A stretch of DNA of 64,000 bases from Candidatus Krumholzibacteriia bacterium (GTDB lineage Bacteria; Krumholzibacteriota; Krumholzibacteriia; Krumholzibacteriales; Krumholzibacteriaceae). Both the position numbers and the translations under genes were made by a program. Below the pieces are notes generated by a model, which ran no database searches, was not told the DNA's origin, and saw only the letters and a program-made list of their open reading frames with translations. Every line of letters begins with the position of its first letter. Positions within the stretch are counted from its first letter, which is position 1. The stretch covers positions 40,594 through 104,593 of the forward strand of contig JAGLYV010000077.1 in assembly GCA_023131975.1 (NCBI GenBank), written 5' to 3'. Shown here piece after piece: positions 1 through 64,000 of the stretch.

Positions 1-125
1 TCGGATAAGTTGATGGTATCGAAACAGCGGTTTATGAAAACACCTCTCTCATACAGCATGGTACCCATGGCACCGTCAAAGAGTACCGCACCTTCCGAAA
101 GTCTTTTCAGAAACCTCGAAGACAT
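1..125 (-). CDS. Partial N-terminus of homocysteine S-methyltransferase domain protein (YitJ-like homocysteine S-methyltransferase/methylenetetrahydrofolate reductase type)
   Basis: Reverse translation from the ATG at 125: MSSRFLKRLSEGAVLFDGAMGTMLYERGVFINRCFDTINLS, matching the family N-terminal LFDGAMGTML motif. Runs off the window. An in-frame upstream GTG is also possible. Confidence 0.65.
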   Translation of the reverse strand, partial: MSSRFLKRLSEGAVLFDGAMGTMLYERGVFINRCFDTINLS

Positions 126-264
126 CAGTTCTTCTTTCGATAAAAGTCGTTTATTCACAGGTCCAGGGTACTTCAATCTTGCATAAATACCTGCGGTAAC
201 CTAGTATATATCGTAATAATTTTTGATTGCAATCTTAAAACGATTAACAGGAAATGGAACAACG

Positions 265-1977
265 ATGGCAAAAATGAGATGGTCTGAAAGTTGTATCCCG
301 ACTTTGAAGGAAGATCCGCGTGAAGCTGAGATCCCCAGCCACAAGCTTATGCTGCGGGCTGGCCTTATAAAGAAGCTGACCTCGGGTGTGTATACATTTC
401 TTCCAACAGGATTCAAGGTCCTGAAAAGGATCGAGAACATCATAAGGGAGGAGATGGACGACGCAGGGTGTCAGGAAGTCCTGATGCCTATACTGCATCC
501 GGAGGAGATATATGAAGAGAGTGGAAGGCTGAAGAGTTTCGGTCCGGAATTGTTCAAACTCCAGGACGGACGCAAGAGGACGTTCGCGCTCGGCCCTACA
601 CACGAAGAAGTGATCACCCTGGTCGCCCGCGACGAGATGAGAAGCTACAGGGATCTGCCTCAGTGCCTGTACCAGATACTGACGAAGTTCAGGGACGAGA
701 TCAGACCGAGATATGGTGTGATGCGGGCTCGTGAGTTCATAATGAAGGATGCCTACAGCTTTCATGTGTCTGACGAATCTCTGGACGTGACATACAGACG
801 TCTGGAAAAAGCATATTGCAGGATAATCGAAAGGTGTGGGCTCGACTTTCGTGTCGTTGAAGCAGAATCTGGTTATATCGGAGGCAACGAGTCGCATGAG
901 TTCATGGTCCTGGCTGACAATGGAGAGGACAGGATCCTCAGTTGTGATTGTGGTTATGCCGTCAATCTGGAACGAGCGACAGCCAGCGAAAAAGATGAAA
1001 AACGCGGCGCTCCCGGAACTGGCGCCTTTAAAGAAGTAGAGACACCAGACCAGAAAACGGTCGGAGATGTCGCCTCATTTCTCGGCGTCACTTCCCGTGA
1101 GATCGTAAAAACCCTTCTCTACAGGAGTGGAGAGAAAAATATAGCCCTTCTTATCCCGGGTGACCGGGAGGTCAATGGTATAAAACTGGTCAGGATCCTC
1201 GACGACCCAGAGATCCGGTTTCTGGAGCCGGGGGAAATCAAGGAGTTTACCGGGGGTCCCGTCGGCTTCTCCGGACCTGTAGGACTACCCGCGGGGACGA
1301 GTATATACGCCGACAATCTGATAGGATCTTTCGACAGTATGATAGTGGGAGCCAACAAGGAAGATATGCATCTGAGGGATGTTGTGGCTGGCCGCGACTT
1401 TGAGATTGCCATGTCGGGTGATTTTACGATGGCAAGGGAGGGTGATCTCTGTCCGAAGTGCGCGTCGAAGATGAATAAAAGTAACGGGATCGAGGTAGGC
1501 CACATCTTCAAACTCGGAACGAAATACTCCAGCGCCATGAAAGCGACTTTCCTGGATGACAAAGGTAAAAGCCATCCCTTCATCATGGGCTGCTATGGAT
1601 TCGGAGTGAGCAGGATGGTCGCGGCTGCGATAGAACAACACCATGATGAAGACGGGATAATCTGGAATCCTGCCATTGCGCCATTCGATGTTATCCTTCT
1701 GCCATTGAATACGAATGATGCCGAGGTAATGAAAGTGGCGGAGGAGATCGAGTCCGGGCTTCACGAAAGAGGATTGAGCGTACTGACAGATGACAGGAGC
1801 CTCAGCCCGGGTGTCAAGTTCAAGGATTCAGAGCTCATCGGAATTCCGCTGAGAGTCACAATCGGTAAGAAGCTGAAAGATGGCAAGGTCGAACTCTTCC
1901 AGAGAGCAACCCGACAGGTAGATGATATACCTGTCGGTGATGTTCTGGAAAAAATTCTGGAATTTGCAGGGGATTAG
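265..1977 (+). CDS. proS: Prolyl-tRNA synthetase (bacterial type with editing insertion)
   Basis: MAKMRWSESCIPTLKEDPREAEIPSHKLMLRAGLIKKLTSGVYTFLPTGFKVL...; class II motifs (TKFRDEIRPRYGVMRAREFIMKDAYSFH, GCYGFGVSR). Start set at ATG 265 rather than 223. Confidence 0.97.
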   Translation: MAKMRWSESCIPTLKEDPREAEIPSHKLMLRAGLIKKLTSGVYTFLPTGFKVLKRIENIIREEMDDAGCQEVLMPILHPEEIYEESGRLKSFGPELFKLQDGRKRTFALGPTHEEVITLVARDEMRSYRDLPQCLYQILTKFRDEIRPRYGVMRAREFIMKDAYSFHVSDESLDVTYRRLEKAYCRIIERCGLDFRVVEAESGYIGGNESHEFMVLADNGEDRILSCDCGYAVNLERATASEKDEKRGAPGTGAFKEVETPDQKTVGDVASFLGVTSREIVKTLLYRSGEKNIALLIPGDREVNGIKLVRILDDPEIRFLEPGEIKEFTGGPVGFSGPVGLPAGTSIYADNLIGSFDSMIVGANKEDMHLRDVVAGRDFEIAMSGDFTMAREGDLCPKCASKMNKSNGIEVGHIFKLGTKYSSAMKATFLDDKGKSHPFIMGCYGFGVSRMVAAAIEQHHDEDGIIWNPAIAPFDVILLPLNTNDAEVMKVAEEIESGLHERGLSVLTDDRSLSPGVKFKDSELIGIPLRVTIGKKLKDGKVELFQRATRQVDDIPVGDVLEKILEFAGD

Positions 1978-2225
1978 GATTCTTTTGTCACCCTGGAAAG
2001 TCTTGATTTAAGACGGGCGGCAGTTCTGTGATGAATAATCCCTTTTCTGACGGTCTTGTCGATGACAGAGACGATGCCAGGATAGCTGTTACGGACGGTC
2101 TCGGTATCTTCGATAGCCTTGAAGGCCTTGATAGCCTTACGGAGACCGGACCGGTGCACCCTGTTTCTCAGGCGCCTCGTTTCGTTCTGTCGCATTCTCT
2201 TCTCAGTAGACTTATTATTCGGCAT
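1974..2225 (-). CDS. rpsT: 30S ribosomal protein S20 (bS20)
   Basis: 83 aa, MPNNKSTEKRMRQNETRRLRNRVHRSGLRKAIK...KGIIHHRTAARLKSRL, typical bS20. Confidence 0.95.
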   Translation of the reverse strand: MPNNKSTEKRMRQNETRRLRNRVHRSGLRKAIKAFKAIEDTETVRNSYPGIVSVIDKTVRKGIIHHRTAARLKSRLSRVTKES

Positions 2226-2272
2226 ATAGTTTCACCTCCAACGATTGCATAACATAATAGAAGGAGAAGGGT

Positions 2273-4090
2273 TTGTCAAGTGGACAGACTGATAAATTAA
2301 AGGAAAGATTGAAAGAGCTGCCCGACTCTCCCGGTGTATACCTGATGAAGGACCAAAAGGAGAGGGTTATTTATGTGGGAAAGGCCAAAGTCCTGAAAAA
2401 CAGGGTGAGGAGCTACTTTCAAAGTGCTGAGAATCTCGACAGCAAGACCGTAGCTCTCGTATCCCGTATAGTATCAATAGATTACATTGCTACAGAGAAC
2501 GAAGTCGAAGCGTTGATGCTTGAGAATAACCTGATCAAGGAGTATCGACCGAAGTACAATGTCAGGCTGAAAGACGATAAGAAATACCCGTTTTTGAAAC
2601 TTACCGTAAAGGAAAGATTTCCAAGGCTTTTTCTCACCCGGATCGTCAAAAATGACGGCAGCGAATATTTCGGGCCATACGGGAATGCCGGATCTGTGAG
2701 GAGAACACTTGAATTGATCAGGAATATCTTTCCGTTAAGGACATGTCCAAGCACTAAACTCGGGAGCGACAGGGAGAGGGAATGTCTCAACTTCCAGATC
2801 GGGCGATGTTCCGGCCCATGTACGGGAAAGATAGACGAGCAGTCGTATGCATCACTGGTCAGGCAGGTAAGGCTTTTCCTGAAAGGAAAAACTGGCAGAC
2901 TCCGGAGAATACTGGAAAAGAGGATGGATTACCTTTCGAATCAGATGAGATATGAGGAGGCATCGGTCGTGAGGGACCAGATCGCCGCGATCAGCCGGAT
3001 TTCCGAGCGTCAGCATGCCGTCGACCCGGTGGGAGGAGACGAGGACGTGGTTTCTATCGTCTATGAGGGCATCTCGGCATGCGGTGTTGTGATGAGGATC
3101 AGGGATGGGCGCATCCTCGGTTCGGATTCTTTTATGATCCCCGATACGGTCGAAAAGGATTCCAGCAGGGTAATGAGCTCTTTCCTTCAACTCTATTATC
3201 ATACATCGATGGATATCCCTGGATTGATCCAGGCCCAGGTAATGCCGGAAGACGCCGACGTGCTCGCGGAATGGCTTTCAGCAAAACGCGGTAAGAGTAC
3301 AAGGATAGCCGTTCCTTCCAGGGGTGGCAGGAAAAAACTGGTCGATCTCGCGGAAAAGAACGCTATGATGAAGCTTGTGGCAGATTCCGGACGCAGTTCT
3401 TCCTCGATCAGCGTTCTGGCGGGTCTTAAAAAAGTACTTGGGTTGAATTCCACGCCATTCAGGATAGAGGCGTTCGACATCTCAAATATCCAGGGTACGG
3501 ATGCGGTCGGGTCGATGGTCGTATTTGAAAATGGCAGGGCAAGGCGTAACGGATACAGACATTTCAGGATCAGGACAGTCGAGGGGATGGATGATTTCGC
3601 GATGATGGCCGAAGTACTGTCCCGGCGGGCGGGCGCACTTAAAAGCGGGAAGCAGCGCAGTCCCGACCTGATTGTCATCGATGGTGGCCGCGGACAGGTG
3701 AATGCCGCGGTAAAAGCATTATCAGTAAACGATATAAGCGGCATTCCTGTTGTGGGTCTGGCAAAACGGAACGAGGAGATCCATATGGCGGGATATGCGG
3801 GCGTCATAAGGCTTTCGAGGAGAAACGAAGCACTGAGATTCCTTCAGAGGATGAGAGATGAAGCTCACAGGTTCGCTGTGGAGTATCACAGAAAGCTTCG
3901 AAGAAGAAAAATATCGACTTCCGAGCTCGATGGAATAGACGGGATAGGCGAAAAGAGGAAGATCAAACTGCTTATGGAGTTCGGCAGCCTGGAAGGGATC
4001 AGGAAAGCAGGGATAGATGAGATCGCCTCGATCCCCGGCATCGGAACACGCATCGCGGGAAAGGTGTATGGCGGTCTTCATGAAGAATGA
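2273..4090 (+). CDS. uvrC: Excinuclease ABC subunit C
   Basis: ELPDSPGVYLMKDQKERVIYVGKAKVLKNRVRSYF GIY-YIG start; C-terminal HhH (IDGIGEKRKIKLLMEFGSLEGI). TTG start. Confidence 0.97.
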   Translation: MSSGQTDKLKERLKELPDSPGVYLMKDQKERVIYVGKAKVLKNRVRSYFQSAENLDSKTVALVSRIVSIDYIATENEVEALMLENNLIKEYRPKYNVRLKDDKKYPFLKLTVKERFPRLFLTRIVKNDGSEYFGPYGNAGSVRRTLELIRNIFPLRTCPSTKLGSDRERECLNFQIGRCSGPCTGKIDEQSYASLVRQVRLFLKGKTGRLRRILEKRMDYLSNQMRYEEASVVRDQIAAISRISERQHAVDPVGGDEDVVSIVYEGISACGVVMRIRDGRILGSDSFMIPDTVEKDSSRVMSSFLQLYYHTSMDIPGLIQAQVMPEDADVLAEWLSAKRGKSTRIAVPSRGGRKKLVDLAEKNAMMKLVADSGRSSSSISVLAGLKKVLGLNSTPFRIEAFDISNIQGTDAVGSMVVFENGRARRNGYRHFRIRTVEGMDDFAMMAEVLSRRAGALKSGKQRSPDLIVIDGGRGQVNAAVKALSVNDISGIPVVGLAKRNEEIHMAGYAGVIRLSRRNEALRFLQRMRDEAHRFAVEYHRKLRRRKISTSELDGIDGIGEKRKIKLLMEFGSLEGIRKAGIDEIASIPGIGTRIAGKVYGGLHEE

Positions 4091-4985
4091 TTCCCGTTCT
4101 GAAATCGAGGTCATGATAGATCTTTATCTTGATCATCTCGCTGTAGAGAAGGGTTTATCGCAATTAACGATTACAGCATACGGGCGTGACCTCCTGGTAT
4201 ACGTGAGGTACCTGAAAGACGCCGGAATCGATTCGCCTGCCTCTATAGACCTGTCCTCCAGCCTTGGTTTCGTGGCGGCTACGTCAGATGGCAGATCAGC
4301 TTCCAGCAGAGCAAGGATGCTCAGCGCTGTAAAGGGTTTTCATCGTTTTCTTTACAGGGAGGGAACGATGCGCTCTCTCGATGTACGGGGGATATCTTCG
4401 CCTAAAATAACAAGGAGGATCCCGTTCGTATTGACACAGGTGGAGGTAGAGCAGCTTATGTCTGCCACCTGTGACGAAAAAAGCGGTGTGCGCGACAGAG
4501 CTATGCTGGAGTTCGCGTATTCTACCGGCATGAGAGCATCGGAGATCTGCGATCAGAAGATAGAGAATGTCGATCTGGACTCGAGGATAGCGCGTGTCAG
4601 GGGAAAGGGGGGGAAGGAGAGGATCGTTCCCTACGGAAAAGCCGCCGCCGCGGCCCTTTCGGACTATCTCAATGGACCGAGGGAAAAAGTCTTGAAAGGA
4701 GAGTCCTCCATATATCTTTTTCTGAATTACAGGGGAAGGAGGATATCGAGGGTCAGTTTCTGGAAGATCATAAAGAAATACGCCAACAAATCCGGGTTGC
4801 CGGCAGATGTCACTCCCCACACCCTGAGACATTCTTTTGCCACACACCTGGTCGAAGGGGGAGCGGATCTGCGCACAGTCCAGGAACTTCTGGGACATTC
4901 GGATATTTCGACTACCCAGATCTATACCCGGCTCGACATGGAATACCTGCTGGAAGTCCACCGGACTTTTCACCCGCGTGGTTGA
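4080..4985 (+). CDS. XerC/XerD-type tyrosine recombinase
   Basis: LAVEKGLSQLTITAYGRDL N-terminal SAM-like; catalytic TGMRASEI, TPHTLRHSFATHLVEGGADLRTVQELLGHSDISTTQIYTRL. Overlaps the uvrC 3' end. Confidence 0.95.
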   Translation: MKNDSRSEIEVMIDLYLDHLAVEKGLSQLTITAYGRDLLVYVRYLKDAGIDSPASIDLSSSLGFVAATSDGRSASSRARMLSAVKGFHRFLYREGTMRSLDVRGISSPKITRRIPFVLTQVEVEQLMSATCDEKSGVRDRAMLEFAYSTGMRASEICDQKIENVDLDSRIARVRGKGGKERIVPYGKAAAAALSDYLNGPREKVLKGESSIYLFLNYRGRRISRVSFWKIIKKYANKSGLPADVTPHTLRHSFATHLVEGGADLRTVQELLGHSDISTTQIYTRLDMEYLLEVHRTFHPRG

Positions 4986-4994
4986 AACAAAGAG

Positions 4995-5023
4995 TTGACA
5001 TCGGCCACTTCTTTTCATAGCAT
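4995..5023 (+). promoter_or_regulatory. Candidate sigma70-type promoter for scpA operon
   Basis: TTGACA - 17 nt - TAGCAT upstream of scpA. Confidence 0.4.
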
Positions 5024-5096
5024 TACCCGGACATGATTTTCATGTGATCACAGGAAGCTATTGGCGGTAATTCTGTTACAGCGAATTAGAGGGTAG

Positions 5097-5861
5097 ATGG
5101 CATATCAGATAAGGCTTTCACAGTTCGAAGGGCCGTTGGATCTGCTTCTTCATCTGATAAGAAGAGACAAGATCAATATATACGACATCCCGATATCACA
5201 TATCACCAGGGAATATCTCTCATACATCGATGTCATGCGTGAGCTCGAACTTGCTATGGCTGGTGAATTCTTTGTCATGGCCGCGACACTTATGAGGATA
5301 AAGGCCCAGATGCTTCTCCCCAGGAGGGTTGAGGAAGAAGAGATGGAAGAAGATCCCCGGGAAGAACTGGTCAAAAACCTGATCGAATACAGAAAATTCA
5401 AAGAGGCCGCAAATCATCTTTCAGAGAAGGAAGAAGTCAGGAGACAGCTTTTCACAAGACCACCTTCCGTCATTCCCGCCGAATTCAACTCTGAAAAAGA
5501 GCGGGAGATGGAAGTCTCCGTTTTTGATCTGATGGACGCCTTCAGAAGCGTAATGGATGAATTGAAGAAGAAAGTCACCTACAGGATCGAACGCGAGACT
5601 TTCACGATAGAGGAGAAGATCGAGCATGTACGTGACAGCCTGGCAGAAAAGTCCGAGGTTCTTTTTACGGAGCTTCTTTCGGGTGCCTACGACAAACTTG
5701 AAGTCATAGTGACATTTCTGGCTATTCTGGAGATGATCAAGGCAGGAGAGCTTCTTGCCAGACAGATGCTGTCAGGTAACGATGTCTGGTTGTATCGCAG
5801 GGATGAGAACGAGAATGGAACCGCAGGAAATCTGTATGGAGCAGGAACAAAAACAGGATAA
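5097..5861 (+). CDS. scpA: Segregation and condensation protein A
   Basis: MAYQIRLSQFEGPLDLLLHLIRRDKINIYDIPISHITREYLSYI, classic ScpA N-terminus. Confidence 0.95.
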   Translation: MAYQIRLSQFEGPLDLLLHLIRRDKINIYDIPISHITREYLSYIDVMRELELAMAGEFFVMAATLMRIKAQMLLPRRVEEEEMEEDPREELVKNLIEYRKFKEAANHLSEKEEVRRQLFTRPPSVIPAEFNSEKEREMEVSVFDLMDAFRSVMDELKKKVTYRIERETFTIEEKIEHVRDSLAEKSEVLFTELLSGAYDKLEVIVTFLAILEMIKAGELLARQMLSGNDVWLYRRDENENGTAGNLYGAGTKTG

Positions 5862-6666
5862 CGTCAAATTGCCGGAGCTTGAAGGTGAGATAGAAGCTTA
5901 TCTATTCGCATCCGATACTCCCATATCGCCCTCACGTCTTCAATCGATGACCGGTGTTACTTCAGTGAAAGATGTCAAGGGCGCGGTAAAATCTCTGGAG
6001 GATTTCTACAGGGAACACAGTAGAAGTTTCGGTATTGTCGAAGTCGCGGGTGGTTATCAGCTGGTCACTCTCCCGGAATATGCCGACAGAGTCGCAAGGC
6101 TTTTCAAAAGCCGCAGGAAGGCGAGGCTTTCCCGGCCGGCTCTTGAGACCCTGGCTATTATAGCATATAAGCAGCCGATCAACAGGCTGGCTATCGAAGC
6201 GATCAGGGGTGTCAATTGCGATGGTGTTCTCACTACGCTGATCGACAGGGAACTCGTAACGATCAGCGGCAGGGGTGAGGGTGTCGGAAAACCGTACCTT
6301 TATTCGACGACGACAAGGTTCCTGGAGTATCTTGGCTTGAAGGATTATCGAGAATTGCCGGATATGGCTGAACTTGAGAAAAATCTTATGGATCTGGAAC
6401 TGATCCCAAGACCCCGCGACGAGGCTGGGGATGCTTACGTTCATTCAGCAACGGATCATGATATATCACCTGACAGTAAAAACTCTGACGCACAGGCCGA
6501 AGATGCCGGATCTTTGGATAATTCCGGTGATGATCCGGATAAAGAGGCAGAGCCCGTTATTGAGGGTGAGGACTCCGGGCAAGTAGTAGATGAGTCAGAT
6601 AAAAGTGAAGATATATCCACGGATATGGAAGCCGATGAAGAAGATGGGAAAAACGCTGTCCAGTAA
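5836..6666 (+). CDS. scpB: Segregation and condensation protein B, with acidic C-terminal tail
   Basis: EGEIEAYLFASDTPISPSRLQSM...RPALETLAIIAYKQPINRLAIEAIRGVNCDGVLTTLIDRELV; overlaps scpA. Confidence 0.93.
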   Translation: MEQEQKQDNVKLPELEGEIEAYLFASDTPISPSRLQSMTGVTSVKDVKGAVKSLEDFYREHSRSFGIVEVAGGYQLVTLPEYADRVARLFKSRRKARLSRPALETLAIIAYKQPINRLAIEAIRGVNCDGVLTTLIDRELVTISGRGEGVGKPYLYSTTTRFLEYLGLKDYRELPDMAELEKNLMDLELIPRPRDEAGDAYVHSATDHDISPDSKNSDAQAEDAGSLDNSGDDPDKEAEPVIEGEDSGQVVDESDKSEDISTDMEADEEDGKNAVQ

Positions 6667-7415
6667 TGAGTCCAATAATCAGGATCAATAGATTTCTAGC
6701 TTCCGCCGGACTCGGATCCCGCAGAAAATGCGAAGATCTCGTAAATGGAGGAAAAGTCTTCATAAACGGAAATCTCCTTACAGATCTTTCAACAACGGTT
6801 AATACGGAGTCGGATGTCGTAACGATCGATGGAAAGCGCATAGAGATCTCCGAACACAAAATAATACTGGTCCTGAACAAGCCCAGGGGGATCCTGAGCG
6901 CCGCCGTCGACGACAGAGATCGAAAGACCGTAATCGACCTCGCCAGAGATAAGGGTTTCACAGAAAGACTCTTCCCGGTCGGCAGGCTCGACATGGACAC
7001 CTCCGGAATCATTCTGCTGACAAACGACGGCGACCTTTCATACAGGCTGACTCACCCAAAATACAAAATTGATAAGACGTATATTGTCACAATCGATGGG
7101 AAGATATCTACTTCAACGCTAAGGGCGATCAGGTCTGGAGTCCGACTTGAGGATTTCACTACTGCTCCCTGCAAAGTCCTTATTCTCAAAGAAGACGAGA
7201 GAAGGACAACACTTGAGATCATTATTCACGAAGGAAAAAAAAGGCAGATCAGAAGGACGTTTCGGAAATTCGGGCACAGGATCATCGACCTGCACAGAGC
7301 AGCACTGGGGAATCTCTTCTTCGAGGATCTGGCGCCAGGGGAGATAAGGATGCTGACAAATGAGGAAAACAGGATCCTTAGAGAAAAGTCGGGGCTATTG
7401 AAAAGGAGTTTTTAA
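6666..7415 (+). CDS. rluB: RluB/RsuA-family 23S/16S rRNA pseudouridine synthase
   Basis: S4 domain RINRFLASAGLGSRRKCEDLVNGGKVFING; FPVGRLDMDTSGIILLTNDGDLSYRLTHP catalytic motif. Confidence 0.92.
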   Translation: MSPIIRINRFLASAGLGSRRKCEDLVNGGKVFINGNLLTDLSTTVNTESDVVTIDGKRIEISEHKIILVLNKPRGILSAAVDDRDRKTVIDLARDKGFTERLFPVGRLDMDTSGIILLTNDGDLSYRLTHPKYKIDKTYIVTIDGKISTSTLRAIRSGVRLEDFTTAPCKVLILKEDERRTTLEIIIHEGKKRQIRRTFRKFGHRIIDLHRAALGNLFFEDLAPGEIRMLTNEENRILREKSGLLKRSF

Positions 7416-8521
7416 TGAGTGTTAAGGACTTGATGAAGCGGCATCTTCAGAATGTAAAACCTTACATTCCCGGCAAACCGGTCGAGGAATTGAGAAGAGA
7501 AAAGAATATCAAGGGTGAAATAATCAAACTTGCCTCGAATGAGAATCCCTATGAACCCCTGGACGAGATCAAGCGGGCCATAATGGACGAGATAAGCCAG
7601 CTGGGTCGTTATCCTAATTCTGGAAGTCATTACCTCAGTCACGAACTGGCTGAACATCATGGGGTGGAGCCCGGGCAGATATTTGTCGGAAACGGTTCGA
7701 ACGAGATACTCGACCTGCTTGTCAGAGCATTTATCAACCCGGGAGAGGAAGCCGCTTACCCATTTCCAAGTTTCATTGCCTATCCCCTCATTTGCCAGCA
7801 GGCTGGCGTGGCCGAGATCAAAGTTCCACTGAAAGACTACCGGCTTGACCTGGTTGCCCTGAAGGACGCTTTGACTCCCGCGACAAAAATGGTCTTCATC
7901 TGCAACCCGAATAATCCGACAGGAACCTACGTGACAGCAAGTGAAGTCGACACCTTTCTCGAAGGTCTGCCTGACGATATACTGGTAGTATTCGATGAGG
8001 CATATTTTGAATATGTCACAGCTGATGATTACCCTGACACAAAAAGTATTCTGGGAAAACGTGAGAACATCATCATCCTCAGGACATTCTCCAAGGCCTT
8101 CTCTCTTTCAGGACTCAGGATCGGGTATTCGATCTCACATGTGGATCTTGCCACCTGCCTGCATATGGTGAGGCAGCCATTCAATGTGAACCGGATAGCC
8201 CAGATAGCGGCAAGGGCTGCTCTCAGGAGCAGGGATGGCCTGAAGGAACGGATAGATGAGAACAACCAGCAGAGAGAATGGGTCGGCGACAATCTTAGAA
8301 AACTGGGATTCGATGTTCCTGCATCTCAGACAAACTTTCTCCTTGCTGTCCCGCTTGAAGATAAACATGAGAATCTTGTCGGAAAGATGATGGACAGGGG
8401 AGTCATTGTCAGATCCGCGAATCCATGGGGATTGGGCAAGGAAGCTTTCAGGGTCTCAATGGGGACTCCGGAAGAAAACAGGATCTTCCTGGACGTACTT
8501 GGCAGCATTCTGGAAACATGA
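7415..8521 (+). CDS. hisC: Histidinol-phosphate aminotransferase family
   Basis: IKLASNENPYEPL; FICNPNNPTGTYV; VVFDEAYFEYV; RTFSKAFSLSGLRIGY (PLP lysine). Confidence 0.9.
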   Translation: MSVKDLMKRHLQNVKPYIPGKPVEELRREKNIKGEIIKLASNENPYEPLDEIKRAIMDEISQLGRYPNSGSHYLSHELAEHHGVEPGQIFVGNGSNEILDLLVRAFINPGEEAAYPFPSFIAYPLICQQAGVAEIKVPLKDYRLDLVALKDALTPATKMVFICNPNNPTGTYVTASEVDTFLEGLPDDILVVFDEAYFEYVTADDYPDTKSILGKRENIIILRTFSKAFSLSGLRIGYSISHVDLATCLHMVRQPFNVNRIAQIAARAALRSRDGLKERIDENNQQREWVGDNLRKLGFDVPASQTNFLLAVPLEDKHENLVGKMMDRGVIVRSANPWGLGKEAFRVSMGTPEENRIFLDVLGSILET

Positions 8522-8571
8522 CATCAGCCCGCGGATCCTGAGGACCAGGATCCGGACGCAAGAAAGTTTTT

Positions 8572-9906
8572 ATGAAGGATATTATTGTCACTATCGACGG
8601 ACACGCTGGTTCGGGCAAAAGCACGACCGCAGCGCTTCTCGCCGACAGGCTTGGACTGATGTACCTTGATACCGGGGCTATGTACAGAGCTGTTACATAC
8701 GCGGTGATCAGCCGGGGTATCGATCCTGAGGATGAGGAAAAAGTCTCCGGGATCGCAGAAACTATTTCCATCGAGTTGAAGGATTCAGACGGTAGACCTG
8801 TTTTCTTCCTTGACGGAGAGGAAGTAGAGTCAAAGATCAGGACATTGGAAGTCTCCAACGCTGTTTCGCCTGTCAGTCAGCACCGGGGTGTCAGAAAATC
8901 GATGGTCAGGATACAGAGGAAGATCGGGGCCGGAGGAGGGATAGTCGCGGAAGGCCGAGACACGGGAACGACTGTCTTTCCATCTGCTGAAGTCAAGGTG
9001 TTCCTGGAAGCTGATACAGAAGCGAGGGTCGAAAGAAGGGTCGCCCAGATGCGCTCTATGGGAATGGATCCGGATCCTGAAGAGATAAGACGCAATATTG
9101 CTGAAAGGGACAGTATAGACTCCGGCAGGGAACACAGCCCGCTCAGAAAGGCCCCGGGCTCTGTAGTAGTCAATACATCGACGACCACCATAGAGGGACA
9201 GGTCGATATAATAGAAAAAGCAGTCAGGAAAGAATATGAAAGATTGTCGCAACTGCGGATCCAGCGCGGCCAACCTTCGGGATCGCGAAAAGCCCCCATC
9301 TACTGGCGCATTACAGTGGGGGCAGTGTATTGTTTTTTCAGGATCGTATTCGGCCTGAAGGTGTATGGGATGGAGAATCTCTTGTACAGGGAGAATTTCA
9401 TTATTGCATCGAACCACATCTCTTATGCGGATCCTCTGCTGGTCGGTTGCGTCGTGAAGCGGGAAATCTGGTTTATGGCAAAGATAGAGCTGTTTAAAAA
9501 CAGGTTTTTAGGATGGCTGATAAGGAAATACCACGCGTTTCCCGTAAAGCGTGGGGCGGCTGACCGAAAATCTATCAAGGTGATATTCGAAAAACTTGCC
9601 GACGGATATTCGGTCCTGTTGTTTCCTGAGGGTACGAGATCCAGGACAGGGGAAATAGGGAAATTAAAGTCCGGACTTGGCTTTATCGCGATGAGTACTG
9701 GCAAGAGTATCGTTCCGGTCTTTATAAAGGGTGCCGGCATGCTCGGCAGGTGCATGATGCGAAAAGAAAAGCTGGAAGTCCGCATAGGTCGGCCGATAAG
9801 ACTGAATCCTGATTATGTTCCGGAAGACAGAAAATCAGACTACGAAATACTGGCTGGAATGATATCTGAATCCCTGAAGGTGCTTAAAGATGAATCGGAA
9901 GCTTGA
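8572..9906 (+). CDS. Fused cytidylate kinase / 1-acyl-sn-glycerol-3-phosphate acyltransferase (Cmk-PlsC)
   Basis: N-terminus IVTIDGHAGSGKSTTAALLADRLGLMYLDTGAMYRAVTYA (Cmk); C-terminus SNHISYADPLLVG (H-x4-D) and LLFPEGTRSRTGEIGKLKSGLGFIA (PlsC) in one ORF. Confidence 0.92.
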   Translation: MKDIIVTIDGHAGSGKSTTAALLADRLGLMYLDTGAMYRAVTYAVISRGIDPEDEEKVSGIAETISIELKDSDGRPVFFLDGEEVESKIRTLEVSNAVSPVSQHRGVRKSMVRIQRKIGAGGGIVAEGRDTGTTVFPSAEVKVFLEADTEARVERRVAQMRSMGMDPDPEEIRRNIAERDSIDSGREHSPLRKAPGSVVVNTSTTTIEGQVDIIEKAVRKEYERLSQLRIQRGQPSGSRKAPIYWRITVGAVYCFFRIVFGLKVYGMENLLYRENFIIASNHISYADPLLVGCVVKREIWFMAKIELFKNRFLGWLIRKYHAFPVKRGAADRKSIKVIFEKLADGYSVLLFPEGTRSRTGEIGKLKSGLGFIAMSTGKSIVPVFIKGAGMLGRCMMRKEKLEVRIGRPIRLNPDYVPEDRKSDYEILAGMISESLKVLKDESEA

Positions 9907-10750
9907 AGTCGTCTGTTCTCCTCACACAGGATACTGTTTCGGGGTTAAAAGGGCCATGACACTCATTGAGGAAGGTCTCTCAAAGAATGGACTCCGGATA
10001 TATACCATCGGTGACGTGATACACAATCCCCAGGCCGTTCGGAAGCTCATGGAAAAAGGCGTCATCCCCGTTGATTCAATGGATGAGCTGGGAGCAGGAG
10101 ACACTCTGATAATCAGGGCTCATGGGGTCGATCCTTCGATCAGGGTACAGGCTGAAAAAATGGGGATCAAGCTTATTGATACAACATGCCCCTTCGTGCG
10201 GAAGATACAGGAATATGTCGAAAAAATGTCCATGGAGGCGCGGCAGGTCATAATCATTGGAGATTCAAGTCATCCCGAGGTCAAGGGCATTGCCGGACGA
10301 GCTGAAGGAGGAGTGATCATTATTGATTCTCAATCTGATGCCATGAAAGTCGAAGGAGTCCAACAGGCCGGGGTCGTTATCCAGACCACCTACGCGCGTG
10401 AAAAAGCCATGGGTATAATAGAGATACTTCGCAGGAAGATTCCCGACCTGAGGAGTTATGACACTATATGCCAGGCAACTACACTCAGACGAGAGGCGAC
10501 TCTCGAACTTGCCCGCTCAGTCGATATGATGCTGGTGGTAGGAGGCAAGAGAAGTTCAAATACTAAAAGACTTTACAAGATGTGTATCGATTCAGGGATA
10601 GAGGCAAGATTTATCGAGACATCGAAAGAGATTTTGCCTGAATGGTTCGAAAAGTACAGAAAAATAGGACTCGCGACAGGGACATCGACTCCAGAATGGG
10701 TCGTCAGTGATGTCTTGCAAAGACTTCACGAAATAGCTGCCAGTATCTGA
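9890..10750 (+). CDS. ispH: 4-hydroxy-3-methylbut-2-enyl diphosphate reductase
   Basis: HTGYCFGVKRAMTLIEEGL, IHNPQAVRKLMEKGV, DTTCPFVRKIQ, ICQATTLRREATLEL. Confidence 0.96.
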   Translation: MNRKLEVVCSPHTGYCFGVKRAMTLIEEGLSKNGLRIYTIGDVIHNPQAVRKLMEKGVIPVDSMDELGAGDTLIIRAHGVDPSIRVQAEKMGIKLIDTTCPFVRKIQEYVEKMSMEARQVIIIGDSSHPEVKGIAGRAEGGVIIIDSQSDAMKVEGVQQAGVVIQTTYAREKAMGIIEILRRKIPDLRSYDTICQATTLRREATLELARSVDMMLVVGGKRSSNTKRLYKMCIDSGIEARFIETSKEILPEWFEKYRKIGLATGTSTPEWVVSDVLQRLHEIAASI

Positions 10751-10786
10751 CAACTCAAAAGCCCCTCCTGAACAGTCAAAAACCGC

Positions 10787-10815
10787 TTGCGATTCTTTTC
10801 GTAAGGACCTATCAT
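10787..10815 (+). promoter_or_regulatory. Candidate sigma70-type promoter for rpsA
   Basis: TTGCGA - 17 nt - TATCAT in the ispH-rpsA gap. Confidence 0.35.
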
Positions 10816-10853
10816 AACTCTGTTAAAATCCATATGAAAGGGGCGATTAATCG

Positions 10854-12950
10854 ATGCACGAAGAAAAATTCGAGGAAACACAGCAGGGCACCGGAATATC
10901 CGGGACAACCGGTAAGGAGGAGACTGGCGGAACCAAAATCAACTCCACCAAGTATTCCTACCTGGCCATGTTCGAGGCGGTGACTCCCGGGGAAATCGAT
11001 TCCGATTTTGAGGAGGGAGAAGACTGGCTCGAAATCGCGGGAGGTATCCGCACAGAGGCCGATGAACTGAAGGAAGGCAAGATCGTAAAAGGTACTGTCT
11101 ATTCAGTTCACGAGAAAGAGATCATTCTCGACGTCGGATTCAAGAGTGAGGGTACAATTCCCATCAATGAATTCGCCAATTGTACAGAGGTCAAAAAAGG
11201 TGACGTCTTTGACGTTTTTCTTGAGAAGATGGAAAATCAGGACGGACTGATTGTCCTTTCAAAGATGAAAGCCGACTTCCTCAAGGCCTGGAACGAGATC
11301 AAGGAAGCATATGATGACGCAAGTACAGTCAATGCCCTGGTAGACAGAAGGATCAAGGGTGGGCTGGTCGTCAAATTGATGGGAGTCGACGCGTTCCTTC
11401 CGGGATCGCAGATCGCTCTCCGCCAGGTCCCGAATCTTGACGATCTTATCGGCAAGGAACTCGATTGCAAGATCATCAAGCTTAACAAGAGAAGAAGAAA
11501 CATCGTCGTTTCCCGCAGAGTCGTGCTGGAAGCCGAGCGTGAGGAAAACAAGAAGACTCTCCTCGCCGAGATAGAGGTCGGAGAGATTCGCGAAGGTATC
11601 GTAAAGAATATCACCGATTTCGGCGCGTTTGTCGATCTTGGTGGTATCGACGGGCTTCTACACCTGACAGATCTCACATGGGGCAGGGTCAGCCATCCTT
11701 CGGAAGTAGTAGCTATCAGTGACAAGCTGAAGGTCAAGGTCCTTGATTTCGACAAGGAAAGAGAGAGGATCTCCCTCGGCCTCAAGCAGCTCACGCCATA
11801 TCCGTGGGAAGGTGTCGAGGAACGCTATCCAATCGCTAAGAAGATGAGAGGCAAGGTAGTCTCGATCACCGATTACGGTGCTTTCGTTGAACTTGAAAAA
11901 GGCATCGAAGGCCTTATACATATCTCGGAGATGTCCTGGACACGACATGTAAAGCATCCTTCCAAGGTCGTTGCGATCGGCGATACAGTGGAAGCTGTCA
12001 TCCTGAATGTCGACAAGGAACACGAGAAAATATCGCTTGGCCTTAAACAGCTGGAACCGGACCCATGGAAAGCTCTCGAGAGTAAGTACCCGGCCGGAAC
12101 CAGATTGAATGGCAAAGTCAGAAACCTGACTAATTTCGGCGCATTTGTGGAAATCGAAGACGGCATCGATGGCCTCGTTCATATTTCCGACATGTCATGG
12201 GCAAAGAGGATAAGGCACCCGTCGGAAATGGTCCGAAAAGGTGACGAAGTCGAAGTAGTCGTCCTTGAGATCGACAGCTCGAAAAGAAGGATCAGCCTGG
12301 GAATGAAGCAGACGAGAGAAAATCCATGGACGGATCTGGCCAACGAGTTCACTGTCGGCACGGAAACGCCAGGAATTATCTCGAGGATCCTTGACAGGGG
12401 TGCTGTAGTAGAGCTCAGGACTGATGTAGAAGGCTTTGTCCCTCTTTCCCATCTAGGGATCGACGGTATCAAGAAGCCTACCGAGCACTTCGATACGAAT
12501 AACAAACTTCCTCTGAAAGTCATCAAGATGGATCCCCAGAACAAACGCATCGTCCTTAGCGTTAACGCGTTTTTCGAGGGAAAACCCAAGGAAGAGCTGG
12601 ATGAGTTCAGAGAGAAATTCCCGAGAAGAGAGGTCAGTAGTGATTCGGCGGATGATGCTGGAGATATTGCTGAACCATATGATGATGCTTATCAGGAAGA
12701 TGTCGCTGCCGAGAAGGCTCCTGAGCCTGAAGCAGAGACAGTCGAAGAACCTCTGGATGAGGTGAAGACCGACGAGACTCCCGATGCTGAACCTTCCGAA
12801 CCTGCGGTTGAGGAAAAAGCCGTTGAAAAAGAAGTTTCAGAAGAAACAGCCGTCGAAGAAGAAGCTTCAGAAGAAACAACAGACGAAGAAGCAGTTTCAG
12901 AAGAAGCAACAGACGAAAAAGCTGTAGAGGATGAAGAGAAGAAGGATTAG
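10854..12950 (+). CDS. rpsA: 30S ribosomal protein S1 with six S1 motifs and a long acidic repetitive C-terminal tail
   Basis: Repeated GAFV(D/E)L...GIDGLLHLTDLTW / GIEGLIHISEMSW / GIDGLVHISDMSW motifs; tail AVEKEVSEETAVEEEASEETTDEEAVSEEATDEKAVEDEEKKD. Confidence 0.95.
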   Translation: MHEEKFEETQQGTGISGTTGKEETGGTKINSTKYSYLAMFEAVTPGEIDSDFEEGEDWLEIAGGIRTEADELKEGKIVKGTVYSVHEKEIILDVGFKSEGTIPINEFANCTEVKKGDVFDVFLEKMENQDGLIVLSKMKADFLKAWNEIKEAYDDASTVNALVDRRIKGGLVVKLMGVDAFLPGSQIALRQVPNLDDLIGKELDCKIIKLNKRRRNIVVSRRVVLEAEREENKKTLLAEIEVGEIREGIVKNITDFGAFVDLGGIDGLLHLTDLTWGRVSHPSEVVAISDKLKVKVLDFDKERERISLGLKQLTPYPWEGVEERYPIAKKMRGKVVSITDYGAFVELEKGIEGLIHISEMSWTRHVKHPSKVVAIGDTVEAVILNVDKEHEKISLGLKQLEPDPWKALESKYPAGTRLNGKVRNLTNFGAFVEIEDGIDGLVHISDMSWAKRIRHPSEMVRKGDEVEVVVLEIDSSKRRISLGMKQTRENPWTDLANEFTVGTETPGIISRILDRGAVVELRTDVEGFVPLSHLGIDGIKKPTEHFDTNNKLPLKVIKMDPQNKRIVLSVNAFFEGKPKEELDEFREKFPRREVSSDSADDAGDIAEPYDDAYQEDVAAEKAPEPEAETVEEPLDEVKTDETPDAEPSEPAVEEKAVEKEVSEETAVEEEASEETTDEEAVSEEATDEKAVEDEEKKD

Positions 12951-12979
12951 GCCAAGTAGTTAAGGCTTGTCTTTTTTAT

Positions 12980-13018
12980 GCGGAGTGAGGGTGGTCTGAA
13001 GCCTTCACTCCGCTTTGT
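12980..13018 (+). terminator. Intrinsic terminator after rpsA
   Basis: GCGGAGTGAGGG-loop-CCTTCACTCCGC followed by TTTGT. Confidence 0.6.
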
Positions 13019-14352
13019 ATGATATGTGCAATCTGAGAGGGCACGGTCTGGACATCGAAAAATCATTCTCAATAACGACCCTTGGCTGCAAACTGAATCA
13101 GTTTGAGTCGGAGTGTATCAGGCAGGAACTTATCCGCCTTGGCTGGGAATGCAGGGATTTCGGGACGAAGGTGTCTTTCAGCATTATTAATACATGTACG
13201 GTCACGGGCAAAACGGATTCACGCTGCAGGAATGCGGTACGGAGAGCAAAACGCGCGTCCCCCGAAAATCTTGTGGTGGTCACCGGGTGCTACGCTGAAG
13301 TGACTCCGAAGGCCCTCGAAATGATGAGCGAGGTCGATTTCGTGCTGGGAAACAGCAAAAAGGCTTCCATACCTTTCGAACTTGAAAGACTGGCAGGAAG
13401 TAAATCGGATCTCGCTTTCGAATCATCCCCCGAAAAATTCCTTTACGGTATTGATGATTTCAATAAACATTCGAGGGCATTTATCAAGGTCCAGGAGGGG
13501 TGCGATTCATCCTGCACATACTGCATCATTCCGAGGGCGAGAGGCTCGAGCAGAAGCATTTCCAGGGATGATGTCATCGCACAGGTTGTCAGACTCGAAA
13601 ATAACGGTATCGAAGAGGTAGTCCTGACAGGAATACATATTGGCCGTTATGGATATGATCTCCCAGGTGCGATGAAGCTGGACACTCTCATTTCTGATAT
13701 ATTATCCCATACGGATAAAGTCAGGTTGAGGCTGAGTAGTATAGAGATGAACGAAGTGAGTGACGGCATTCTCTCATTGATGGTATCGAGCGAAAGGCTG
13801 GCTTCTCACCTCCATATCCCATTGCAGAGCGGTGATGAGGATATCCTCAAGGCAATGAACCGACCTTATACAGCAACTGATTTCAGGGCTAAAATAGATA
13901 AAGTGAAGAAGTCATCCATGGATATATCGATCGGTACTGATATAATCACCGGCTTTCCGGGAGAGACAGATAGCAGGTTTCGAAATACGAGGAATTTTCT
14001 CAAGGCTCTGCCTTTTGATTATTTCCATGTCTTCGCTTTTTCGAGAAGGTCCGGGACTCCGGCGGATACCATGAACGATCAGGTATCACCGGAAACAAAA
14101 AAATCGAGGAGCAGGAAACTTATCCGCCTCGGCAAAAAAAAGAAATTCGAATTCATGCGCTCCAGGACCGGGAAAAGGGATGTGGTCCTTGTGCAGAGAA
14201 AAGCAAAGCGTTACTCAAGGTTCTTGACTGGTCTAACAGGGAATTACTGCGAAGTCAGCCTTAAGGCACCTTCTTCGAAATATGGAAAACTCTGTCCGGT
14301 GGATATCACCCATTATTCGCGGGGCAGGCTTTACGGTACATTGAGCGAGTAG
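13015..14352 (+). CDS. mtaB: tRNA (N6-threonylcarbamoyladenosine(37)-C2)-methylthiotransferase MtaB family
   Basis: TTLGCKLNQFESE, CDSSCTYCIIPRARG radical SAM CxxxCxxC, SLMVSSERLASHLHIPLQSGDEDILKAMNR. Exact start uncertain. Confidence 0.9.
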   Translation: MYDMCNLRGHGLDIEKSFSITTLGCKLNQFESECIRQELIRLGWECRDFGTKVSFSIINTCTVTGKTDSRCRNAVRRAKRASPENLVVVTGCYAEVTPKALEMMSEVDFVLGNSKKASIPFELERLAGSKSDLAFESSPEKFLYGIDDFNKHSRAFIKVQEGCDSSCTYCIIPRARGSSRSISRDDVIAQVVRLENNGIEEVVLTGIHIGRYGYDLPGAMKLDTLISDILSHTDKVRLRLSSIEMNEVSDGILSLMVSSERLASHLHIPLQSGDEDILKAMNRPYTATDFRAKIDKVKKSSMDISIGTDIITGFPGETDSRFRNTRNFLKALPFDYFHVFAFSRRSGTPADTMNDQVSPETKKSRSRKLIRLGKKKKFEFMRSRTGKRDVVLVQRKAKRYSRFLTGLTGNYCEVSLKAPSSKYGKLCPVDITHYSRGRLYGTLSE

Positions 14353-14387
14353 AATGTCATTTACAGGGAAGGTCAAAAGTACCTGAT

Positions 14388-15683
14388 ATGATGAAAGCAT
14401 ATTATGAATCTTTCGGCTGTCAGATGAACGCATTTGACACAGAAGTCATCGAATCCATGATGACAGCATCCGGGTTTGAGACCGTACAATCGGCCGAAAT
14501 GGCTGATGTCATAATCGTTAATACCTGCAGTGTGAGAGAAAATGCGGAACAGAGAGCCATTGGTCGACTGAATGATCTTTCGAGGAACAAGGCTGTTCTG
14601 GTGGTATGCGGATGTATGGCACAGAGGATGGGAGACAGCCTTTTTGACAAAGTATCGGGATTGTCCCTGATAGTAGGGCCAGACAACTACCTTGAGCTTG
14701 TATCCGCCGTAATTTCGATTATTGAAGGCGGAGAAAAGAATGTGATCACAGGGCAGGATGGTAAGGCTGCCTATCGCCTGGGATCGACCGGCAGCGAGAA
14801 GGGCGGGAGGGTATCCCGTTTTCTTTCGATTACCCGTGGATGCGAGAACTTCTGTTCCTACTGCATAGTTCCTTATCTCAGAGGCGCCGTGAGGAGCCGG
14901 GATATCGCTCAAATCCTGCGTGAGGTGAAGATCCTCACTGCAGCCGGTACTGAAGAAATCACTCTTCTCGGTCAAAACGTAATGGCCTACAATCGGGACG
15001 GAGTTGATTTCGCAGGTCTCATCCGCCATATCCTTGAAAACTCTGATATCAGGCGATTGAGATTCCTGACCACACATCCCCGAGATGTAAACACGCAGAT
15101 ATTCCAGATAATGAAGGAGGATCCACGGCTGTGTCCTCATATCCATCTTCCATTCCAGGCAGGAAGTAATCGCATACTTTCCATGATGGGAAGAGGATAT
15201 ACCAGGGAACATTATCTTGATATTATCTCTGAAGCACGTGAGATCATGCCCGATCTTGCAATCTCGACAGATATCATAGTCGGATTTCCCTCGGAAACGG
15301 ACTCTGATTTCGAGGAAACGCTTGATATTATAAGGAAGTGCAGATTCGATTCGGCTTTTACATTTAAATATTCACCCAGAGAGGGTACGGAAGCATACAA
15401 AATGGACGATGACGTTTCTTCGGAACTGAAGAAGGAAAGACTGAAAAGGCTGAATAGCCTGGTCCAGAAGATAAGAAAGGACATCCTGGAGTCGAGGATC
15501 GGGCTGATTGATGAAATCCTCCTTGACGCTAGGGTAAAAAAAGGGGAAAATCTTTTCTGGAAAGGTCGAACGCCGCATTTCAGAAATGTTCTCGTAAGTA
15601 GCGACGATCTGAACCAGGGAGAGATTCTGCGAGTCTCTCTCTCAGGGATAAGAAACTTCACTTACCTTGGTGAAGTGGTGTGA
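14388..15683 (+). CDS. miaB: tRNA-2-methylthio-N6-dimethylallyladenosine synthase
   Basis: MKAYYESFGCQMNAFDTEVIESMM; NTCSVRENAEQRAIGRL; CENFCSYCIVPYLRGAVRSR. Confidence 0.95.
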   Translation: MMKAYYESFGCQMNAFDTEVIESMMTASGFETVQSAEMADVIIVNTCSVRENAEQRAIGRLNDLSRNKAVLVVCGCMAQRMGDSLFDKVSGLSLIVGPDNYLELVSAVISIIEGGEKNVITGQDGKAAYRLGSTGSEKGGRVSRFLSITRGCENFCSYCIVPYLRGAVRSRDIAQILREVKILTAAGTEEITLLGQNVMAYNRDGVDFAGLIRHILENSDIRRLRFLTTHPRDVNTQIFQIMKEDPRLCPHIHLPFQAGSNRILSMMGRGYTREHYLDIISEAREIMPDLAISTDIIVGFPSETDSDFEETLDIIRKCRFDSAFTFKYSPREGTEAYKMDDDVSSELKKERLKRLNSLVQKIRKDILESRIGLIDEILLDARVKKGENLFWKGRTPHFRNVLVSSDDLNQGEILRVSLSGIRNFTYLGEVV

Positions 15684-16018
15684 AGGAGGTAAAATTCGTG
15701 TGGATCTTTCGTGGTATCATTCTTCTTGTCGGTTTTGTCGGCCTCAGCTGGCTTGGAACGAGAAACGCAGGCACCCGAGTGACATTTCATTTTTTTACAA
15801 AGACATTCGTCGATGTTGAGTTGAATGTCATCATGTTAGTTACTTTTATCTCGGGAATGATTGCATGGGCTATTGGAGCCTGGATCAGGGAGGCTCAACT
15901 CAGGCTGCATCTTGTCAAGGAGAGGAAGCTCAATAAAAAATTAAAAGTAGAGATCTCAGATCTCAGGACTCTTCCGCTCGAGGATGACGAAGTCGTCGAT
16001 TCGGATCCCGTACAATAG
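15680..16018 (+). CDS. lapA: LapA (DUF1049)-domain inner-membrane protein
   Basis: Two TM segments, GLSWLGTRNAGTRVTFHFF..VDVELNVIMLVTFISGMIAWAIG then a coiled coil; immediately precedes a LapB-like gene. A later GTG (15698) has a better RBS. Confidence 0.7.
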   Translation: MKEVKFVWIFRGIILLVGFVGLSWLGTRNAGTRVTFHFFTKTFVDVELNVIMLVTFISGMIAWAIGAWIREAQLRLHLVKERKLNKKLKVEISDLRTLPLEDDEVVDSDPVQ

Positions 16019-16030
16019 AAAGAATTCATC

Positions 16031-17188
16031 ATGGGAATAGATACTATCAGTTTCAAGGCAATACTCCTTGTTATCCTCTGTATCGCAGCCGTGATTCTGC
16101 TGGTCATGCTTTTTCTTCAGAAAAAAAGAAAACGTAGAACATCCGGGACTGGCTATATAGAAGCTCTTTACGCATTGATCGATGGAGACAGGGATAAAGC
16201 GTTCAAGCTGCTTACGAAAGCAGTCAAAAACGGGGAATCAGATATAGGCGCGTATATACAGCTCGGCAATCTTCTGCGTGAGAGAAAAATGCCGGAGAAG
16301 GCACTTCAGATACACAGGAGCCTTACAGTCAGGCGTGACCTGGGGTATGACGAGGAAAAAGCTGTACAGATCGCTCTGGCGGAAGATCTCTCAGAGATGG
16401 GAAAGATGGATAGAGCGATAGGAGCCCTCAACTCTATTCACAAGCGTAAAAAGGATGTCGATATAGCAAGGACACTTCACCGGCTGTATCACAGGAAGGG
16501 TGATTACGAGAACGCTTTCTCCATGCTGAAAGCCATTTCTAATATTGACCCGGCGACAGGCCCCTGGGAGAGAAGCGCGTATCTCGTCTGTGTAGGAGCA
16601 ATCCTCTATGACATGAACGAGAAAACAGAATCAAGGGCTTATCTGAAAAAGGCACTCAAGGAAGACGGATCGTCCGTACCTGCTCTTTATTTGTCAGCGA
16701 TTGTCGAGGCTGATGGGGGCGACAGTGAGGCTGCCGTGCAGATGTGGCATCGTCTGTTAGTAGAGGATATCACGTTTCTCGAAGAAATACTTCCTGATCT
16801 TCAGAAAGCACTTTTTGAATCGGGGGATTATGAACGTCTCGAACTTCTTCTTGATGATCTTTCTGAAAAGCACCCATCGGATCCATTAGTCAACATCGCT
16901 CTCGCGGACCTCTTCCTGAAAAAGGGAGACACACGAAAAAGCATCTCTGTCCTGCGGGAAGCGAAGCCCTCGGGCGGACTGGCCGACTATCTTAAGGTCA
17001 TTAAGCTTGCGGCCGCCTACCTGGAAACTGGATCGGAGATGGATGCCCGGAAGGTGTTAACCGAGAAAAGGAATTTCCCAAACTCCCGCCTCGCCTACAT
17101 CTGTTCGTCATGTGGAGAGAGATCGACCACCCCTCAACATTACTGCAGGAATTGTTCGAGTCTCAACACTTTCAGAACGGAAGAATAA
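16031..17188 (+). CDS. lapB: LapB/YciM-like TPR protein with C-terminal rubredoxin-type zinc ribbon
   Basis: N-terminal TM helix, YIEALYALIDGDRDKAFKLLTKAVK..., many TPRs, C-terminal YICSSCGERSTTPQHYCRNCSSLNTF. Confidence 0.85.
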   Translation: MGIDTISFKAILLVILCIAAVILLVMLFLQKKRKRRTSGTGYIEALYALIDGDRDKAFKLLTKAVKNGESDIGAYIQLGNLLRERKMPEKALQIHRSLTVRRDLGYDEEKAVQIALAEDLSEMGKMDRAIGALNSIHKRKKDVDIARTLHRLYHRKGDYENAFSMLKAISNIDPATGPWERSAYLVCVGAILYDMNEKTESRAYLKKALKEDGSSVPALYLSAIVEADGGDSEAAVQMWHRLLVEDITFLEEILPDLQKALFESGDYERLELLLDDLSEKHPSDPLVNIALADLFLKKGDTRKSISVLREAKPSGGLADYLKVIKLAAAYLETGSEMDARKVLTEKRNFPNSRLAYICSSCGERSTTPQHYCRNCSSLNTFRTEE

Positions 17189-17223
17189 TCTTTATTATCC
17201 GAAGAATAGCACTTGCTCTGACA

Positions 17224-18240
17224 ATGGTAGTCGTGGGTTCCGCGATATTGCAGGGAGCATCTTTGAACTTCAGGGCTGTCCGGAAAGAGATCAACCGCAA
17301 AGAGTATGACAATGCCCGAAATACGATTGAAAAAAATATTGATGGACTCAGTGGCAAGCATCTCGACCAGGCCAGGATGATGCTCGCATCAGTGGAAACT
17401 AAAACTGAAAGAGCTGTCAGGCTGTACAGAGAAATCATCTCTTCCGGTCGCAAGCGGGAAGCTTTCAAGGCAAGAGTAGAACTTGCGAAGATTTACTATT
17501 CTCTTGGCAGTTACAGGGAAGTCCTCGAAACGCTTGGGCGGATTCCTGGCGACTCTCGCTCCGAGGAAAGAATGGAAGCTCACTACTTCAAGGGGCTTGC
17601 AAGTAAGCAGCTGGGAGATTCTGAAAAGGCGGAGATCGAATTCGGACTGGTAGACAGAGGAGAGTATCTCTACTGGGGCTACATGGCTCTCGCGGAGATC
17701 GACATACAATATGGCAGGGTCGGAGCGGCTGTAGAAAGATACGAGACGATAGCGGGAAGTCACTCAAATCCGGTTGCAGGATTCAAGCTTGGTGAGTGCT
17801 ACGAGATACTTGGAGAGCAGGAAAAAGCAATAAATGTATACGGCAATTTAACAAGACTTTTTCCTGAGTCATTGGAAGCACCTCAGGCGAGGGAAAAACT
17901 CCGGGTACTTGACAGGATCACCAGCAGGAAGAAACCGATTGCCTCAAAAGGAGGTGAAAGGGAAGAGACTGCTGTAAGTAGGATTGATGACGCGCCGACA
18001 TCGGACCAACTCTATACGTTACAATTTGGCGCTTTCAGTGTTAGAGAAAACGCCGATATATTTGCCGACAAACTCAGAAAAACTATCGAAGGCCTCAGGG
18101 TGGAAGTAAGCGAGAGCAGGGGTAGAATATGGTACAGGGTCAGGACAGGCAGATACCCGAATCGTGAAAAAGCGGAAGCAGACGCGTTGAGATTCATGGA
18201 GCAGACCGGATATTCAAGCAAAGTCCTTCCTCTCGAGTAG
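17224..18240 (+). CDS. TPR protein with C-terminal SPOR domain
   Basis: TPR-like region; C-terminus YTLQFGAFSVRENADIFADKLRKTIEGLRVEVSESRGRIWYRVRTGRYPNREKAEADALRFMEQTGYSSKV (SPOR). The listed ORF starts at 17110; the true start is probably near 17224. Confidence 0.8.
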   Translation: MVVVGSAILQGASLNFRAVRKEINRKEYDNARNTIEKNIDGLSGKHLDQARMMLASVETKTERAVRLYREIISSGRKREAFKARVELAKIYYSLGSYREVLETLGRIPGDSRSEERMEAHYFKGLASKQLGDSEKAEIEFGLVDRGEYLYWGYMALAEIDIQYGRVGAAVERYETIAGSHSNPVAGFKLGECYEILGEQEKAINVYGNLTRLFPESLEAPQAREKLRVLDRITSRKKPIASKGGEREETAVSRIDDAPTSDQLYTLQFGAFSVRENADIFADKLRKTIEGLRVEVSESRGRIWYRVRTGRYPNREKAEADALRFMEQTGYSSKVLPLE

Positions 18241-20814
18241 ATGAGACCCAAAGCCACCCCTCTGATGACTCAGTATCAGGATATCAGGGACAGATATGAT
18301 GACGGTATCCTTCTATTTCAGGTCGGGGATTTTTATGAGACCTTTTATGATGACGCCAGGAAAATATCCAGAATACTCAATATCGCGCTGACTTCAAGAG
18401 ACAAGAAGAATCCTATTCCTCTGGCTGGAGTTCCTATTCATGCCGTCAGTGCATATATCTCCAAATTGCTTGATCACGGCGAGAAGGTCATAGTCTGCGA
18501 CCAGGTAGAGAAGCCAGGAGAAGGAAAAGGGGTTGTAAGGAGAGAAGTCACCGACATAATCACACCGGGAACATCACTGGAACCTTCGACGCTCCAGGAA
18601 AAAGAAAACAACTATATAATGTCGATCGTCTCGAAAGGTGAAAGATACGGTTTTTCGTTGATAGATCTCTCTACTGGAGAATTCAAGGTAGCTGAAGATT
18701 CGAAACAGATAGTAGAGAATCTCATCAGTGGTTTTCACGTCCGCGAATCCATAATCCCCGAAGGTGGGGATGTCCTGAGTACCCTGATCCTTGAAAATAA
18801 CCCTGGATGTTCTGTCGAAAAAGCGCCTGGATATCTCTTTAACGAGAAAGAGGCTGAAGAAGAGCTGAAGAACCATTTCGGCGTAAATAACCTTTCTTGT
18901 TTCGGTATTGAAGATAAGGTCCTGGCCACAATAGCCGCGGGCGCCCTTTTGCGGCATATCAAAAATCTCAGAAATAATGAAATGGTACATCTTTCAAATA
19001 TTCTGCTGATCGTGCCGGAAAATACGCTTTTTCTCGATGCAGAAACGGCTAGAAACCTTGAACTCATAGAATCGGTTCGTGGGGATTCTCCTGAAACGAC
19101 CCTCATATATCATATGGACAGAACGAAGACTTCGGCAGGAGGCAGATGCCTGCGGAGCTGGATGATGCACCCATCGCGGGTAATTGAAGTGATCAATGAA
19201 AGACTCGAAGGAATATCTTCTATCGTATCCGACCAGATCATGATGAGATCATTGAGGTCTTCTTTGGCTGGATTCCCGGACATCGAAAGAATCCTTTCGA
19301 GGGTCACCACGGGACGGGCATCTCCAAGGGAACTTCTTTACCTTGTAGAGGCCCTTTCGAGAATTCCGGAGATTGTCAAGACATGCTCTGGTTTCGATGC
19401 GACGATAATTAGAAAAAACATCGAGATCGCTTCACAGCCAGACGACGTCTCTGATCTTATCAAGAGCAGCATTGACCCGGATGCTTCTTCCAAAGTAAAA
19501 GATGGTGGATTTATCCGAAAAGGATTTGACCCGGCTCTCGATATACTTATCGATGATTCTGAAAGCGGCCGACAATGGATAGCCGACCTCCAACGGCAGG
19601 AAAGAGAACGTACGGGAATACCATCTTTAAAAGTCGGATTCAACAGGGTATTCGGGTACTACATAGAGATCTCAAGGATCCACGAATCTAAAGTTCCGGA
19701 TGACTATTCTGCCAAGCAATCTCTTGTATCGTCTCAAAGATATGTGACAGAGAAACTGAAAGAGCGAGAGACTCAGATACTTACAGCTGATGTCAGGCGT
19801 ATAGAACTTGAAAAAGAGATATTCTCCAGGGTCTGTCTTGAGATTTCTGCCAGAAGCCATGTACTGCAGAAGATCGCTCAGGCCATCTCTATCCTGGATG
19901 TCTTGTCTTCACTGGCCGATCTTGCCATAGACAGGGGCTTCTGTATGCCTGAAGTAGACCACTCAGAAGATCTTGTTGTATCTGAAGGCAGGCATCCCGT
20001 GGTCGAAGCGATTTCCGGAAAATCATTCATACCGAACGATATAAACATAAGACCAGGCGAAAGACAGCTCCTTCTCATAACCGGACCGAATATGGGCGGA
20101 AAATCTACATATATACGCCAGGCCGCGCTGATAGCGATAATGGCTCAGATGGGAAGCTTTGTACCGGCAGCGCGCGCACGGATCGGGATAATGGACCGTA
20201 TCTTTACGCGTGTCGGATCAAGCGATAACCTGGCACGTGGTCAAAGTACTTTTCTCGTTGAGATGGGGGAGACCGCCAGGATCCTGAATAATTGTTCGTC
20301 TAAAAGCCTTGTCCTCCTGGATGAGATCGGAAGGGGCACAAGCACCCTTGATGGTCTCAGCATCGCATGGGCAGTCACAGAATATCTTCTTGAAAATAAG
20401 ACAAGGAGACCCCGGACTCTTTTTGCCACTCATTTTCACGAGTTGACTACCTTATCAGATAAATACCCAAGATTGAAGAATATGCGTGTCGAAGTAAAGG
20501 ATTGGGGAGACAGCGTGGTATTTCTGTACAGGATAATAGAAGGGAAGAGCGACAAGAGTTACGGCATCCATGTCGCGCAACTCGCGGGTCTGCCAAAAAG
20601 TATAATAGAGAGAGCCTGGCAGCTTTTCAAGGAACTCGAAGAAAATCACGCAACCACTAGTACTAAAGATAGTTATACGTTTGTGCAATCATCTCTTTTT
20701 GAAAAGCCCGACCCTCTTCGCGAGAGGCTGAAAGGCCTTGATCCCGACCGAATAACGCCACTTGATGCTCTTCAGCTGCTTGCGAAACTCCATAGAATGT
20801 CAAAAGATAGCTAA
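18241..20814 (+). CDS. mutS: DNA mismatch repair protein MutS
   Basis: MRPKATPLMTQYQDIRDRYDDGILLFQVGDFYETFYDDA; TGPNMGGKSTYIRQ Walker A; LLDEIGRGTSTLDGLSIAWA. Confidence 0.98.
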   Translation: MRPKATPLMTQYQDIRDRYDDGILLFQVGDFYETFYDDARKISRILNIALTSRDKKNPIPLAGVPIHAVSAYISKLLDHGEKVIVCDQVEKPGEGKGVVRREVTDIITPGTSLEPSTLQEKENNYIMSIVSKGERYGFSLIDLSTGEFKVAEDSKQIVENLISGFHVRESIIPEGGDVLSTLILENNPGCSVEKAPGYLFNEKEAEEELKNHFGVNNLSCFGIEDKVLATIAAGALLRHIKNLRNNEMVHLSNILLIVPENTLFLDAETARNLELIESVRGDSPETTLIYHMDRTKTSAGGRCLRSWMMHPSRVIEVINERLEGISSIVSDQIMMRSLRSSLAGFPDIERILSRVTTGRASPRELLYLVEALSRIPEIVKTCSGFDATIIRKNIEIASQPDDVSDLIKSSIDPDASSKVKDGGFIRKGFDPALDILIDDSESGRQWIADLQRQERERTGIPSLKVGFNRVFGYYIEISRIHESKVPDDYSAKQSLVSSQRYVTEKLKERETQILTADVRRIELEKEIFSRVCLEISARSHVLQKIAQAISILDVLSSLADLAIDRGFCMPEVDHSEDLVVSEGRHPVVEAISGKSFIPNDINIRPGERQLLLITGPNMGGKSTYIRQAALIAIMAQMGSFVPAARARIGIMDRIFTRVGSSDNLARGQSTFLVEMGETARILNNCSSKSLVLLDEIGRGTSTLDGLSIAWAVTEYLLENKTRRPRTLFATHFHELTTLSDKYPRLKNMRVEVKDWGDSVVFLYRIIEGKSDKSYGIHVAQLAGLPKSIIERAWQLFKELEENHATTSTKDSYTFVQSSLFEKPDPLRERLKGLDPDRITPLDALQLLAKLHRMSKDS

Positions 20815-20878
20815 TGCCCTGACGTCTGGCTTGAGTCTTGCTTATTATAGAAGCGGATTAATTCGAGAGGCGTATATC

Positions 20879-23164
20879 GTGAAGTCGGTGAAGAATATTG
20901 CCATTCTTGGTGGTGGTGAAAAAGAACTCAATATCCTGAGTGAGTTTCATCGTAATCCTGTTTACCACATAATTGGTATATATGACAGGGATCCAAGGGC
21001 AGTAGGGCTTGAGATAGCTGAGATCATAGGAATTCCTGTTTTTACAGACAGTTCTTTCGTCGATTCTTTCAGAAAAGCTGATTATATCATTGTCACCGAC
21101 GAGCGGCGTCGCTACGAAGAAGAGGTCATTCTCCTGAAGAAGGAGAATCTCAGGATCATCAATCCATCAGAAGCCGTGAATCACCTTGTAGCTGATACAC
21201 CTAAAATTGACAAGCAGCCCCCTCCGTGGCCAGCGCACCTCGAAATGGCCTTGAAATATATAGAACGAATAACCGATCGGGAAAGGCTTCTCCGGTGGTT
21301 GCTCGAGATCTCCGTCAGAGCCGTCCAGGCATCTTCTGGATCGATCATGCTTTCCTCAGAAGAAACCGCCGAACTATATATCGGTTACGCAACTGGACTG
21401 AGCGCGGAAGTGGTAAGTAACACAAGGCAGAAGATAGGAGAGGGGATTGCGGGAAAGGTCGCTGAAGAAAAGAGTATACGGCTTATAACTAATATCGTGG
21501 ACAACCAGTTGTATGCTCATGGCCGTGAAAGAAAAGATATTCAGAGCGCTATTTCGGCGCCTCTTGTCTTCGAAGATAAACTGATCGGTGTATTGAACAT
21601 CTCCACCGACAGGAACGAACGGATACTTACAAACGTCGACATCGAGACCATAACCCTTCTCGCCGAAAAGATATCTCCAATCCTTGATCAGCACCTTCGA
21701 ATAGATACGACAGGAATAAGGGAGAAGGAATTCGAGATAAGGAATTTCCTTGAATCTCTTTTTAAGTCCGAAGCCGGGTTCCATCACAAGTTCTCGGGAC
21801 TCTGCAGGAAACTTTGCGAGACTCTGAATGCTGACACGGTCACCATTTACACGGCCACCGACGAGGGAGACTGGCTGATACTGGGGGGAAGTGACCAATA
21901 TGAACAGTTCGCCGAAACTGCTCCCCGGATACATTGCCTCAAAGGCAGCCTGGCAAGAGCGTATCTTACAGGTAAAGAAATTCTTATGACTGAGGCGACG
22001 CATGACCCCAATCTCCAGATCAAGGAGAGCGGGGATTCGATTACGTCGATCTATCTTCCGCTGGTCCATAATGCGCCACTTGGTGTCCTGGTCATGGAAT
22101 TTTCTGCGCTTGAATCACTCGAGCAATTTTTGAAGCTCAAAGATACATTGAGATTTCAGGTCGGTTTTTTCGCATATGCTCAACTCAGGGAACTTAAACA
22201 GCAGAGAAAGATGAAAAGATATGAGGAGCTTTCAGCTCTCACCCCCTTTCTCATGGGCATGGAGAACGCTGGCGCGAGGCTGAAGCATATTCCTGGTATT
22301 GTTGCTTCTGTGATCAATGCTTCGATGGGGAGTTTTTACTTTAAAAGTGATTCAGGTGAAGAATTATCATATTTCGGATTCCCGGAAAACAAGCAGGACA
22401 GGGAGACAGAGGTACGATTTGATAATGAACTTAGAGAACGTGCCATAAAAGAGCTGAAACCTGAATGCACCAGCTTTCTAACCGGTGATGTCGGTACCTT
22501 CGACAAGATGCCAACGTACACATCAGTGATATCGTATCCTTTTTCCATTACTGGTGATTTTACGGCAGTTTTTAACGGTTACAGCAAAACACCGGAGACT
22601 CCTCTTGACTCGACAGTGTTCGGGAAGCAGGAACTTGGCCTTCTGGAGAAGGTCTGTGATATTCTTACACCGATACTGAAGAAGAAAAAAACTCTTTCCG
22701 GCAAGGATGAGCCTTCCAGCTTTAATGAACTTCTGAAATCAAATCAGAAGATCTTCCTTGAAAGGATCAGGGAAGAGATCGAACGAGCGGAGAGATATCA
22801 TCATGGCTTTACCGTCACCCTTTTCAAGGTTGTGGGATTGAATGAATACTACAGGGTGTCCTCACATCACGCGCTTGATCTTATAAACACCTTGAGTAAA
22901 AGTGTCAGAAGCTCCGCGAGAAAAACTGACTATTTTTCATGGATAGAGACCGACATCTTCGGGATCATCTCATTGGAAAGTTTTCAGAGGATAGGTGACC
23001 TCGAGAAAAGGATATTAGGACTTATCAGCGGGATCCTTGAAGAAAAGGGATTGTTTGAGCGTGAAAGATTCAATCCAATCAGCGCGTTTTCTCTTTATCC
23101 CGGCAACTCCGAGACCGCCTCTGACCTGATCAGTACCGCCATGGCCAGTTTGAAAGGCGATTGA
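20879..23164 (+). CDS. Rossmann-like N-terminal domain + multiple GAF domains + degenerate GGDEF-like C-terminal domain
   Basis: Start placed at GTG 20879 (VKSVKNIAILGGGEKELNIL) with upstream GAGAGG, so it does not overlap mutS. GAF-like EGIAGKVAEEKSIRLITNI...ISAPLVFEDKLIGVLNIS. C-terminus has GGDEF-fold character but reads YFSWIETDIFGIIS where GGDEF is expected. Confidence 0.75.
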   Translation: MKSVKNIAILGGGEKELNILSEFHRNPVYHIIGIYDRDPRAVGLEIAEIIGIPVFTDSSFVDSFRKADYIIVTDERRRYEEEVILLKKENLRIINPSEAVNHLVADTPKIDKQPPPWPAHLEMALKYIERITDRERLLRWLLEISVRAVQASSGSIMLSSEETAELYIGYATGLSAEVVSNTRQKIGEGIAGKVAEEKSIRLITNIVDNQLYAHGRERKDIQSAISAPLVFEDKLIGVLNISTDRNERILTNVDIETITLLAEKISPILDQHLRIDTTGIREKEFEIRNFLESLFKSEAGFHHKFSGLCRKLCETLNADTVTIYTATDEGDWLILGGSDQYEQFAETAPRIHCLKGSLARAYLTGKEILMTEATHDPNLQIKESGDSITSIYLPLVHNAPLGVLVMEFSALESLEQFLKLKDTLRFQVGFFAYAQLRELKQQRKMKRYEELSALTPFLMGMENAGARLKHIPGIVASVINASMGSFYFKSDSGEELSYFGFPENKQDRETEVRFDNELRERAIKELKPECTSFLTGDVGTFDKMPTYTSVISYPFSITGDFTAVFNGYSKTPETPLDSTVFGKQELGLLEKVCDILTPILKKKKTLSGKDEPSSFNELLKSNQKIFLERIREEIERAERYHHGFTVTLFKVVGLNEYYRVSSHHALDLINTLSKSVRSSARKTDYFSWIETDIFGIISLESFQRIGDLEKRILGLISGILEEKGLFERERFNPISAFSLYPGNSETASDLISTAMASLKGD

Positions 23165-23184
23165 CGGAGATATTCCATTCATAG

Positions 23185-23213
23185 TTGCCCTCCCGAACAA
23201 GCTATGCTATCTT
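23185..23213 (+). promoter_or_regulatory. Candidate promoter for mutL
   Basis: TTGCCC - 17 nt - TATCTT. Confidence 0.35.
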
Positions 23214-23283
23214 AACACACCTGATATCTACATCAGTCAAAATGATGTGCCGTTGATATGGATAGGGGGCAGGAAGGGTAGAT

Positions 23284-25056
23284 TTGGCTGTTATAAATAG
23301 ACTTACACCGGACACTACTGGCAAGATCGCCGCAGGTGAAGTTATAGAACGACCTGCGAATGCCGTCAAGGAACTCATAGAAAATTCTATTGACGCGTCG
23401 GCCAGAAGAATCTCTGTGGAGGTGATGAGTGGGGGCAAAGACCTTATAAGGGTCTCTGATGATGGAATCGGGATATCTTCGGAACAGCTACCCCTCGCAG
23501 TTGAAAATTTCGCGACAAGCAAAATAACAAGAATAGAAGATATTTCCCGCATCATGACCCTCGGATTCAGAGGAGAAGCGCTGGCAAGCATCAAATCAGT
23601 GTCCAGGTTGAGCGTCAGCTCAAGGTCGATAGATGAGGACATTGGCAGAGAGATGAAATGGGCCGGGGGAAAGCTTCTCCATGACGGCCCCGTGGCAAGG
23701 ACACAGGGAACAGAGATCCTGGCTGAAGACCTGTTTTTTAACGTTCCTGCCAGGAAAAAATTTCTTTCAAGCGACCAGGCAGAACTCAGGAAAATTACAG
23801 CATATATTCAAAGTCTTTCGCTTGCGGTCCCCGACATCGCGTTTTTACTGAAAAGTAACGGGAAGGATGTCCTTTCATATCCTGCCTCATCTATGGACGA
23901 AAGAGTCGAGGTGATATTCGGGTCCGGAACTTTTCCAAATCTGAAACGATTCGACGATGACGATGGCAGGATCAGGATTCACGGCTATACTTCGATGCCT
24001 GGACTCACCCGGGGTAACCGGACAATGCAGTTCCTGTTCGTAAACAGGCGAATCATCAAAGACAGGACTGTCAGCCACGCGATCCGGCAGGCCTATCAAT
24101 CAATAATACCATCCGACCGTTTTCCCCTTATAGCTTTGTTCATCGAGATTTCTCCTGACAGGATAGATGTAAACGTTCATCCTTCAAAAGCGGAAATACG
24201 TTTTGATAACGAAAGAGAGATTCACAGCAGGATATCTTCTGTTTTGAGAGAGACGGTGGGGGGAAAAACAGTCTCTTTCAGAGACAAAGTAGAATCGGTT
24301 TACAGGACGATATTCCCTGGAGGGGAGAACTGGGAAAAGAAGGCAACAGGAAACCTCGATGGGAAAGATTATTCCAGTCAGCAACACGATCCGGGGGTGG
24401 AATCGACAGAGCATCGTTCGGACTGGCTTTTCCAGAAATCTCCCCAGCCACTTTTCGAAGCATCTGACGGAGACGAACCGGCATCCGGTAGCGGAAGACT
24501 TTACTGGCAACTTCATCAAAGTTTTATCTTCATTCAGATCAGGGGCGGAATGGTGATAATCGATCAACATGCCGCGCATGAGAGAATACTTTATGACAAG
24601 GTGAAAAATAATCTTTCCGGCGAGAAATCTGCCGTACAGGCTCTCCTTTTTCCTGCCACACTGGAGCTTTCGGCCGAGGAATACGATAATTTTGAAACTC
24701 TGAGCGACACCCTTCCATCAATAGGATTTGAAGTTGAACCATTCGGAGCACGATCGGTGATCGTACGCGGTATCCCGGCTGGTGTGCGAAACTGGAATGA
24801 CGGCAGACTTCTCCAGGACATTCTCTCAGAGAAGGGACTCGGCAAGAGCAGTCGCGAGATGTTGATGAAATCCTACGCGTGCAGGGCATCTGTGAAAGCT
24901 GGGGACAAGCTGTCAGTTGAAGAGATGGAGTCCCTTACAGATCAGTTGTTCGCAACAGAATTTCCCTTCACTTGCCCTCACGGCAGACCTACTATGTTGA
25001 GGGTAGATATGGCTGATCTTGAAAGAAGATTTCAGAGGACGGTAAAAGGGGAATAA
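23284..25056 (+). CDS. mutL: DNA mismatch repair protein MutL
   Basis: INRLTPDTTGKIAAGEVIERPANAVKELIENSIDA; GFRGEALASI; C-terminal VIIDQHAAHERILYD and CRASVKAGDKLS. Confidence 0.97.
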   Translation: MAVINRLTPDTTGKIAAGEVIERPANAVKELIENSIDASARRISVEVMSGGKDLIRVSDDGIGISSEQLPLAVENFATSKITRIEDISRIMTLGFRGEALASIKSVSRLSVSSRSIDEDIGREMKWAGGKLLHDGPVARTQGTEILAEDLFFNVPARKKFLSSDQAELRKITAYIQSLSLAVPDIAFLLKSNGKDVLSYPASSMDERVEVIFGSGTFPNLKRFDDDDGRIRIHGYTSMPGLTRGNRTMQFLFVNRRIIKDRTVSHAIRQAYQSIIPSDRFPLIALFIEISPDRIDVNVHPSKAEIRFDNEREIHSRISSVLRETVGGKTVSFRDKVESVYRTIFPGGENWEKKATGNLDGKDYSSQQHDPGVESTEHRSDWLFQKSPQPLFEASDGDEPASGSGRLYWQLHQSFIFIQIRGGMVIIDQHAAHERILYDKVKNNLSGEKSAVQALLFPATLELSAEEYDNFETLSDTLPSIGFEVEPFGARSVIVRGIPAGVRNWNDGRLLQDILSEKGLGKSSREMLMKSYACRASVKAGDKLSVEEMESLTDQLFATEFPFTCPHGRPTMLRVDMADLERRFQRTVKGE

Positions 25057-25058
25057 TA

Positions 25059-25985
25059 ATGAATCCTCTCGTAATCGTCGGTCCAACGGCTTCAGGAAAG
25101 AGCGCTCTGGCGATGAGTGTCGCCATCCGTACGGGGGGGGAGATAGTCTCCATCGATTCCAGGCAGGTTTATCGGGGACTTGATATCGGTACAGCAAAAC
25201 CCTCGGCCCATGAACGCTCGCTCGTATCCCATCATCTTCTGGACATTATAGGACCTGAAAAGAAAACAGACGCGAGGTGGTTTTCCAGGGTTGCTTCTAA
25301 AGCAATCCGGGATGTTTTGTCCAGATCAAAGCTTCCCATACTGACGGGTGGATCAGGCCTGTATCTTAGAGCTGTTCTTGAAGGACTTTTCAATATCGAT
25401 CTCGATGAGGATTCGAGATCCGCATTTGCGGAATCGATTTCCACCACATCTACCCCCGAACTACTCGCGGAATTACGGATGGTAGACAAGGAAAGCGCGG
25501 AGAGGATCCATCCCAACGACAGATACCGCCTGACCAGGGCATTGGAAGTTTACAGGCTCACAGGATTGCCTTTAAGCGAGCATTTCTCGCGTCAGAAAGA
25601 ATCCGGAGGTGGTGGCCTCGGCCTGGACTGCCTGAAAACTGGTATAGATATTCCCAGGGATAAACTCAGGGCAAGGATCGCCGAAAGAACAAAAAAGATG
25701 TTCGACGATGGCTGGCCGGATGAGGTCAGATCCCTTTTGTCTCATGGAGCGTTTCCGGAATGGTACGGTATGAAGACCCTGGGATATCCGGAGATCATAT
25801 CGTATCTGAATGGGGTGCTATCCAGGCAGGAAGCAATCGATGAGATTATACTGAAAACGTCACAGTACGCGAAAAGACAGATGACATGGTTCAGAAGTGA
25901 TAAAGACATCAGATGGATCAAGGGAGATGCCCGGGAGCAGAGCGAGGCACTGTTCAAGATACTTGACACAAGGGGTTTCAACTGA
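25059..25985 (+). CDS. miaA: tRNA dimethylallyltransferase
   Basis: VIVGPTASGKSALAMSVAIRTGGEIVSIDSRQVYRGLDIGTAKPS; RALEVYRLTGLPLSE; YAKRQMTWFR. Confidence 0.96.
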   Translation: MNPLVIVGPTASGKSALAMSVAIRTGGEIVSIDSRQVYRGLDIGTAKPSAHERSLVSHHLLDIIGPEKKTDARWFSRVASKAIRDVLSRSKLPILTGGSGLYLRAVLEGLFNIDLDEDSRSAFAESISTTSTPELLAELRMVDKESAERIHPNDRYRLTRALEVYRLTGLPLSEHFSRQKESGGGGLGLDCLKTGIDIPRDKLRARIAERTKKMFDDGWPDEVRSLLSHGAFPEWYGMKTLGYPEIISYLNGVLSRQEAIDEIILKTSQYAKRQMTWFRSDKDIRWIKGDAREQSEALFKILDTRGFN

Positions 25986-26011
25986 TAATTTCAACTCCAG
26001 ACGAAATCAAT

Positions 26012-26084
26012 GCGGGCATAACTCAGCTGGTAGAGTATCAGCTTCCCAAGCTGAAGGTCGCGGGTTCGATTCCCGTTGCCCGCT
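26012..26084 (+). tRNA. tRNA-Gly(CCC)
   Basis: GCGGGCA...TGCCCGC acceptor, TCAGC-TTCCCAA-GCTGA anticodon arm, GGTTCGATTCC T-arm. No encoded CCA. Confidence 0.95.
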
Positions 26085-26094
26085 CATCTTTCAG

Positions 26095-26127
26095 ATCCCC
26101 GCGGAATCGGACTCTGCGGGGATTTTT
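26095..26127 (+). terminator. Intrinsic terminator after tRNA-Gly
   Basis: ATCCCCGC-loop-GCGGGGAT-TTTT. Confidence 0.7.
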
Positions 26128-26137
26128 CAGGTAGACT

Positions 26138-27445
26138 ATGACAGTAAAGATAAAAAGTATATCCGGCAATAAGGGCTTCTTCCAGGAAGAAGATGAGATA
26201 CTCTCGATCGATGATATAGAGATATGCGATCAGCTTGATATCCTGTTTCTTTCCGCGGAGGAGGGTGCCGCCCGATTCACCGTTCGCCGAAAGAGCGGCA
26301 GGATCGTGTCCAGAAGGATAAGGTTCTCGACACTTGAGAGGGCAATGCCTGTATTCGAGGAGATGGAATTCAAAAACTGCAGAAGCCGATGTGTTTTCTG
26401 TTTTGTTGACCAGATGCCTCCGAAGATGAGAAAATCGCTGTATCTTAAGGATGACGACTACAGGCTGAGTTTTCTGTTTGGCAACTATGTCACAATGAAT
26501 GACATCACCGATTCCGAACTGGACAGGATAATAAAGTATAATCTCTCTCCGCTATATGTATCCATCCATGCTACGGGCAAGAAAATCCGGAAAACAGTAT
26601 TCGGAAGACCGATGAAGAGAGATATCCTGGCAGATCTACGATATCTGGCTGAAAATGACATCACGTACCATGCTCAAATCGTCCTTGTCAACAATTTGAA
26701 CACCGGAAAGGTCCTAGACCGCACTGTAAGGGAAATAATGGCCCTGAGACCAGCATGCAGGTCTCTCGCTATCGTCCCCGTCGGGCTTACAAAACATCGC
26801 CGGGGCCTGAACAAGTTGAGAGGATTTACGAGAATGGAAGCCAGGAATATCGTGGACTGGGCAGAAGAGACCAGGAACAAATATTCTACTTCACGTTTGC
26901 CCGATCCTTTTCTTTTTCTGTCCGACGAGTTCTACCTTCTCGCAGGGAAAGCTCTTCCGCCTGGCAAAGATTATGGCGATTACGAACAGCTTTCCAATGG
27001 AATCGGGATGTGCAGGAATTTCATCGACGAGACGATCAGGGATGTCGCCGAACTAACCTCGGCTGGCAGGAAAAGATTCGAGATGACTGTTGTGACAGGC
27101 AGACTCGGATCGATCTTCTTGAAAAAATATATTGTTCCGATCCTGAACAGGGAAATGCCGGATGCCGATGTGGAGATCGTAACAGCTTCAAACCTGACCT
27201 TCGGCAAAAAAGTAACTGTATCCGGGCTTCTGGCGGGAAAGGATATCATAGAGGCATTGGACGCAGGCAAACAGCGAGGATGCGTTGTACTGCCTCCGAA
27301 CTGCGTAAATCACGATGGAGTCTTTCTGGACAATATCACACCTGGAGAAATCGAGAATATTACCGGAAGAAAAATAATTATCCCCGAGAGATCGTTTCTC
27401 GAAGAAAGTGTCATAATCCAGTGTAACCGGAGGAATGGTCGATGA
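26138..27445 (+). CDS. DUF512-family radical-SAM-like Fe-S protein with N-terminal PDZ-like domain
   Basis: CRSRCVFCFVDQMPPKMRKSLYLKDDDYRLSFLFGNYVTMNDI; GRLGSIFLKKYIVPILNR; lies directly upstream of der, a known association. Confidence 0.88.
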   Translation: MTVKIKSISGNKGFFQEEDEILSIDDIEICDQLDILFLSAEEGAARFTVRRKSGRIVSRRIRFSTLERAMPVFEEMEFKNCRSRCVFCFVDQMPPKMRKSLYLKDDDYRLSFLFGNYVTMNDITDSELDRIIKYNLSPLYVSIHATGKKIRKTVFGRPMKRDILADLRYLAENDITYHAQIVLVNNLNTGKVLDRTVREIMALRPACRSLAIVPVGLTKHRRGLNKLRGFTRMEARNIVDWAEETRNKYSTSRLPDPFLFLSDEFYLLAGKALPPGKDYGDYEQLSNGIGMCRNFIDETIRDVAELTSAGRKRFEMTVVTGRLGSIFLKKYIVPILNREMPDADVEIVTASNLTFGKKVTVSGLLAGKDIIEALDAGKQRGCVVLPPNCVNHDGVFLDNITPGEIENITGRKIIIPERSFLEESVIIQCNRRNGR

Positions 27446-28764
27446 AGAAATATTCTACAGTGGCGATTATCGGGAAGATAAACTCCGGAAAATCGACGCT
27501 ATTCAACAGGATCACCAAATCCCGAAAAGCAATAACTCACGAAACGCCGGGCGTGACAAGAGACAGGATGGAAGAGGTCGCGTCATGGAACGGGATAAGT
27601 TTCAATCTTGTCGATACGGGCGGGTTCAGTCTCAGTGGCGAAGATCATCTCCAGCCTCTCATAACGGAGAGAATAAAAAAGACAGCCGAGGAAGCCGAGC
27701 TGATAATATTTCTGGTGGATGTTGACACGGGAGTAACATTCGAAGACCAAAACCTGATAAAAACATTCAGAACATTCAGGGACAGGATGATCCTGGTCGT
27801 GAACAAAGTCGAAAATAAACAGGATCATATCGACGCGAACGAATTCTATGGAATAGGACTCGGCGACATTTTTCTGGTAAGCGCGCTACATGGGACCGGT
27901 GTTGCCGATCTTCTTGATGAGGTAGTTTCCCGGTTACCCAAAAAACCGGCATTGAAGGCACAGACAGAAGATTTGAGAGTTTCAATAATTGGCAAACCGA
28001 ATGTGGGCAAGAGTTCCCTCGTAAACGCCCTTCTTGGCGAAGACAGGCATATAGTATCTGAGGAACCCGGCACAACAAGAGACACGATCAATATAAGGAT
28101 AAAGTATCACGGCAAGGATATCGTCCTTGTCGATACGGCCGGAGTAAAAAGGAAGGCAAAAACTGAAAGGGGACTTGATTCCATAAGCAGTCTGAAAAGC
28201 ATCCAGGCTGTAAGGGATGCTGATATAGTGCTTGTCATGCTCGATGGGTCTGAACCCGAGATCTCGCGTCAGGATGTCAGGCTTGCCGCCTTGCCTCACA
28301 AATCGGGGAAGGGAGTCATCATACTGATTAACAAGTGGGATCTTGTAGAAAAGGACGAAAAAACCGCCAACGAGTTCACGCAAAGGATCAGGGATGACTT
28401 TCAATTCATCAATTATGCTCCAGTGCTGACCATCTCCGCAAAAGACAGCACGAGACTGACAAAGATATTTCCACTCTGCTTTTCCATCCAGGAGGCGCGA
28501 AAAAAGCAGATCGGGACTTCCGAACTGAACAGGGCAATCGAGGAGGCTGTCAATGCCAAGGCGCCCGGATTCTATAAAACGGGGACAGGAAAGGTCTATT
28601 ACGCGACACAGACTGGCACAGAACCGCCGACCTTCACCCTTTTTGTCAACAAAACGGCCTATTTCCCTCGTTCATATATCCGTTATCTTAATAACAAGAT
28701 AAGAAAAAGGTTTACCTTTGACGGGACAAAGGTTAGGCTGTCCCTGCGTTCAAAGGAGAACTAA
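27442..28764 (+). CDS. der: GTPase Der (EngA)
   Basis: Two G domains: GKINSGKSTLFNRI...DTGG and GKPNVGKSSLVNALLGEDRHIVSEEPGTTRDTI...DTAG; NKWD. Confidence 0.97.
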   Translation: MKKYSTVAIIGKINSGKSTLFNRITKSRKAITHETPGVTRDRMEEVASWNGISFNLVDTGGFSLSGEDHLQPLITERIKKTAEEAELIIFLVDVDTGVTFEDQNLIKTFRTFRDRMILVVNKVENKQDHIDANEFYGIGLGDIFLVSALHGTGVADLLDEVVSRLPKKPALKAQTEDLRVSIIGKPNVGKSSLVNALLGEDRHIVSEEPGTTRDTINIRIKYHGKDIVLVDTAGVKRKAKTERGLDSISSLKSIQAVRDADIVLVMLDGSEPEISRQDVRLAALPHKSGKGVIILINKWDLVEKDEKTANEFTQRIRDDFQFINYAPVLTISAKDSTRLTKIFPLCFSIQEARKKQIGTSELNRAIEEAVNAKAPGFYKTGTGKVYYATQTGTEPPTFTLFVNKTAYFPRSYIRYLNNKIRKRFTFDGTKVRLSLRSKEN

Positions 28765-28766
28765 AA

Positions 28767-29381
28767 ATGGATTCAGTGGTCAGATTTATCCTGATCCTTG
28801 TTCCGTGCTATCTCCTTGGATCAATACCCTCAAGCTACATAATGGGAAAGCTGCTCCGGGGTATCGACCTGAGACAGCATGGCAGCGGCAATCTTGGGGC
28901 AGCAAACACTTTCAGAGTCCTTGGTGCCAAGGCTGCTGTGCCTGTCCTTCTGTTTGACATAGGAAAAGGGTTCCTTGCTGTAAAAATCGTCGGTATGTTT
29001 GGAGTCGGCGGAATCCTCCAGATACTTACTGGTGTCCTTGTTGTGATCCTGGGACATAACTATTCCATTTTTGTGAAGTTTTCGGGAGGGAAGGGGGTAG
29101 GAACGACAGCGGGCGCGTTTCTCGCCATGGCACCTGTGGCAGTTGGGATCTGTTTTGTGATCTGGGCCATAATTCTTCTTATGTTCAGGATCGTTTCCGT
29201 TGCCAGCATAATCTCGGCACTTTTTCTCCCGGTGATGATCCTCCTCGCGAACCGTTTTATGGAAAGCGGGACTCACGTCTACGTTGTGGTCATGTCCATC
29301 ATTATGGCTGCGCTGGTCGTCTATAAGCACAGAAGCAACTTAAAGCGTCTGTCGAAAGGTACTGAACCAAGGATTTTCTAG
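28767..29381 (+). CDS. plsY: Acyl-phosphate glycerol-3-phosphate acyltransferase
   Basis: YLLGSIPSSYIMGKLLRGIDLRQHGSGNLGAANTFRVLG; GHNYSIFVKFSGGKGVGTTAG. Confidence 0.95.
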   Translation: MDSVVRFILILVPCYLLGSIPSSYIMGKLLRGIDLRQHGSGNLGAANTFRVLGAKAAVPVLLFDIGKGFLAVKIVGMFGVGGILQILTGVLVVILGHNYSIFVKFSGGKGVGTTAGAFLAMAPVAVGICFVIWAIILLMFRIVSVASIISALFLPVMILLANRFMESGTHVYVVVMSIIMAALVVYKHRSNLKRLSKGTEPRIF

Positions 29382-29391
29382 TTGAGGACTC

Positions 29392-30426
29392 ATGATTAGA
29401 AAGAAAAATATCGGATCGGAAAAAGTCGCTGTCATAGGAGCTGGAAGTTGGGGCACGACCCTCGCGCTTCTTCTTGCAGACAAGGGATCGGATGTAAATC
29501 TATGGGAGTTCTTTCCTGATCAGGCGCGTGATCTTATCAGGTACAGAGAAAACAAAAAATTCCTGCCTGGTGTCAAGATACCGGCTAATGTACATATCAC
29601 TTCGGACCTTGAGACAGCCCTTGCCGACGCATCCCACATATTGTTCGTCACTCCGAGTCATACTATGCGTAAGGTCGCGCGGCAGGTAGCGGCTACTCCG
29701 GGATTCCACAAAAAGATGATTGCTATCAACGCGTCAAAGGGACTCGAAGAAAAGACTCTCTGCAGAATGAGCGAAGTCCTGTCTCAGGAACTGAGGCTTC
29801 CCGCGAGGCGGATAGTAGGTCTTCTGGGGCCCAGTCATGCGGAGGAAGTAAGCAGAAAAATGCCTACATCCATCGTTGTGGCAGGACCTGACATCAAGAT
29901 ACTTAAGGATATCCAGGATCTGTTCATGACTGATTATTTCAGAGTATATACAAACAAGGATCTTGTAGGAGTGGAACTGGGTGTATCTCTGAAAAACACA
30001 ATTGCCATAGCTGCCGGGATCTGTGACGGCCTGGGGTTTGGTGACAACACCAAGGCAGCGCTTCTGACCAGAGGCCTTGCCGAGACCAAAAGGCTGGCTT
30101 GCAAGCTTGGCGCGAAAGATGACACATTGAGCGGGCTTGCGGGTGTCGGCGACATGATAGTGACCTGCATGAGTCGTCACAGTAGAAACAGATATGTCGG
30201 CGAAGAGATCGGGAAGGGCAGGACCCTGAGTGATATCCTGGAAGAAATGGTGATGGTGGCAGAGGGAGTCAAAACGACAAGGGCAGCTCTAATGCTATCC
30301 AAAAGAGTAAACGTGGAACTTCCTATTACCGAGCAGGTCTACAAGGTCCTGTTCAGGCGTAAAGACCCCAGAAGGGCCATCAGGGACCTGATGATCAGAA
30401 AAGCAAGGACCGAGATGTACAGATAA
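29392..30426 (+). CDS. gpsA: Glycerol-3-phosphate dehydrogenase [NAD(P)+]
   Basis: VAVIGAGSWGTTLALLLADKG; GPSHAEEVSRKMPTSIVVAG; KNTIAIAAGICDGLGFGDNTKAALLTRGLAE. Confidence 0.97.
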   Translation: MIRKKNIGSEKVAVIGAGSWGTTLALLLADKGSDVNLWEFFPDQARDLIRYRENKKFLPGVKIPANVHITSDLETALADASHILFVTPSHTMRKVARQVAATPGFHKKMIAINASKGLEEKTLCRMSEVLSQELRLPARRIVGLLGPSHAEEVSRKMPTSIVVAGPDIKILKDIQDLFMTDYFRVYTNKDLVGVELGVSLKNTIAIAAGICDGLGFGDNTKAALLTRGLAETKRLACKLGAKDDTLSGLAGVGDMIVTCMSRHSRNRYVGEEIGKGRTLSDILEEMVMVAEGVKTTRAALMLSKRVNVELPITEQVYKVLFRRKDPRRAIRDLMIRKARTEMYR

Positions 30427-30459
30427 TCCGTACTCTCCGGATGGAAGACACTAGACAAG

Positions 30460-30834
30460 GTGAATCAAATGAAACAGAAGTCCCAGAAACTTTATTACTC
30501 TATCGGGGAAGTAAGCGAGCTTATGGGTGTCAAACCCCATGTCCTCAGATACTGGGAGACCCAGTTTCCCGTATTGAAGCCCAGAAAAAACAGGGCAGGG
30601 AACAGGACTTACAGGATTCGGGACATAAAGTACATACTTTCCATCAAAAAGCTGCTGTATGACAAGGGATATACAATATCCGGAGCCAGGCAGAAACTCA
30701 GGGAATCGAGCAATAACCCGGACATCCTTATCGAACAATTGAGCATACCGTTTGCCGCACCGGGGAAATTCGAGGCAGCCCTGTCGCTCAAGCAGGATCT
30801 GCTCGAACTTAAATCGCTTGTCGAAAGCCTGTGA
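30460..30834 (+). CDS. MerR-family transcriptional regulator
   Basis: YYSIGEVSELMGVKPHVLRYWETQFPVLKPRKNRAGNRTYRIRDIKYIL MerR HTH. Confidence 0.88.
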   Translation: MNQMKQKSQKLYYSIGEVSELMGVKPHVLRYWETQFPVLKPRKNRAGNRTYRIRDIKYILSIKKLLYDKGYTISGARQKLRESSNNPDILIEQLSIPFAAPGKFEAALSLKQDLLELKSLVESL

Positions 30835-30926
30835 TTCTGTTGTGGGCCACTGACTGTCCCGTTTAGTAATGGCCGGAAATTTTAAGCTTGTTTTTTCTCG
30901 CGTCAGAGGTTTATTTTATCATCTGT

Positions 30927-31003
30927 CGGGGCGTGGCGCAGTCCGGTAGCGCACTTGCATGGGGGGCAAGTGGTCGCTGGTTCGAATCCAGTCGCCCCGA
31001 CCA
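30927..31003 (+). tRNA. tRNA-Pro(GGG)
   Basis: CGGGGCG...CGCCCCGACCA; anticodon loop ATGGGGG; CCA encoded. Confidence 0.95.
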
Positions 31004-31038
31004 TTTTTTTCAAACCCCTCCGCAAGCAGGATAATGAT

Positions 31039-31719
31039 ATGTTTCTTGATGATTTCGGGGTCATTATTCCCGCGTACAATGAGAAGGAACATATCGCAAA
31101 TGTGATCCTTTCTCTGAAAAAGATATTTCCTCCCGGAAATATCGTCATTGTCGATGATGGATCTGGAGATGGAACCGCAGAGACCGCACGCTTGACTGGA
31201 GTGGTTGTCATCGAACATCCGGAAAACAGGGGAAAGGGCGCGGCCCTGCGATCAGGGTTCGAGTATTTTAACCACAAGACTGATATCCGGGGAGTTTTTA
31301 CCCTGGATGCGGACGGTCAGCACGACCCATCGGAGATCTCAGGGTTTATAGAAAGATTCAACGAAGCAGGGACTGATATCCTTATTGGAAACAGGATGGA
31401 TTCGACCGAGAACATGCCTTTAGTAAGGAAACTCACAAACAGATTCACCTCAATGGTCATCAGCCGCAGAGCGGGATGCAGGATCGAAGACAGTCAGTCG
31501 GGCTACCGATTGATAAAAAATTCTCTTCTTGCCAGAATCGATCTTGTCACGGAACATTTCGAAACCGAAAGTGAGATTCTGATCAAGGCCGGCAGAGATG
31601 GCGCAACAATAGGTTCGGTGCCCATCAGCACGATATACGCTACCGAAGAAAGCAAGATCAATCCATTACGCGACACGATCCGGTTTTTGAAGCTGGTCAC
31701 CAAGAGTTTTTTCTGGTAG
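31039..31719 (+). CDS. Family 2 glycosyltransferase (dolichol-phosphate mannosyltransferase-like)
   Basis: FGVIIPAYNEKEHIANVILSLKK...IVIVDDGSGDGTAE...HPENRGKGAALRSGF...FTLDADGQHDPSEI. Start set at ATG 31039. Confidence 0.88.
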   Translation: MFLDDFGVIIPAYNEKEHIANVILSLKKIFPPGNIVIVDDGSGDGTAETARLTGVVVIEHPENRGKGAALRSGFEYFNHKTDIRGVFTLDADGQHDPSEISGFIERFNEAGTDILIGNRMDSTENMPLVRKLTNRFTSMVISRRAGCRIEDSQSGYRLIKNSLLARIDLVTEHFETESEILIKAGRDGATIGSVPISTIYATEESKINPLRDTIRFLKLVTKSFFW

Positions 31720-31787
31720 TCTGCGTTCTTCCCGTAATAATAACGGATAACGGGAAGTCAAATACATGCATGAGTGGGGAGAAGTGA

Positions 31788-32555
31788 TTGAAGAGGGACC
31801 CGATTATACTTGTCACGAATGATGATGGGATTCGAGCGGAGGGCATCAAGGCTCTTGCGGCTGGAATAGCTCATCTCGGTAAGGTCATAATCGTTGCTCC
31901 TGAAAATGAACAGAGCGCCACAAGCCACGCAATTACCCTGGACAGGCCTCTCAGAATAAATAAATACAGCGATGACAGGTACGGCGTCTCGGGCACTCCC
32001 GCGGACTGCTTATTGATGGCAGTCCAGGGCATTCTGGGCGAAAAGCCTGACATCGTTGTCTCGGGAATAAATCATGGTCCGAATCTTGGTGAGGATGTGA
32101 TGTACTCAGGGACCGTGGCCGCCGCGATAGAGGGGTACCTCATGGGCATATCCTCGATAGCATTCTCCGTCACATCCTGGGATCCTGTTTCTTTCGATGC
32201 CGCTGCTTCCATTTCAGCAATGCTTACATCAAGAATGCTCGAGGGCATGGAAGATAATACGCTTCTGTGGAACGTGAATATCCCAGCAAGGCCTGCTAAC
32301 GAGATCTGTGGTATCAGGGTAGCCAGGTTGGGATCTCGCATATATAATGACGCTGTGATCAAGCAGACCGATCCGAGAGGCAAGGAATGTTACTGGATAG
32401 GTGGGGGAAAACCGGACTGGAAGAAAGAAAAAGATTCTGATTTTTGTGCCATAACTGAAGGATATGTGTCTCTGACACCACTTATGGTGGATATGACTGA
32501 CAGAAAAAGGATGAGTGATCTCGATAAATGGGACCTGGACTTGAGCCGGAAGTAG
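31788..32555 (+). CDS. surE: 5'/3'-nucleotidase SurE
   Basis: ILVTNDDGIRAEGIKALA; VSGINHGPNLGEDVMYSGTVAAAIEG. Confidence 0.96.
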   Translation: MKRDPIILVTNDDGIRAEGIKALAAGIAHLGKVIIVAPENEQSATSHAITLDRPLRINKYSDDRYGVSGTPADCLLMAVQGILGEKPDIVVSGINHGPNLGEDVMYSGTVAAAIEGYLMGISSIAFSVTSWDPVSFDAAASISAMLTSRMLEGMEDNTLLWNVNIPARPANEICGIRVARLGSRIYNDAVIKQTDPRGKECYWIGGGKPDWKKEKDSDFCAITEGYVSLTPLMVDMTDRKRMSDLDKWDLDLSRK

Positions 32556-33181
32556 ATTACAGCATCGCGCGAAAACGCATGGTGAGAGACCAACTTTCCG
32601 CGAGAGGCATCGAAGACAAAAGGCTTCTTCAAGCTTTTATGGAGGTGCCGAGACACCTTTTTCTCGATCCCGCGACAGGAGCGAGAGCATACGACGATTG
32701 TTCATTTCCAATCGGATATTCACAGACTATCTCCCAGCCCTACATCCAGGCGATGATGATGCAGCATCTACAGATATCTCCGAAAGACAGAATACTGGAA
32801 GTCGGGACCGGTAGTGGTTACCAGACAGCAATATTGTCACTGCTCGGCCAGGAAGTGTTCTCTGTCGAAAGGATCGCTCCATTGTCAAAGAATGCAGGGG
32901 AGATCCTTTCGCGAATCAGGACAGGCAGGATCAGACTGAAGATCACCGACGGATCGGACGGGTGGAAATTCTACGCACCCTACGACAAGATTATCGTGTC
33001 CGCGGCGATGCGCGAAAAACCTGTCACCTTACTTGAGCAATTAGGCGTTGAAGGCATGCTGATTGCACCAGTTGCGAAGGAACGTGAACATCTGGTCTTA
33101 TACAAGTGGGTCGCGGGTGAGCTTAAAGAGCAAATACTCTCAAGATGCGCATTCGTACCTCTTCTGAAGGGAATCCAATAG
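32528..33181 (+). CDS. pcm: Protein-L-isoaspartate O-methyltransferase
   Basis: MVRDQLSARGIEDKRLLQAFMEVPRHLF; IGYSQTISQPYIQAMMMQ; ILEVGTGSGYQTAIL. Confidence 0.96.
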   Translation: MGPGLEPEVDYSIARKRMVRDQLSARGIEDKRLLQAFMEVPRHLFLDPATGARAYDDCSFPIGYSQTISQPYIQAMMMQHLQISPKDRILEVGTGSGYQTAILSLLGQEVFSVERIAPLSKNAGEILSRIRTGRIRLKITDGSDGWKFYAPYDKIIVSAAMREKPVTLLEQLGVEGMLIAPVAKEREHLVLYKWVAGELKEQILSRCAFVPLLKGIQ

Positions 33182-33681
33182 TGACTTATCCAATATTCGC
33201 GCTGATCCAGGGAATGTCCCCGAAACTACTGACATTTCTTATAGCTGCCCTCCCTATATCCGAACTAAGAGGTGCGATACCGTATGCCCTGTCAAGCGGG
33301 GGGTTGGGGTGGAAAGAGGCCTATTTCTACTCTGTGATGGGCAATTTTCTTCCCGTGATACCGATACTGCTCTTTCTGGAGCGAGTGTCTGACTGGCTCA
33401 GGAAATATCCCATGTGGGACCGCTTTTTCGAATGGTTCTTTGCCCGTACACGCAGGAAAGGGCAGATGATATCAAGATTCGAGGCTCTCGGGCTGGTTCT
33501 TTTCGTCGCGATCCCTTTGCCCGTTACAGGAGCCTGGACCGGATGTGCCGCAGCTTTCCTGTTCAAAATACCTCTGAGGCTGGCGATTCCAGCTGTCGCT
33601 GCCGGAATCCTTATAGCAGGAGCTGTCGTAACGCTGGCATTTATGGGTGTTATTTCATTCTGGGGAATAGCTTCAGGCTGA
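33181..33681 (+). CDS. COG2426-type small multidrug export-like membrane protein
   Basis: LPISELRGAIPYAL...FLPVIPILLFLERVSDWLRK...VAIPLPVTGAWTGCAAAFLF; GTG start overlapping the pcm stop. Confidence 0.75.
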   Translation: MTYPIFALIQGMSPKLLTFLIAALPISELRGAIPYALSSGGLGWKEAYFYSVMGNFLPVIPILLFLERVSDWLRKYPMWDRFFEWFFARTRRKGQMISRFEALGLVLFVAIPLPVTGAWTGCAAAFLFKIPLRLAIPAVAAGILIAGAVVTLAFMGVISFWGIASG

Positions 33682-33715
33682 ATAGTTATTTTCAGTGTAG
33701 TAATGCCGATTTTAT

Positions 33716-33744
33716 TTGAGTTATTGGTCACAAATTGCTATTTT
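33716..33744 (+). promoter_or_regulatory. Candidate promoter for tRNA-Pro(CGG)
   Basis: TTGAGT - 17 nt - TATTTT. Confidence 0.35.
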
Positions 33745-33756
33745 ACCGAGTGAATT

Positions 33757-33833
33757 CGGGGCGTAGCGCAGTTCGGTAGCGCGCCTGCTTCGGGAGTAGG
33801 AAGTCGCTGGTTCAAATCCAGTCGCCCCGACCA
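33757..33833 (+). tRNA. tRNA-Pro(CGG)
   Basis: CGGGGCG...CGCCCCGACCA; anticodon loop TTCGGGA; CCA encoded. Confidence 0.95.
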
Positions 33834-33843
33834 CTTTTTAATA

Positions 33844-34416
33844 ATGGGAACTTATCAGGCAAGAACTCTTCGAGTAATTTTCGCCTGCTGCGTGATCGCG
33901 CTGGCAGGTTCCTGCTCACCTTCCCCAAAATACATGGGGAAGAAGAGGGACAATGAGCAGAAATCGGCGCCCCCTGCCACCACCAAAAGGCAACTGAAAC
34001 CAGAGAAAACGGCTTCTCTTGGTAATCCTGTCGGTGATTTTAATATTTCCATGATAACCAGCCTTTACGGCCTCAGAAAACATCCGCGACACAAGACTAT
34101 GGAATTCCATCCGGGAATAGATATCGACACAGAAATGGGCGAAGCTGTTCTTTCGGTCGCTGACGGTGTAATAATATTTTCCGGAAAACAGGGTGGATAT
34201 GGTAATGTGATCATTGTAGAGCATTCTGAAGAGTTCTGCACAGTATACGCTCACCTCGCGCTCATGGTAGTGACAAAAGGTGATGTAGTACACAGGGGGG
34301 AGCTTATCGGCAACGTAGGAGTGACAGGTAATTCTACTGGTTCACACCTTCATTTCGAAGTGAGGATCAACGGGAAAACGGTCGACCCGCTTGATTACCT
34401 CAAAATCAGCAAATGA
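33844..34416 (+). CDS. M23-family (NlpD-like) peptidase-domain lipoprotein
   Basis: Lipobox-like IALAGSC; YGLRKHPRHKTMEFHPGIDIDTEMGEAVLSVADGVIIFSGKQGGYGNVIIVEH...GNSTGSHLHFEVRINGKTVDPLDYL. Confidence 0.9.
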   Translation: MGTYQARTLRVIFACCVIALAGSCSPSPKYMGKKRDNEQKSAPPATTKRQLKPEKTASLGNPVGDFNISMITSLYGLRKHPRHKTMEFHPGIDIDTEMGEAVLSVADGVIIFSGKQGGYGNVIIVEHSEEFCTVYAHLALMVVTKGDVVHRGELIGNVGVTGNSTGSHLHFEVRINGKTVDPLDYLKISK

Positions 34417-34433
34417 CCTTTACGGGAAGAAAG

Positions 34434-35267
34434 ATGACAACTGACAGAAAAACCTCCAGTATAGACAGCAGATATTTCGAAGATGTGGGGCGCTATCCAC
34501 TTCTTTCCAGAAGCGAGGAAATCGAACTTGCCAGAAAGATCAGAGATGGTGATGAGGAAGCCAGAAAGATACTTATTCTCAGCAATCTTAAGCTGGTTAT
34601 TACAATCGCGAAATCGTATTCCTCATACGGAGTTCCTTTTCTCGATCTCATCGAAGAGGGGAATCTCGGGCTTATAAAGGCCGTCAGCCGCTTTGACCCC
34701 GAAAAGGGATTCCGCTTCTCTACATATTCATCCTGGTGGATCAAACAGTCCATCGTAAGGGCCATTTCAAACTTTTCAAGGACGATCAGGATCCCCATTC
34801 ATGTATTCCAGCTGATGAAGAAGTACATGGCAGTGGAAAAGACTGCCGAGAACATGAGCCAGGAAGAAAAAGCTGACGTGCTGGGTATTTCCAGCAAAAA
34901 ACTTCGTATGATCGAGAATCTGGTCATGAATATCAAGGCATTGGATGTGTCGAGTAGTGTTGATTCATTCAATGAGCTTGCTACCAATTTTGACCCACCA
35001 GACGATACCGATGCTGAAAAGATAATCCTTCAGCAGATCGAACATGAGGAATTATCACGTCTTTTGGACAGGTTGTCTGAGAGAGAAAAACTTATCCTCA
35101 AGATCCGCTATGGATTTGATGATGGAGTCACACACACCCTGGCAGAAACAGGCCTGGTGATCAAGGTGTCCAGGGAAAGGGTCAGACAGCTTGAAGTCAG
35201 AGCATTGAGAAAACTTCGGTGCCTTCTAGAGGCCCAGGATCCAGCCGAAGAGAACCTCTGCCAATGA
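34434..35267 (+). CDS. Sigma-70 family RNA polymerase sigma factor (RpoS/RpoD-like)
   Basis: YFEDVGRYPLLSRSEEIELARKIRDGDEEAR...NLKLVITIAKSYSSYGVPFLDLIEEGNLGLIKAVSRFDPEKGFRFSTYSSWWIKQSIVRAI; region 4 ERVRQLEVRALRKLR. Confidence 0.94.
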   Translation: MTTDRKTSSIDSRYFEDVGRYPLLSRSEEIELARKIRDGDEEARKILILSNLKLVITIAKSYSSYGVPFLDLIEEGNLGLIKAVSRFDPEKGFRFSTYSSWWIKQSIVRAISNFSRTIRIPIHVFQLMKKYMAVEKTAENMSQEEKADVLGISSKKLRMIENLVMNIKALDVSSSVDSFNELATNFDPPDDTDAEKIILQQIEHEELSRLLDRLSEREKLILKIRYGFDDGVTHTLAETGLVIKVSRERVRQLEVRALRKLRCLLEAQDPAEENLCQ

Positions 35268-35277
35268 AAGAGATGTC

Positions 35278-35799
35278 ATGATTGAAGATATAATAAAACA
35301 AATAAGGGAGATACCTGACTTCCCAAGCAAGGGCATTTTATTTCGTGATATTACCCCGGCCCTTCTCGATCCAAACACTTTTCGAATGATTTCAGAAGAG
35401 ATGACAAAGAAATACCGGGAAATGCAGTTTGACAAGATTGCGGGGATCGAATCCCGCGGTTTCTTTTTTGCGTCTGTTCTCGCCCTCAGCCTTGGCAAAG
35501 GTCTCATACCTCTGCGAAAACCAGGCAAACTCCCATGGAATACCGTCTCGGAAGATTATTCTCTCGAATACGGGACATCGAGTCTGGAAATGCATGTTGA
35601 CGCAGTGAGTGCGGGGGAGAAGGTGCTTATAGTCGATGACCTTCTTGCTACTGGCGGTACTGCCGCAGCTGCCGCGAGGCTCATCGAAAAGCAGGGAGGG
35701 GAAGTGGCGGAACTATTCTTTGTATTAGAATTGACTGGATTGAAGGGGTCGGAACAGCTTGGAGGCAGGCCTTACTCTTCATTGATCGAGTTTAAATAA
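35278..35799 (+). CDS. apt: Adenine phosphoribosyltransferase
   Basis: IREIPDFPSKGILFRDITPALLDP; GIESRGFFFASVLAL; VLIVDDLLATGGTAAAAARLIEKQGGEV. Confidence 0.97.
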   Translation: MIEDIIKQIREIPDFPSKGILFRDITPALLDPNTFRMISEEMTKKYREMQFDKIAGIESRGFFFASVLALSLGKGLIPLRKPGKLPWNTVSEDYSLEYGTSSLEMHVDAVSAGEKVLIVDDLLATGGTAAAAARLIEKQGGEVAELFFVLELTGLKGSEQLGGRPYSSLIEFK

Positions 35800-35808
35800 A
35801 GAATTAAT

Positions 35809-35837
35809 TTGCCATTTAATTGATAACACCATAACAT
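35809..35837 (+). promoter_or_regulatory. Candidate promoter for tRNA-Arg(CCT)
   Basis: TTGCCA - 17 nt - TAACAT upstream of the tRNA. Confidence 0.4.
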
Positions 35838-35853
35838 ATGGTAACGAATAAAA

Positions 35854-35930
35854 GCCCCCGTAGCTCAGGTGGATAGAGCACCGGTTTCCTAAACCGGGTG
35901 TCAGACGTTCGAGTCGTCTCGGGGGCGCCA
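35854..35930 (+). tRNA. tRNA-Arg(CCT)
   Basis: GCCCCCG...CGGGGGCGCCA; CCGGT-TTCCTAA-ACCGG anticodon arm; CCA encoded. Confidence 0.96.
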
Positions 35931-35976
35931 TATATAAAAAGGGAATAGCTTTAAAAAGCCGTTCCCTTTTTATATA
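35931..35976. terminator. Bidirectional intrinsic terminator
   Basis: TATATAAAAAGGGAA...TTCCCTTTTTATATA inverted repeat; A-tract/T-tract in both orientations; lies between + tRNA-Arg and a minus-strand candidate RNA. Confidence 0.8.
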
Positions 35977-36112
35977 AAACGAGGTTAGCTATCTCCACAT
36001 TGCTTCACGTGTCATGACCAACCTAAGGCCTGAGCAGCAAGATCGCTCCGCTAAAAGATAGGCTTGGAGCTGATCGATCACGATCGCGTAGAAATCAGCT
36101 ATTGCCCCGTTT
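35931..36112 (-). ncRNA. Candidate abundant small RNA, possibly 6S (ssrS)-like
   Basis: Perfect consensus promoter on minus (TTGACA-N16-TATAAT), about 182 nt to a strong terminator, no plausible ORF; manual folding gives a rod with closing stem, central bubble and apical stem. Confidence 0.5.
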
Positions 36113-36118
36113 GTCCTG

Positions 36119-36146
36119 ATTATATGGGACGCGGAACGTATGTCAA
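36119..36146 (-). promoter_or_regulatory. Perfect consensus sigma70 promoter with AT-rich (UP-like) upstream tract
   Basis: Reverse complement TTGACA TACGTTCCGCGTCCCA TATAAT (16-nt spacer); upstream CATATTAGAATTTGATAAATATTTCATTTTATTCC. Confidence 0.75.
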
Positions 36147-36253
36147 GGAATAAAATGAAATATTTATCAAATTCTAATATGTTTATTATCAAAAGACTAG
36201 GTAGTTATATTCATAAATCACATCAATAATATCAAGGTAGGCGCAAAAGGTAT

Positions 36254-36299
36254 TAAAATGAAACATTCCCGCCGATACACCCTATACCGACGGGAACAT
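36254..36299 (-). terminator. Minus-strand intrinsic terminator downstream of the 15-codon ORF
   Basis: Minus RNA: AUGUUCCCGUCGGUAU-AGGGU-GUAUCGGCGGGAAUGU + UUCAUUUU. All non-Watson-Crick positions are G-U on minus and would be A-C on plus. Confidence 0.6.
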
Positions 36300-36323
36300 T
36301 TATAGAATAGGACCGAGATATCG

Positions 36324-36371
36324 TTAACGCAGCCACCAGAATAAATCGATTATCAGCATAATGGGCAGCAT
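36324..36371 (-). CDS. Candidate 15-aa hydrophobic micropeptide MLPIMLIIDLFWWLR
   Basis: GGAGGTGATT Shine-Dalgarno 8 nt before ATG, TAA stop, terminator 24 nt downstream, TATAAT upstream. Confidence 0.5.
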   Translation of the reverse strand: MLPIMLIIDLFWWLR

Positions 36372-36422
36372 GGCAATCACCTCCGTATTCCTGAACAACT
36401 GCTTCTCGGTTTCAATTAACTG

Positions 36423-36441
36423 ATCGGATCATCCGATTATA
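36423..36441 (-). promoter_or_regulatory. TATAAT -10 element abutting a perfect 15-nt palindrome (ATCGGATCATCCGAT)
   Basis: Minus-strand TATAAT (36436-36441) overlaps palindrome 36423-36437, placed at the predicted transcription start of the micropeptide unit. No strong -35 seen. Confidence 0.4.
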
Positions 36442-36680
36442 AAGTTTAGCTGCATTAAGTGTGCCGAAAGCGTATATCGCTTCGCCTCGCCTGATATATC
36501 AGACGAGGCGTCCCCATTCTACGTTAAAATATATAGTTAGGCGGATAGATAAACCGGCTAAGGTATACAGGATATATTACGCTAATTGTATTGTGGCGTA
36601 TATTCTACCGGATGGGGGTCCTTTATGCTTGCGTTCCGCATTGATGCGATTCTCATTTTTAAGTTCCCAGTAATTCCTGT

Positions 36681-39212
36681 CTATGTATCAGAGTTACCGC
36701 TGGATGCAAATTCCTCCCTGAAATCATCAGATACTTCTTTTGATTTCTCGTTGCGTTTCAGAATGACTATAGTCATGTCATCCTTGTAAAGGCCCTCTCC
36801 GAAAGACATCAGATTGTCATAGAGCGACTCTATCATCTCATCTGCATCGACAGATGAATGCTCCTGTAGGAATCCTGCAAGCCGTGTTTCGCCGAAATAT
36901 TCTTCTCTTGAATTCTCCTGATCGATGATCCCATCTGTATAGATCGCCAGGATATCGTTCTTTCTCAGCTTGATCATTCCCTCCTGATAAACCGATTCGG
37001 GGTCAACACCTACCAGGATACCACCCCTCTTCAACTGAATGACTGTCCCATCACTTCTAATCAACAGGGGAGGGAAGGAGCCGCCGTTACAATAATGAAG
37101 AAGTCCGTTACAGTCATCATATACAGCGTAGAAGAATGTAGCGAATTTACTTACTTCACTTCTGATATAGAGTGATTTATTCAAAGCGGAAAGGACTTCT
37201 CCCGGAGATCTGTCCTCGGTGGCTTCGGCGCGGAAAGATGCCTGGAGAGTCGTCATCAGTAATGATGCCGGGATACCTTTCCCGGAAACGTCGGCCACAG
37301 CGACACCGATCTTCCCGTTATCGAATTCAACGAAATCATAGAAATCCCCACCCACTTCGCGACAGTTTCTCAATCGCCCCTTTATTGTGGAGTGTTTGAG
37401 AAGTGGGGGGGCTTCGGGAAGCAGCCGCTGCTGTATCTTGCTGGCCAGATGGACTTCTTTCTCCAACTTCTCTTTTTCCTTCGATACGTTGAATAACACA
37501 TTACTCCTGATTGCGGCAGCGCTTCTTTCTCCGAGGATTTCGAGCATCTCCGCGTCCGCGCCGTCAAAAGGCTTACCCGATTTTTTTCGTCCTATTATTA
37601 TTAACCCCGGCATCTCGTTCTGCTCGACCATCGGTATGACAACGGAAATGTGAACCATCGATATCAATTCCAGTGAGATCCTGTCGAGATTATTCATGGT
37701 CCAGAGGCTGTCGAAGCATTCCACCATCACTGGTTGCCTCCCGACCCGGGCTATCCTTATCAATTTCATACTTGAGGGCAGGGAGGTAAGTGGCAGAACA
37801 GTCTTTTCGGGTCGACTCTTTCTCCTGACGTATGTATCCGTGTCTTTTTCGAACGTAAAGATATGGACATATTCCGGTGTGAACATCTCGTATATCTCTT
37901 TAGCAGTGAAGTCGGCTATCTCCTCCTGAGATGAGAGAAACTGGATCCGTCTTGAGAACTCGATCATCCTTTCCCTGAATTTCCGTCTGTTTCTGAAAAA
38001 GACCCAGTCCACAAAATGAATGATGCCAGCACGTGCCATCACAAAGGCGATAACAGCAAGCATGAGCACTATCGTCAGCATCGAAAGTTGCTTTCCATCT
38101 GGTAAGCCCGGGAATCTTTCAAAGATATCTCGGGCGAATAAATAGATCATGCTCCCCAGGACCGCTGGCACAAGGACATAGGCCAGACCCGTTTTGAAGA
38201 CGACCCTCATGTCGAACGCGTCATGTCTGAGGATAGCGTAGGCGAAAGAAATCGGCATGAGGGACAGGAACACCATCGAAAAAGTATCAAAAGGTATATC
38301 GAGAGAGGGAGCAAACTGCCTGATAAGCATAACGAAAGTAGCGGGAGCAGTGCCGGCTATCAGGCCTATTGTGGCGATCCTGAATTTGACCCTCTGAACT
38401 TTGTCCGACGTCATATAGGTCCTGATAAAGAGGGAGACTCCTCCGGTCATATAGACAAGCCAGTAAACTGACGCTATTCCATTGAATCCAAGCAGTATGA
38501 ATGAAGGCAGTTCCATCGAATAATTAACAAGCGCGAGGACAAACATCGATAGAAAGATCAGTACCGGAGCAACATACAGGCTTCTCTCGATAGTAGACCG
38601 CTTGGTTCCGGCATGTATCTCCTTTCCCGGAAAAATCAGGAAGAGATGCAGGAACACAGCGGGTAAAAAAGCAAAAACCCCGTCATAAAACACTTCTCCG
38701 ATCACATGGAGCAGGTTAATAGAGGTAGAAGGCCTTTGCGTAAGCAGAAATGCAAACAGGAGGCAGTTGAATGCATAAAGGCGCCCCAGGACATCCTGCC
38801 TTTTATAGATCACGTATGAGCCTACGACCATAAAAATCAGAGCTGTCAGAGAAAGGGCTATCTTTCGAGAAGTCTTGTTACCAGGCTGGTCTATGGTATC
38901 TATTTCCAGATCGAACATAGAGTCAGCCCTGACAATCGTAAAAACCTGGGAAGAAAAGGGAGTGTTGGAACGTGTCAGATATTTGAAATGAATTATGTTC
39001 CTGGGCCGAATACCGTTGACAGCCACTACCCGGTCACCTGCTACCAGGTCTTTTTCGGCGTTGGGACTCTCTTTTTCAAATTCCAGAAAGACAAGGTTAT
39101 TGTGACGGATCCCGTGGTAGGGTGCTCTGGTAAAATCCGCAAGGCCAAAAAGATCCAGGATAGTAATAAGAAAGGCGGTTACCACCAGAGCGATTCTCAG
39201 AGTCCTGGTCAC
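36681..39212 (-). CDS. Membrane sensor phosphatase: PDZ-like + 7TM-type region + GAF + SpoIIE/PP2C domain
   Basis: DLVAGDRVVAVNGIRPRN (PDZ-like), multiple TM helices, EIADFTAKEIYEMFTPEYVHIF GAF-like, KIQQRLLPEAPPLLKHSTIKGRLRNCREVGGDFYDF...VADVSGKGIPASLLMTTLQ (RsbU/SpoIIE). Confidence 0.88.
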   Translation of the reverse strand: MTRTLRIALVVTAFLITILDLFGLADFTRAPYHGIRHNNLVFLEFEKESPNAEKDLVAGDRVVAVNGIRPRNIIHFKYLTRSNTPFSSQVFTIVRADSMFDLEIDTIDQPGNKTSRKIALSLTALIFMVVGSYVIYKRQDVLGRLYAFNCLLFAFLLTQRPSTSINLLHVIGEVFYDGVFAFLPAVFLHLFLIFPGKEIHAGTKRSTIERSLYVAPVLIFLSMFVLALVNYSMELPSFILLGFNGIASVYWLVYMTGGVSLFIRTYMTSDKVQRVKFRIATIGLIAGTAPATFVMLIRQFAPSLDIPFDTFSMVFLSLMPISFAYAILRHDAFDMRVVFKTGLAYVLVPAVLGSMIYLFARDIFERFPGLPDGKQLSMLTIVLMLAVIAFVMARAGIIHFVDWVFFRNRRKFRERMIEFSRRIQFLSSQEEIADFTAKEIYEMFTPEYVHIFTFEKDTDTYVRRKSRPEKTVLPLTSLPSSMKLIRIARVGRQPVMVECFDSLWTMNNLDRISLELISMVHISVVIPMVEQNEMPGLIIIGRKKSGKPFDGADAEMLEILGERSAAAIRSNVLFNVSKEKEKLEKEVHLASKIQQRLLPEAPPLLKHSTIKGRLRNCREVGGDFYDFVEFDNGKIGVAVADVSGKGIPASLLMTTLQASFRAEATEDRSPGEVLSALNKSLYIRSEVSKFATFFYAVYDDCNGLLHYCNGGSFPPLLIRSDGTVIQLKRGGILVGVDPESVYQEGMIKLRKNDILAIYTDGIIDQENSREEYFGETRLAGFLQEHSSVDADEMIESLYDNLMSFGEGLYKDDMTIVILKRNEKSKEVSDDFREEFASSGNSDT

Positions 39213-39370
39213 ACATTCTCCTTTCTCTACCGGTTTTGCGATGAGTCTCGCAGAATGGCTTCCGCGCTGTCAATCCAAATATCAATAGGGGAGGGGGGGA
39301 AGATGGCATATATTTCCCTTGAATAAATGAACCGGGAAGTGTTAATTATGTCTAAAAGGAGGTATGGGAA

Positions 39371-40039
39371 GTGTCTCATAACAAGTTATCAAGACATGAA
39401 TTGAAAGAAGATGGTTTTGTCACGTTTGTTCTCGAGGCCCGGGAATACATGAGGGAGAATCAGAACAAGCTTTTCGCCGGCCTCATCGTTCTTATTGTTG
39501 TCGTTGCCGGAGCGATCTGGATGAACAACTCCAGGATGCAGGCAAGAGAGAGTGCCGAGGCACAATTCTCCGAAGCACTTGCATCTTACGGTGCCGGACA
39601 GATCAAGACAGCAGAAGAGATGTTCAAGATAATCGATGATCGATTCGGAAGTCTGGAACAGGGAGTCTGCTCTCTTTACTTCCTTGGAAAGATCGCTCTT
39701 GCCGAGGGAAGAAATACCGAGGCTACAGCCTATTTCGAAGAATACATCTCCATGAGTTCGAAGTATCCTTTCTTCAGGGATCCGGCACGGGAGGGCCTGG
39801 CGGTTTCGTATGAGAACGCTCGGGATTACGTCAAGGCATCCGAGATATACCTTGAACTTTCCGAAGACCTCTCGTCAAATAAGTTCATGGGAGAGACCTA
39901 CCTCGAAAGAGCTGCCGACAACCTGCAACTTGCCAATCAGAGGACCAGGGCCATTGAAGTCCTTGAGAAGCTCGTAGAGATGACAAGTGGTGAGAAGCGT
40001 CGAAACCTGGAGATCCAGCTGGATCTTCTGCGGGGATAA
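39371..40039 (+). CDS. YfgM-like membrane-anchored TPR protein
   Basis: N-terminal cytoplasmic segment, single TM KLFAGLIVLIVVVAGAIWM, TPR repeats; GTG start after AGGAGG. Confidence 0.7.
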   Translation: MSHNKLSRHELKEDGFVTFVLEAREYMRENQNKLFAGLIVLIVVVAGAIWMNNSRMQARESAEAQFSEALASYGAGQIKTAEEMFKIIDDRFGSLEQGVCSLYFLGKIALAEGRNTEATAYFEEYISMSSKYPFFRDPAREGLAVSYENARDYVKASEIYLELSEDLSSNKFMGETYLERAADNLQLANQRTRAIEVLEKLVEMTSGEKRRNLEIQLDLLRG

Positions 40040-40041
40040 TC

Positions 40042-40446
40042 ATGGACGAAAACATGAACACCAAGTTGCCCGAGGTCAGCACCCACGAACCTTCCGAGCG
40101 ATCCAGATGGATTGCCGCTTTGAGCTATGTCGGGTTTCTCTGCTTCTTTTCTCTGTGGAAGTCGAAGAACGATCCGTTCGTGAAATATCATGCGAGGCAG
40201 GGATTCTTGCTACTCCTTGGAGAATGTATTATCTTGATCATGACGGTCATCCTCGATCTGACAATCGGACGCCTGAGGTTTATCGGGGTGCTGATAGTCG
40301 GATTGATTCAACTGATAGCAGGGCTTGGCGCGTTAACATTATCTGTCATCGGCTTCGTAAAAGCTCTGTTTGGAGAGTACTGGCACCTGCCGTTTTTCGG
40401 TGATTACAGAGAGAAGATCCCCGGTTTTCATAAGGAAGTGTCATAA
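40042..40446 (+). CDS. DUF4870/Tic20-like membrane protein
   Basis: ERSRWIAALSYVGFLCFFSLW...DPFVKYHARQGFLLLLGECI. Confidence 0.65.
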   Translation: MDENMNTKLPEVSTHEPSERSRWIAALSYVGFLCFFSLWKSKNDPFVKYHARQGFLLLLGECIILIMTVILDLTIGRLRFIGVLIVGLIQLIAGLGALTLSVIGFVKALFGEYWHLPFFGDYREKIPGFHKEVS

Positions 40447-40553
40447 GTTTTTCTTGACACTATTAACCGCGGGTGGGTAACCTACGGCAGAAATAAAGAT
40501 TATCGGGCGACTTGAGACATTTGGTATTTGGGAATCCTTAAGGAGGGTTTAAG

Positions 40554-41132
40554 ATGAAGAAACTGTCAATAATTGCCATTCTTGTATTGATGACAGCATC
40601 AGCAGTATCAGCACATGACGGTTCTATCGGTATTTATACCAGTAAACTTGCCACAGATTGTGATGGTGATGTTCCCCCGTTCACACCTTATGATGTTTAT
40701 ATCATGTATTTCAGAAGTACCAGCGGCCCCGACGGAATAACCGCCGCAGAATTCAGGGTTGAGATCTCAGCTCCAGCAACCATCTTGATATCACAAACAA
40801 CGTGGAATCCCAGCATTCTTACAAACGGTTCTATCACCACCGGTGTCGCCGTGACATTCCAGGGTGTGACCTGCTACGGGCCTGGTCAGGAGCTGATATA
40901 CCTGGCTACACTTCAGCTCATGGATATTGCTGGAACACCCGCCGGATGGACGGTACGGATCCTCGGGGATCCGAGATCGAGCACGGGAACCGGGCTGAAT
41001 GTCGCGATCTGTGATGAATTCAAGACTATGGCCCCGGTGCTTGGCGGCTGGTTTGTGGGAGAAGAGGGCGGATGTAACATCGGCGCGGAATCGAGGACAT
41101 GGGGAGCCGTAAAAAGCCTCTACAATCAGTAA
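40554..41132 (+). CDS. Secreted protein of unknown function (192 aa)
   Basis: Signal peptide MKKLSIIAILVLMTASAVSAHDG; AAGGAGGG RBS; own terminator. Confidence 0.7.
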   Translation: MKKLSIIAILVLMTASAVSAHDGSIGIYTSKLATDCDGDVPPFTPYDVYIMYFRSTSGPDGITAAEFRVEISAPATILISQTTWNPSILTNGSITTGVAVTFQGVTCYGPGQELIYLATLQLMDIAGTPAGWTVRILGDPRSSTGTGLNVAICDEFKTMAPVLGGWFVGEEGGCNIGAESRTWGAVKSLYNQ

Positions 41133-41143
41133 GTGATAATCGT

Positions 41144-41179
41144 AAAGCCCGGGGGAGCGTAGAAACCCCGGGTTTTCTA
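41144..41179 (+). terminator. Intrinsic terminator
   Basis: AAAGCCCGGGG-loop-CCCCGGGTTTT. Confidence 0.75.
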
Positions 41180-41269
41180 TTTACGCAATAAATGGCGTAT
41201 AATATATATTATGTTAACCAATTACAATAAGCTTTTGCTGGCTAAGTGCTGCATCTAGTTGTGTATTAA

Positions 41270-43774
41270 TCAGTTAGCTACGATATTGACGAGTTTTCCA
41301 GGAATCGTTATTACTTTCCTGACTATCTTTCCCTCGATAAAAGATATTATCTTGGGGTCTTCAAGCGCTCGTCTTTCAAGATCTTTCTTATCGAGATCCT
41401 TTTCAACATCGATACGTGATCTGATCTTTCCATTGACTTGTAATACCAGTGTGTACGTATCGGCTCTCAGATATTTCTCGTCGGCCACAGGAAGGCCTTC
41501 TTTAAATATTGTCTCACCATGCCCGGTCCGTTCCCAGATCTCCTCGCAAATATGAGGTGCCATCGGAGAAAGCAAAATAACCAGGTTCTTCATCGAATAC
41601 CTGAAAAGAGCGATTGAATCTTCGTTTCCTGACTTGAACCCATCATTCTCGTCAACATACAGATAAAGGCTGTTCGTGAGCTCCATAAGAGCGCTTATCG
41701 CGGTATTAAAGTGAAATGATCCGCCCAGGATGTCATCTTTTACCCTTTGGATAGTCTGTTGTGTCTTACGGTATACTTCGATATGGTCTTCGTCAAGTTT
41801 CGCGGGATCGGGGCATTCTTTATCGCTGGAACCAAACAGTCCATTATATTTTTCGTAGAGTCTCCAGACGCGATTAATAAACCTGAAAGCGCCTTCAACA
41901 GACCGATCGTTCCATTCTGCATCCTTTTCAGGTGGTCCAATAAAAAGGGTATAGACTCTGACCGTATCAGCACCGTATTTTTCGATCAGGGGATTCGGAT
42001 CTACCGTGTTTCCGGCGCTCTTCGACATCTTTGAGCCATTTCGAGTTATCATCCCCTGGGTAAAGAGATTCGAAAAAGGTTCATCGAAATCGATATGTCC
42101 CGCGTCCCTGAGGAATTTCACAATGAATCTTGAGTAAAGCAGGTGCAGGATAGCATGTTCTATCCCACCGACATATTGATTGACGGGGAGCCATCTATTC
42201 ACTAAATCCCTGTCGAAAGGTTTTTCGTCGTCATTCGGAGACATATATCTCAGGAAATACCAGCTCGAATCGACAAAGGTATCCATAGTATCTGTATCCC
42301 TGCGCGCGTCTCCGCCGCAACGGGGGCATATCGTCTTTACAAACTCATCTGATGCTGCAAGGGGACTTTTCCCATCTCCACGCGGCATAAAATCGACATC
42401 ATCCGGAAGGATCACCGGAAGATCTTTTTCTGGTACAGGTACAGCGCCGCACGAATCGCAATGAATCATGGGAATAGGAGCTCCCCAATATCTCTGTCTT
42501 GAGATCAGCCAGTCCTTAAGCCGGTAATGAACGACTCTCCACGCCAGTCCCTGCGCCGAAAGTTCATCTGTGATCTTTTCCATGGCGACACGGTTTTCAA
42601 GGCCGTTATATTCGCCTGAATTAATCATTATGCCGTCATCGAGGAAGGCTTTATCCAGTTCTCCATCTTCTTTCGTGCTGGAGGCAATGACCTGTATCAC
42701 CGGAATCTCAATCGGAGAATCCTGGACAAATTCGAAATCCCTCTGGTCATGAGCCGGTACACCCATGACAACGCCTGTTCCGTAATCCATAAGAACGTAA
42801 CTGGCCAGAAAAACGGGGATATTCTTTCCCGTCGAAGGGTTGACCGCGTAACATCCGGTAAAGAAACCTTCTTTCGTATTTTCCGTCTTTTCTCTCTCCT
42901 GGAGCCTGAGCTGTTTCGCGTGCTCTATAAAGCTTTTGCCCTCTTTCTCGCGCCAGCCTTTTTTAATCAATTCTTCGGCCAGAGGATGATCGGCGGCTAT
43001 AACGATAAAAGTCGCCCCGGGAATAGTATCGACTCGTGTAGTAAAACAGTTCAGGACTTCATCAGACTCCACCAGCTTAAATGCCACTTCCACGCCTTCA
43101 CTCCTGCCGATCCAGTTTCGCTGCATCGTACAGACTCTGCCCGGCCAGTCTTTGAGGATATCAAGATCATCAAGAAGCTTATCCGCGTAGATGGTGATCC
43201 TGAAAAACCACTGTTTCAGTTTTTTCAATTCTATCTGGGATTTGCAACGTTCACATTCACCACCGACTACTTGCTCGTTGGCGAGCACAGTGGCACATGA
43301 CGGACACCAGTTGACGGATGCTTCCTCCTGGTAAGCGAGATTCGCCTTAAAGAGCTGTGTAAACAGCCATTGAGTCCATTTGTAGTAATCTGGCCGGCAC
43401 GACGCGATCTCTCTTGACCAGTCATACATGACACCCCATTTGGCGAACTGCCTCTTCATATTAGCTATATTATCTTCTGTCCAGGTCGAAGGTTTGATCT
43501 TGTTCTTGATCGCGGCATTTTCAGCAGGCAATCCGAAAGAGTCCCATCCCATAGGTGCGAGGACGTTCATGCCCTCCATCATCTTTATCCTGGCCAGAGC
43601 GTCTCCGATTATATAATTTCTGCCGTGTCCGACATGCAGATTTCCTGAAGGATATGGAAACATCATCAGGCAATAAAACTTTTTGTCCGTATCGTCGAGA
43701 TCACATCTGAAAAGTTCTTCCCAGCGTTCCTGCCATTTTTTATCGATTTCCATGAATGGAAAAAAATCTTTCAT
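41270..43774 (-). CDS. leuS: Leucyl-tRNA synthetase
   Basis: [86 protein letters not shown]. Confidence 0.98.
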
Positions 43775-44064
43775 CAATCCACATCCTTGAAATTCTTCAT
43801 GTCAACAATCACATGATAATCATCTCCGGCTCTGTCGATCTCTGCCCGAGATCCACGCTCATCGAAATAACCAAGTAATTCTTCCGCAACAACACTACCG
43901 GTTACGATAATTCGAAGATATCGCGTTTTTACATCGGCAAGTCTCTTTTTGACAAGCAGAATCGCGGCCGGTGCCTTTAACCCCTTTGCGAGAAGTTTTT
44001 CCTCTTTGATGTCATTCATTAGCTTCTGCTCCGTTTCCTTGCCGGGGGCAACTTCCACCAGCAT
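43774..44064 (-). CDS. TusA/SirA-like small protein lacking the catalytic Cys
   Basis: 96 aa, [61 protein letters not shown] resembles the TusA fold; APAA replaces CPxP; coupled to leuS by TGATG. Confidence 0.5.
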
Positions 44065-44136
44065 CTTCTATCTAGGGAAGATATGTCCTGCCTCCCCCAC
44101 TCTCAAGAGGATTCGTCATTATCCCCACATCCAGAA

Positions 44137-45168
44137 TCAAACCGTTCCAACAGCACCTGCCGACAGGTCCATATATTTACCGTTCATCGAATGTATAAAG
44201 ACACTTTCGAGCAATAGTTTCTCCGGAAAGGAAGTACTCTTTATAGTCAAATCCGCTACCCTGATATTCTCGAGCCATACGATTATCTCTCTTGTCGTAA
44301 ACAGTGATGCCGTCTTCTTGATTCTATCGAAATAGTAGCCTCCCCCACCCCCCCCTGCTTTGATTTTAAGAAGGGATAGAAAATGTCTCGTCACAAGATA
44401 CAACAATGTGGATGGCCGTTCGGCACCCGAAGAGATGATATTCGAAAGCACCGACAGCACCAGGTTCTCTTTCCCCGGCCTTATACTCTCTATAAGATCG
44501 TAAACGGCGTTTAATCTGTACCTGCCTATTACTTTCCCAATACTTTTCTCAGTAATGTCCTTTCCTTCAAATACGAGAAATACTTTGTCCAGTTCATTCT
44601 GAATATTATATAGATCGCTACCGACGCTTTCGATGAGAGAATCCGCAGTTTCCAGAGACAGGGTCACGCCTGATCTGGCAGCCTTCGTACAAATCCATTT
44701 TTTGAGGTCTTCCTGTTTCAGCTTGTCAAACCTGAGGTGTCTACCTTTTCCCCCGACTATTTTTTCAAGCTTCGAATAATCTTTTCCCGACCTTATCTTC
44801 TTCCCGCTTTCATCATGTGTGTTGAAAAACATTATGACGATAGAAGTCATTGCCGGATTTGAACAATATTCAAGGAGTTGTTTCCACTTCCCTTTCAATT
44901 TTTCCAGTTCCTTAATAAACAGGACTCGTTTCTCTCCCATAAAGGGGTAGGAATTTGCGGTTGAAACAAACCTTTCGATATCGATCTCTGACCCATATTC
45001 CATATCGAAGTTGAAATCACAGTCGTTCCCAAGCGCGGCCGCACGGATCCGCACTCCCATCTCTTCCATGATGTATCTTTCCTCTCCGGAAAGGAGATAG
45101 AGAGGAGCCAGATCCCCTGCATCAATATCCGAGAATATTTTCTTGTAAAACGACAATCCCGTTTTCAT
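44137..45168 (-). CDS. holA: DNA polymerase III subunit delta
   Basis: DAGDLAPLYLLSGEERYIMEEMGVRIRAAAL...SYPFMGEKRVLFIKELEKLKG...LESVFIHSMNGKY. Confidence 0.85.
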   Translation of the reverse strand: MKTGLSFYKKIFSDIDAGDLAPLYLLSGEERYIMEEMGVRIRAAALGNDCDFNFDMEYGSEIDIERFVSTANSYPFMGEKRVLFIKELEKLKGKWKQLLEYCSNPAMTSIVIMFFNTHDESGKKIRSGKDYSKLEKIVGGKGRHLRFDKLKQEDLKKWICTKAARSGVTLSLETADSLIESVGSDLYNIQNELDKVFLVFEGKDITEKSIGKVIGRYRLNAVYDLIESIRPGKENLVLSVLSNIISSGAERPSTLLYLVTRHFLSLLKIKAGGGGGGYYFDRIKKTASLFTTREIIVWLENIRVADLTIKSTSFPEKLLLESVFIHSMNGKYMDLSAGAVGTV

Positions 45169-45171
45169 TAT

Positions 45172-45693
45172 CTACCAGTCCTGGACCGTTAGCGAAAGTA
45201 TACCTTCTACGATGTCTCTGTAGACATCCTCCAGAGCCTTTTCGTATGTTTGTTGCGATGTAGTCTCCAGATAATAATTTCCCGAAGAACGGATTTTCTT
45301 GTCTTGCCAGATATATTCATTTTTAGAAGTATCAAAGAGGGACGCCTTTAAAGTTATCGTCAATCTATATTGTTCCGCTTGAACTTCAGTCCCGCTTTCT
45401 GAAAACGTGTACGGAACGTTTCTGTATTCAATAATAATTGCTTCCAGAATACCGTCAGCGTCTTCCTTCGACACGACTTTCAGTGTGTTGTCTTTCACTA
45501 TTCCATCGATTACCTGTTGTGTTATCTCGATCTCCACATCAGGTTCCGGTGTCTCATTGGCCAGATACGGAATCGCTATACGTTTGATATCTCCTGCCGT
45601 TCTACTGGTAGTCCTGTAGTACCCGCAACCTAACGATACTGCTATGATTGATACCAGTATCGCACCAGACAATCTTTTCAGGCTGTACAGCAT
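45172..45693 (-). CDS. lptE: LPS-assembly lipoprotein LptE-family
   Basis: Lipobox VSLGCGYY; TAGDIKRIAIPYLANETPEPDVEIEITQQVIDGI typical of LptE; adjacent to holA. Confidence 0.8.
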   Translation of the reverse strand: MLYSLKRLSGAILVSIIAVSLGCGYYRTTSRTAGDIKRIAIPYLANETPEPDVEIEITQQVIDGIVKDNTLKVVSKEDADGILEAIIIEYRNVPYTFSESGTEVQAEQYRLTITLKASLFDTSKNEYIWQDKKIRSSGNYYLETTSQQTYEKALEDVYRDIVEGILSLTVQDW

Positions 45694-45700
45694 ACGCAGA

Positions 45701-47113
45701 TCACTCCTCTATGTTCTGCTCGAAGTTTTTGAGCCTGTATCTGAGTTTATCCCTGTTCAATCGAAGAATTCTTGATGCCTTGCTCTGGTTGTTATCAGAT
45801 TCACTCATAGCCTTGTCTATAAGCTCTTTTTCCACCCCTCTGATAATATCCTCAAACGGTATCCCTTCCTCACTAAAAGGTCTGCTGAGCAGAAGCTCGA
45901 TCTTGCCAGCGATCGACCTTTTAGTAACTTCCGGTCCATCCGACCTGATACTTTCTGGCAGGTGCTCAAGTTTCAGTATGTTATCCTCTTCCAGGAGTAC
46001 TATACGCTCTATCACATTCTTCAGTTCGCGAATATTGCCTGGCCAGGGGTACGCCATCAGCACCTCATACGCGGTATCGTCAATATCCCTGAAATCCTTA
46101 TTGAACTTCTTGTTATATATGCTGATGAAATGTTTGAGAAGTATGAATATCTCTTCTTTCCTTTCCCTCAAAGGAGGTATGTTGATCGGGATGACTTTGA
46201 GCCGGTAATAAAGATCCTCTCTGAAATTGCGGTTCGCAACCTCGGTTTCCAGATCGCGGTTAGTCGCCGATATTATCCTCACGCTCACATGTATGTCTTT
46301 TGTCCCCCCTACCCTCCTGAAAGACATCTTTTCAAGGACCCTGAGAAGTTTCACCTGGATCGTAAGACTCATTTCACCGATTTCATCTAAAAAGAGGGTC
46401 CCCTTGTTAGCGAGTTCGAGAAGCCCCACCTTTTGATTCTTTGCATCTGTGAATGCTCCCTTCTCATGGCCGAACAATTCACTTTCAAGCAGTTCCTCGG
46501 GCAAAGACGCACAGTTAATATCCAGAAAAGGTTTGTCGTGGCGAGGGCTGTATTTATGAATCATGTTAGCTATTATTTCCTTGCCGGTACCGCTCTCTCC
46601 CTGGATAAGGACCGTCGTTGTATCGCTTTTCGCCACAGTTTTTACTATATCGTAGATCTCTTTCATCTTTGGGCTTTCCCCGGGAATATACTTGTCGTCG
46701 AAATCGATCTTGACCCTGCGTCTCAGCTGAAAGAGTTCTCTACTCAATTTCTGTGAATTCAATCCCTTCTCTATCGCAAGCAACAGTTGCTCAAGATTTA
46801 CAGGCTTACTTACAAAATCGAAAGCCCCTTTCTTTATTGCAGAAACCGCCGTCTCGATATCTCCGAATGCTGTCAACATGATTACGCACGCCTCAGGAAG
46901 ATCTTCCTTGATCTGCGTGAGGACCTCGATGCCGTTCATATCTGGAAGTTTGAGGTCCAGGAGGATGAGGTCCGGGAGTTCGCTTCTCGTGAGTTCAAGG
47001 GCCTGCTCTCCATTTGCCGCAGTAAGAGCTTCATATCCCTCATCCTTGATAGTCTTCTCGAGAAACATCCTTATCGTATCTTCGTCATCTACCAGAAGTA
47101 TTACCGGTTTCAA
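45701..47113 (-). CDS. NtrC-family sigma-54-dependent response regulator
   Basis: Receiver VILLVDDEDTIRMFLEKTIK..LILLDLKLPDMNG; AAA+ ESGTGKEIIANMIHKYSPR, GAFTDA, ELFGHEKGAFTDA; C-terminal Fis-type HTH. Confidence 0.96.
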   Translation of the reverse strand: MKPVILLVDDEDTIRMFLEKTIKDEGYEALTAANGEQALELTRSELPDLILLDLKLPDMNGIEVLTQIKEDLPEACVIMLTAFGDIETAVSAIKKGAFDFVSKPVNLEQLLLAIEKGLNSQKLSRELFQLRRRVKIDFDDKYIPGESPKMKEIYDIVKTVAKSDTTTVLIQGESGTGKEIIANMIHKYSPRHDKPFLDINCASLPEELLESELFGHEKGAFTDAKNQKVGLLELANKGTLFLDEIGEMSLTIQVKLLRVLEKMSFRRVGGTKDIHVSVRIISATNRDLETEVANRNFREDLYYRLKVIPINIPPLRERKEEIFILLKHFISIYNKKFNKDFRDIDDTAYEVLMAYPWPGNIRELKNVIERIVLLEEDNILKLEHLPESIRSDGPEVTKRSIAGKIELLLSRPFSEEGIPFEDIIRGVEKELIDKAMSESDNNQSKASRILRLNRDKLRYRLKNFEQNIEE

Positions 47114-49160
47114 CTTTTCCTCCCTTTACAGGACGGGTCCGGGGCAGACAGACTTTGAACGTCGTCCCCTTATCTGGCTTTGACGCCACACTCAACCTGC
47201 CTTGATGATGCTGTATAATACTATGCGAGATGAACAAACCCAAGCCTGTCCCTCCGACTTTTTTCGAATAAAACGGTTCGAAAACATTCTCAATATCGTC
47301 GCTGTCTATTCCAGGACCATCGTCGATCACATCGAAACAGATCAGCGAGTTTCCTTTCTCCAGAATCACATCCGGAATATATCCGTCATACGATCTCGTC
47401 CGTATTGTGACACTCCCCTTCTCGGAAACTGCTTCGGCTGCATTTTTCAGCAGGTTGATCAGGACTTGTGTCAACTGGTCAGGATCGACTTCGATCTTCG
47501 TTATAGCAGCATCAATCTCTCTTTTAAGTTCAATCCCCTTGCTAAAGAAGATCTCGGAAACGCTTTTATAACTTCTTTCGATCAACTCCTCGACATCGAC
47601 ATCCTGATAGAGCAGGTCTCTGGGTTTTGCTACCTTGAAAAGGTCGGTGATAATCCTGTCGAGCCTTTCGACTTCGTGCAGAATGAAAGTTATATTCTCT
47701 TCCTGTTCCTCGGAGAGACCACCCTTTCTTTCCATATACTGGATTCCAGCCGCAATTCCAGTAAGAGGGTTTCTAATCTCGTGTGCAATGGCCGAAGTAA
47801 ATCTCCCAAGCATAGCGAGTTTGTCAAGATGCTTGATCTGCTCCTCCATCCTCCTGATATATGTCAGGTCCATGAAGGTTGTAATAACACCCTGCACTTC
47901 ACCATCGTCCCCCATAAGCCTCGCTACATATGTCCTTATTGGAATATAGTTCCCGTCTGACCTTCGAATGCAGGCTTCATAAAACGGGGCAGAGCTGTCC
48001 CTCTCTATTATATCGAACACAAAGGAGCTTTCACTGCCACCGCTACCGCGACTGATCATGTCGTCTATTTTTTTCCCGGAAATACTGTCCTCATCTTCTC
48101 CACACAGTTCAAGGGCGCTTCTGTTCGCCAGGGTTATACTACCTTCCATGTCGCAGACGAAAAGACCGTGCTGCACCCCTTCCAGCACTTTCTCCCTGAA
48201 AAGCTCCTCATGCCTGAGTTCCTGGTACAACTGCCAGTTTTCGATGTTTGACGCGACAAGCGAGCCGACTGTCTCTATCGTCACCTGATCTATGTTTGTC
48301 AGGGGGGTCGCCCTGAACCCGTCAGTGACGATAATAGCGCCCAGGATAGGGTTTTCGGGACAAGACAGACACTCGGGGTGTGTCATGAACTGTTTTTCCA
48401 CTGAGTCGGGATTTTCATCATCGATGGAATCCAGACAGCATTTCCCATCGAGACAACACCGATTTCTCTCCGAAGTCTTTATCAGGGGTACACAAATATA
48501 GGAGCTCATCGTGCTTCCGGGGAACATCTCGTCCCCCATCGACTCGAATATGGGGTGCATCGAAGCATCTTTTATAAGAAAGGCCTTTCCGGAGACCAAT
48601 GAATTGAAGATTGCACCGCCAAGATCGTCGTGATCAAGATTAACTACTCTTCTTACCAGCCTGTTGGTGTTCTCAACACATACCATGGACTGAAAACACT
48701 GCTTCTTTTTCCGCAGCAGAATGAAAGCGACTTCACGGTATCCTACGCCATGAACAAGATATTCGAATACAGAATCGATCAATTTTGATTCGTCAATGGA
48801 GCTGATTATACTTCTGCCTATCTCCTTGATGCTCAACAACTGAATATTCTTCTCTACAAGTTTGAAAAGAGATCTTTCGAGATCGGTCAACAGGGTAAGT
48901 ATCATCCTGTAAAAGACGTCACTGTCGACTTCTTTGATCCTTTCCTCGATAATCAGGCCTTCGCTCCTGAGATTGCTCAGGCGCTTGTGGATGACTTCGA
49001 TCTTCTCTCTATGATTGACCCTGTCTCTGTATGCAAGGATACCAGTCACGATAAGACCAACGGGTATCGTCAGCCATCTGTAGACAGGCAGAAGACAGGC
49101 AAACGAGATGAGTGCCGTGTATAAGAGCGATATCAGTATAAGACCTTGTATTCTCAGCAT
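47085..49160 (-). CDS. Sensor histidine kinase (GAF with Cys cluster, PAS, HisKA, HATPase)
   Basis: AHEIRNPLTGIAAGIQYME H-box; NLLKNAAEAV N-box; GTGLGLFISHSIIQHHQG; GAF segment RNRCCLDGKCCLDS...HPECLSCPENPILGAIIV. Confidence 0.93.
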   Translation of the reverse strand: MLRIQGLILISLLYTALISFACLLPVYRWLTIPVGLIVTGILAYRDRVNHREKIEVIHKRLSNLRSEGLIIEERIKEVDSDVFYRMILTLLTDLERSLFKLVEKNIQLLSIKEIGRSIISSIDESKLIDSVFEYLVHGVGYREVAFILLRKKKQCFQSMVCVENTNRLVRRVVNLDHDDLGGAIFNSLVSGKAFLIKDASMHPIFESMGDEMFPGSTMSSYICVPLIKTSERNRCCLDGKCCLDSIDDENPDSVEKQFMTHPECLSCPENPILGAIIVTDGFRATPLTNIDQVTIETVGSLVASNIENWQLYQELRHEELFREKVLEGVQHGLFVCDMEGSITLANRSALELCGEDEDSISGKKIDDMISRGSGGSESSFVFDIIERDSSAPFYEACIRRSDGNYIPIRTYVARLMGDDGEVQGVITTFMDLTYIRRMEEQIKHLDKLAMLGRFTSAIAHEIRNPLTGIAAGIQYMERKGGLSEEQEENITFILHEVERLDRIITDLFKVAKPRDLLYQDVDVEELIERSYKSVSEIFFSKGIELKREIDAAITKIEVDPDQLTQVLINLLKNAAEAVSEKGSVTIRTRSYDGYIPDVILEKGNSLICFDVIDDGPGIDSDDIENVFEPFYSKKVGGTGLGLFISHSIIQHHQGRLSVASKPDKGTTFKVCLPRTRPVKGGKVETGNTSGR

Positions 49161-49177
49161 ATAATCACCGTAGACAC

Positions 49178-49206
49178 AGTGTAATGCGCAGGTCCCCCGA
49201 GGTCAA
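49178..49206 (-). promoter_or_regulatory. Candidate sigma70-type promoter for histidine kinase/regulator operon
   Basis: Reverse complement TTGACC - 17 nt - TACACT just upstream of the kinase gene. Confidence 0.45.
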
Positions 49207-49260
49207 GATTTTACGTGTTTACAGGAGTGAAAAAAGAGATGTAAGGAGTGTTCCCCAGCT

Positions 49261-50109
49261 TTAACAGGCGCCTTTTCCGGTAAATACTACAAAAACGGTC
49301 TTAAAGAGGATCCTGATCTCATGAAAAAGAGAGAACTGCGAGATATACCTGAGATCGAACATGAGCTTCCTCTTCATCATATCGAGGGTCTGAGTATATC
49401 CGTCTTCCACCTGAGCAAGGCCGGTAATCCCGGGTTTTACACGCAGCCTCAACGGGAATTCGGGAACTTCATTCCTGATCTGGTTAATAAAGAACGATCT
49501 TTCGGGCCTGGGACCGACAATACTCATCTCTCCCTTGATCACGTTGAGGAATTGAGGAATCTCGTCTATGCGTGTCTTTCTGAGAAGATTACCTGCCCTG
49601 GTGATCCTGGGATCGTTCTTTTGAGCCAGCTTGGGACCCGATTCTTCAGCATCGGTACGCATAGTACGGAGTTTATAAATCTTGAACGGCCTGCCAGCGT
49701 GAAGGTTCTTGCGCCTGTCGAAGTTGGCTCTGCGATTCAGCCCGCATTCGCCCGCCATTCCTCTTCGATCCCTTCTTCGCCTGTTCAAGCCGATTCTTTC
49801 CTGAGCGAAGAAAATGGGGCCCGGCGATTCCAGCTTTATTACTATCGCCGCTATCAGAAGGAGCGGAGAGACAAAGATCATCGCTGTGATAGCAAATAAA
49901 AGATCAAAGGCTCTTTTGACCCTATTGACATTCCGGGGAGTCTCGATGTCAGGATCTGAAACAAGATCACCGAGAAGCTCGATCTCGCTGTGCAGAGGCT
50001 CGAGTTTCCTGGTATAGAAACTCTCCCTCGCGTTTGATGAACCCGCCATCGACCTGTGAAAGACTACCACACTCTCTCCAATACCACCAAAAAAGATACA
50101 TTCCCACAT
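49261..50109 (-). CDS. Exopolysaccharide-initiating sugar transferase (polyprenyl-phosphate glycosyl-1-phosphate transferase)
   Basis: VKRAFDLLFAITAMIFVSPLLLIAAIVIKLESPGPIFFAQERIG; PFKIYKLRTMRTDAEESGP; RKTRIDEIPQFLNVIKGEMSIVGPRPE. A GTG near 50070 may be the true start. Confidence 0.93.
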   Translation of the reverse strand: MWECIFFGGIGESVVVFHRSMAGSSNARESFYTRKLEPLHSEIELLGDLVSDPDIETPRNVNRVKRAFDLLFAITAMIFVSPLLLIAAIVIKLESPGPIFFAQERIGLNRRRRDRRGMAGECGLNRRANFDRRKNLHAGRPFKIYKLRTMRTDAEESGPKLAQKNDPRITRAGNLLRKTRIDEIPQFLNVIKGEMSIVGPRPERSFFINQIRNEVPEFPLRLRVKPGITGLAQVEDGYTQTLDMMKRKLMFDLRYISQFSLFHEIRILFKTVFVVFTGKGAC

Positions 50110-50128
50110 AAGGATCTATCTACCACAT

Positions 50129-50144
50129 CGCAAGAAGCGTACCT
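50129..50144 (-). promoter_or_regulatory. Weak sigma-54-like element upstream of sugar transferase
   Basis: Reverse complement AGGTACGCTTCTTGCG: GG-N10-GC spacing retained, 3 mismatches to TGGCACGN4TTGCW. Confidence 0.3.
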
Positions 50145-50169
50145 TCGCTCCATCATTAAAAGTCCTATT

Positions 50170-50232
50170 TTAAAGTACTTTAAGAGAGTTCCCTATGTGC
50201 TTATTATAGCATAAATAAGGCATGCCTTGCAA
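50170..50232 (-). promoter_or_regulatory. Sigma70-like promoter with two perfect palindromes
   Basis: Minus TTGCAA-N18-TATAAT (50203-50232) with AAGGCATGCCTT (50217-50228) in the spacer/-35 area and TTAAAGTACTTTAA (50170-50183) downstream. Confidence 0.45.
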
Positions 50233-50356
50233 TATAGCAATATTACTGGGGTGTGAAATCGTGGTCAAAGCGAAAGCATTATTCTGGGTAAATTACCCCA
50301 TATATTCGGGCTGACTGGGTATTATTACGCAGAATGTCGGCCCCTGGCGCGGGACT

Positions 50357-51895
50357 TTACTCTGTAGAAACCTCGTTGCTCCGGGACATCAAGCCACCTG
50401 AATCAACGACAAAGACCCTGTAATAATACGTATTCCCGGTAAGGTCGAGGGACGTGTCATCGTGCCAGATCTTTTCGACGTTTGATATCGAGATCACAAG
50501 TTCCGAGAATTCCGTTACCCCGGGAGAAGTAGTCCTCCTGATCTCATACGCGGAAAAATCAGTATCTCCGTTTATACTCCAGGTGAGTGTAAGCCTGTCC
50601 GTCCCGACTGCCGAAGGTGCGTCGAGGACTACCGGAACGGGAAACATATCCAGCGTAGTCACTTCGATCTCATTACTTCCGGATCCCTCTCCGAGATCGT
50701 TGATCACGAATATCCTGTAGTAATAGGTGACATTTTCGTCGAGATCGCTATCCGGATAGCTTGTCTGAGAACGGTTATCAAGACCTCTGATGAAGAATTC
50801 AGGCTGTTCTCCCACTCCGGGACTTGTACTTCTGTATATCCTGTACGCACGGAAATCATCTTCAGCCGATTCGCTCCAATTAAGGGTTACACGCCTGTTT
50901 GTTATTTCCATCGGATCTAGAAGGGTCACATCTTCGGGCAGGTCAGTAAAATCAATTTTCTGTCCAGACTCTACGGCTAAAGACTGATTTCCGGCACGAT
51001 CTACAAACTGGCCCGCCACCCCAAGTCCCGTTCCCCTGAAACTGATCGGGAAGTTAAACACCTGTTCATAAGAACCGTCGCCAGCCGTAATATCTCCGCC
51101 TACCCCATCATCCCTGAGTACTATCGGTTCGGAATATCCTTCGAGCTCTATCCAGGCTTCACCACCGGTCTCGTCCCCATCCACCCTGATATAGAAATGC
51201 ACCTGTGCTCCCAACGCGAATTTCTCCGGATCCGGAGTAAATGTTACCGACGAAATAGCGGCATATGAATCCAGCGTAACATCCGCCGAGATTATACCCG
51301 ACCCGGTACCATTGCCATCCTGAAAGGTGGCGTATACCGTCTTGGCACCGTCACCATCCGTCAGGTTCCAGATTCTTGCTGCCGTATAGATCTCCCACGC
51401 CGCGCCTGAAAGATCAGGAATGTTTGAGATCTTCATCAAGGCAGTCGTCACAGGGGCGGTAATAGTAAGGATCACTTCATTAATGTTCGTGATCCCAGCT
51501 CCATTATCGATTATTAATGAATAGATCGATGGTATGACAGTCAGCTCCCGGGAACGAACACCTTCTTCCCCGGCAGGCGATACGGCTGAGACCGAATAGG
51601 TGTATTCCTCACCGTTCACGACATCCTCATCGAGATACTCTGTCCCTGTGACACTGGCCAGAAGAACCATCTCTTCCGAGTCAGGCTGTCTGTATAAACG
51701 GTATATTGCCGCTCCTGACACTTCCGTCCAGGAGATGTGTACATATCCGTCACCGGAATCCGATGTGAGACCGGAAGGCTGGGGAAGCCCCGTACCTTCA
51801 CCATAAAGGTCGATCTCTTCTATATCATCGAGACAGCCAGAGATCGTAAATCCCAGAAATAATATCACGAGAATCGGACCGAGAAGCCTTTTCAT
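50357..51895 (-). CDS. Fibronectin type III-repeat lipoprotein
   Basis: MKRLLGPILVILFLGFTISGC lipobox; repeated W(S/T)..S.D..AYRIYRSTSPGV...YYYRIFVIND FN3-like units. Confidence 0.8.
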   Translation of the reverse strand: MKRLLGPILVILFLGFTISGCLDDIEEIDLYGEGTGLPQPSGLTSDSGDGYVHISWTEVSGAAIYRLYRQPDSEEMVLLASVTGTEYLDEDVVNGEEYTYSVSAVSPAGEEGVRSRELTVIPSIYSLIIDNGAGITNINEVILTITAPVTTALMKISNIPDLSGAAWEIYTAARIWNLTDGDGAKTVYATFQDGNGTGSGIISADVTLDSYAAISSVTFTPDPEKFALGAQVHFYIRVDGDETGGEAWIELEGYSEPIVLRDDGVGGDITAGDGSYEQVFNFPISFRGTGLGVAGQFVDRAGNQSLAVESGQKIDFTDLPEDVTLLDPMEITNRRVTLNWSESAEDDFRAYRIYRSTSPGVGEQPEFFIRGLDNRSQTSYPDSDLDENVTYYYRIFVINDLGEGSGSNEIEVTTLDMFPVPVVLDAPSAVGTDRLTLTWSINGDTDFSAYEIRRTTSPGVTEFSELVISISNVEKIWHDDTSLDLTGNTYYYRVFVVDSGGLMSRSNEVSTE

Positions 51896-51913
51896 CTCTT
51901 CTACCTCCAGCAA

Positions 51914-53014
51914 TCAGAATTGAATTACGAGAGCCATTCCTCCAGGATCGATTTCCAGCGATGCTGTGGAGGATGGTATATACTTGTCCAGCGGGAAAAA
52001 AGTATCTATCAGATTCAGACCCCAGATACCACCAAGGATCAGAAGAGCGGTATCCCTCTCCTTCTTCACCTCATCGACATCTTCCCAGAGTCTCGCGGCC
52101 CTGTCTCTGAAGTAGTCCCTGTCAAGAGGAGACACGGCGTTGTTGTACCTGTCCACTTCCGTCTCATAGAGACTCGCGTATTCGTCATAACTGTTGATCC
52201 GGTCCAGAGAGTACAGCCCGGCAACAAGGGATAAGGCCGAGAAAGCGACACCTCTGGTAGACTTGCCCTGGTAGAATTGTCCTCTTCCAGGCCAGATCGT
52301 CGAATAAATAAATGCTTTTATCCTGCTTCTGGGAGTGGTGTCAGCAATCAGAATGGTTCCGCCGGCATCGAGATCCCATGAAGGAGGATTGCCAAGAAGG
52401 ATCGGGTCCAACAACATCTGTGCCCCATAGAGGGCCGAAACAAGTATCAAGGCCCGTTTTCTGTGGGTGTTCTGAACGTTGATAGCCCTTGAGGAAACAT
52501 GGAGCGCCTCGGTTATCCTGACACGTTCATCATATGTGCCTGCTTTTTCCAGCTTCTCGTTCAGAAAATCGAAACTGTCTTTCATATCCTGATATTCCAT
52601 CTGTTCGACAAGATAGTAATATCCGGCACACACAGTCGTGCCCATATCGGTCCAGCCCGATGCATTCCGACCCGACCTGATATTTCCCCATCCCGGCAAG
52701 AACATATTTCTGAAAGCAGTGGAAATCCTCGAACCCCTGATCGACCCCTGACCGACATCATCCATATCCAGATAACCTGTCCTGGATTCAAGCCCCATCC
52801 CTCCCATAAATAATCTCCAGGAGTCGCCAGGCCTCAAGTCACAGATCGTAAGGGGAAGCACACCATTAATATAGTAATCATCGACGAGCTCAAGATGGAC
52901 TCCGCCACGGAGACTGTTAAAATGAACGCACAACGAATCCTGTCCACGAACCATCGAGGGAAATATGGCAGCGACCAGGATCAAACCGAGCATGTGCTTT
53001 ACAATCAATCTCAT
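51914..53014 (-). CDS. Secreted/membrane protein with duplicated DUF5683-like segment
   Basis: MRLIVKHMLGLILVAAIFPSMVRGQ signal; FLPGWGNIRSGR...ALYGAQMLLDPILL and IWPGRGQFYQGK...IWGLNLIDTFFPL. Confidence 0.65.
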   Translation of the reverse strand: MRLIVKHMLGLILVAAIFPSMVRGQDSLCVHFNSLRGGVHLELVDDYYINGVLPLTICDLRPGDSWRLFMGGMGLESRTGYLDMDDVGQGSIRGSRISTAFRNMFLPGWGNIRSGRNASGWTDMGTTVCAGYYYLVEQMEYQDMKDSFDFLNEKLEKAGTYDERVRITEALHVSSRAINVQNTHRKRALILVSALYGAQMLLDPILLGNPPSWDLDAGGTILIADTTPRSRIKAFIYSTIWPGRGQFYQGKSTRGVAFSALSLVAGLYSLDRINSYDEYASLYETEVDRYNNAVSPLDRDYFRDRAARLWEDVDEVKKERDTALLILGGIWGLNLIDTFFPLDKYIPSSTASLEIDPGGMALVIQF

Positions 53015-53088
53015 CAGTGAACCCCCGATCCACTTTTTCAGTCTTCCATCGAGTGACGGAAAGAGGCTTTCTTCGACCACCAACGGAA

Positions 53089-53790
53089 TTATTCCTTTTC
53101 GTCCTCCGTATATCCGTAATACCTGTAATCGTAGTAATAAGGCAAAACTTCCGAAAGGTTGTTGACGACGACTCCGAGCAACCTGGCATCGGCATCCATC
53201 AGGATATTCTTCGCACGCAACGCGACGTTCCGTGGCGTCATCCCGGCAAGCAGGACCATGACGACCCCATCAACGACACTTGAGATGAGCATCGGGTCAC
53301 TGACCGGGATGATCGGAGCGCTGTCCACTATGACGATATCGTAATAAAACTTTATTTTGTCAAAGATATCCTTCATCACATCACCCTCGAAAAGATGGGC
53401 AGGAGACTGAACTCTCCTTCCAGCCGGGATGACTTTAAGATTCTCTATCGGAGTATCTTTGATCACTTCCATAGGATCTGCCGAACCTTCGAGACATTCC
53501 AGTAACCCAGGTTCCTTGTCGACATCGAATATCTGATGCAACCGTGGCCTTCTTAGATCGGCATCGACAATAAGCGACTTTTTGCCCCGGAAACGCGCGA
53601 CCGTAAGAGCAAGATGTGAAGCTACCGTGCTTTTTCCCTCTCCCCTGTTCGCGCTGGTCACCAGGAAGCTCCTCTTGGGATTCCTTCCGTCGATATGCCT
53701 GATATTCGAATAGAGCCTTCTCATCTCGGTAGCGATGGGACTTTCCTGATCGAATACGTCATATATTGTTTGTTTTTCGGTCACGTCCAC
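53089..53790 (-). CDS. CpsD/CapB-type bacterial tyrosine kinase (BY-kinase)
   Basis: SFLVTSANRGEGKSTVASHLALTVARFRGKKSLIVDADLRRPRLHQIF; IVDSAPIIPVSDPMLI; Tyr-rich tail YYYDYRYYGY. Confidence 0.93.
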   Translation of the reverse strand: MDVTEKQTIYDVFDQESPIATEMRRLYSNIRHIDGRNPKRSFLVTSANRGEGKSTVASHLALTVARFRGKKSLIVDADLRRPRLHQIFDVDKEPGLLECLEGSADPMEVIKDTPIENLKVIPAGRRVQSPAHLFEGDVMKDIFDKIKFYYDIVIVDSAPIIPVSDPMLISSVVDGVVMVLLAGMTPRNVALRAKNILMDADARLLGVVVNNLSEVLPYYYDYRYYGYTEDEKE

Positions 53791-53792
53791 CC

Positions 53793-55457
53793 CTAACCCT
53801 CGTCTTTCTTCTCTGTAAGTTCTACGCCGATCCCGGAGCTTTTAAGAGCCTTTGCGTACATATAAAGGACTCCGCTCATTATCGAGACAAAAAGGAATAT
53901 CCCCACGATCCATGCAGTCATCATCCTGCCACGCCTCTTCTTTTCCCAGGCGAAATGCGCTACGGTCTTTGGAACTGTTCCCAGAACCGGCACCTTCAAT
54001 ATTCTTTGAACCTCTTCCACCGTTCTGAATGAATCATCGGCATATTCGGTTATCAGGATCGCGCTTAATCCGCATGCTCCACCGAAGACCAGAGCCAGAA
54101 GAATGATCTTCAATTTGTTCGGCTTAACGGGAATGAAAGACTTTTCAGCCTGTTCGATTATACTGACCCGCACACCCAGGTTCGTACTCTGCACTGCTTC
54201 AGTGATCTGGGCAGATGTCTTTGACTCTACGAATGCCTGATAAATAGCCCTGTTTGTCTCGACGTCCTGGTTCAGTCTCGCTTCTTCTCTCTCGAGATGC
54301 GGCCGTATGGATATATTTTCATTGTATCTATCGATATATCCCTGGATCTTCCTCTCCCTGCTTGAGTAGTAATCTACCAGGGATCTCTGATAGTAATACT
54401 CCGTTATCAGAGGTCGGAGGTCAGCCGAGAACTCGCTGTATTCGTCGAGGATGATCTCCGAGATCCTTCTCCTCAACTCCTCCCAGATGGCGGAAAAATC
54501 CTGTTCTTCCACCGAAGCGTTATCGCCAGCGATCATCGAAAGGAGCCATTCGTTGCTCCTGGCAAACAACCGGTTCTCGATGTTGTTGACTGTCTCATCA
54601 GAACCTATGCGATCAGTCGAAGGGATCATCCCAAATATCGAATTCAGTCTTTCCCTTATTCTCCTGAGAGCTATATTGTTCCTCTCGACTTCAGTTTGAA
54701 AAGTCGTTTTCCTGGCATCCGCCACATGCAGGTTCAATGCGTTTACGGGATTAGTCTCTATATCGGTCGCCGCGAGCTCACGTTTTACTCTTGCGAGCTC
54801 CTTTTCGGCTGTGTCCAGCTTTTCCTTATAAATAGCCAGCTGTTCATCACTGAATGCTCCCGCCTGCCTCAGCCCCTGAAGTTTTGACTGCTGTGTGACT
54901 TCGATATATTTCTCTGCCATCTTGCTCGCCAGTATATGCGCTGTACCAGGATCGGAATCCAGAACGCTGATCTGGTAAAAACCAGGAAGAGTGTTTTCTA
55001 CTCTTATCTTGTCCCGCAGAAGGGCAACAAGCCTCCTGATCACTCTTTCCTCAACGGGAAGACCCGTTGGGTTTTTCTTCGAATTCTCGATATCCCGCCT
55101 GATATTATAAGACCTGTTCAGACCCAGATCGTAAATGACGGTCTCCAGAAACGACCGGCTTCGAAGCCTGGTTTCGATCATGGCCCTGTACTGCCGTTCC
55201 CTGACGCGCTGCTGCTGTTCCACATTTGTTATGTACCTGCCCATCGTCTGGGCAAGGATATTCTGTTCCTCGATGGAAACGAGAGTAGATGATTCATAGA
55301 CTGGCGTGAGATAACGCGTGCCGACGGCAGCAATCACAAAAGACAGGATCACCGGAACGAGAATGTAGAACTTCTTTCTCCAGAATATTTTCCAGTAGAC
55401 TTGAAGATCGATTTTCTGCGAGTCCTCTTCAGGAACATACTTCCGAACGTTTTCCAC
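53793..55457 (-). CDS. Wzz/GumC-family polysaccharide chain-length/co-polymerase protein
   Basis: DLQVYWKIFWRKKFYILVPVILSFVIAAVGTRYLTPVYESSTLV; coiled coils; C-terminal PVKPNKLKIILLALVFGGACGLSAILI. Confidence 0.9.
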   Translation of the reverse strand: MENVRKYVPEEDSQKIDLQVYWKIFWRKKFYILVPVILSFVIAAVGTRYLTPVYESSTLVSIEEQNILAQTMGRYITNVEQQQRVRERQYRAMIETRLRSRSFLETVIYDLGLNRSYNIRRDIENSKKNPTGLPVEERVIRRLVALLRDKIRVENTLPGFYQISVLDSDPGTAHILASKMAEKYIEVTQQSKLQGLRQAGAFSDEQLAIYKEKLDTAEKELARVKRELAATDIETNPVNALNLHVADARKTTFQTEVERNNIALRRIRERLNSIFGMIPSTDRIGSDETVNNIENRLFARSNEWLLSMIAGDNASVEEQDFSAIWEELRRRISEIILDEYSEFSADLRPLITEYYYQRSLVDYYSSRERKIQGYIDRYNENISIRPHLEREEARLNQDVETNRAIYQAFVESKTSAQITEAVQSTNLGVRVSIIEQAEKSFIPVKPNKLKIILLALVFGGACGLSAILITEYADDSFRTVEEVQRILKVPVLGTVPKTVAHFAWEKKRRGRMMTAWIVGIFLFVSIMSGVLYMYAKALKSSGIGVELTEKKDEG

Positions 55458-55470
55458 CCATACCCCCTTC

Positions 55471-56463
55471 TCAGTTGCTCATAACAGCGATTATGGCCGC
55501 GGTAGCCGTCAACGTTCCCAGCAGATATCGTGGGTCGCTGAAAAGGACCCTGAAAATATTTCTGTCCCGGGGAATATTCACTGTATCGTTCGGTAGTATG
55601 ATCGGATTCTGCCTTGCGTCCCCCGTATTGAGATAAGCAGCAAAATCGACCTGTATCGTCATCACAGTCCCTTCGGGAAGATACCTGATGATCTTGACCC
55701 TGCTCAGGTCAGCCAGGTCATCCGGGCCACCTGCGGCCAGTATCGCATCTGTAAGGCTCTTTGTTCCGGACAGCTTGTAATGTCCCGGATTCGGAACGGA
55801 ACCGATAACACGTACCGAACCTGTGCCCTGGTATTGGAGCATCCGGATCGGGACGATAACCGTATCACCCGGTTTGAGTTCAGGAAGTGATTCGATATTG
55901 CCGTTTTCAATCACCTGCTGAAGATTTACGATGAATGTGCGCCTTCCCTCTTCTTCCGCGCGTATTATCCTGACAGTCTCCAACGCGGCTTCCGGAGTTG
56001 CGCCTCCAGCCTCTCTGACAGCTTCCCAAAGATTGGGATTCTCACCAAAATCATACTTGCCTGGATTAAGGACCTCGCCATGGACATAGATCAATCTTCT
56101 GGACTCTTCACCAACCAGGCTCAACTCTATTCGCTCTACACTGGGATAGAGTTCCTGAAGACGGCGCAGAATGACCTGGCTGGCTTCATTGATCAAAAGT
56201 CCCTCGATCATGATCTCGCCAAGCACAGGTATGAGGACAGTGCCCTCTTCGCTGATCGTCAATCGTCTTTCGAGTTCCTGTCTCTCCGGGATCGACATGT
56301 CGATCCGGTCACCAGTCCGCAAACGGATCTCCTGAGCAACTACTGCACCGTTCGCAATGCAGATCATTGTCATAACAATGATCAGAACAACGATACTTCC
56401 TGTAAACCCTTTGATAACGATCACCTCCCTAAATCTTGGCCTGAAGAGTATCTTCTTTTCCAT
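55471..56463 (-). CDS. Polysaccharide export (Wza-like) protein with SLBB domains
   Basis: IRLRTGDRIDMSIPERQELERRLTISEEGTVLIPVLGEIMIEGL; VHGEVLNPGKYDF...LWEAVREAGG; VIGSVPNPGHYKLSGTKSLTDAILAAGG. Confidence 0.9.
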   Translation of the reverse strand: MEKKILFRPRFREVIVIKGFTGSIVVLIIVMTMICIANGAVVAQEIRLRTGDRIDMSIPERQELERRLTISEEGTVLIPVLGEIMIEGLLINEASQVILRRLQELYPSVERIELSLVGEESRRLIYVHGEVLNPGKYDFGENPNLWEAVREAGGATPEAALETVRIIRAEEEGRRTFIVNLQQVIENGNIESLPELKPGDTVIVPIRMLQYQGTGSVRVIGSVPNPGHYKLSGTKSLTDAILAAGGPDDLADLSRVKIIRYLPEGTVMTIQVDFAAYLNTGDARQNPIILPNDTVNIPRDRNIFRVLFSDPRYLLGTLTATAAIIAVMSN

Positions 56464-56484
56464 TGCGCTGTAAAGGAAAAAGGC

Positions 56485-57432
56485 TTACGCGCCACCGGCC
56501 AGATTCTGTCTGTACCAATCGACTGTCCTCGCAAGACCTGTCTCAAAATCAACATCGACAGAATACCCGAAAAGAGCTTCAGCCTTCGATATATCCGCAT
56601 GAGAATGTTTGACATCCCCGGCCCTTGTTTCGGCGTAAACAGGGCGAACATCGGCCCCGGTCAACTTGCTGAGTTTTTCGTACAATTCGTTCAGTGTGTA
56701 TTTCGTTCCGCATGCAATATTCACCATCTGACCAGCAGCCGAGGCGCATCGCGAGGCTAGTATGTTCGCGTTGACTACATTCTTTACAAAAGTAAAATCT
56801 CTGCTCTGCTCTCCATCGCCGAATATTGTAGAACTCTCGCCCTGGAGAAGATTAGATATGAATATCGGGATTACGGCAGCATACTGGGAGGCCGGGTCCT
56901 GTCTCGGACCGAAGACGTTAAAATATCTTATGCTGATCGTTGGAAGTCCGTATACCTTTGAATACACGGAACAATAATGCTCCCCGACAAGCTTGGTGAC
57001 AGCATACGGCGACAGGGGCTCCGGGACAATATCCTCTGTTTTCGGCAGTTTCTCCGTCTCACCATAAGCTGAGGAGGACGCGGCATAGACGAGACTCTTG
57101 ACCCCGGCTTTTCTGGCTTCCTCGAGAACGATAAGAGTTCCTCTGACATTCACATCGTTGACCAGGACAGGATCTTCGATGCTCCTGGGCACGGATGCCA
57201 GGGCAGCCTGATGAAGCACATGATCGACACCGACCATTGCTTTTCCGAGGGTACCTGAATCCCTGATATCACCCTTTACAAAATCGAGGCCGGACCTGAA
57301 CTTTTCAAGATTTTTCTCATGCCCGGTAGAAAGATCGTCATAGACTATGACATCCTCTCCCAGGGTTATAAGCTCTTCAACAATATTGGAACCAATGAAT
57401 CCGGCCCCTCCTGTCACCAGGTATCTGGACAT
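56485..57432 (-). CDS. NAD-dependent nucleotide-sugar 4-epimerase (GalE/WbpP-like)
   Basis: YLVTGGAGFIGSNIVEELI; HQAALASVPRSIEDPVLVNDVNV; YAASSSAYGE; SPYAVTKLVGEHY; RYFNVFGPRQDP. Confidence 0.93.
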   Translation of the reverse strand: MSRYLVTGGAGFIGSNIVEELITLGEDVIVYDDLSTGHEKNLEKFRSGLDFVKGDIRDSGTLGKAMVGVDHVLHQAALASVPRSIEDPVLVNDVNVRGTLIVLEEARKAGVKSLVYAASSSAYGETEKLPKTEDIVPEPLSPYAVTKLVGEHYCSVYSKVYGLPTISIRYFNVFGPRQDPASQYAAVIPIFISNLLQGESSTIFGDGEQSRDFTFVKNVVNANILASRCASAAGQMVNIACGTKYTLNELYEKLSKLTGADVRPVYAETRAGDVKHSHADISKAEALFGYSVDVDFETGLARTVDWYRQNLAGGA

Positions 57433-57456
57433 TTCTCCTCCAATCAGGAAGCCCCG

Positions 57457-58752
57457 TCACAGCCTCACAATATTTTCATTTCCCAACCCTTTAAGGACAT
57501 TTCTCGAATCAAATATAAGGTCGCAATTCTGGACCAGGGGACCATAATCCACGTTGCTGTGCCCAGTGACAATTATCGCGCAATCGATTGACTTCAATTC
57601 TTCGGCAGTATATTCGAATTTTTCTACTGCCCCCTCCTTTATATCTATTTCGTCGACAAAGGGGTCGTACCAGCAGACATCCGAACCTCTCTGAAGAAGA
57701 AGCCGGATTATGTCAAAGGCAGGAGACTCGCGTGTATCATCAATATCACTCTTGTATGAAATTCCCATGATCAGGATCCTGGATCCATTCATGCATTTCT
57801 TTTTCTTGTTAAGAGCTTCGGCAACTCTGACGACTACCTGCGCGGGCATATCCCCATTGATCATACCCGCGAGTTCGATGAATCTCGCGTCGAATCCACT
57901 TTGCTTGGCTTTCCAGGAAAGATAGAACGGATCTATCGGAATACAATGACCACCCAGGCCAGGGCCAGGATAGAACGGCATAAAACCGAAAGGTTTCGTT
58001 GCTGCCGCATCGATGACTTCCCATACATTGATCCCCATCCTGTTGCACATCAGCGCGATTTCGTTCACCAGGCCGATATTCACGCTTCTAAATGTATTTT
58101 CCAGGAGTTTTACAGTCTCCGCGACACGCGAAGAATTGACCGGAACCGGATTCATTCCTGCCGCAGAGTAAAGTGCCGCGGCAAGCTCCGTACACGCCGG
58201 TGTGACTCCGCCGACTACTTTGGGGATGTTTTTCGTCGTGTACTGCTCGTTGCCCGGATCGACTCTCTCCGGAGAAAAAGCGAGATAGAAATCACTGCCG
58301 ACTTTCAACCCGCTCTCTTCCAGGATCGGCATCATCACTTCTTCCGTTGTTCCCGGATAAGTAGTACTCTCCAGAATAATCAACTGGTCTTTATGTATAT
58401 ACTTCTTTATCTCTTTCAGGGCCGCGACTATATAAGAAATGTCAGGGTCCTTGGTCTTGCGCAGGGGGGTCGGGACAGCGATGTTGATCGTGTCGATCTC
58501 CTTGAGAATAGAAAAATCGGTCGTTGCCCTGAGTTTTCCCGAAGAGACGACTTCGCGGAGTTCTTCGTCGACTACATCGCCAATATAACTTTCTCCAGCA
58601 TTGACCTTTGCAACTTTTGTCGGATCTATATCGATCCCAACAGTCTCAAGTCCTGCTTTCGCGAACTCGACTGCCAGCGGAAGCCCCACGTATCCCAGTC
58701 CTATCACAGACTGGACAGTTTCCGACTTTTCCATTTTCTCTTTAAGTCCCAA
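57457..58752 (-). CDS. UDP-sugar (GlcNAc/GalNAc-type) dehydrogenase
   Basis: VIGLGYVGLPLAVEFAKAGLETVGIDID; STTYPGTTEEVMMP; SPERVDPGN; GPGLGGHCIPIDPFYLSWKAK. TTG 58752 has the best RBS; ATG 58734 is the alternative. Confidence 0.93.
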   Translation of the reverse strand: MGLKEKMEKSETVQSVIGLGYVGLPLAVEFAKAGLETVGIDIDPTKVAKVNAGESYIGDVVDEELREVVSSGKLRATTDFSILKEIDTINIAVPTPLRKTKDPDISYIVAALKEIKKYIHKDQLIILESTTYPGTTEEVMMPILEESGLKVGSDFYLAFSPERVDPGNEQYTTKNIPKVVGGVTPACTELAAALYSAAGMNPVPVNSSRVAETVKLLENTFRSVNIGLVNEIALMCNRMGINVWEVIDAAATKPFGFMPFYPGPGLGGHCIPIDPFYLSWKAKQSGFDARFIELAGMINGDMPAQVVVRVAEALNKKKKCMNGSRILIMGISYKSDIDDTRESPAFDIIRLLLQRGSDVCWYDPFVDEIDIKEGAVEKFEYTAEELKSIDCAIIVTGHSNVDYGPLVQNCDLIFDSRNVLKGLGNENIVRL

Positions 58753-58825
58753 TCTATTACTCCTTTCAAACCATTGATACAATCTTATGGAAAGTTATAA
58801 CAAACAGGTTATCACGTCAAAGGTT

Positions 58826-59875
58826 TCAAGCACGTTCAACGCAATTTAACTCCCTGTATATCTTTATATTATTTTTACCGCCGTCCTTTGCCTTGTATAG
58901 CGCGCAGTCCGCCCTGTCGATAAGTTGTTCGACTTCAAGGGCATCCTCAGGGTAGACGGAAATTCCCAGGCTACAGGTGAGAAGCCCGGACTTAACTCTG
59001 TCAAATCTAAAATGTTCGATTGATTCGAGTATCCTTTTCCCCATTATCTTAGCGCCATCCAGGTCGGTCTGAGGCAGAAGAATAGCAAACTCGTCACCAC
59101 CGTATTTGGCGACGATATCGATATCGCGACAATTAGATTTCAATATTCCAGCTATATCGGTCAGGGCCCTGCTTCCTGAAAGATGCCCGTTTCTGTCATT
59201 ATACTCTTTAAGATTATCGACATCCAGCATGAGAAAGGAAAAGACCTGATTGAACCTCATGGCTCTTTTTATCTCAACCTTGATAGACCTGATCAGATGG
59301 CGATAATTGAATATTCCCGTCAATCCGTCTGTAATCGATTCGATCTCCAGTTTTTTGTATAGATAATAGTTTTCAAAGGCTATCGCAGCCTGATTGGAGA
59401 GAATTTTCAACATATGCATATCTTCATCCGAGAATTCCCGCTGATCCTGGTCATTTACCGCAAGGATAATACCGAAAACAGCGCTTTTTGCCATGAGTGG
59501 AGCAGATATCACGCTGTTGGACCGATCGTCGTCATGTATACATTCCTTTGCCACGACAGACAGGTCCAGGTCGAAGGCATCGTCCTTGCCGCGCGATGAT
59601 TCCAGTTCCCTCTGAAGCCATTTCGTGATGCCTTTCGATTCAGGCAGTTGTTCAACCGTTACTTTCCTCTTATTTTCATGATTTTCGCCAGTATACTTTA
59701 TTACCTTGAGATTCTCGAGAAATATAAGGTGGACTTTCCTCGTCGGCAGGATGTTAAGGGCCGCGTTTATGATCTTGTTAAAGATCACACGGTTATCCTT
59801 GCCCAGGCTTATCAGGCTTGTTATTTCCGAAAACGTCTTTAGAAGAACGTCTTTTTCGTCCATTTTTCTTTGCAT
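58826..59875 (-). CDS. GAF-GGDEF diguanylate cyclase
   Basis: GAF-like SVISAPLMAKSAVFGIILAVND; intact KYGGDEFAILLPQTD and an upstream RDID matching the RxxD I-site. Confidence 0.93.
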   Translation of the reverse strand: MQRKMDEKDVLLKTFSEITSLISLGKDNRVIFNKIINAALNILPTRKVHLIFLENLKVIKYTGENHENKRKVTVEQLPESKGITKWLQRELESSRGKDDAFDLDLSVVAKECIHDDDRSNSVISAPLMAKSAVFGIILAVNDQDQREFSDEDMHMLKILSNQAAIAFENYYLYKKLEIESITDGLTGIFNYRHLIRSIKVEIKRAMRFNQVFSFLMLDVDNLKEYNDRNGHLSGSRALTDIAGILKSNCRDIDIVAKYGGDEFAILLPQTDLDGAKIMGKRILESIEHFRFDRVKSGLLTCSLGISVYPEDALEVEQLIDRADCALYKAKDGGKNNIKIYRELNCVERA

Positions 59876-59912
59876 ATACCCACCTTACTCCATAATTATC
59901 AATCGGAAAGGC

Positions 59913-59928
59913 TGCAAGAGACATGCCA
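59913..59928 (-). promoter_or_regulatory. Sigma-54 (RpoN) -24/-12 promoter
   Basis: Reverse complement TGGCATGTCTCTTGCA, one mismatch to TGGCACGN4TTGCW, about 40 nt upstream of the GGDEF start codon. Confidence 0.65.
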
Positions 59929-60006
59929 CGAACTATCCCCCCATGCTGCCACGAGGAAATATAAACACCTCAGTCTCTGGAATTGGTGAAAAATCAGGGC
60001 AATGAC

Positions 60007-60312
60007 TTAATGCATAGTGTTAGATATATCTTTTATCTCTTTGATACTTATGATGATGTAGTATATCAACACTCCGATGCCAATCAGCACTACGGCGGGG
60101 ATCGAGTACCTCAATATCCCGGGATTGTGCGACAGCTTGTAATAGAAAAGTCTCGAAGACGTAATAAACAGTATCACAAGGAATACAAGAAGAATGAATT
60201 TTACCACAAGAACAGAAACGGCCGAGTACAAATACTCTCTTTTTCTCCTTCTCTTTTCTCGAAATGAGGATTTAAATCCACGCCTGTCAGGTGGTCTGAG
60301 CTTAAGAATCAT
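60007..60312 (-). CDS. Small two-TM membrane protein
   Basis: 101 aa, basic N-terminus then VLVVKFILLVFLVILFITS and YSIPAVVLIGIGVLIYYIIIS. Confidence 0.5.
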   Translation of the reverse strand: MILKLRPPDRRGFKSSFREKRRRKREYLYSAVSVLVVKFILLVFLVILFITSSRLFYYKLSHNPGILRYSIPAVVLIGIGVLIYYIIISIKEIKDISNTMH

Positions 60313-60323
60313 ATCATCTTCTT

Positions 60324-60515
60324 TCAGAGGTCCTCATAATCCGCATCATCGACTTTCTGGTCTGTTATGCCAGTGTAATCCGAGTCATTTCGTTTCTTTC
60401 CATTGGAGCCAGGCTTCATTCCCCGGTCTTTTTTCTTTCCGAGCAGCAATCCTCCCAGAAATTTGAGCAGATAGTACACCACCGCGAATATCAGTAAAAA
60501 TCTTAATAGAAACAT
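60324..60515 (-). CDS. Small single-TM protein with polar tail (DUF4834-like)
   Basis: MFLLRFLLIFAVVYYLLKFLGGLLLGKKKDRG...; fits between flanking genes. Confidence 0.55.
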   Translation of the reverse strand: MFLLRFLLIFAVVYYLLKFLGGLLLGKKKDRGMKPGSNGKKRNDSDYTGITDQKVDDADYEDL

Positions 60516-60545
60516 CCTGTATCTCTTCTGCTGATAAGTCTCCGA

Positions 60546-62246
60546 TTACTTGACTATAGCAAAACGGCCTCGATGGTCAGATTGTATTCCATCTCTTGGA
60601 AACACTACGATCCTGTATACATAGACTCCGGAAGCCAGCTCATCGATGTCACGAAAGAGTTCCCCGCAACTATGGCAACTGTACCCTGGATCCAACCCTA
60701 TTCCGTACGAATCCCCTAAAACGCCAGTCGATAGAAGGATCCCCTCCAGAGTGTAGATCTCTATCTTCAGATCCGCCTCGGACGCGAGATCTATACAGAA
60801 CATCGCTCTGTTGAATTCACGGTCAATCGGATTTGGCATAAAATAGTGATTGAGCAGACCACCCAGTTCACCCTCTACCGTGAACAACGACACAGCCGAA
60901 TCGTTCCCGGGATCATCGCCTGTCGGCGTACCCGATATCTTCGCTCTGAGAATATTTCCTCCGGGGCTGACATTTCGTTCATCCAGGATCAGAGAAATAT
61001 CTGTTGTCCTCAGTACGTCCGGAATATCCACAAGACCGGAAAAGAGCGTTTTTGTACCAGAGCTGAATTCATGGACGACCGTAAGAAACACTTTTTCCCC
61101 AGGATAATCCTGTCCTCCCGTGTTCCTGACTTTTATTACGGCCTCTATCGTCTCGCCCTCTTCGAATCGCTTAAAAGCTTTTTCAACACCATCGACATAA
61201 TATACGATGTCGGTATCATAAATCGTCAGTTCGGTGGGACTATCAGCAAAACCGGCCACAAGCCCCGTTATAATCTCTGTAATACCGATCACCTGGCCCA
61301 GATCCACATACCCGAGAGTATCCCTGACAGTATGGTAGTATGGATAGATGATACTACCGGTCTCCGCAAGAGGCTCAGAGAGGGTTATCGCGCTGATCTG
61401 AACACCTGTCGCCACCCAGAAAGACGCGTGGTCCCAGTTCCATGGCCCCGGTTTGATTAATCTGGATGGAAGCTCGGGGGCAAGCTCTTCCGCTGCTTCC
61501 AGAGCAAGATAAGCCATCCAGCCAGAGTATTCATCCGACATGACCGTAACGCCACTACCCTCCCCGGAATATCCAAGCATATCCAGATTGATCACTCCAA
61601 GGATCCGGCCCGCACAGTCATCATCACATTTTTCTTCAACATAATCGTGACTACCGAGTTTGTTCAATTCCTCGCCAGAGAAAAGAATCACGCGAATATC
61701 AAACGGCAATTCGAGCTTTGACAGGATCCCTGCCGCTTCGATCACCGCTGCTACCCCGGACGCGTTATCGTTCGCGCCGGGTGCAACCGCAGTCTCCCAT
61801 TCATCCCACCATCCTGCCGACCTGCTGCCGATGGCGTCATAATGTGCCGTAAGCAAAAATACATCGGAGGAGGAAGGCGATGTGTCGATATCAACGATTA
61901 TATTGTATCCCGTGACTGTGACTGTGCCAGAAGTAAAGAATCTCTCTATCGTAAAGGGATCGATGACCGGGGTTGCGCCAGTATACGCATCGAGCCAGAC
62001 GATAAGCGTATCCACCATCTCAAGACAATCCGTTTCTCGAAGACAGAATCTCGAACGCAAAAGACCTGACGACACATCTATCGAGAGATTCCGAATCATA
62101 TATTCTATATTTTCTTCAGATACTTGAGCGGAAGAATGAGAACTCTCTGCCGAATCGGATGATACAACAGAGACAACCAGGATAGATCCGGCCAGTAACA
62201 GCAGATTCAGGCATCTCGACAACCGTCTAGCAATATTCATGAACAC
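60546..62246 (-). CDS. Secreted M28-family zinc peptidase with C-terminal FlgD/secretion-tail-like domain
   Basis: FLLTAHYDAIGSRSAGWW..PGANDNASGVAAVIEAAGIL...ILFSGEELNKLGSHDYVE...NLDMLGYSG; tail MPNPIDREF...LKIEIYTLEGILL...LASGVYVYRIVV....GRFAIVK. Confidence 0.88.
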   Translation of the reverse strand: MFMNIARRLSRCLNLLLLAGSILVVSVVSSDSAESSHSSAQVSEENIEYMIRNLSIDVSSGLLRSRFCLRETDCLEMVDTLIVWLDAYTGATPVIDPFTIERFFTSGTVTVTGYNIIVDIDTSPSSSDVFLLTAHYDAIGSRSAGWWDEWETAVAPGANDNASGVAAVIEAAGILSKLELPFDIRVILFSGEELNKLGSHDYVEEKCDDDCAGRILGVINLDMLGYSGEGSGVTVMSDEYSGWMAYLALEAAEELAPELPSRLIKPGPWNWDHASFWVATGVQISAITLSEPLAETGSIIYPYYHTVRDTLGYVDLGQVIGITEIITGLVAGFADSPTELTIYDTDIVYYVDGVEKAFKRFEEGETIEAVIKVRNTGGQDYPGEKVFLTVVHEFSSGTKTLFSGLVDIPDVLRTTDISLILDERNVSPGGNILRAKISGTPTGDDPGNDSAVSLFTVEGELGGLLNHYFMPNPIDREFNRAMFCIDLASEADLKIEIYTLEGILLSTGVLGDSYGIGLDPGYSCHSCGELFRDIDELASGVYVYRIVVFPRDGIQSDHRGRFAIVK

Positions 62247-62257
62247 TCCACAACCTT

Positions 62258-62286
62258 CTACGGCCCGGCTTCAAGCCGAGCCGTAG
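62258..62286 (-). other. Stem-loop between tRNA-Arg(CCG) and M28 peptidase gene
   Basis: Minus CTACGGCTCGGC-TTGAA-GCCGGGCCGTAG, one U-G pair on minus; no U-tract, so termination is uncertain. Confidence 0.5.
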
Positions 62287-62293
62287 AGATAAA

Positions 62294-62367
62294 CACGCCC
62301 GAGAGGATTCGAACCTCCGACACCCAGCTCCGGAGGCTGGTGCTCTATCCAGCTGAGCTACGGGCGC
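62294..62367 (-). tRNA. tRNA-Arg(CCG)
   Basis: Minus GCGCCCGTAGCTCAGCTGGATAGAGCACCAGCCTCCGGAGCTGGGTGTCGGAGGTTCGAATCCTCTCGGGCGTG; anticodon loop CTCCGGA; CCA not encoded. Confidence 0.92.
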
Positions 62368-64000
62368 TTGTTCCATCATTTAAAAGCTCCGATGCGAGTT
62401 TTTTGCTTAATCCGCTACCTCCACCCAACATCCTCGACAATTCGGTTTTCCTCTCATCACGGCTCAACACTCTTGCTGACGAAGAAGTCCTGCCGTTTCT
62501 TACTTCCTTACTTATAAGGACATGCTGTTTCCCGGCAGCCGCGACCTGGGGAAGATGTGTGATACATATAATCTGAAAATTCTCTGAAAGCTCCTTCATC
62601 TTCTCGGCGATCACCCTTCCGAGATCCGCCCCGAGGCCTGAATCAACTTCATCGAAAACCAGGGTAGGAATACTCTTTTCGCGGACAAGAAGATTCTTCA
62701 GTACGAGCGTCACCCTTGAAAGTTCGCCTCCTGAAGCAACATCAGCAAGAGGGTGTATCTCTTCACCGACATTGGTCCGTATCAGGAATTCCACATCGTC
62801 CCATCCTCCCGTCGATAAATCTAGCTCATCAAAGTCATTCAGGAAAGCTTTTATTTCCCGCCTGTCCACTCTTGTACGGAAGACTGATCCTTCCATTCCA
62901 AGCTCGTTAAGCTCTGCGGTAACGGCCTTGTCAAGTTTTGCGGCAAATTCATTTCTCGACCTGCTAAGTGCTTCAAGGGCCGGAATGAGTAATGCCTTAA
63001 TATCATCCAGTTCCACTCTGATAGACATCATGTCGGATGATCCTTCCATCAGGGAAGTCAGGACTTTTTCCAATTCTTCTCTTTTCTGGATCAATCCGGC
63101 GTTATCCAGCCCGTATTTCCTCTGGGCCCTCTGGATAGAGGCGAGAAGCTGCTGAAGTTCATGGAGATCGCGGGGAGAGTCTTCATCCGCACTTTCTTTC
63201 TCCAGGTCCCTCGAAATTTCCTGGAGCGAGATACGAATATCAGCCAACCTTGATGATATTTCCTGGAATCCAGGGTCAAGCCTGCCAAGATAGTCCATCT
63301 CCTTTTCGACGGAGAAGAGACGATCGATCACAGAACCATCATCCTCCATCAGGTTTTGAATACTTTTTTCAAGACTCGAATTGAATCTTTGAATATTCTC
63401 GATCTTTCTTATCTTCGATTCCAGATGCTGGTCGAGACCATCTTCAAGCTGGAGAGCTTCAAGTTCCGTGAGTTGAAATCTAAAATAATCTTCCTGTTCT
63501 CTGTTTCTGTCTTCTTCCTTGATCAGTTCACTTAATCTCTTCCATGATTTCCTGAACCTGGCAGAAAGCGTTTCGACCTTTTCCATCAGATCGGTATAAT
63601 TACCCGCCAGATCAAGATATTTAAGATGATTCGAAGGATTGAGCAGCTCCTGCCTCCTCCTCTGTCCATGAAGCTCAAGAAGTGATGAAGTCAGTAAACG
63701 CGCCAGGTTATTTGTAGCGGATCTTCCATTTATCCATATCCTGCTTTTCCCGGAGCTGCTTATCTCTCTCCTGACAGACAACAACTCCTCATCTTCCGAC
63801 ATCCCGGTCTCGGCTCTCAGTGACCACCCCGGAAAAACAGAAAATATCCCCTCCACCACTAAAGTCTCCGCCCCTTTTCGCAGAAGGGCCTTGTTCCCCC
63901 TGCTGCCGGACAAAAGGTCGACAGCCGTAAGGATTATCGACTTCCCGGCACCTGTCGCGCCGGTCATGACATTCAACCCGTCAGAAAAAGAAATGGTTAC
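62345..64000 (-). CDS. recN: DNA repair protein RecN (N-terminus beyond window)
   Basis: GLNVMTGATGAGKSIILTAVDLL; LLELHGQRRRQELL; DVASGGELSRVTLVLKNLL; LVFDEVDSGLGADLGRVIAEKMKELSENFQIICITHLPQVAA. Confidence 0.96.
   Translation of the reverse strand, partial: VTISFSDGLNVMTGATGAGKSIILTAVDLLSGSRGNKALLRKGAETLVVEGIFSVFPGWSLRAETGMSEDEELLSVRREISSSGKSRIWINGRSATNNLARLLTSSLLELHGQRRRQELLNPSNHLKYLDLAGNYTDLMEKVETLSARFRKSWKRLSELIKEEDRNREQEDYFRFQLTELEALQLEDGLDQHLESKIRKIENIQRFNSSLEKSIQNLMEDDGSVIDRLFSVEKEMDYLGRLDPGFQEISSRLADIRISLQEISRDLEKESADEDSPRDLHELQQLLASIQRAQRKYGLDNAGLIQKREELEKVLTSLMEGSSDMMSIRVELDDIKALLIPALEALSRSRNEFAAKLDKAVTAELNELGMEGSVFRTRVDRREIKAFLNDFDELDLSTGGWDDVEFLIRTNVGEEIHPLADVASGGELSRVTLVLKNLLVREKSIPTLVFDEVDSGLGADLGRVIAEKMKELSENFQIICITHLPQVAAAGKQHVLISKEVRNGRTSSSARVLSRDERKTELSRMLGGGSGLSKKLASELLNDGTSARSSAG

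Follow-up and report, generated by a model that had tools for sequence, protein, structure and literature searches.

Bacterial 6S RNA (RF00013) is a rod with paired ends and few small internal loops, about 180-187 nt long, that is transcribed in single copy from a strong sigma-70 promoter. Bound by sigma-70 RNA polymerase, it serves as a template for pRNAs. A relatively open central bubble is its defining feature, and a 6S RNA trimmed to this bubble and two short arms still completes the 6S cycle (PMC8876501). Bacterial SRP RNA (RF00169) is likewise a rod, with a variable closing stem and a conserved apical domain that is the protein-binding end of SRP. In type I toxin-antitoxin pairs such as tisB/istR-1, zor/orz and ibs/sib, a short hydrophobic peptide gene lies beside the gene of an sRNA complementary to the toxin mRNA. 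Finally, unclassified candidate structured RNAs, for example the 104 motifs of PMC2864571, are recognised by their intergenic position, by covariation and by a promoter and terminator of their own. The locus described here, from the genome of a Candidatus Krumholzibacteriia bacterium (assembly of 2.8 Mb in 171 contigs), resembles each of these in part. Its evidence is of the same class as that for the unclassified candidates, from which it differs in that no Rfam 15 entry matches it.

Positions refer to the window, which is the whole stretch of 64,000 nucleotides that was analysed. The sRNA gene and its convergent neighbour comprise the following features.

35854..35930, plus strand: tRNA-Arg(CCT), the convergent neighbour abutting the sRNA terminator, an arrangement kept in most genomes of the source's own family (f1) and in two f4 genomes
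35931..35976, minus strand: predicted intrinsic terminator of the sRNA (hairpin and U-run), convergent with the tRNA gene
35977..36112, minus strand: sRNA body of about 136 nt, a rod of P1 (closing stem), P2, P2b, P3, P4, P5 and apical P6, delimited by homologues and covariation
36022..36052, minus strand: near-invariant apical domain, AGCGRAGCG..UUGCYGC..GGCCU, with 1.85 bits per column
36119..36146, minus strand: sigma-70-type sRNA promoter, TTGACA-N16-TATAAT, with the -35 TTGACA at 36146-36141, a 16-nt spacer and the -10 TATAAT at 36124-36119
36147..36173, minus strand: AT-rich UP-like tract upstream of the sRNA promoter

An earlier note on this DNA had placed a consensus promoter, an AT-rich tract and a terminator on the minus strand, and all three were found at exactly these coordinates. 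In a promoter scan the sRNA promoter matches the consensus at 12 of 12 positions, and every other site in 6 kb at 10 of 12 or fewer. An identical TTGACA is present in all 24 homologous loci, where it is followed at a spacing of 16-18 nt by a -10 hexamer with 0-3 mismatches. The UP-like tract takes the form of a tGATAA-A/T run in most f1 relatives and is not recognisable in the f4, f7 and f8 loci; U-runs and terminator hairpins are also present in the relatives' sRNA loci. Transcription presumably starts at about 36112, and it is from the promoter that the sRNA is judged to be probably highly expressed. Together with its terminator the sRNA folds at -66.7 kcal/mol (z = -5.0 against shuffles, much of it due to the terminator), and the body without the terminator is moderately stable (z = -2.1). 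The interval had been said to hold no credible ORF, and this stands: a 67-aa ORF that spans it was rejected because homologues differ by indels of 1-2 nt within the segment that is conserved best. Comparison among genomes supports the reading of the interval as a stand-alone gene of a new structured sRNA family of Krumholzibacteriota, with a sigma-70 promoter, a rod whose two ends pair and an intrinsic terminator.

The rod structure is real, as judged from aligned homologues. Helices P1, P2, P2b, P3, P4, P5 and P6 were tested on an alignment made from sequence only (A4, 21 sequences), in which 88% of the P1-P6 cells pair and 17 of the 37 pairs have changed on both sides. The covariation score of 0.244, against 0.168 for shuffled alignments, was reached in none of 500 shuffles, and sliding the partners by 1-3 columns reduced the paired cells from 88% to 34-46%. 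In a tree-aware null, with columns simulated on the tree without coupling, none of 1000 simulations reached the observed summed score, either for all 21 sequences or for f1 alone, and 7-11 single pairs had p < 0.05 where 1.9 were expected. A covariation check in relatives had been proposed in the earlier note; the compensatory changes, which occur in P1 and P2, support the rod. An all-pairs screen that was given no structure yielded no pair at E < 0.05 (21 sequences, low power), and the structural claim therefore rests on the structure-restricted tests.

The hand-drawn fold that had been proposed for the RNA survives in its closing stem, CGTG/CACG, GCC/GGC and apical hairpin, all of which are conserved helices; its CCAA/TTGG pairing is not conserved. 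The asymmetric central bubble of that fold does not hold up, as the site is occupied in relatives by P4 (CUGCUCU/AGGGCGG type; CAGCU/GGUUG in the source). Outside the apical domain, linkers carry 0.3-0.8 bits per column, the lowest values (0.28-0.43 bits) being those of the large open linkers P1-P2 and P4-P3. Both strands of apical P6 are conserved, four of its five pairs never vary, and a 33-nt apical pattern recurs with 0-1 mismatch in nine genomes of f4, f7 and f8.

Homologues in f1 were recovered by DNA search. A first covariance model, built on 15 sequences, found the RNA in 15 of the 20 f1 genomes and in families f7 and f8; a second one, R2, for which the structure was drawn up by hand, added family f4. 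This brings the total to 24 genomes in four Krumholzibacteriota families, with promoter, closing stem and U-run conserved. The sRNA was not found in f2, f3, f5 or f6. Nor was it found by the 33-nt pattern and the model in 307 genomes outside the phylum, where the model negative is weak because the search was shallow; a pattern match in Brachybacterium was taken as chance. At E <= 10 in Rfam 15 the interval returned only the tRNA and chance matches far below the cut-offs, and 14 f1 relatives at E <= 5 and the f7 and f8 loci at E <= 2 matched no family. The proposed check against the Rfam 6S and other models thus gave no family at any threshold tried. A full-text literature search returned no Krumholzibacteriota paper that also mentions small RNAs. 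The RNA combines the features by which a new structured sRNA family is recognised, namely a conserved covarying structure, its own promoter and terminator, and occurrence in several genera. The family is genuine and, as far as Rfam and the literature show, previously undescribed. The unannotated, novel sRNA with a perfect promoter that the earlier note had postulated is thus borne out as conserved and covarying; none of the 24 loci lacks the sRNA's promoter, and there is no match in Rfam.

Upstream of the sRNA, on the same strand, lie the following features.

36261..36301, minus strand: predicted terminator of the micro-ORF unit
36324..36371, minus strand: micro-ORF of 15 aa, MLPIMLIIDLFWWLR, with Shine-Dalgarno (SD) sequence GGAGGTG, upstream of the sRNA in 24 of 24 genomes
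36451..36466, minus strand: sigma-54-type -24/-12 element of the micro-ORF, CGGCACACTTAATGCA
36681..39212, minus strand: SpoIIE-type (PP2C) phosphatase with a GAF domain and a weak PDZ match (Pfam); membrane segments are likely

As compared among genomes, this order of phosphatase, micro-ORF under a sigma-54-like element, and sRNA downstream is conserved. All 24 carriers have the micro-ORF on the strand of the sRNA, at a distance of 240-430 nt upstream from the apical core, and in f1, f2, f4, f5, f6 and f7 the gene next upstream is a phosphatase homologue. An RpoS/RpoD-like sigma-70 family gene is located two genes from the sRNA (34413-35267, plus strand); in f1 it stays next to apt and tRNA-Arg, and in f4 it again lies close to the tRNA.

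The unannotated micro-ORF encodes a hydrophobic peptide, 14-17 aa long in the sRNA carriers, with the motif [IL]DLxWWL[RK] behind a strong SD. Across loci L107-L156 it spans 14-22 codons with a C-terminal D[LI]xWWL[RK], other peptides being, for example, MQKIYLIDLLWWLRR and MLIFLNLLDLFWWLKD. No NCBIfam model matches the peptide, and one Pfam model does so weakly, below the cut-off. Synonymous change prevails among the codon differences (999 synonymous versus 419). The sigma-54-type element scores at least 9 of 12 in 23 of 33 loci, as opposed to 1.9% in shuffled sequence. The terminator hairpin at 36301-36261 (minus strand) has a GGGGUGU-type loop that is conserved in f2 and in many f1 relatives, which is unusual for a plain terminator. 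A Trp-attenuator reading, in which the tandem Trp codons precede this terminator, is disfavoured by the absence of downstream biosynthetic genes, by conservation that extends beyond W to D, L and a basic C-terminus, and by the prevailing synonymous change.

A DNA pattern for the end of the peptide (C-terminus) is present in 58 of the 78 Krumholzibacteriota genomes, versus one control match, so that the pair of phosphatase and micro-ORF either predates the sRNA or is independent of it. Both are present, with the sRNA undetected, in many intact relatives, namely in f5, f6 and one f2 genome (G020), which keeps the micro-ORF and the tRNA with no RNA between them. At least one of the f1 absences, that in G009, is due to a contig end, the assembly stopping just past the micro-ORF. 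Another f2 genome (G022) has a different-looking 133-nt rod with its own promoter between the micro-ORF and tRNA-Arg (L149, 1058-1190, minus strand; -58.9 kcal/mol) and no Rfam match. This rod, which stands before the tRNA where the sRNA is found elsewhere, may be a diverged orthologue of the sRNA, because its apical GCGGUUUUGCUGU resembles the f1 GCGAUCUUGCUGC.

Recognition of the apical hairpin by a protein is tentatively considered the most likely mechanism, because the sequence that is most strictly conserved takes in both strands of the apical helix. The variable stems would form a scaffold that protects the RNA ends and presents the hairpin. The near-invariant hairpin, its 2-nt (A/G)A bulge and the flanking GGCCUCUGA internal strand would be offered to a dedicated protein. 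The sRNA might then act as a constitutively made, Hfq-independent ribonucleoprotein or as a sequestering RNA; the pathway that it serves may be that of the phosphatase and microprotein encoded beside it. Gene, structure, family and linkage of the sRNA emerge from comparison among genomes; its expression, the protein partner and the connection to the phosphatase pathway are what we infer. Such a connection would not be obligatory, since the sRNA goes undetected in f5, f6 and G020, where both the phosphatase and the micro-ORF are present.

The combination of a rod, a conserved apical domain and a variable closing stem recalls bacterial SRP RNA. The interval is not SRP RNA, however, as it has no match to RF00169 and the genome contains a separate canonical small SRP RNA (G000:C119:7182-7281, 74.1 bits). 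Hfq (PF17209) was detected in none of the 78 Krumholzibacteriota genomes by a search that did detect it in positive controls including E. coli and B. subtilis. Hfq-dependent pairing, as of a trans-acting sRNA of that type, is therefore unlikely.

Ranked second to protein recognition is Hfq-independent pairing with distant mRNAs, in which the C/U-rich single strands (CUCUCAAGC, GGCCUCUGA) would mask SD regions. C/U-rich anti-SD loops are common among Hfq-independent sRNAs, and CCUCU-like strands are indeed conserved here outside the helices, where they suit base pairing. Such a role is nevertheless rather unlikely, since the strongest conservation falls on paired positions of the apical hairpin, and the adjacent micro-ORF, the only target examined, showed pairing no stronger than that of shuffles.

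Pairing with that micro-ORF is also the core of a type I antitoxin-like role, in which the sRNA would repress the adjacent hydrophobic 15-aa peptide through its leader. The short hydrophobic peptide ORF adjoins the sRNA in 24 of 24 loci, as in tisB/istR-1, zor/orz and ibs/sib, and it has a strong SD and a separate, predicted regulated promoter. Some single cases look good, such as CCUCUGAAGGG/CCUUUCAGGGG in G018. Overall, however, cognate-leader helices are no better than those with shuffled sRNA or with other families' leaders, and the contact site shifts between genomes. Full-duplex and gapless-helix energies alike are no better than shuffled or non-cognate values, so that the sRNA is not supported as an antisense of the micro-ORF leader; complementarity to the would-be toxin mRNA beyond that level was not found. 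Unlike the known pairs, the two genes lie in tandem on one strand and are syntenic across families, conserved complementarity is lacking, and many relatives have the peptide gene without the sRNA. The retention of the micro-ORF without the sRNA in natural genomes (f5, f6, G020) argues against strong peptide toxicity, and an antitoxin-like role is improbable.

It is very improbable that the sRNA is 6S RNA or a further 6S paralogue, or some other promoter mimic that binds RNA polymerase. Of the 6S-like architecture proposed in the earlier note, only the rod shape, with closing and apical stems (P1-P6), and the strong promoter agree. The sRNA also shares with 6S the paired ends, the few small internal loops and the single copy; overall length is similar in general terms, the body measuring 112-141 nt as opposed to about 180-187 nt for 6S. 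RF00013, for which membership requires at least 46.4 bits, gave no match on the interval at E <= 10, nor in relatives (f1 at E <= 5, f7 and f8 at E <= 2). Conversely, R2 had no credible match among 30 6S loci (one at E = 1.7). A canonical 6S lies at a separate locus of the source genome (G000:C148:9166-9352, 75.8 bits); 6S occurs in 70 of the 78 phylum genomes and coexists with the sRNA in the f1, f7 and f8 carriers. The open bubble that defines 6S is absent, because P4 occupies the P3-P5 region in relatives; the conserved part is the apical domain, whereas a 6S reduced to its bubble and short arms still completes its cycle (PMC8876501). With RF00013 silent, a canonical 6S elsewhere and neither model finding the other RNA, the identification as 6S was rejected. 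One observation on the other side is that 6S was not detected, at E <= 10 with permissive filters, in any of the four f4 genomes (G026, G030, G034, G037), three of which carry the sRNA. This is most simply explained by a 6S that has diverged, but the sRNA may replace a lost 6S there.

The interval might instead be no functional RNA at all but a conserved region of promoter and terminator, or the leader or trailer of an mRNA. The moderate stability of the body alone speaks for this reading, which is hardly credible in view of the promoter and terminator on both sides, the compensatory changes in P1 and P2 and the invariance of the apical domain across families.

Protein recognition therefore remains first in rank. 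In a more far-reaching and quite unlikely version, the phosphatase, the sigma-54-controlled microprotein and the sRNA would constitute one Krumholzibacteriota signalling module, the apical hairpin would be the ligand of a regulatory protein in a new class of ribonucleoprotein, and the f4 sRNA may stand in for 6S. The sRNA adds to the Krumholzibacteriota a well-supported RNA family without an Rfam entry, and its apical domain is an obvious bait for a partner. The micro-ORF is possibly more interesting than the sRNA. A phylum in which Hfq went undetected would have a concrete and testable regulatory module in the conserved set formed by the phosphatase, the sigma-54-like promoter, the microprotein and the structured RNA.
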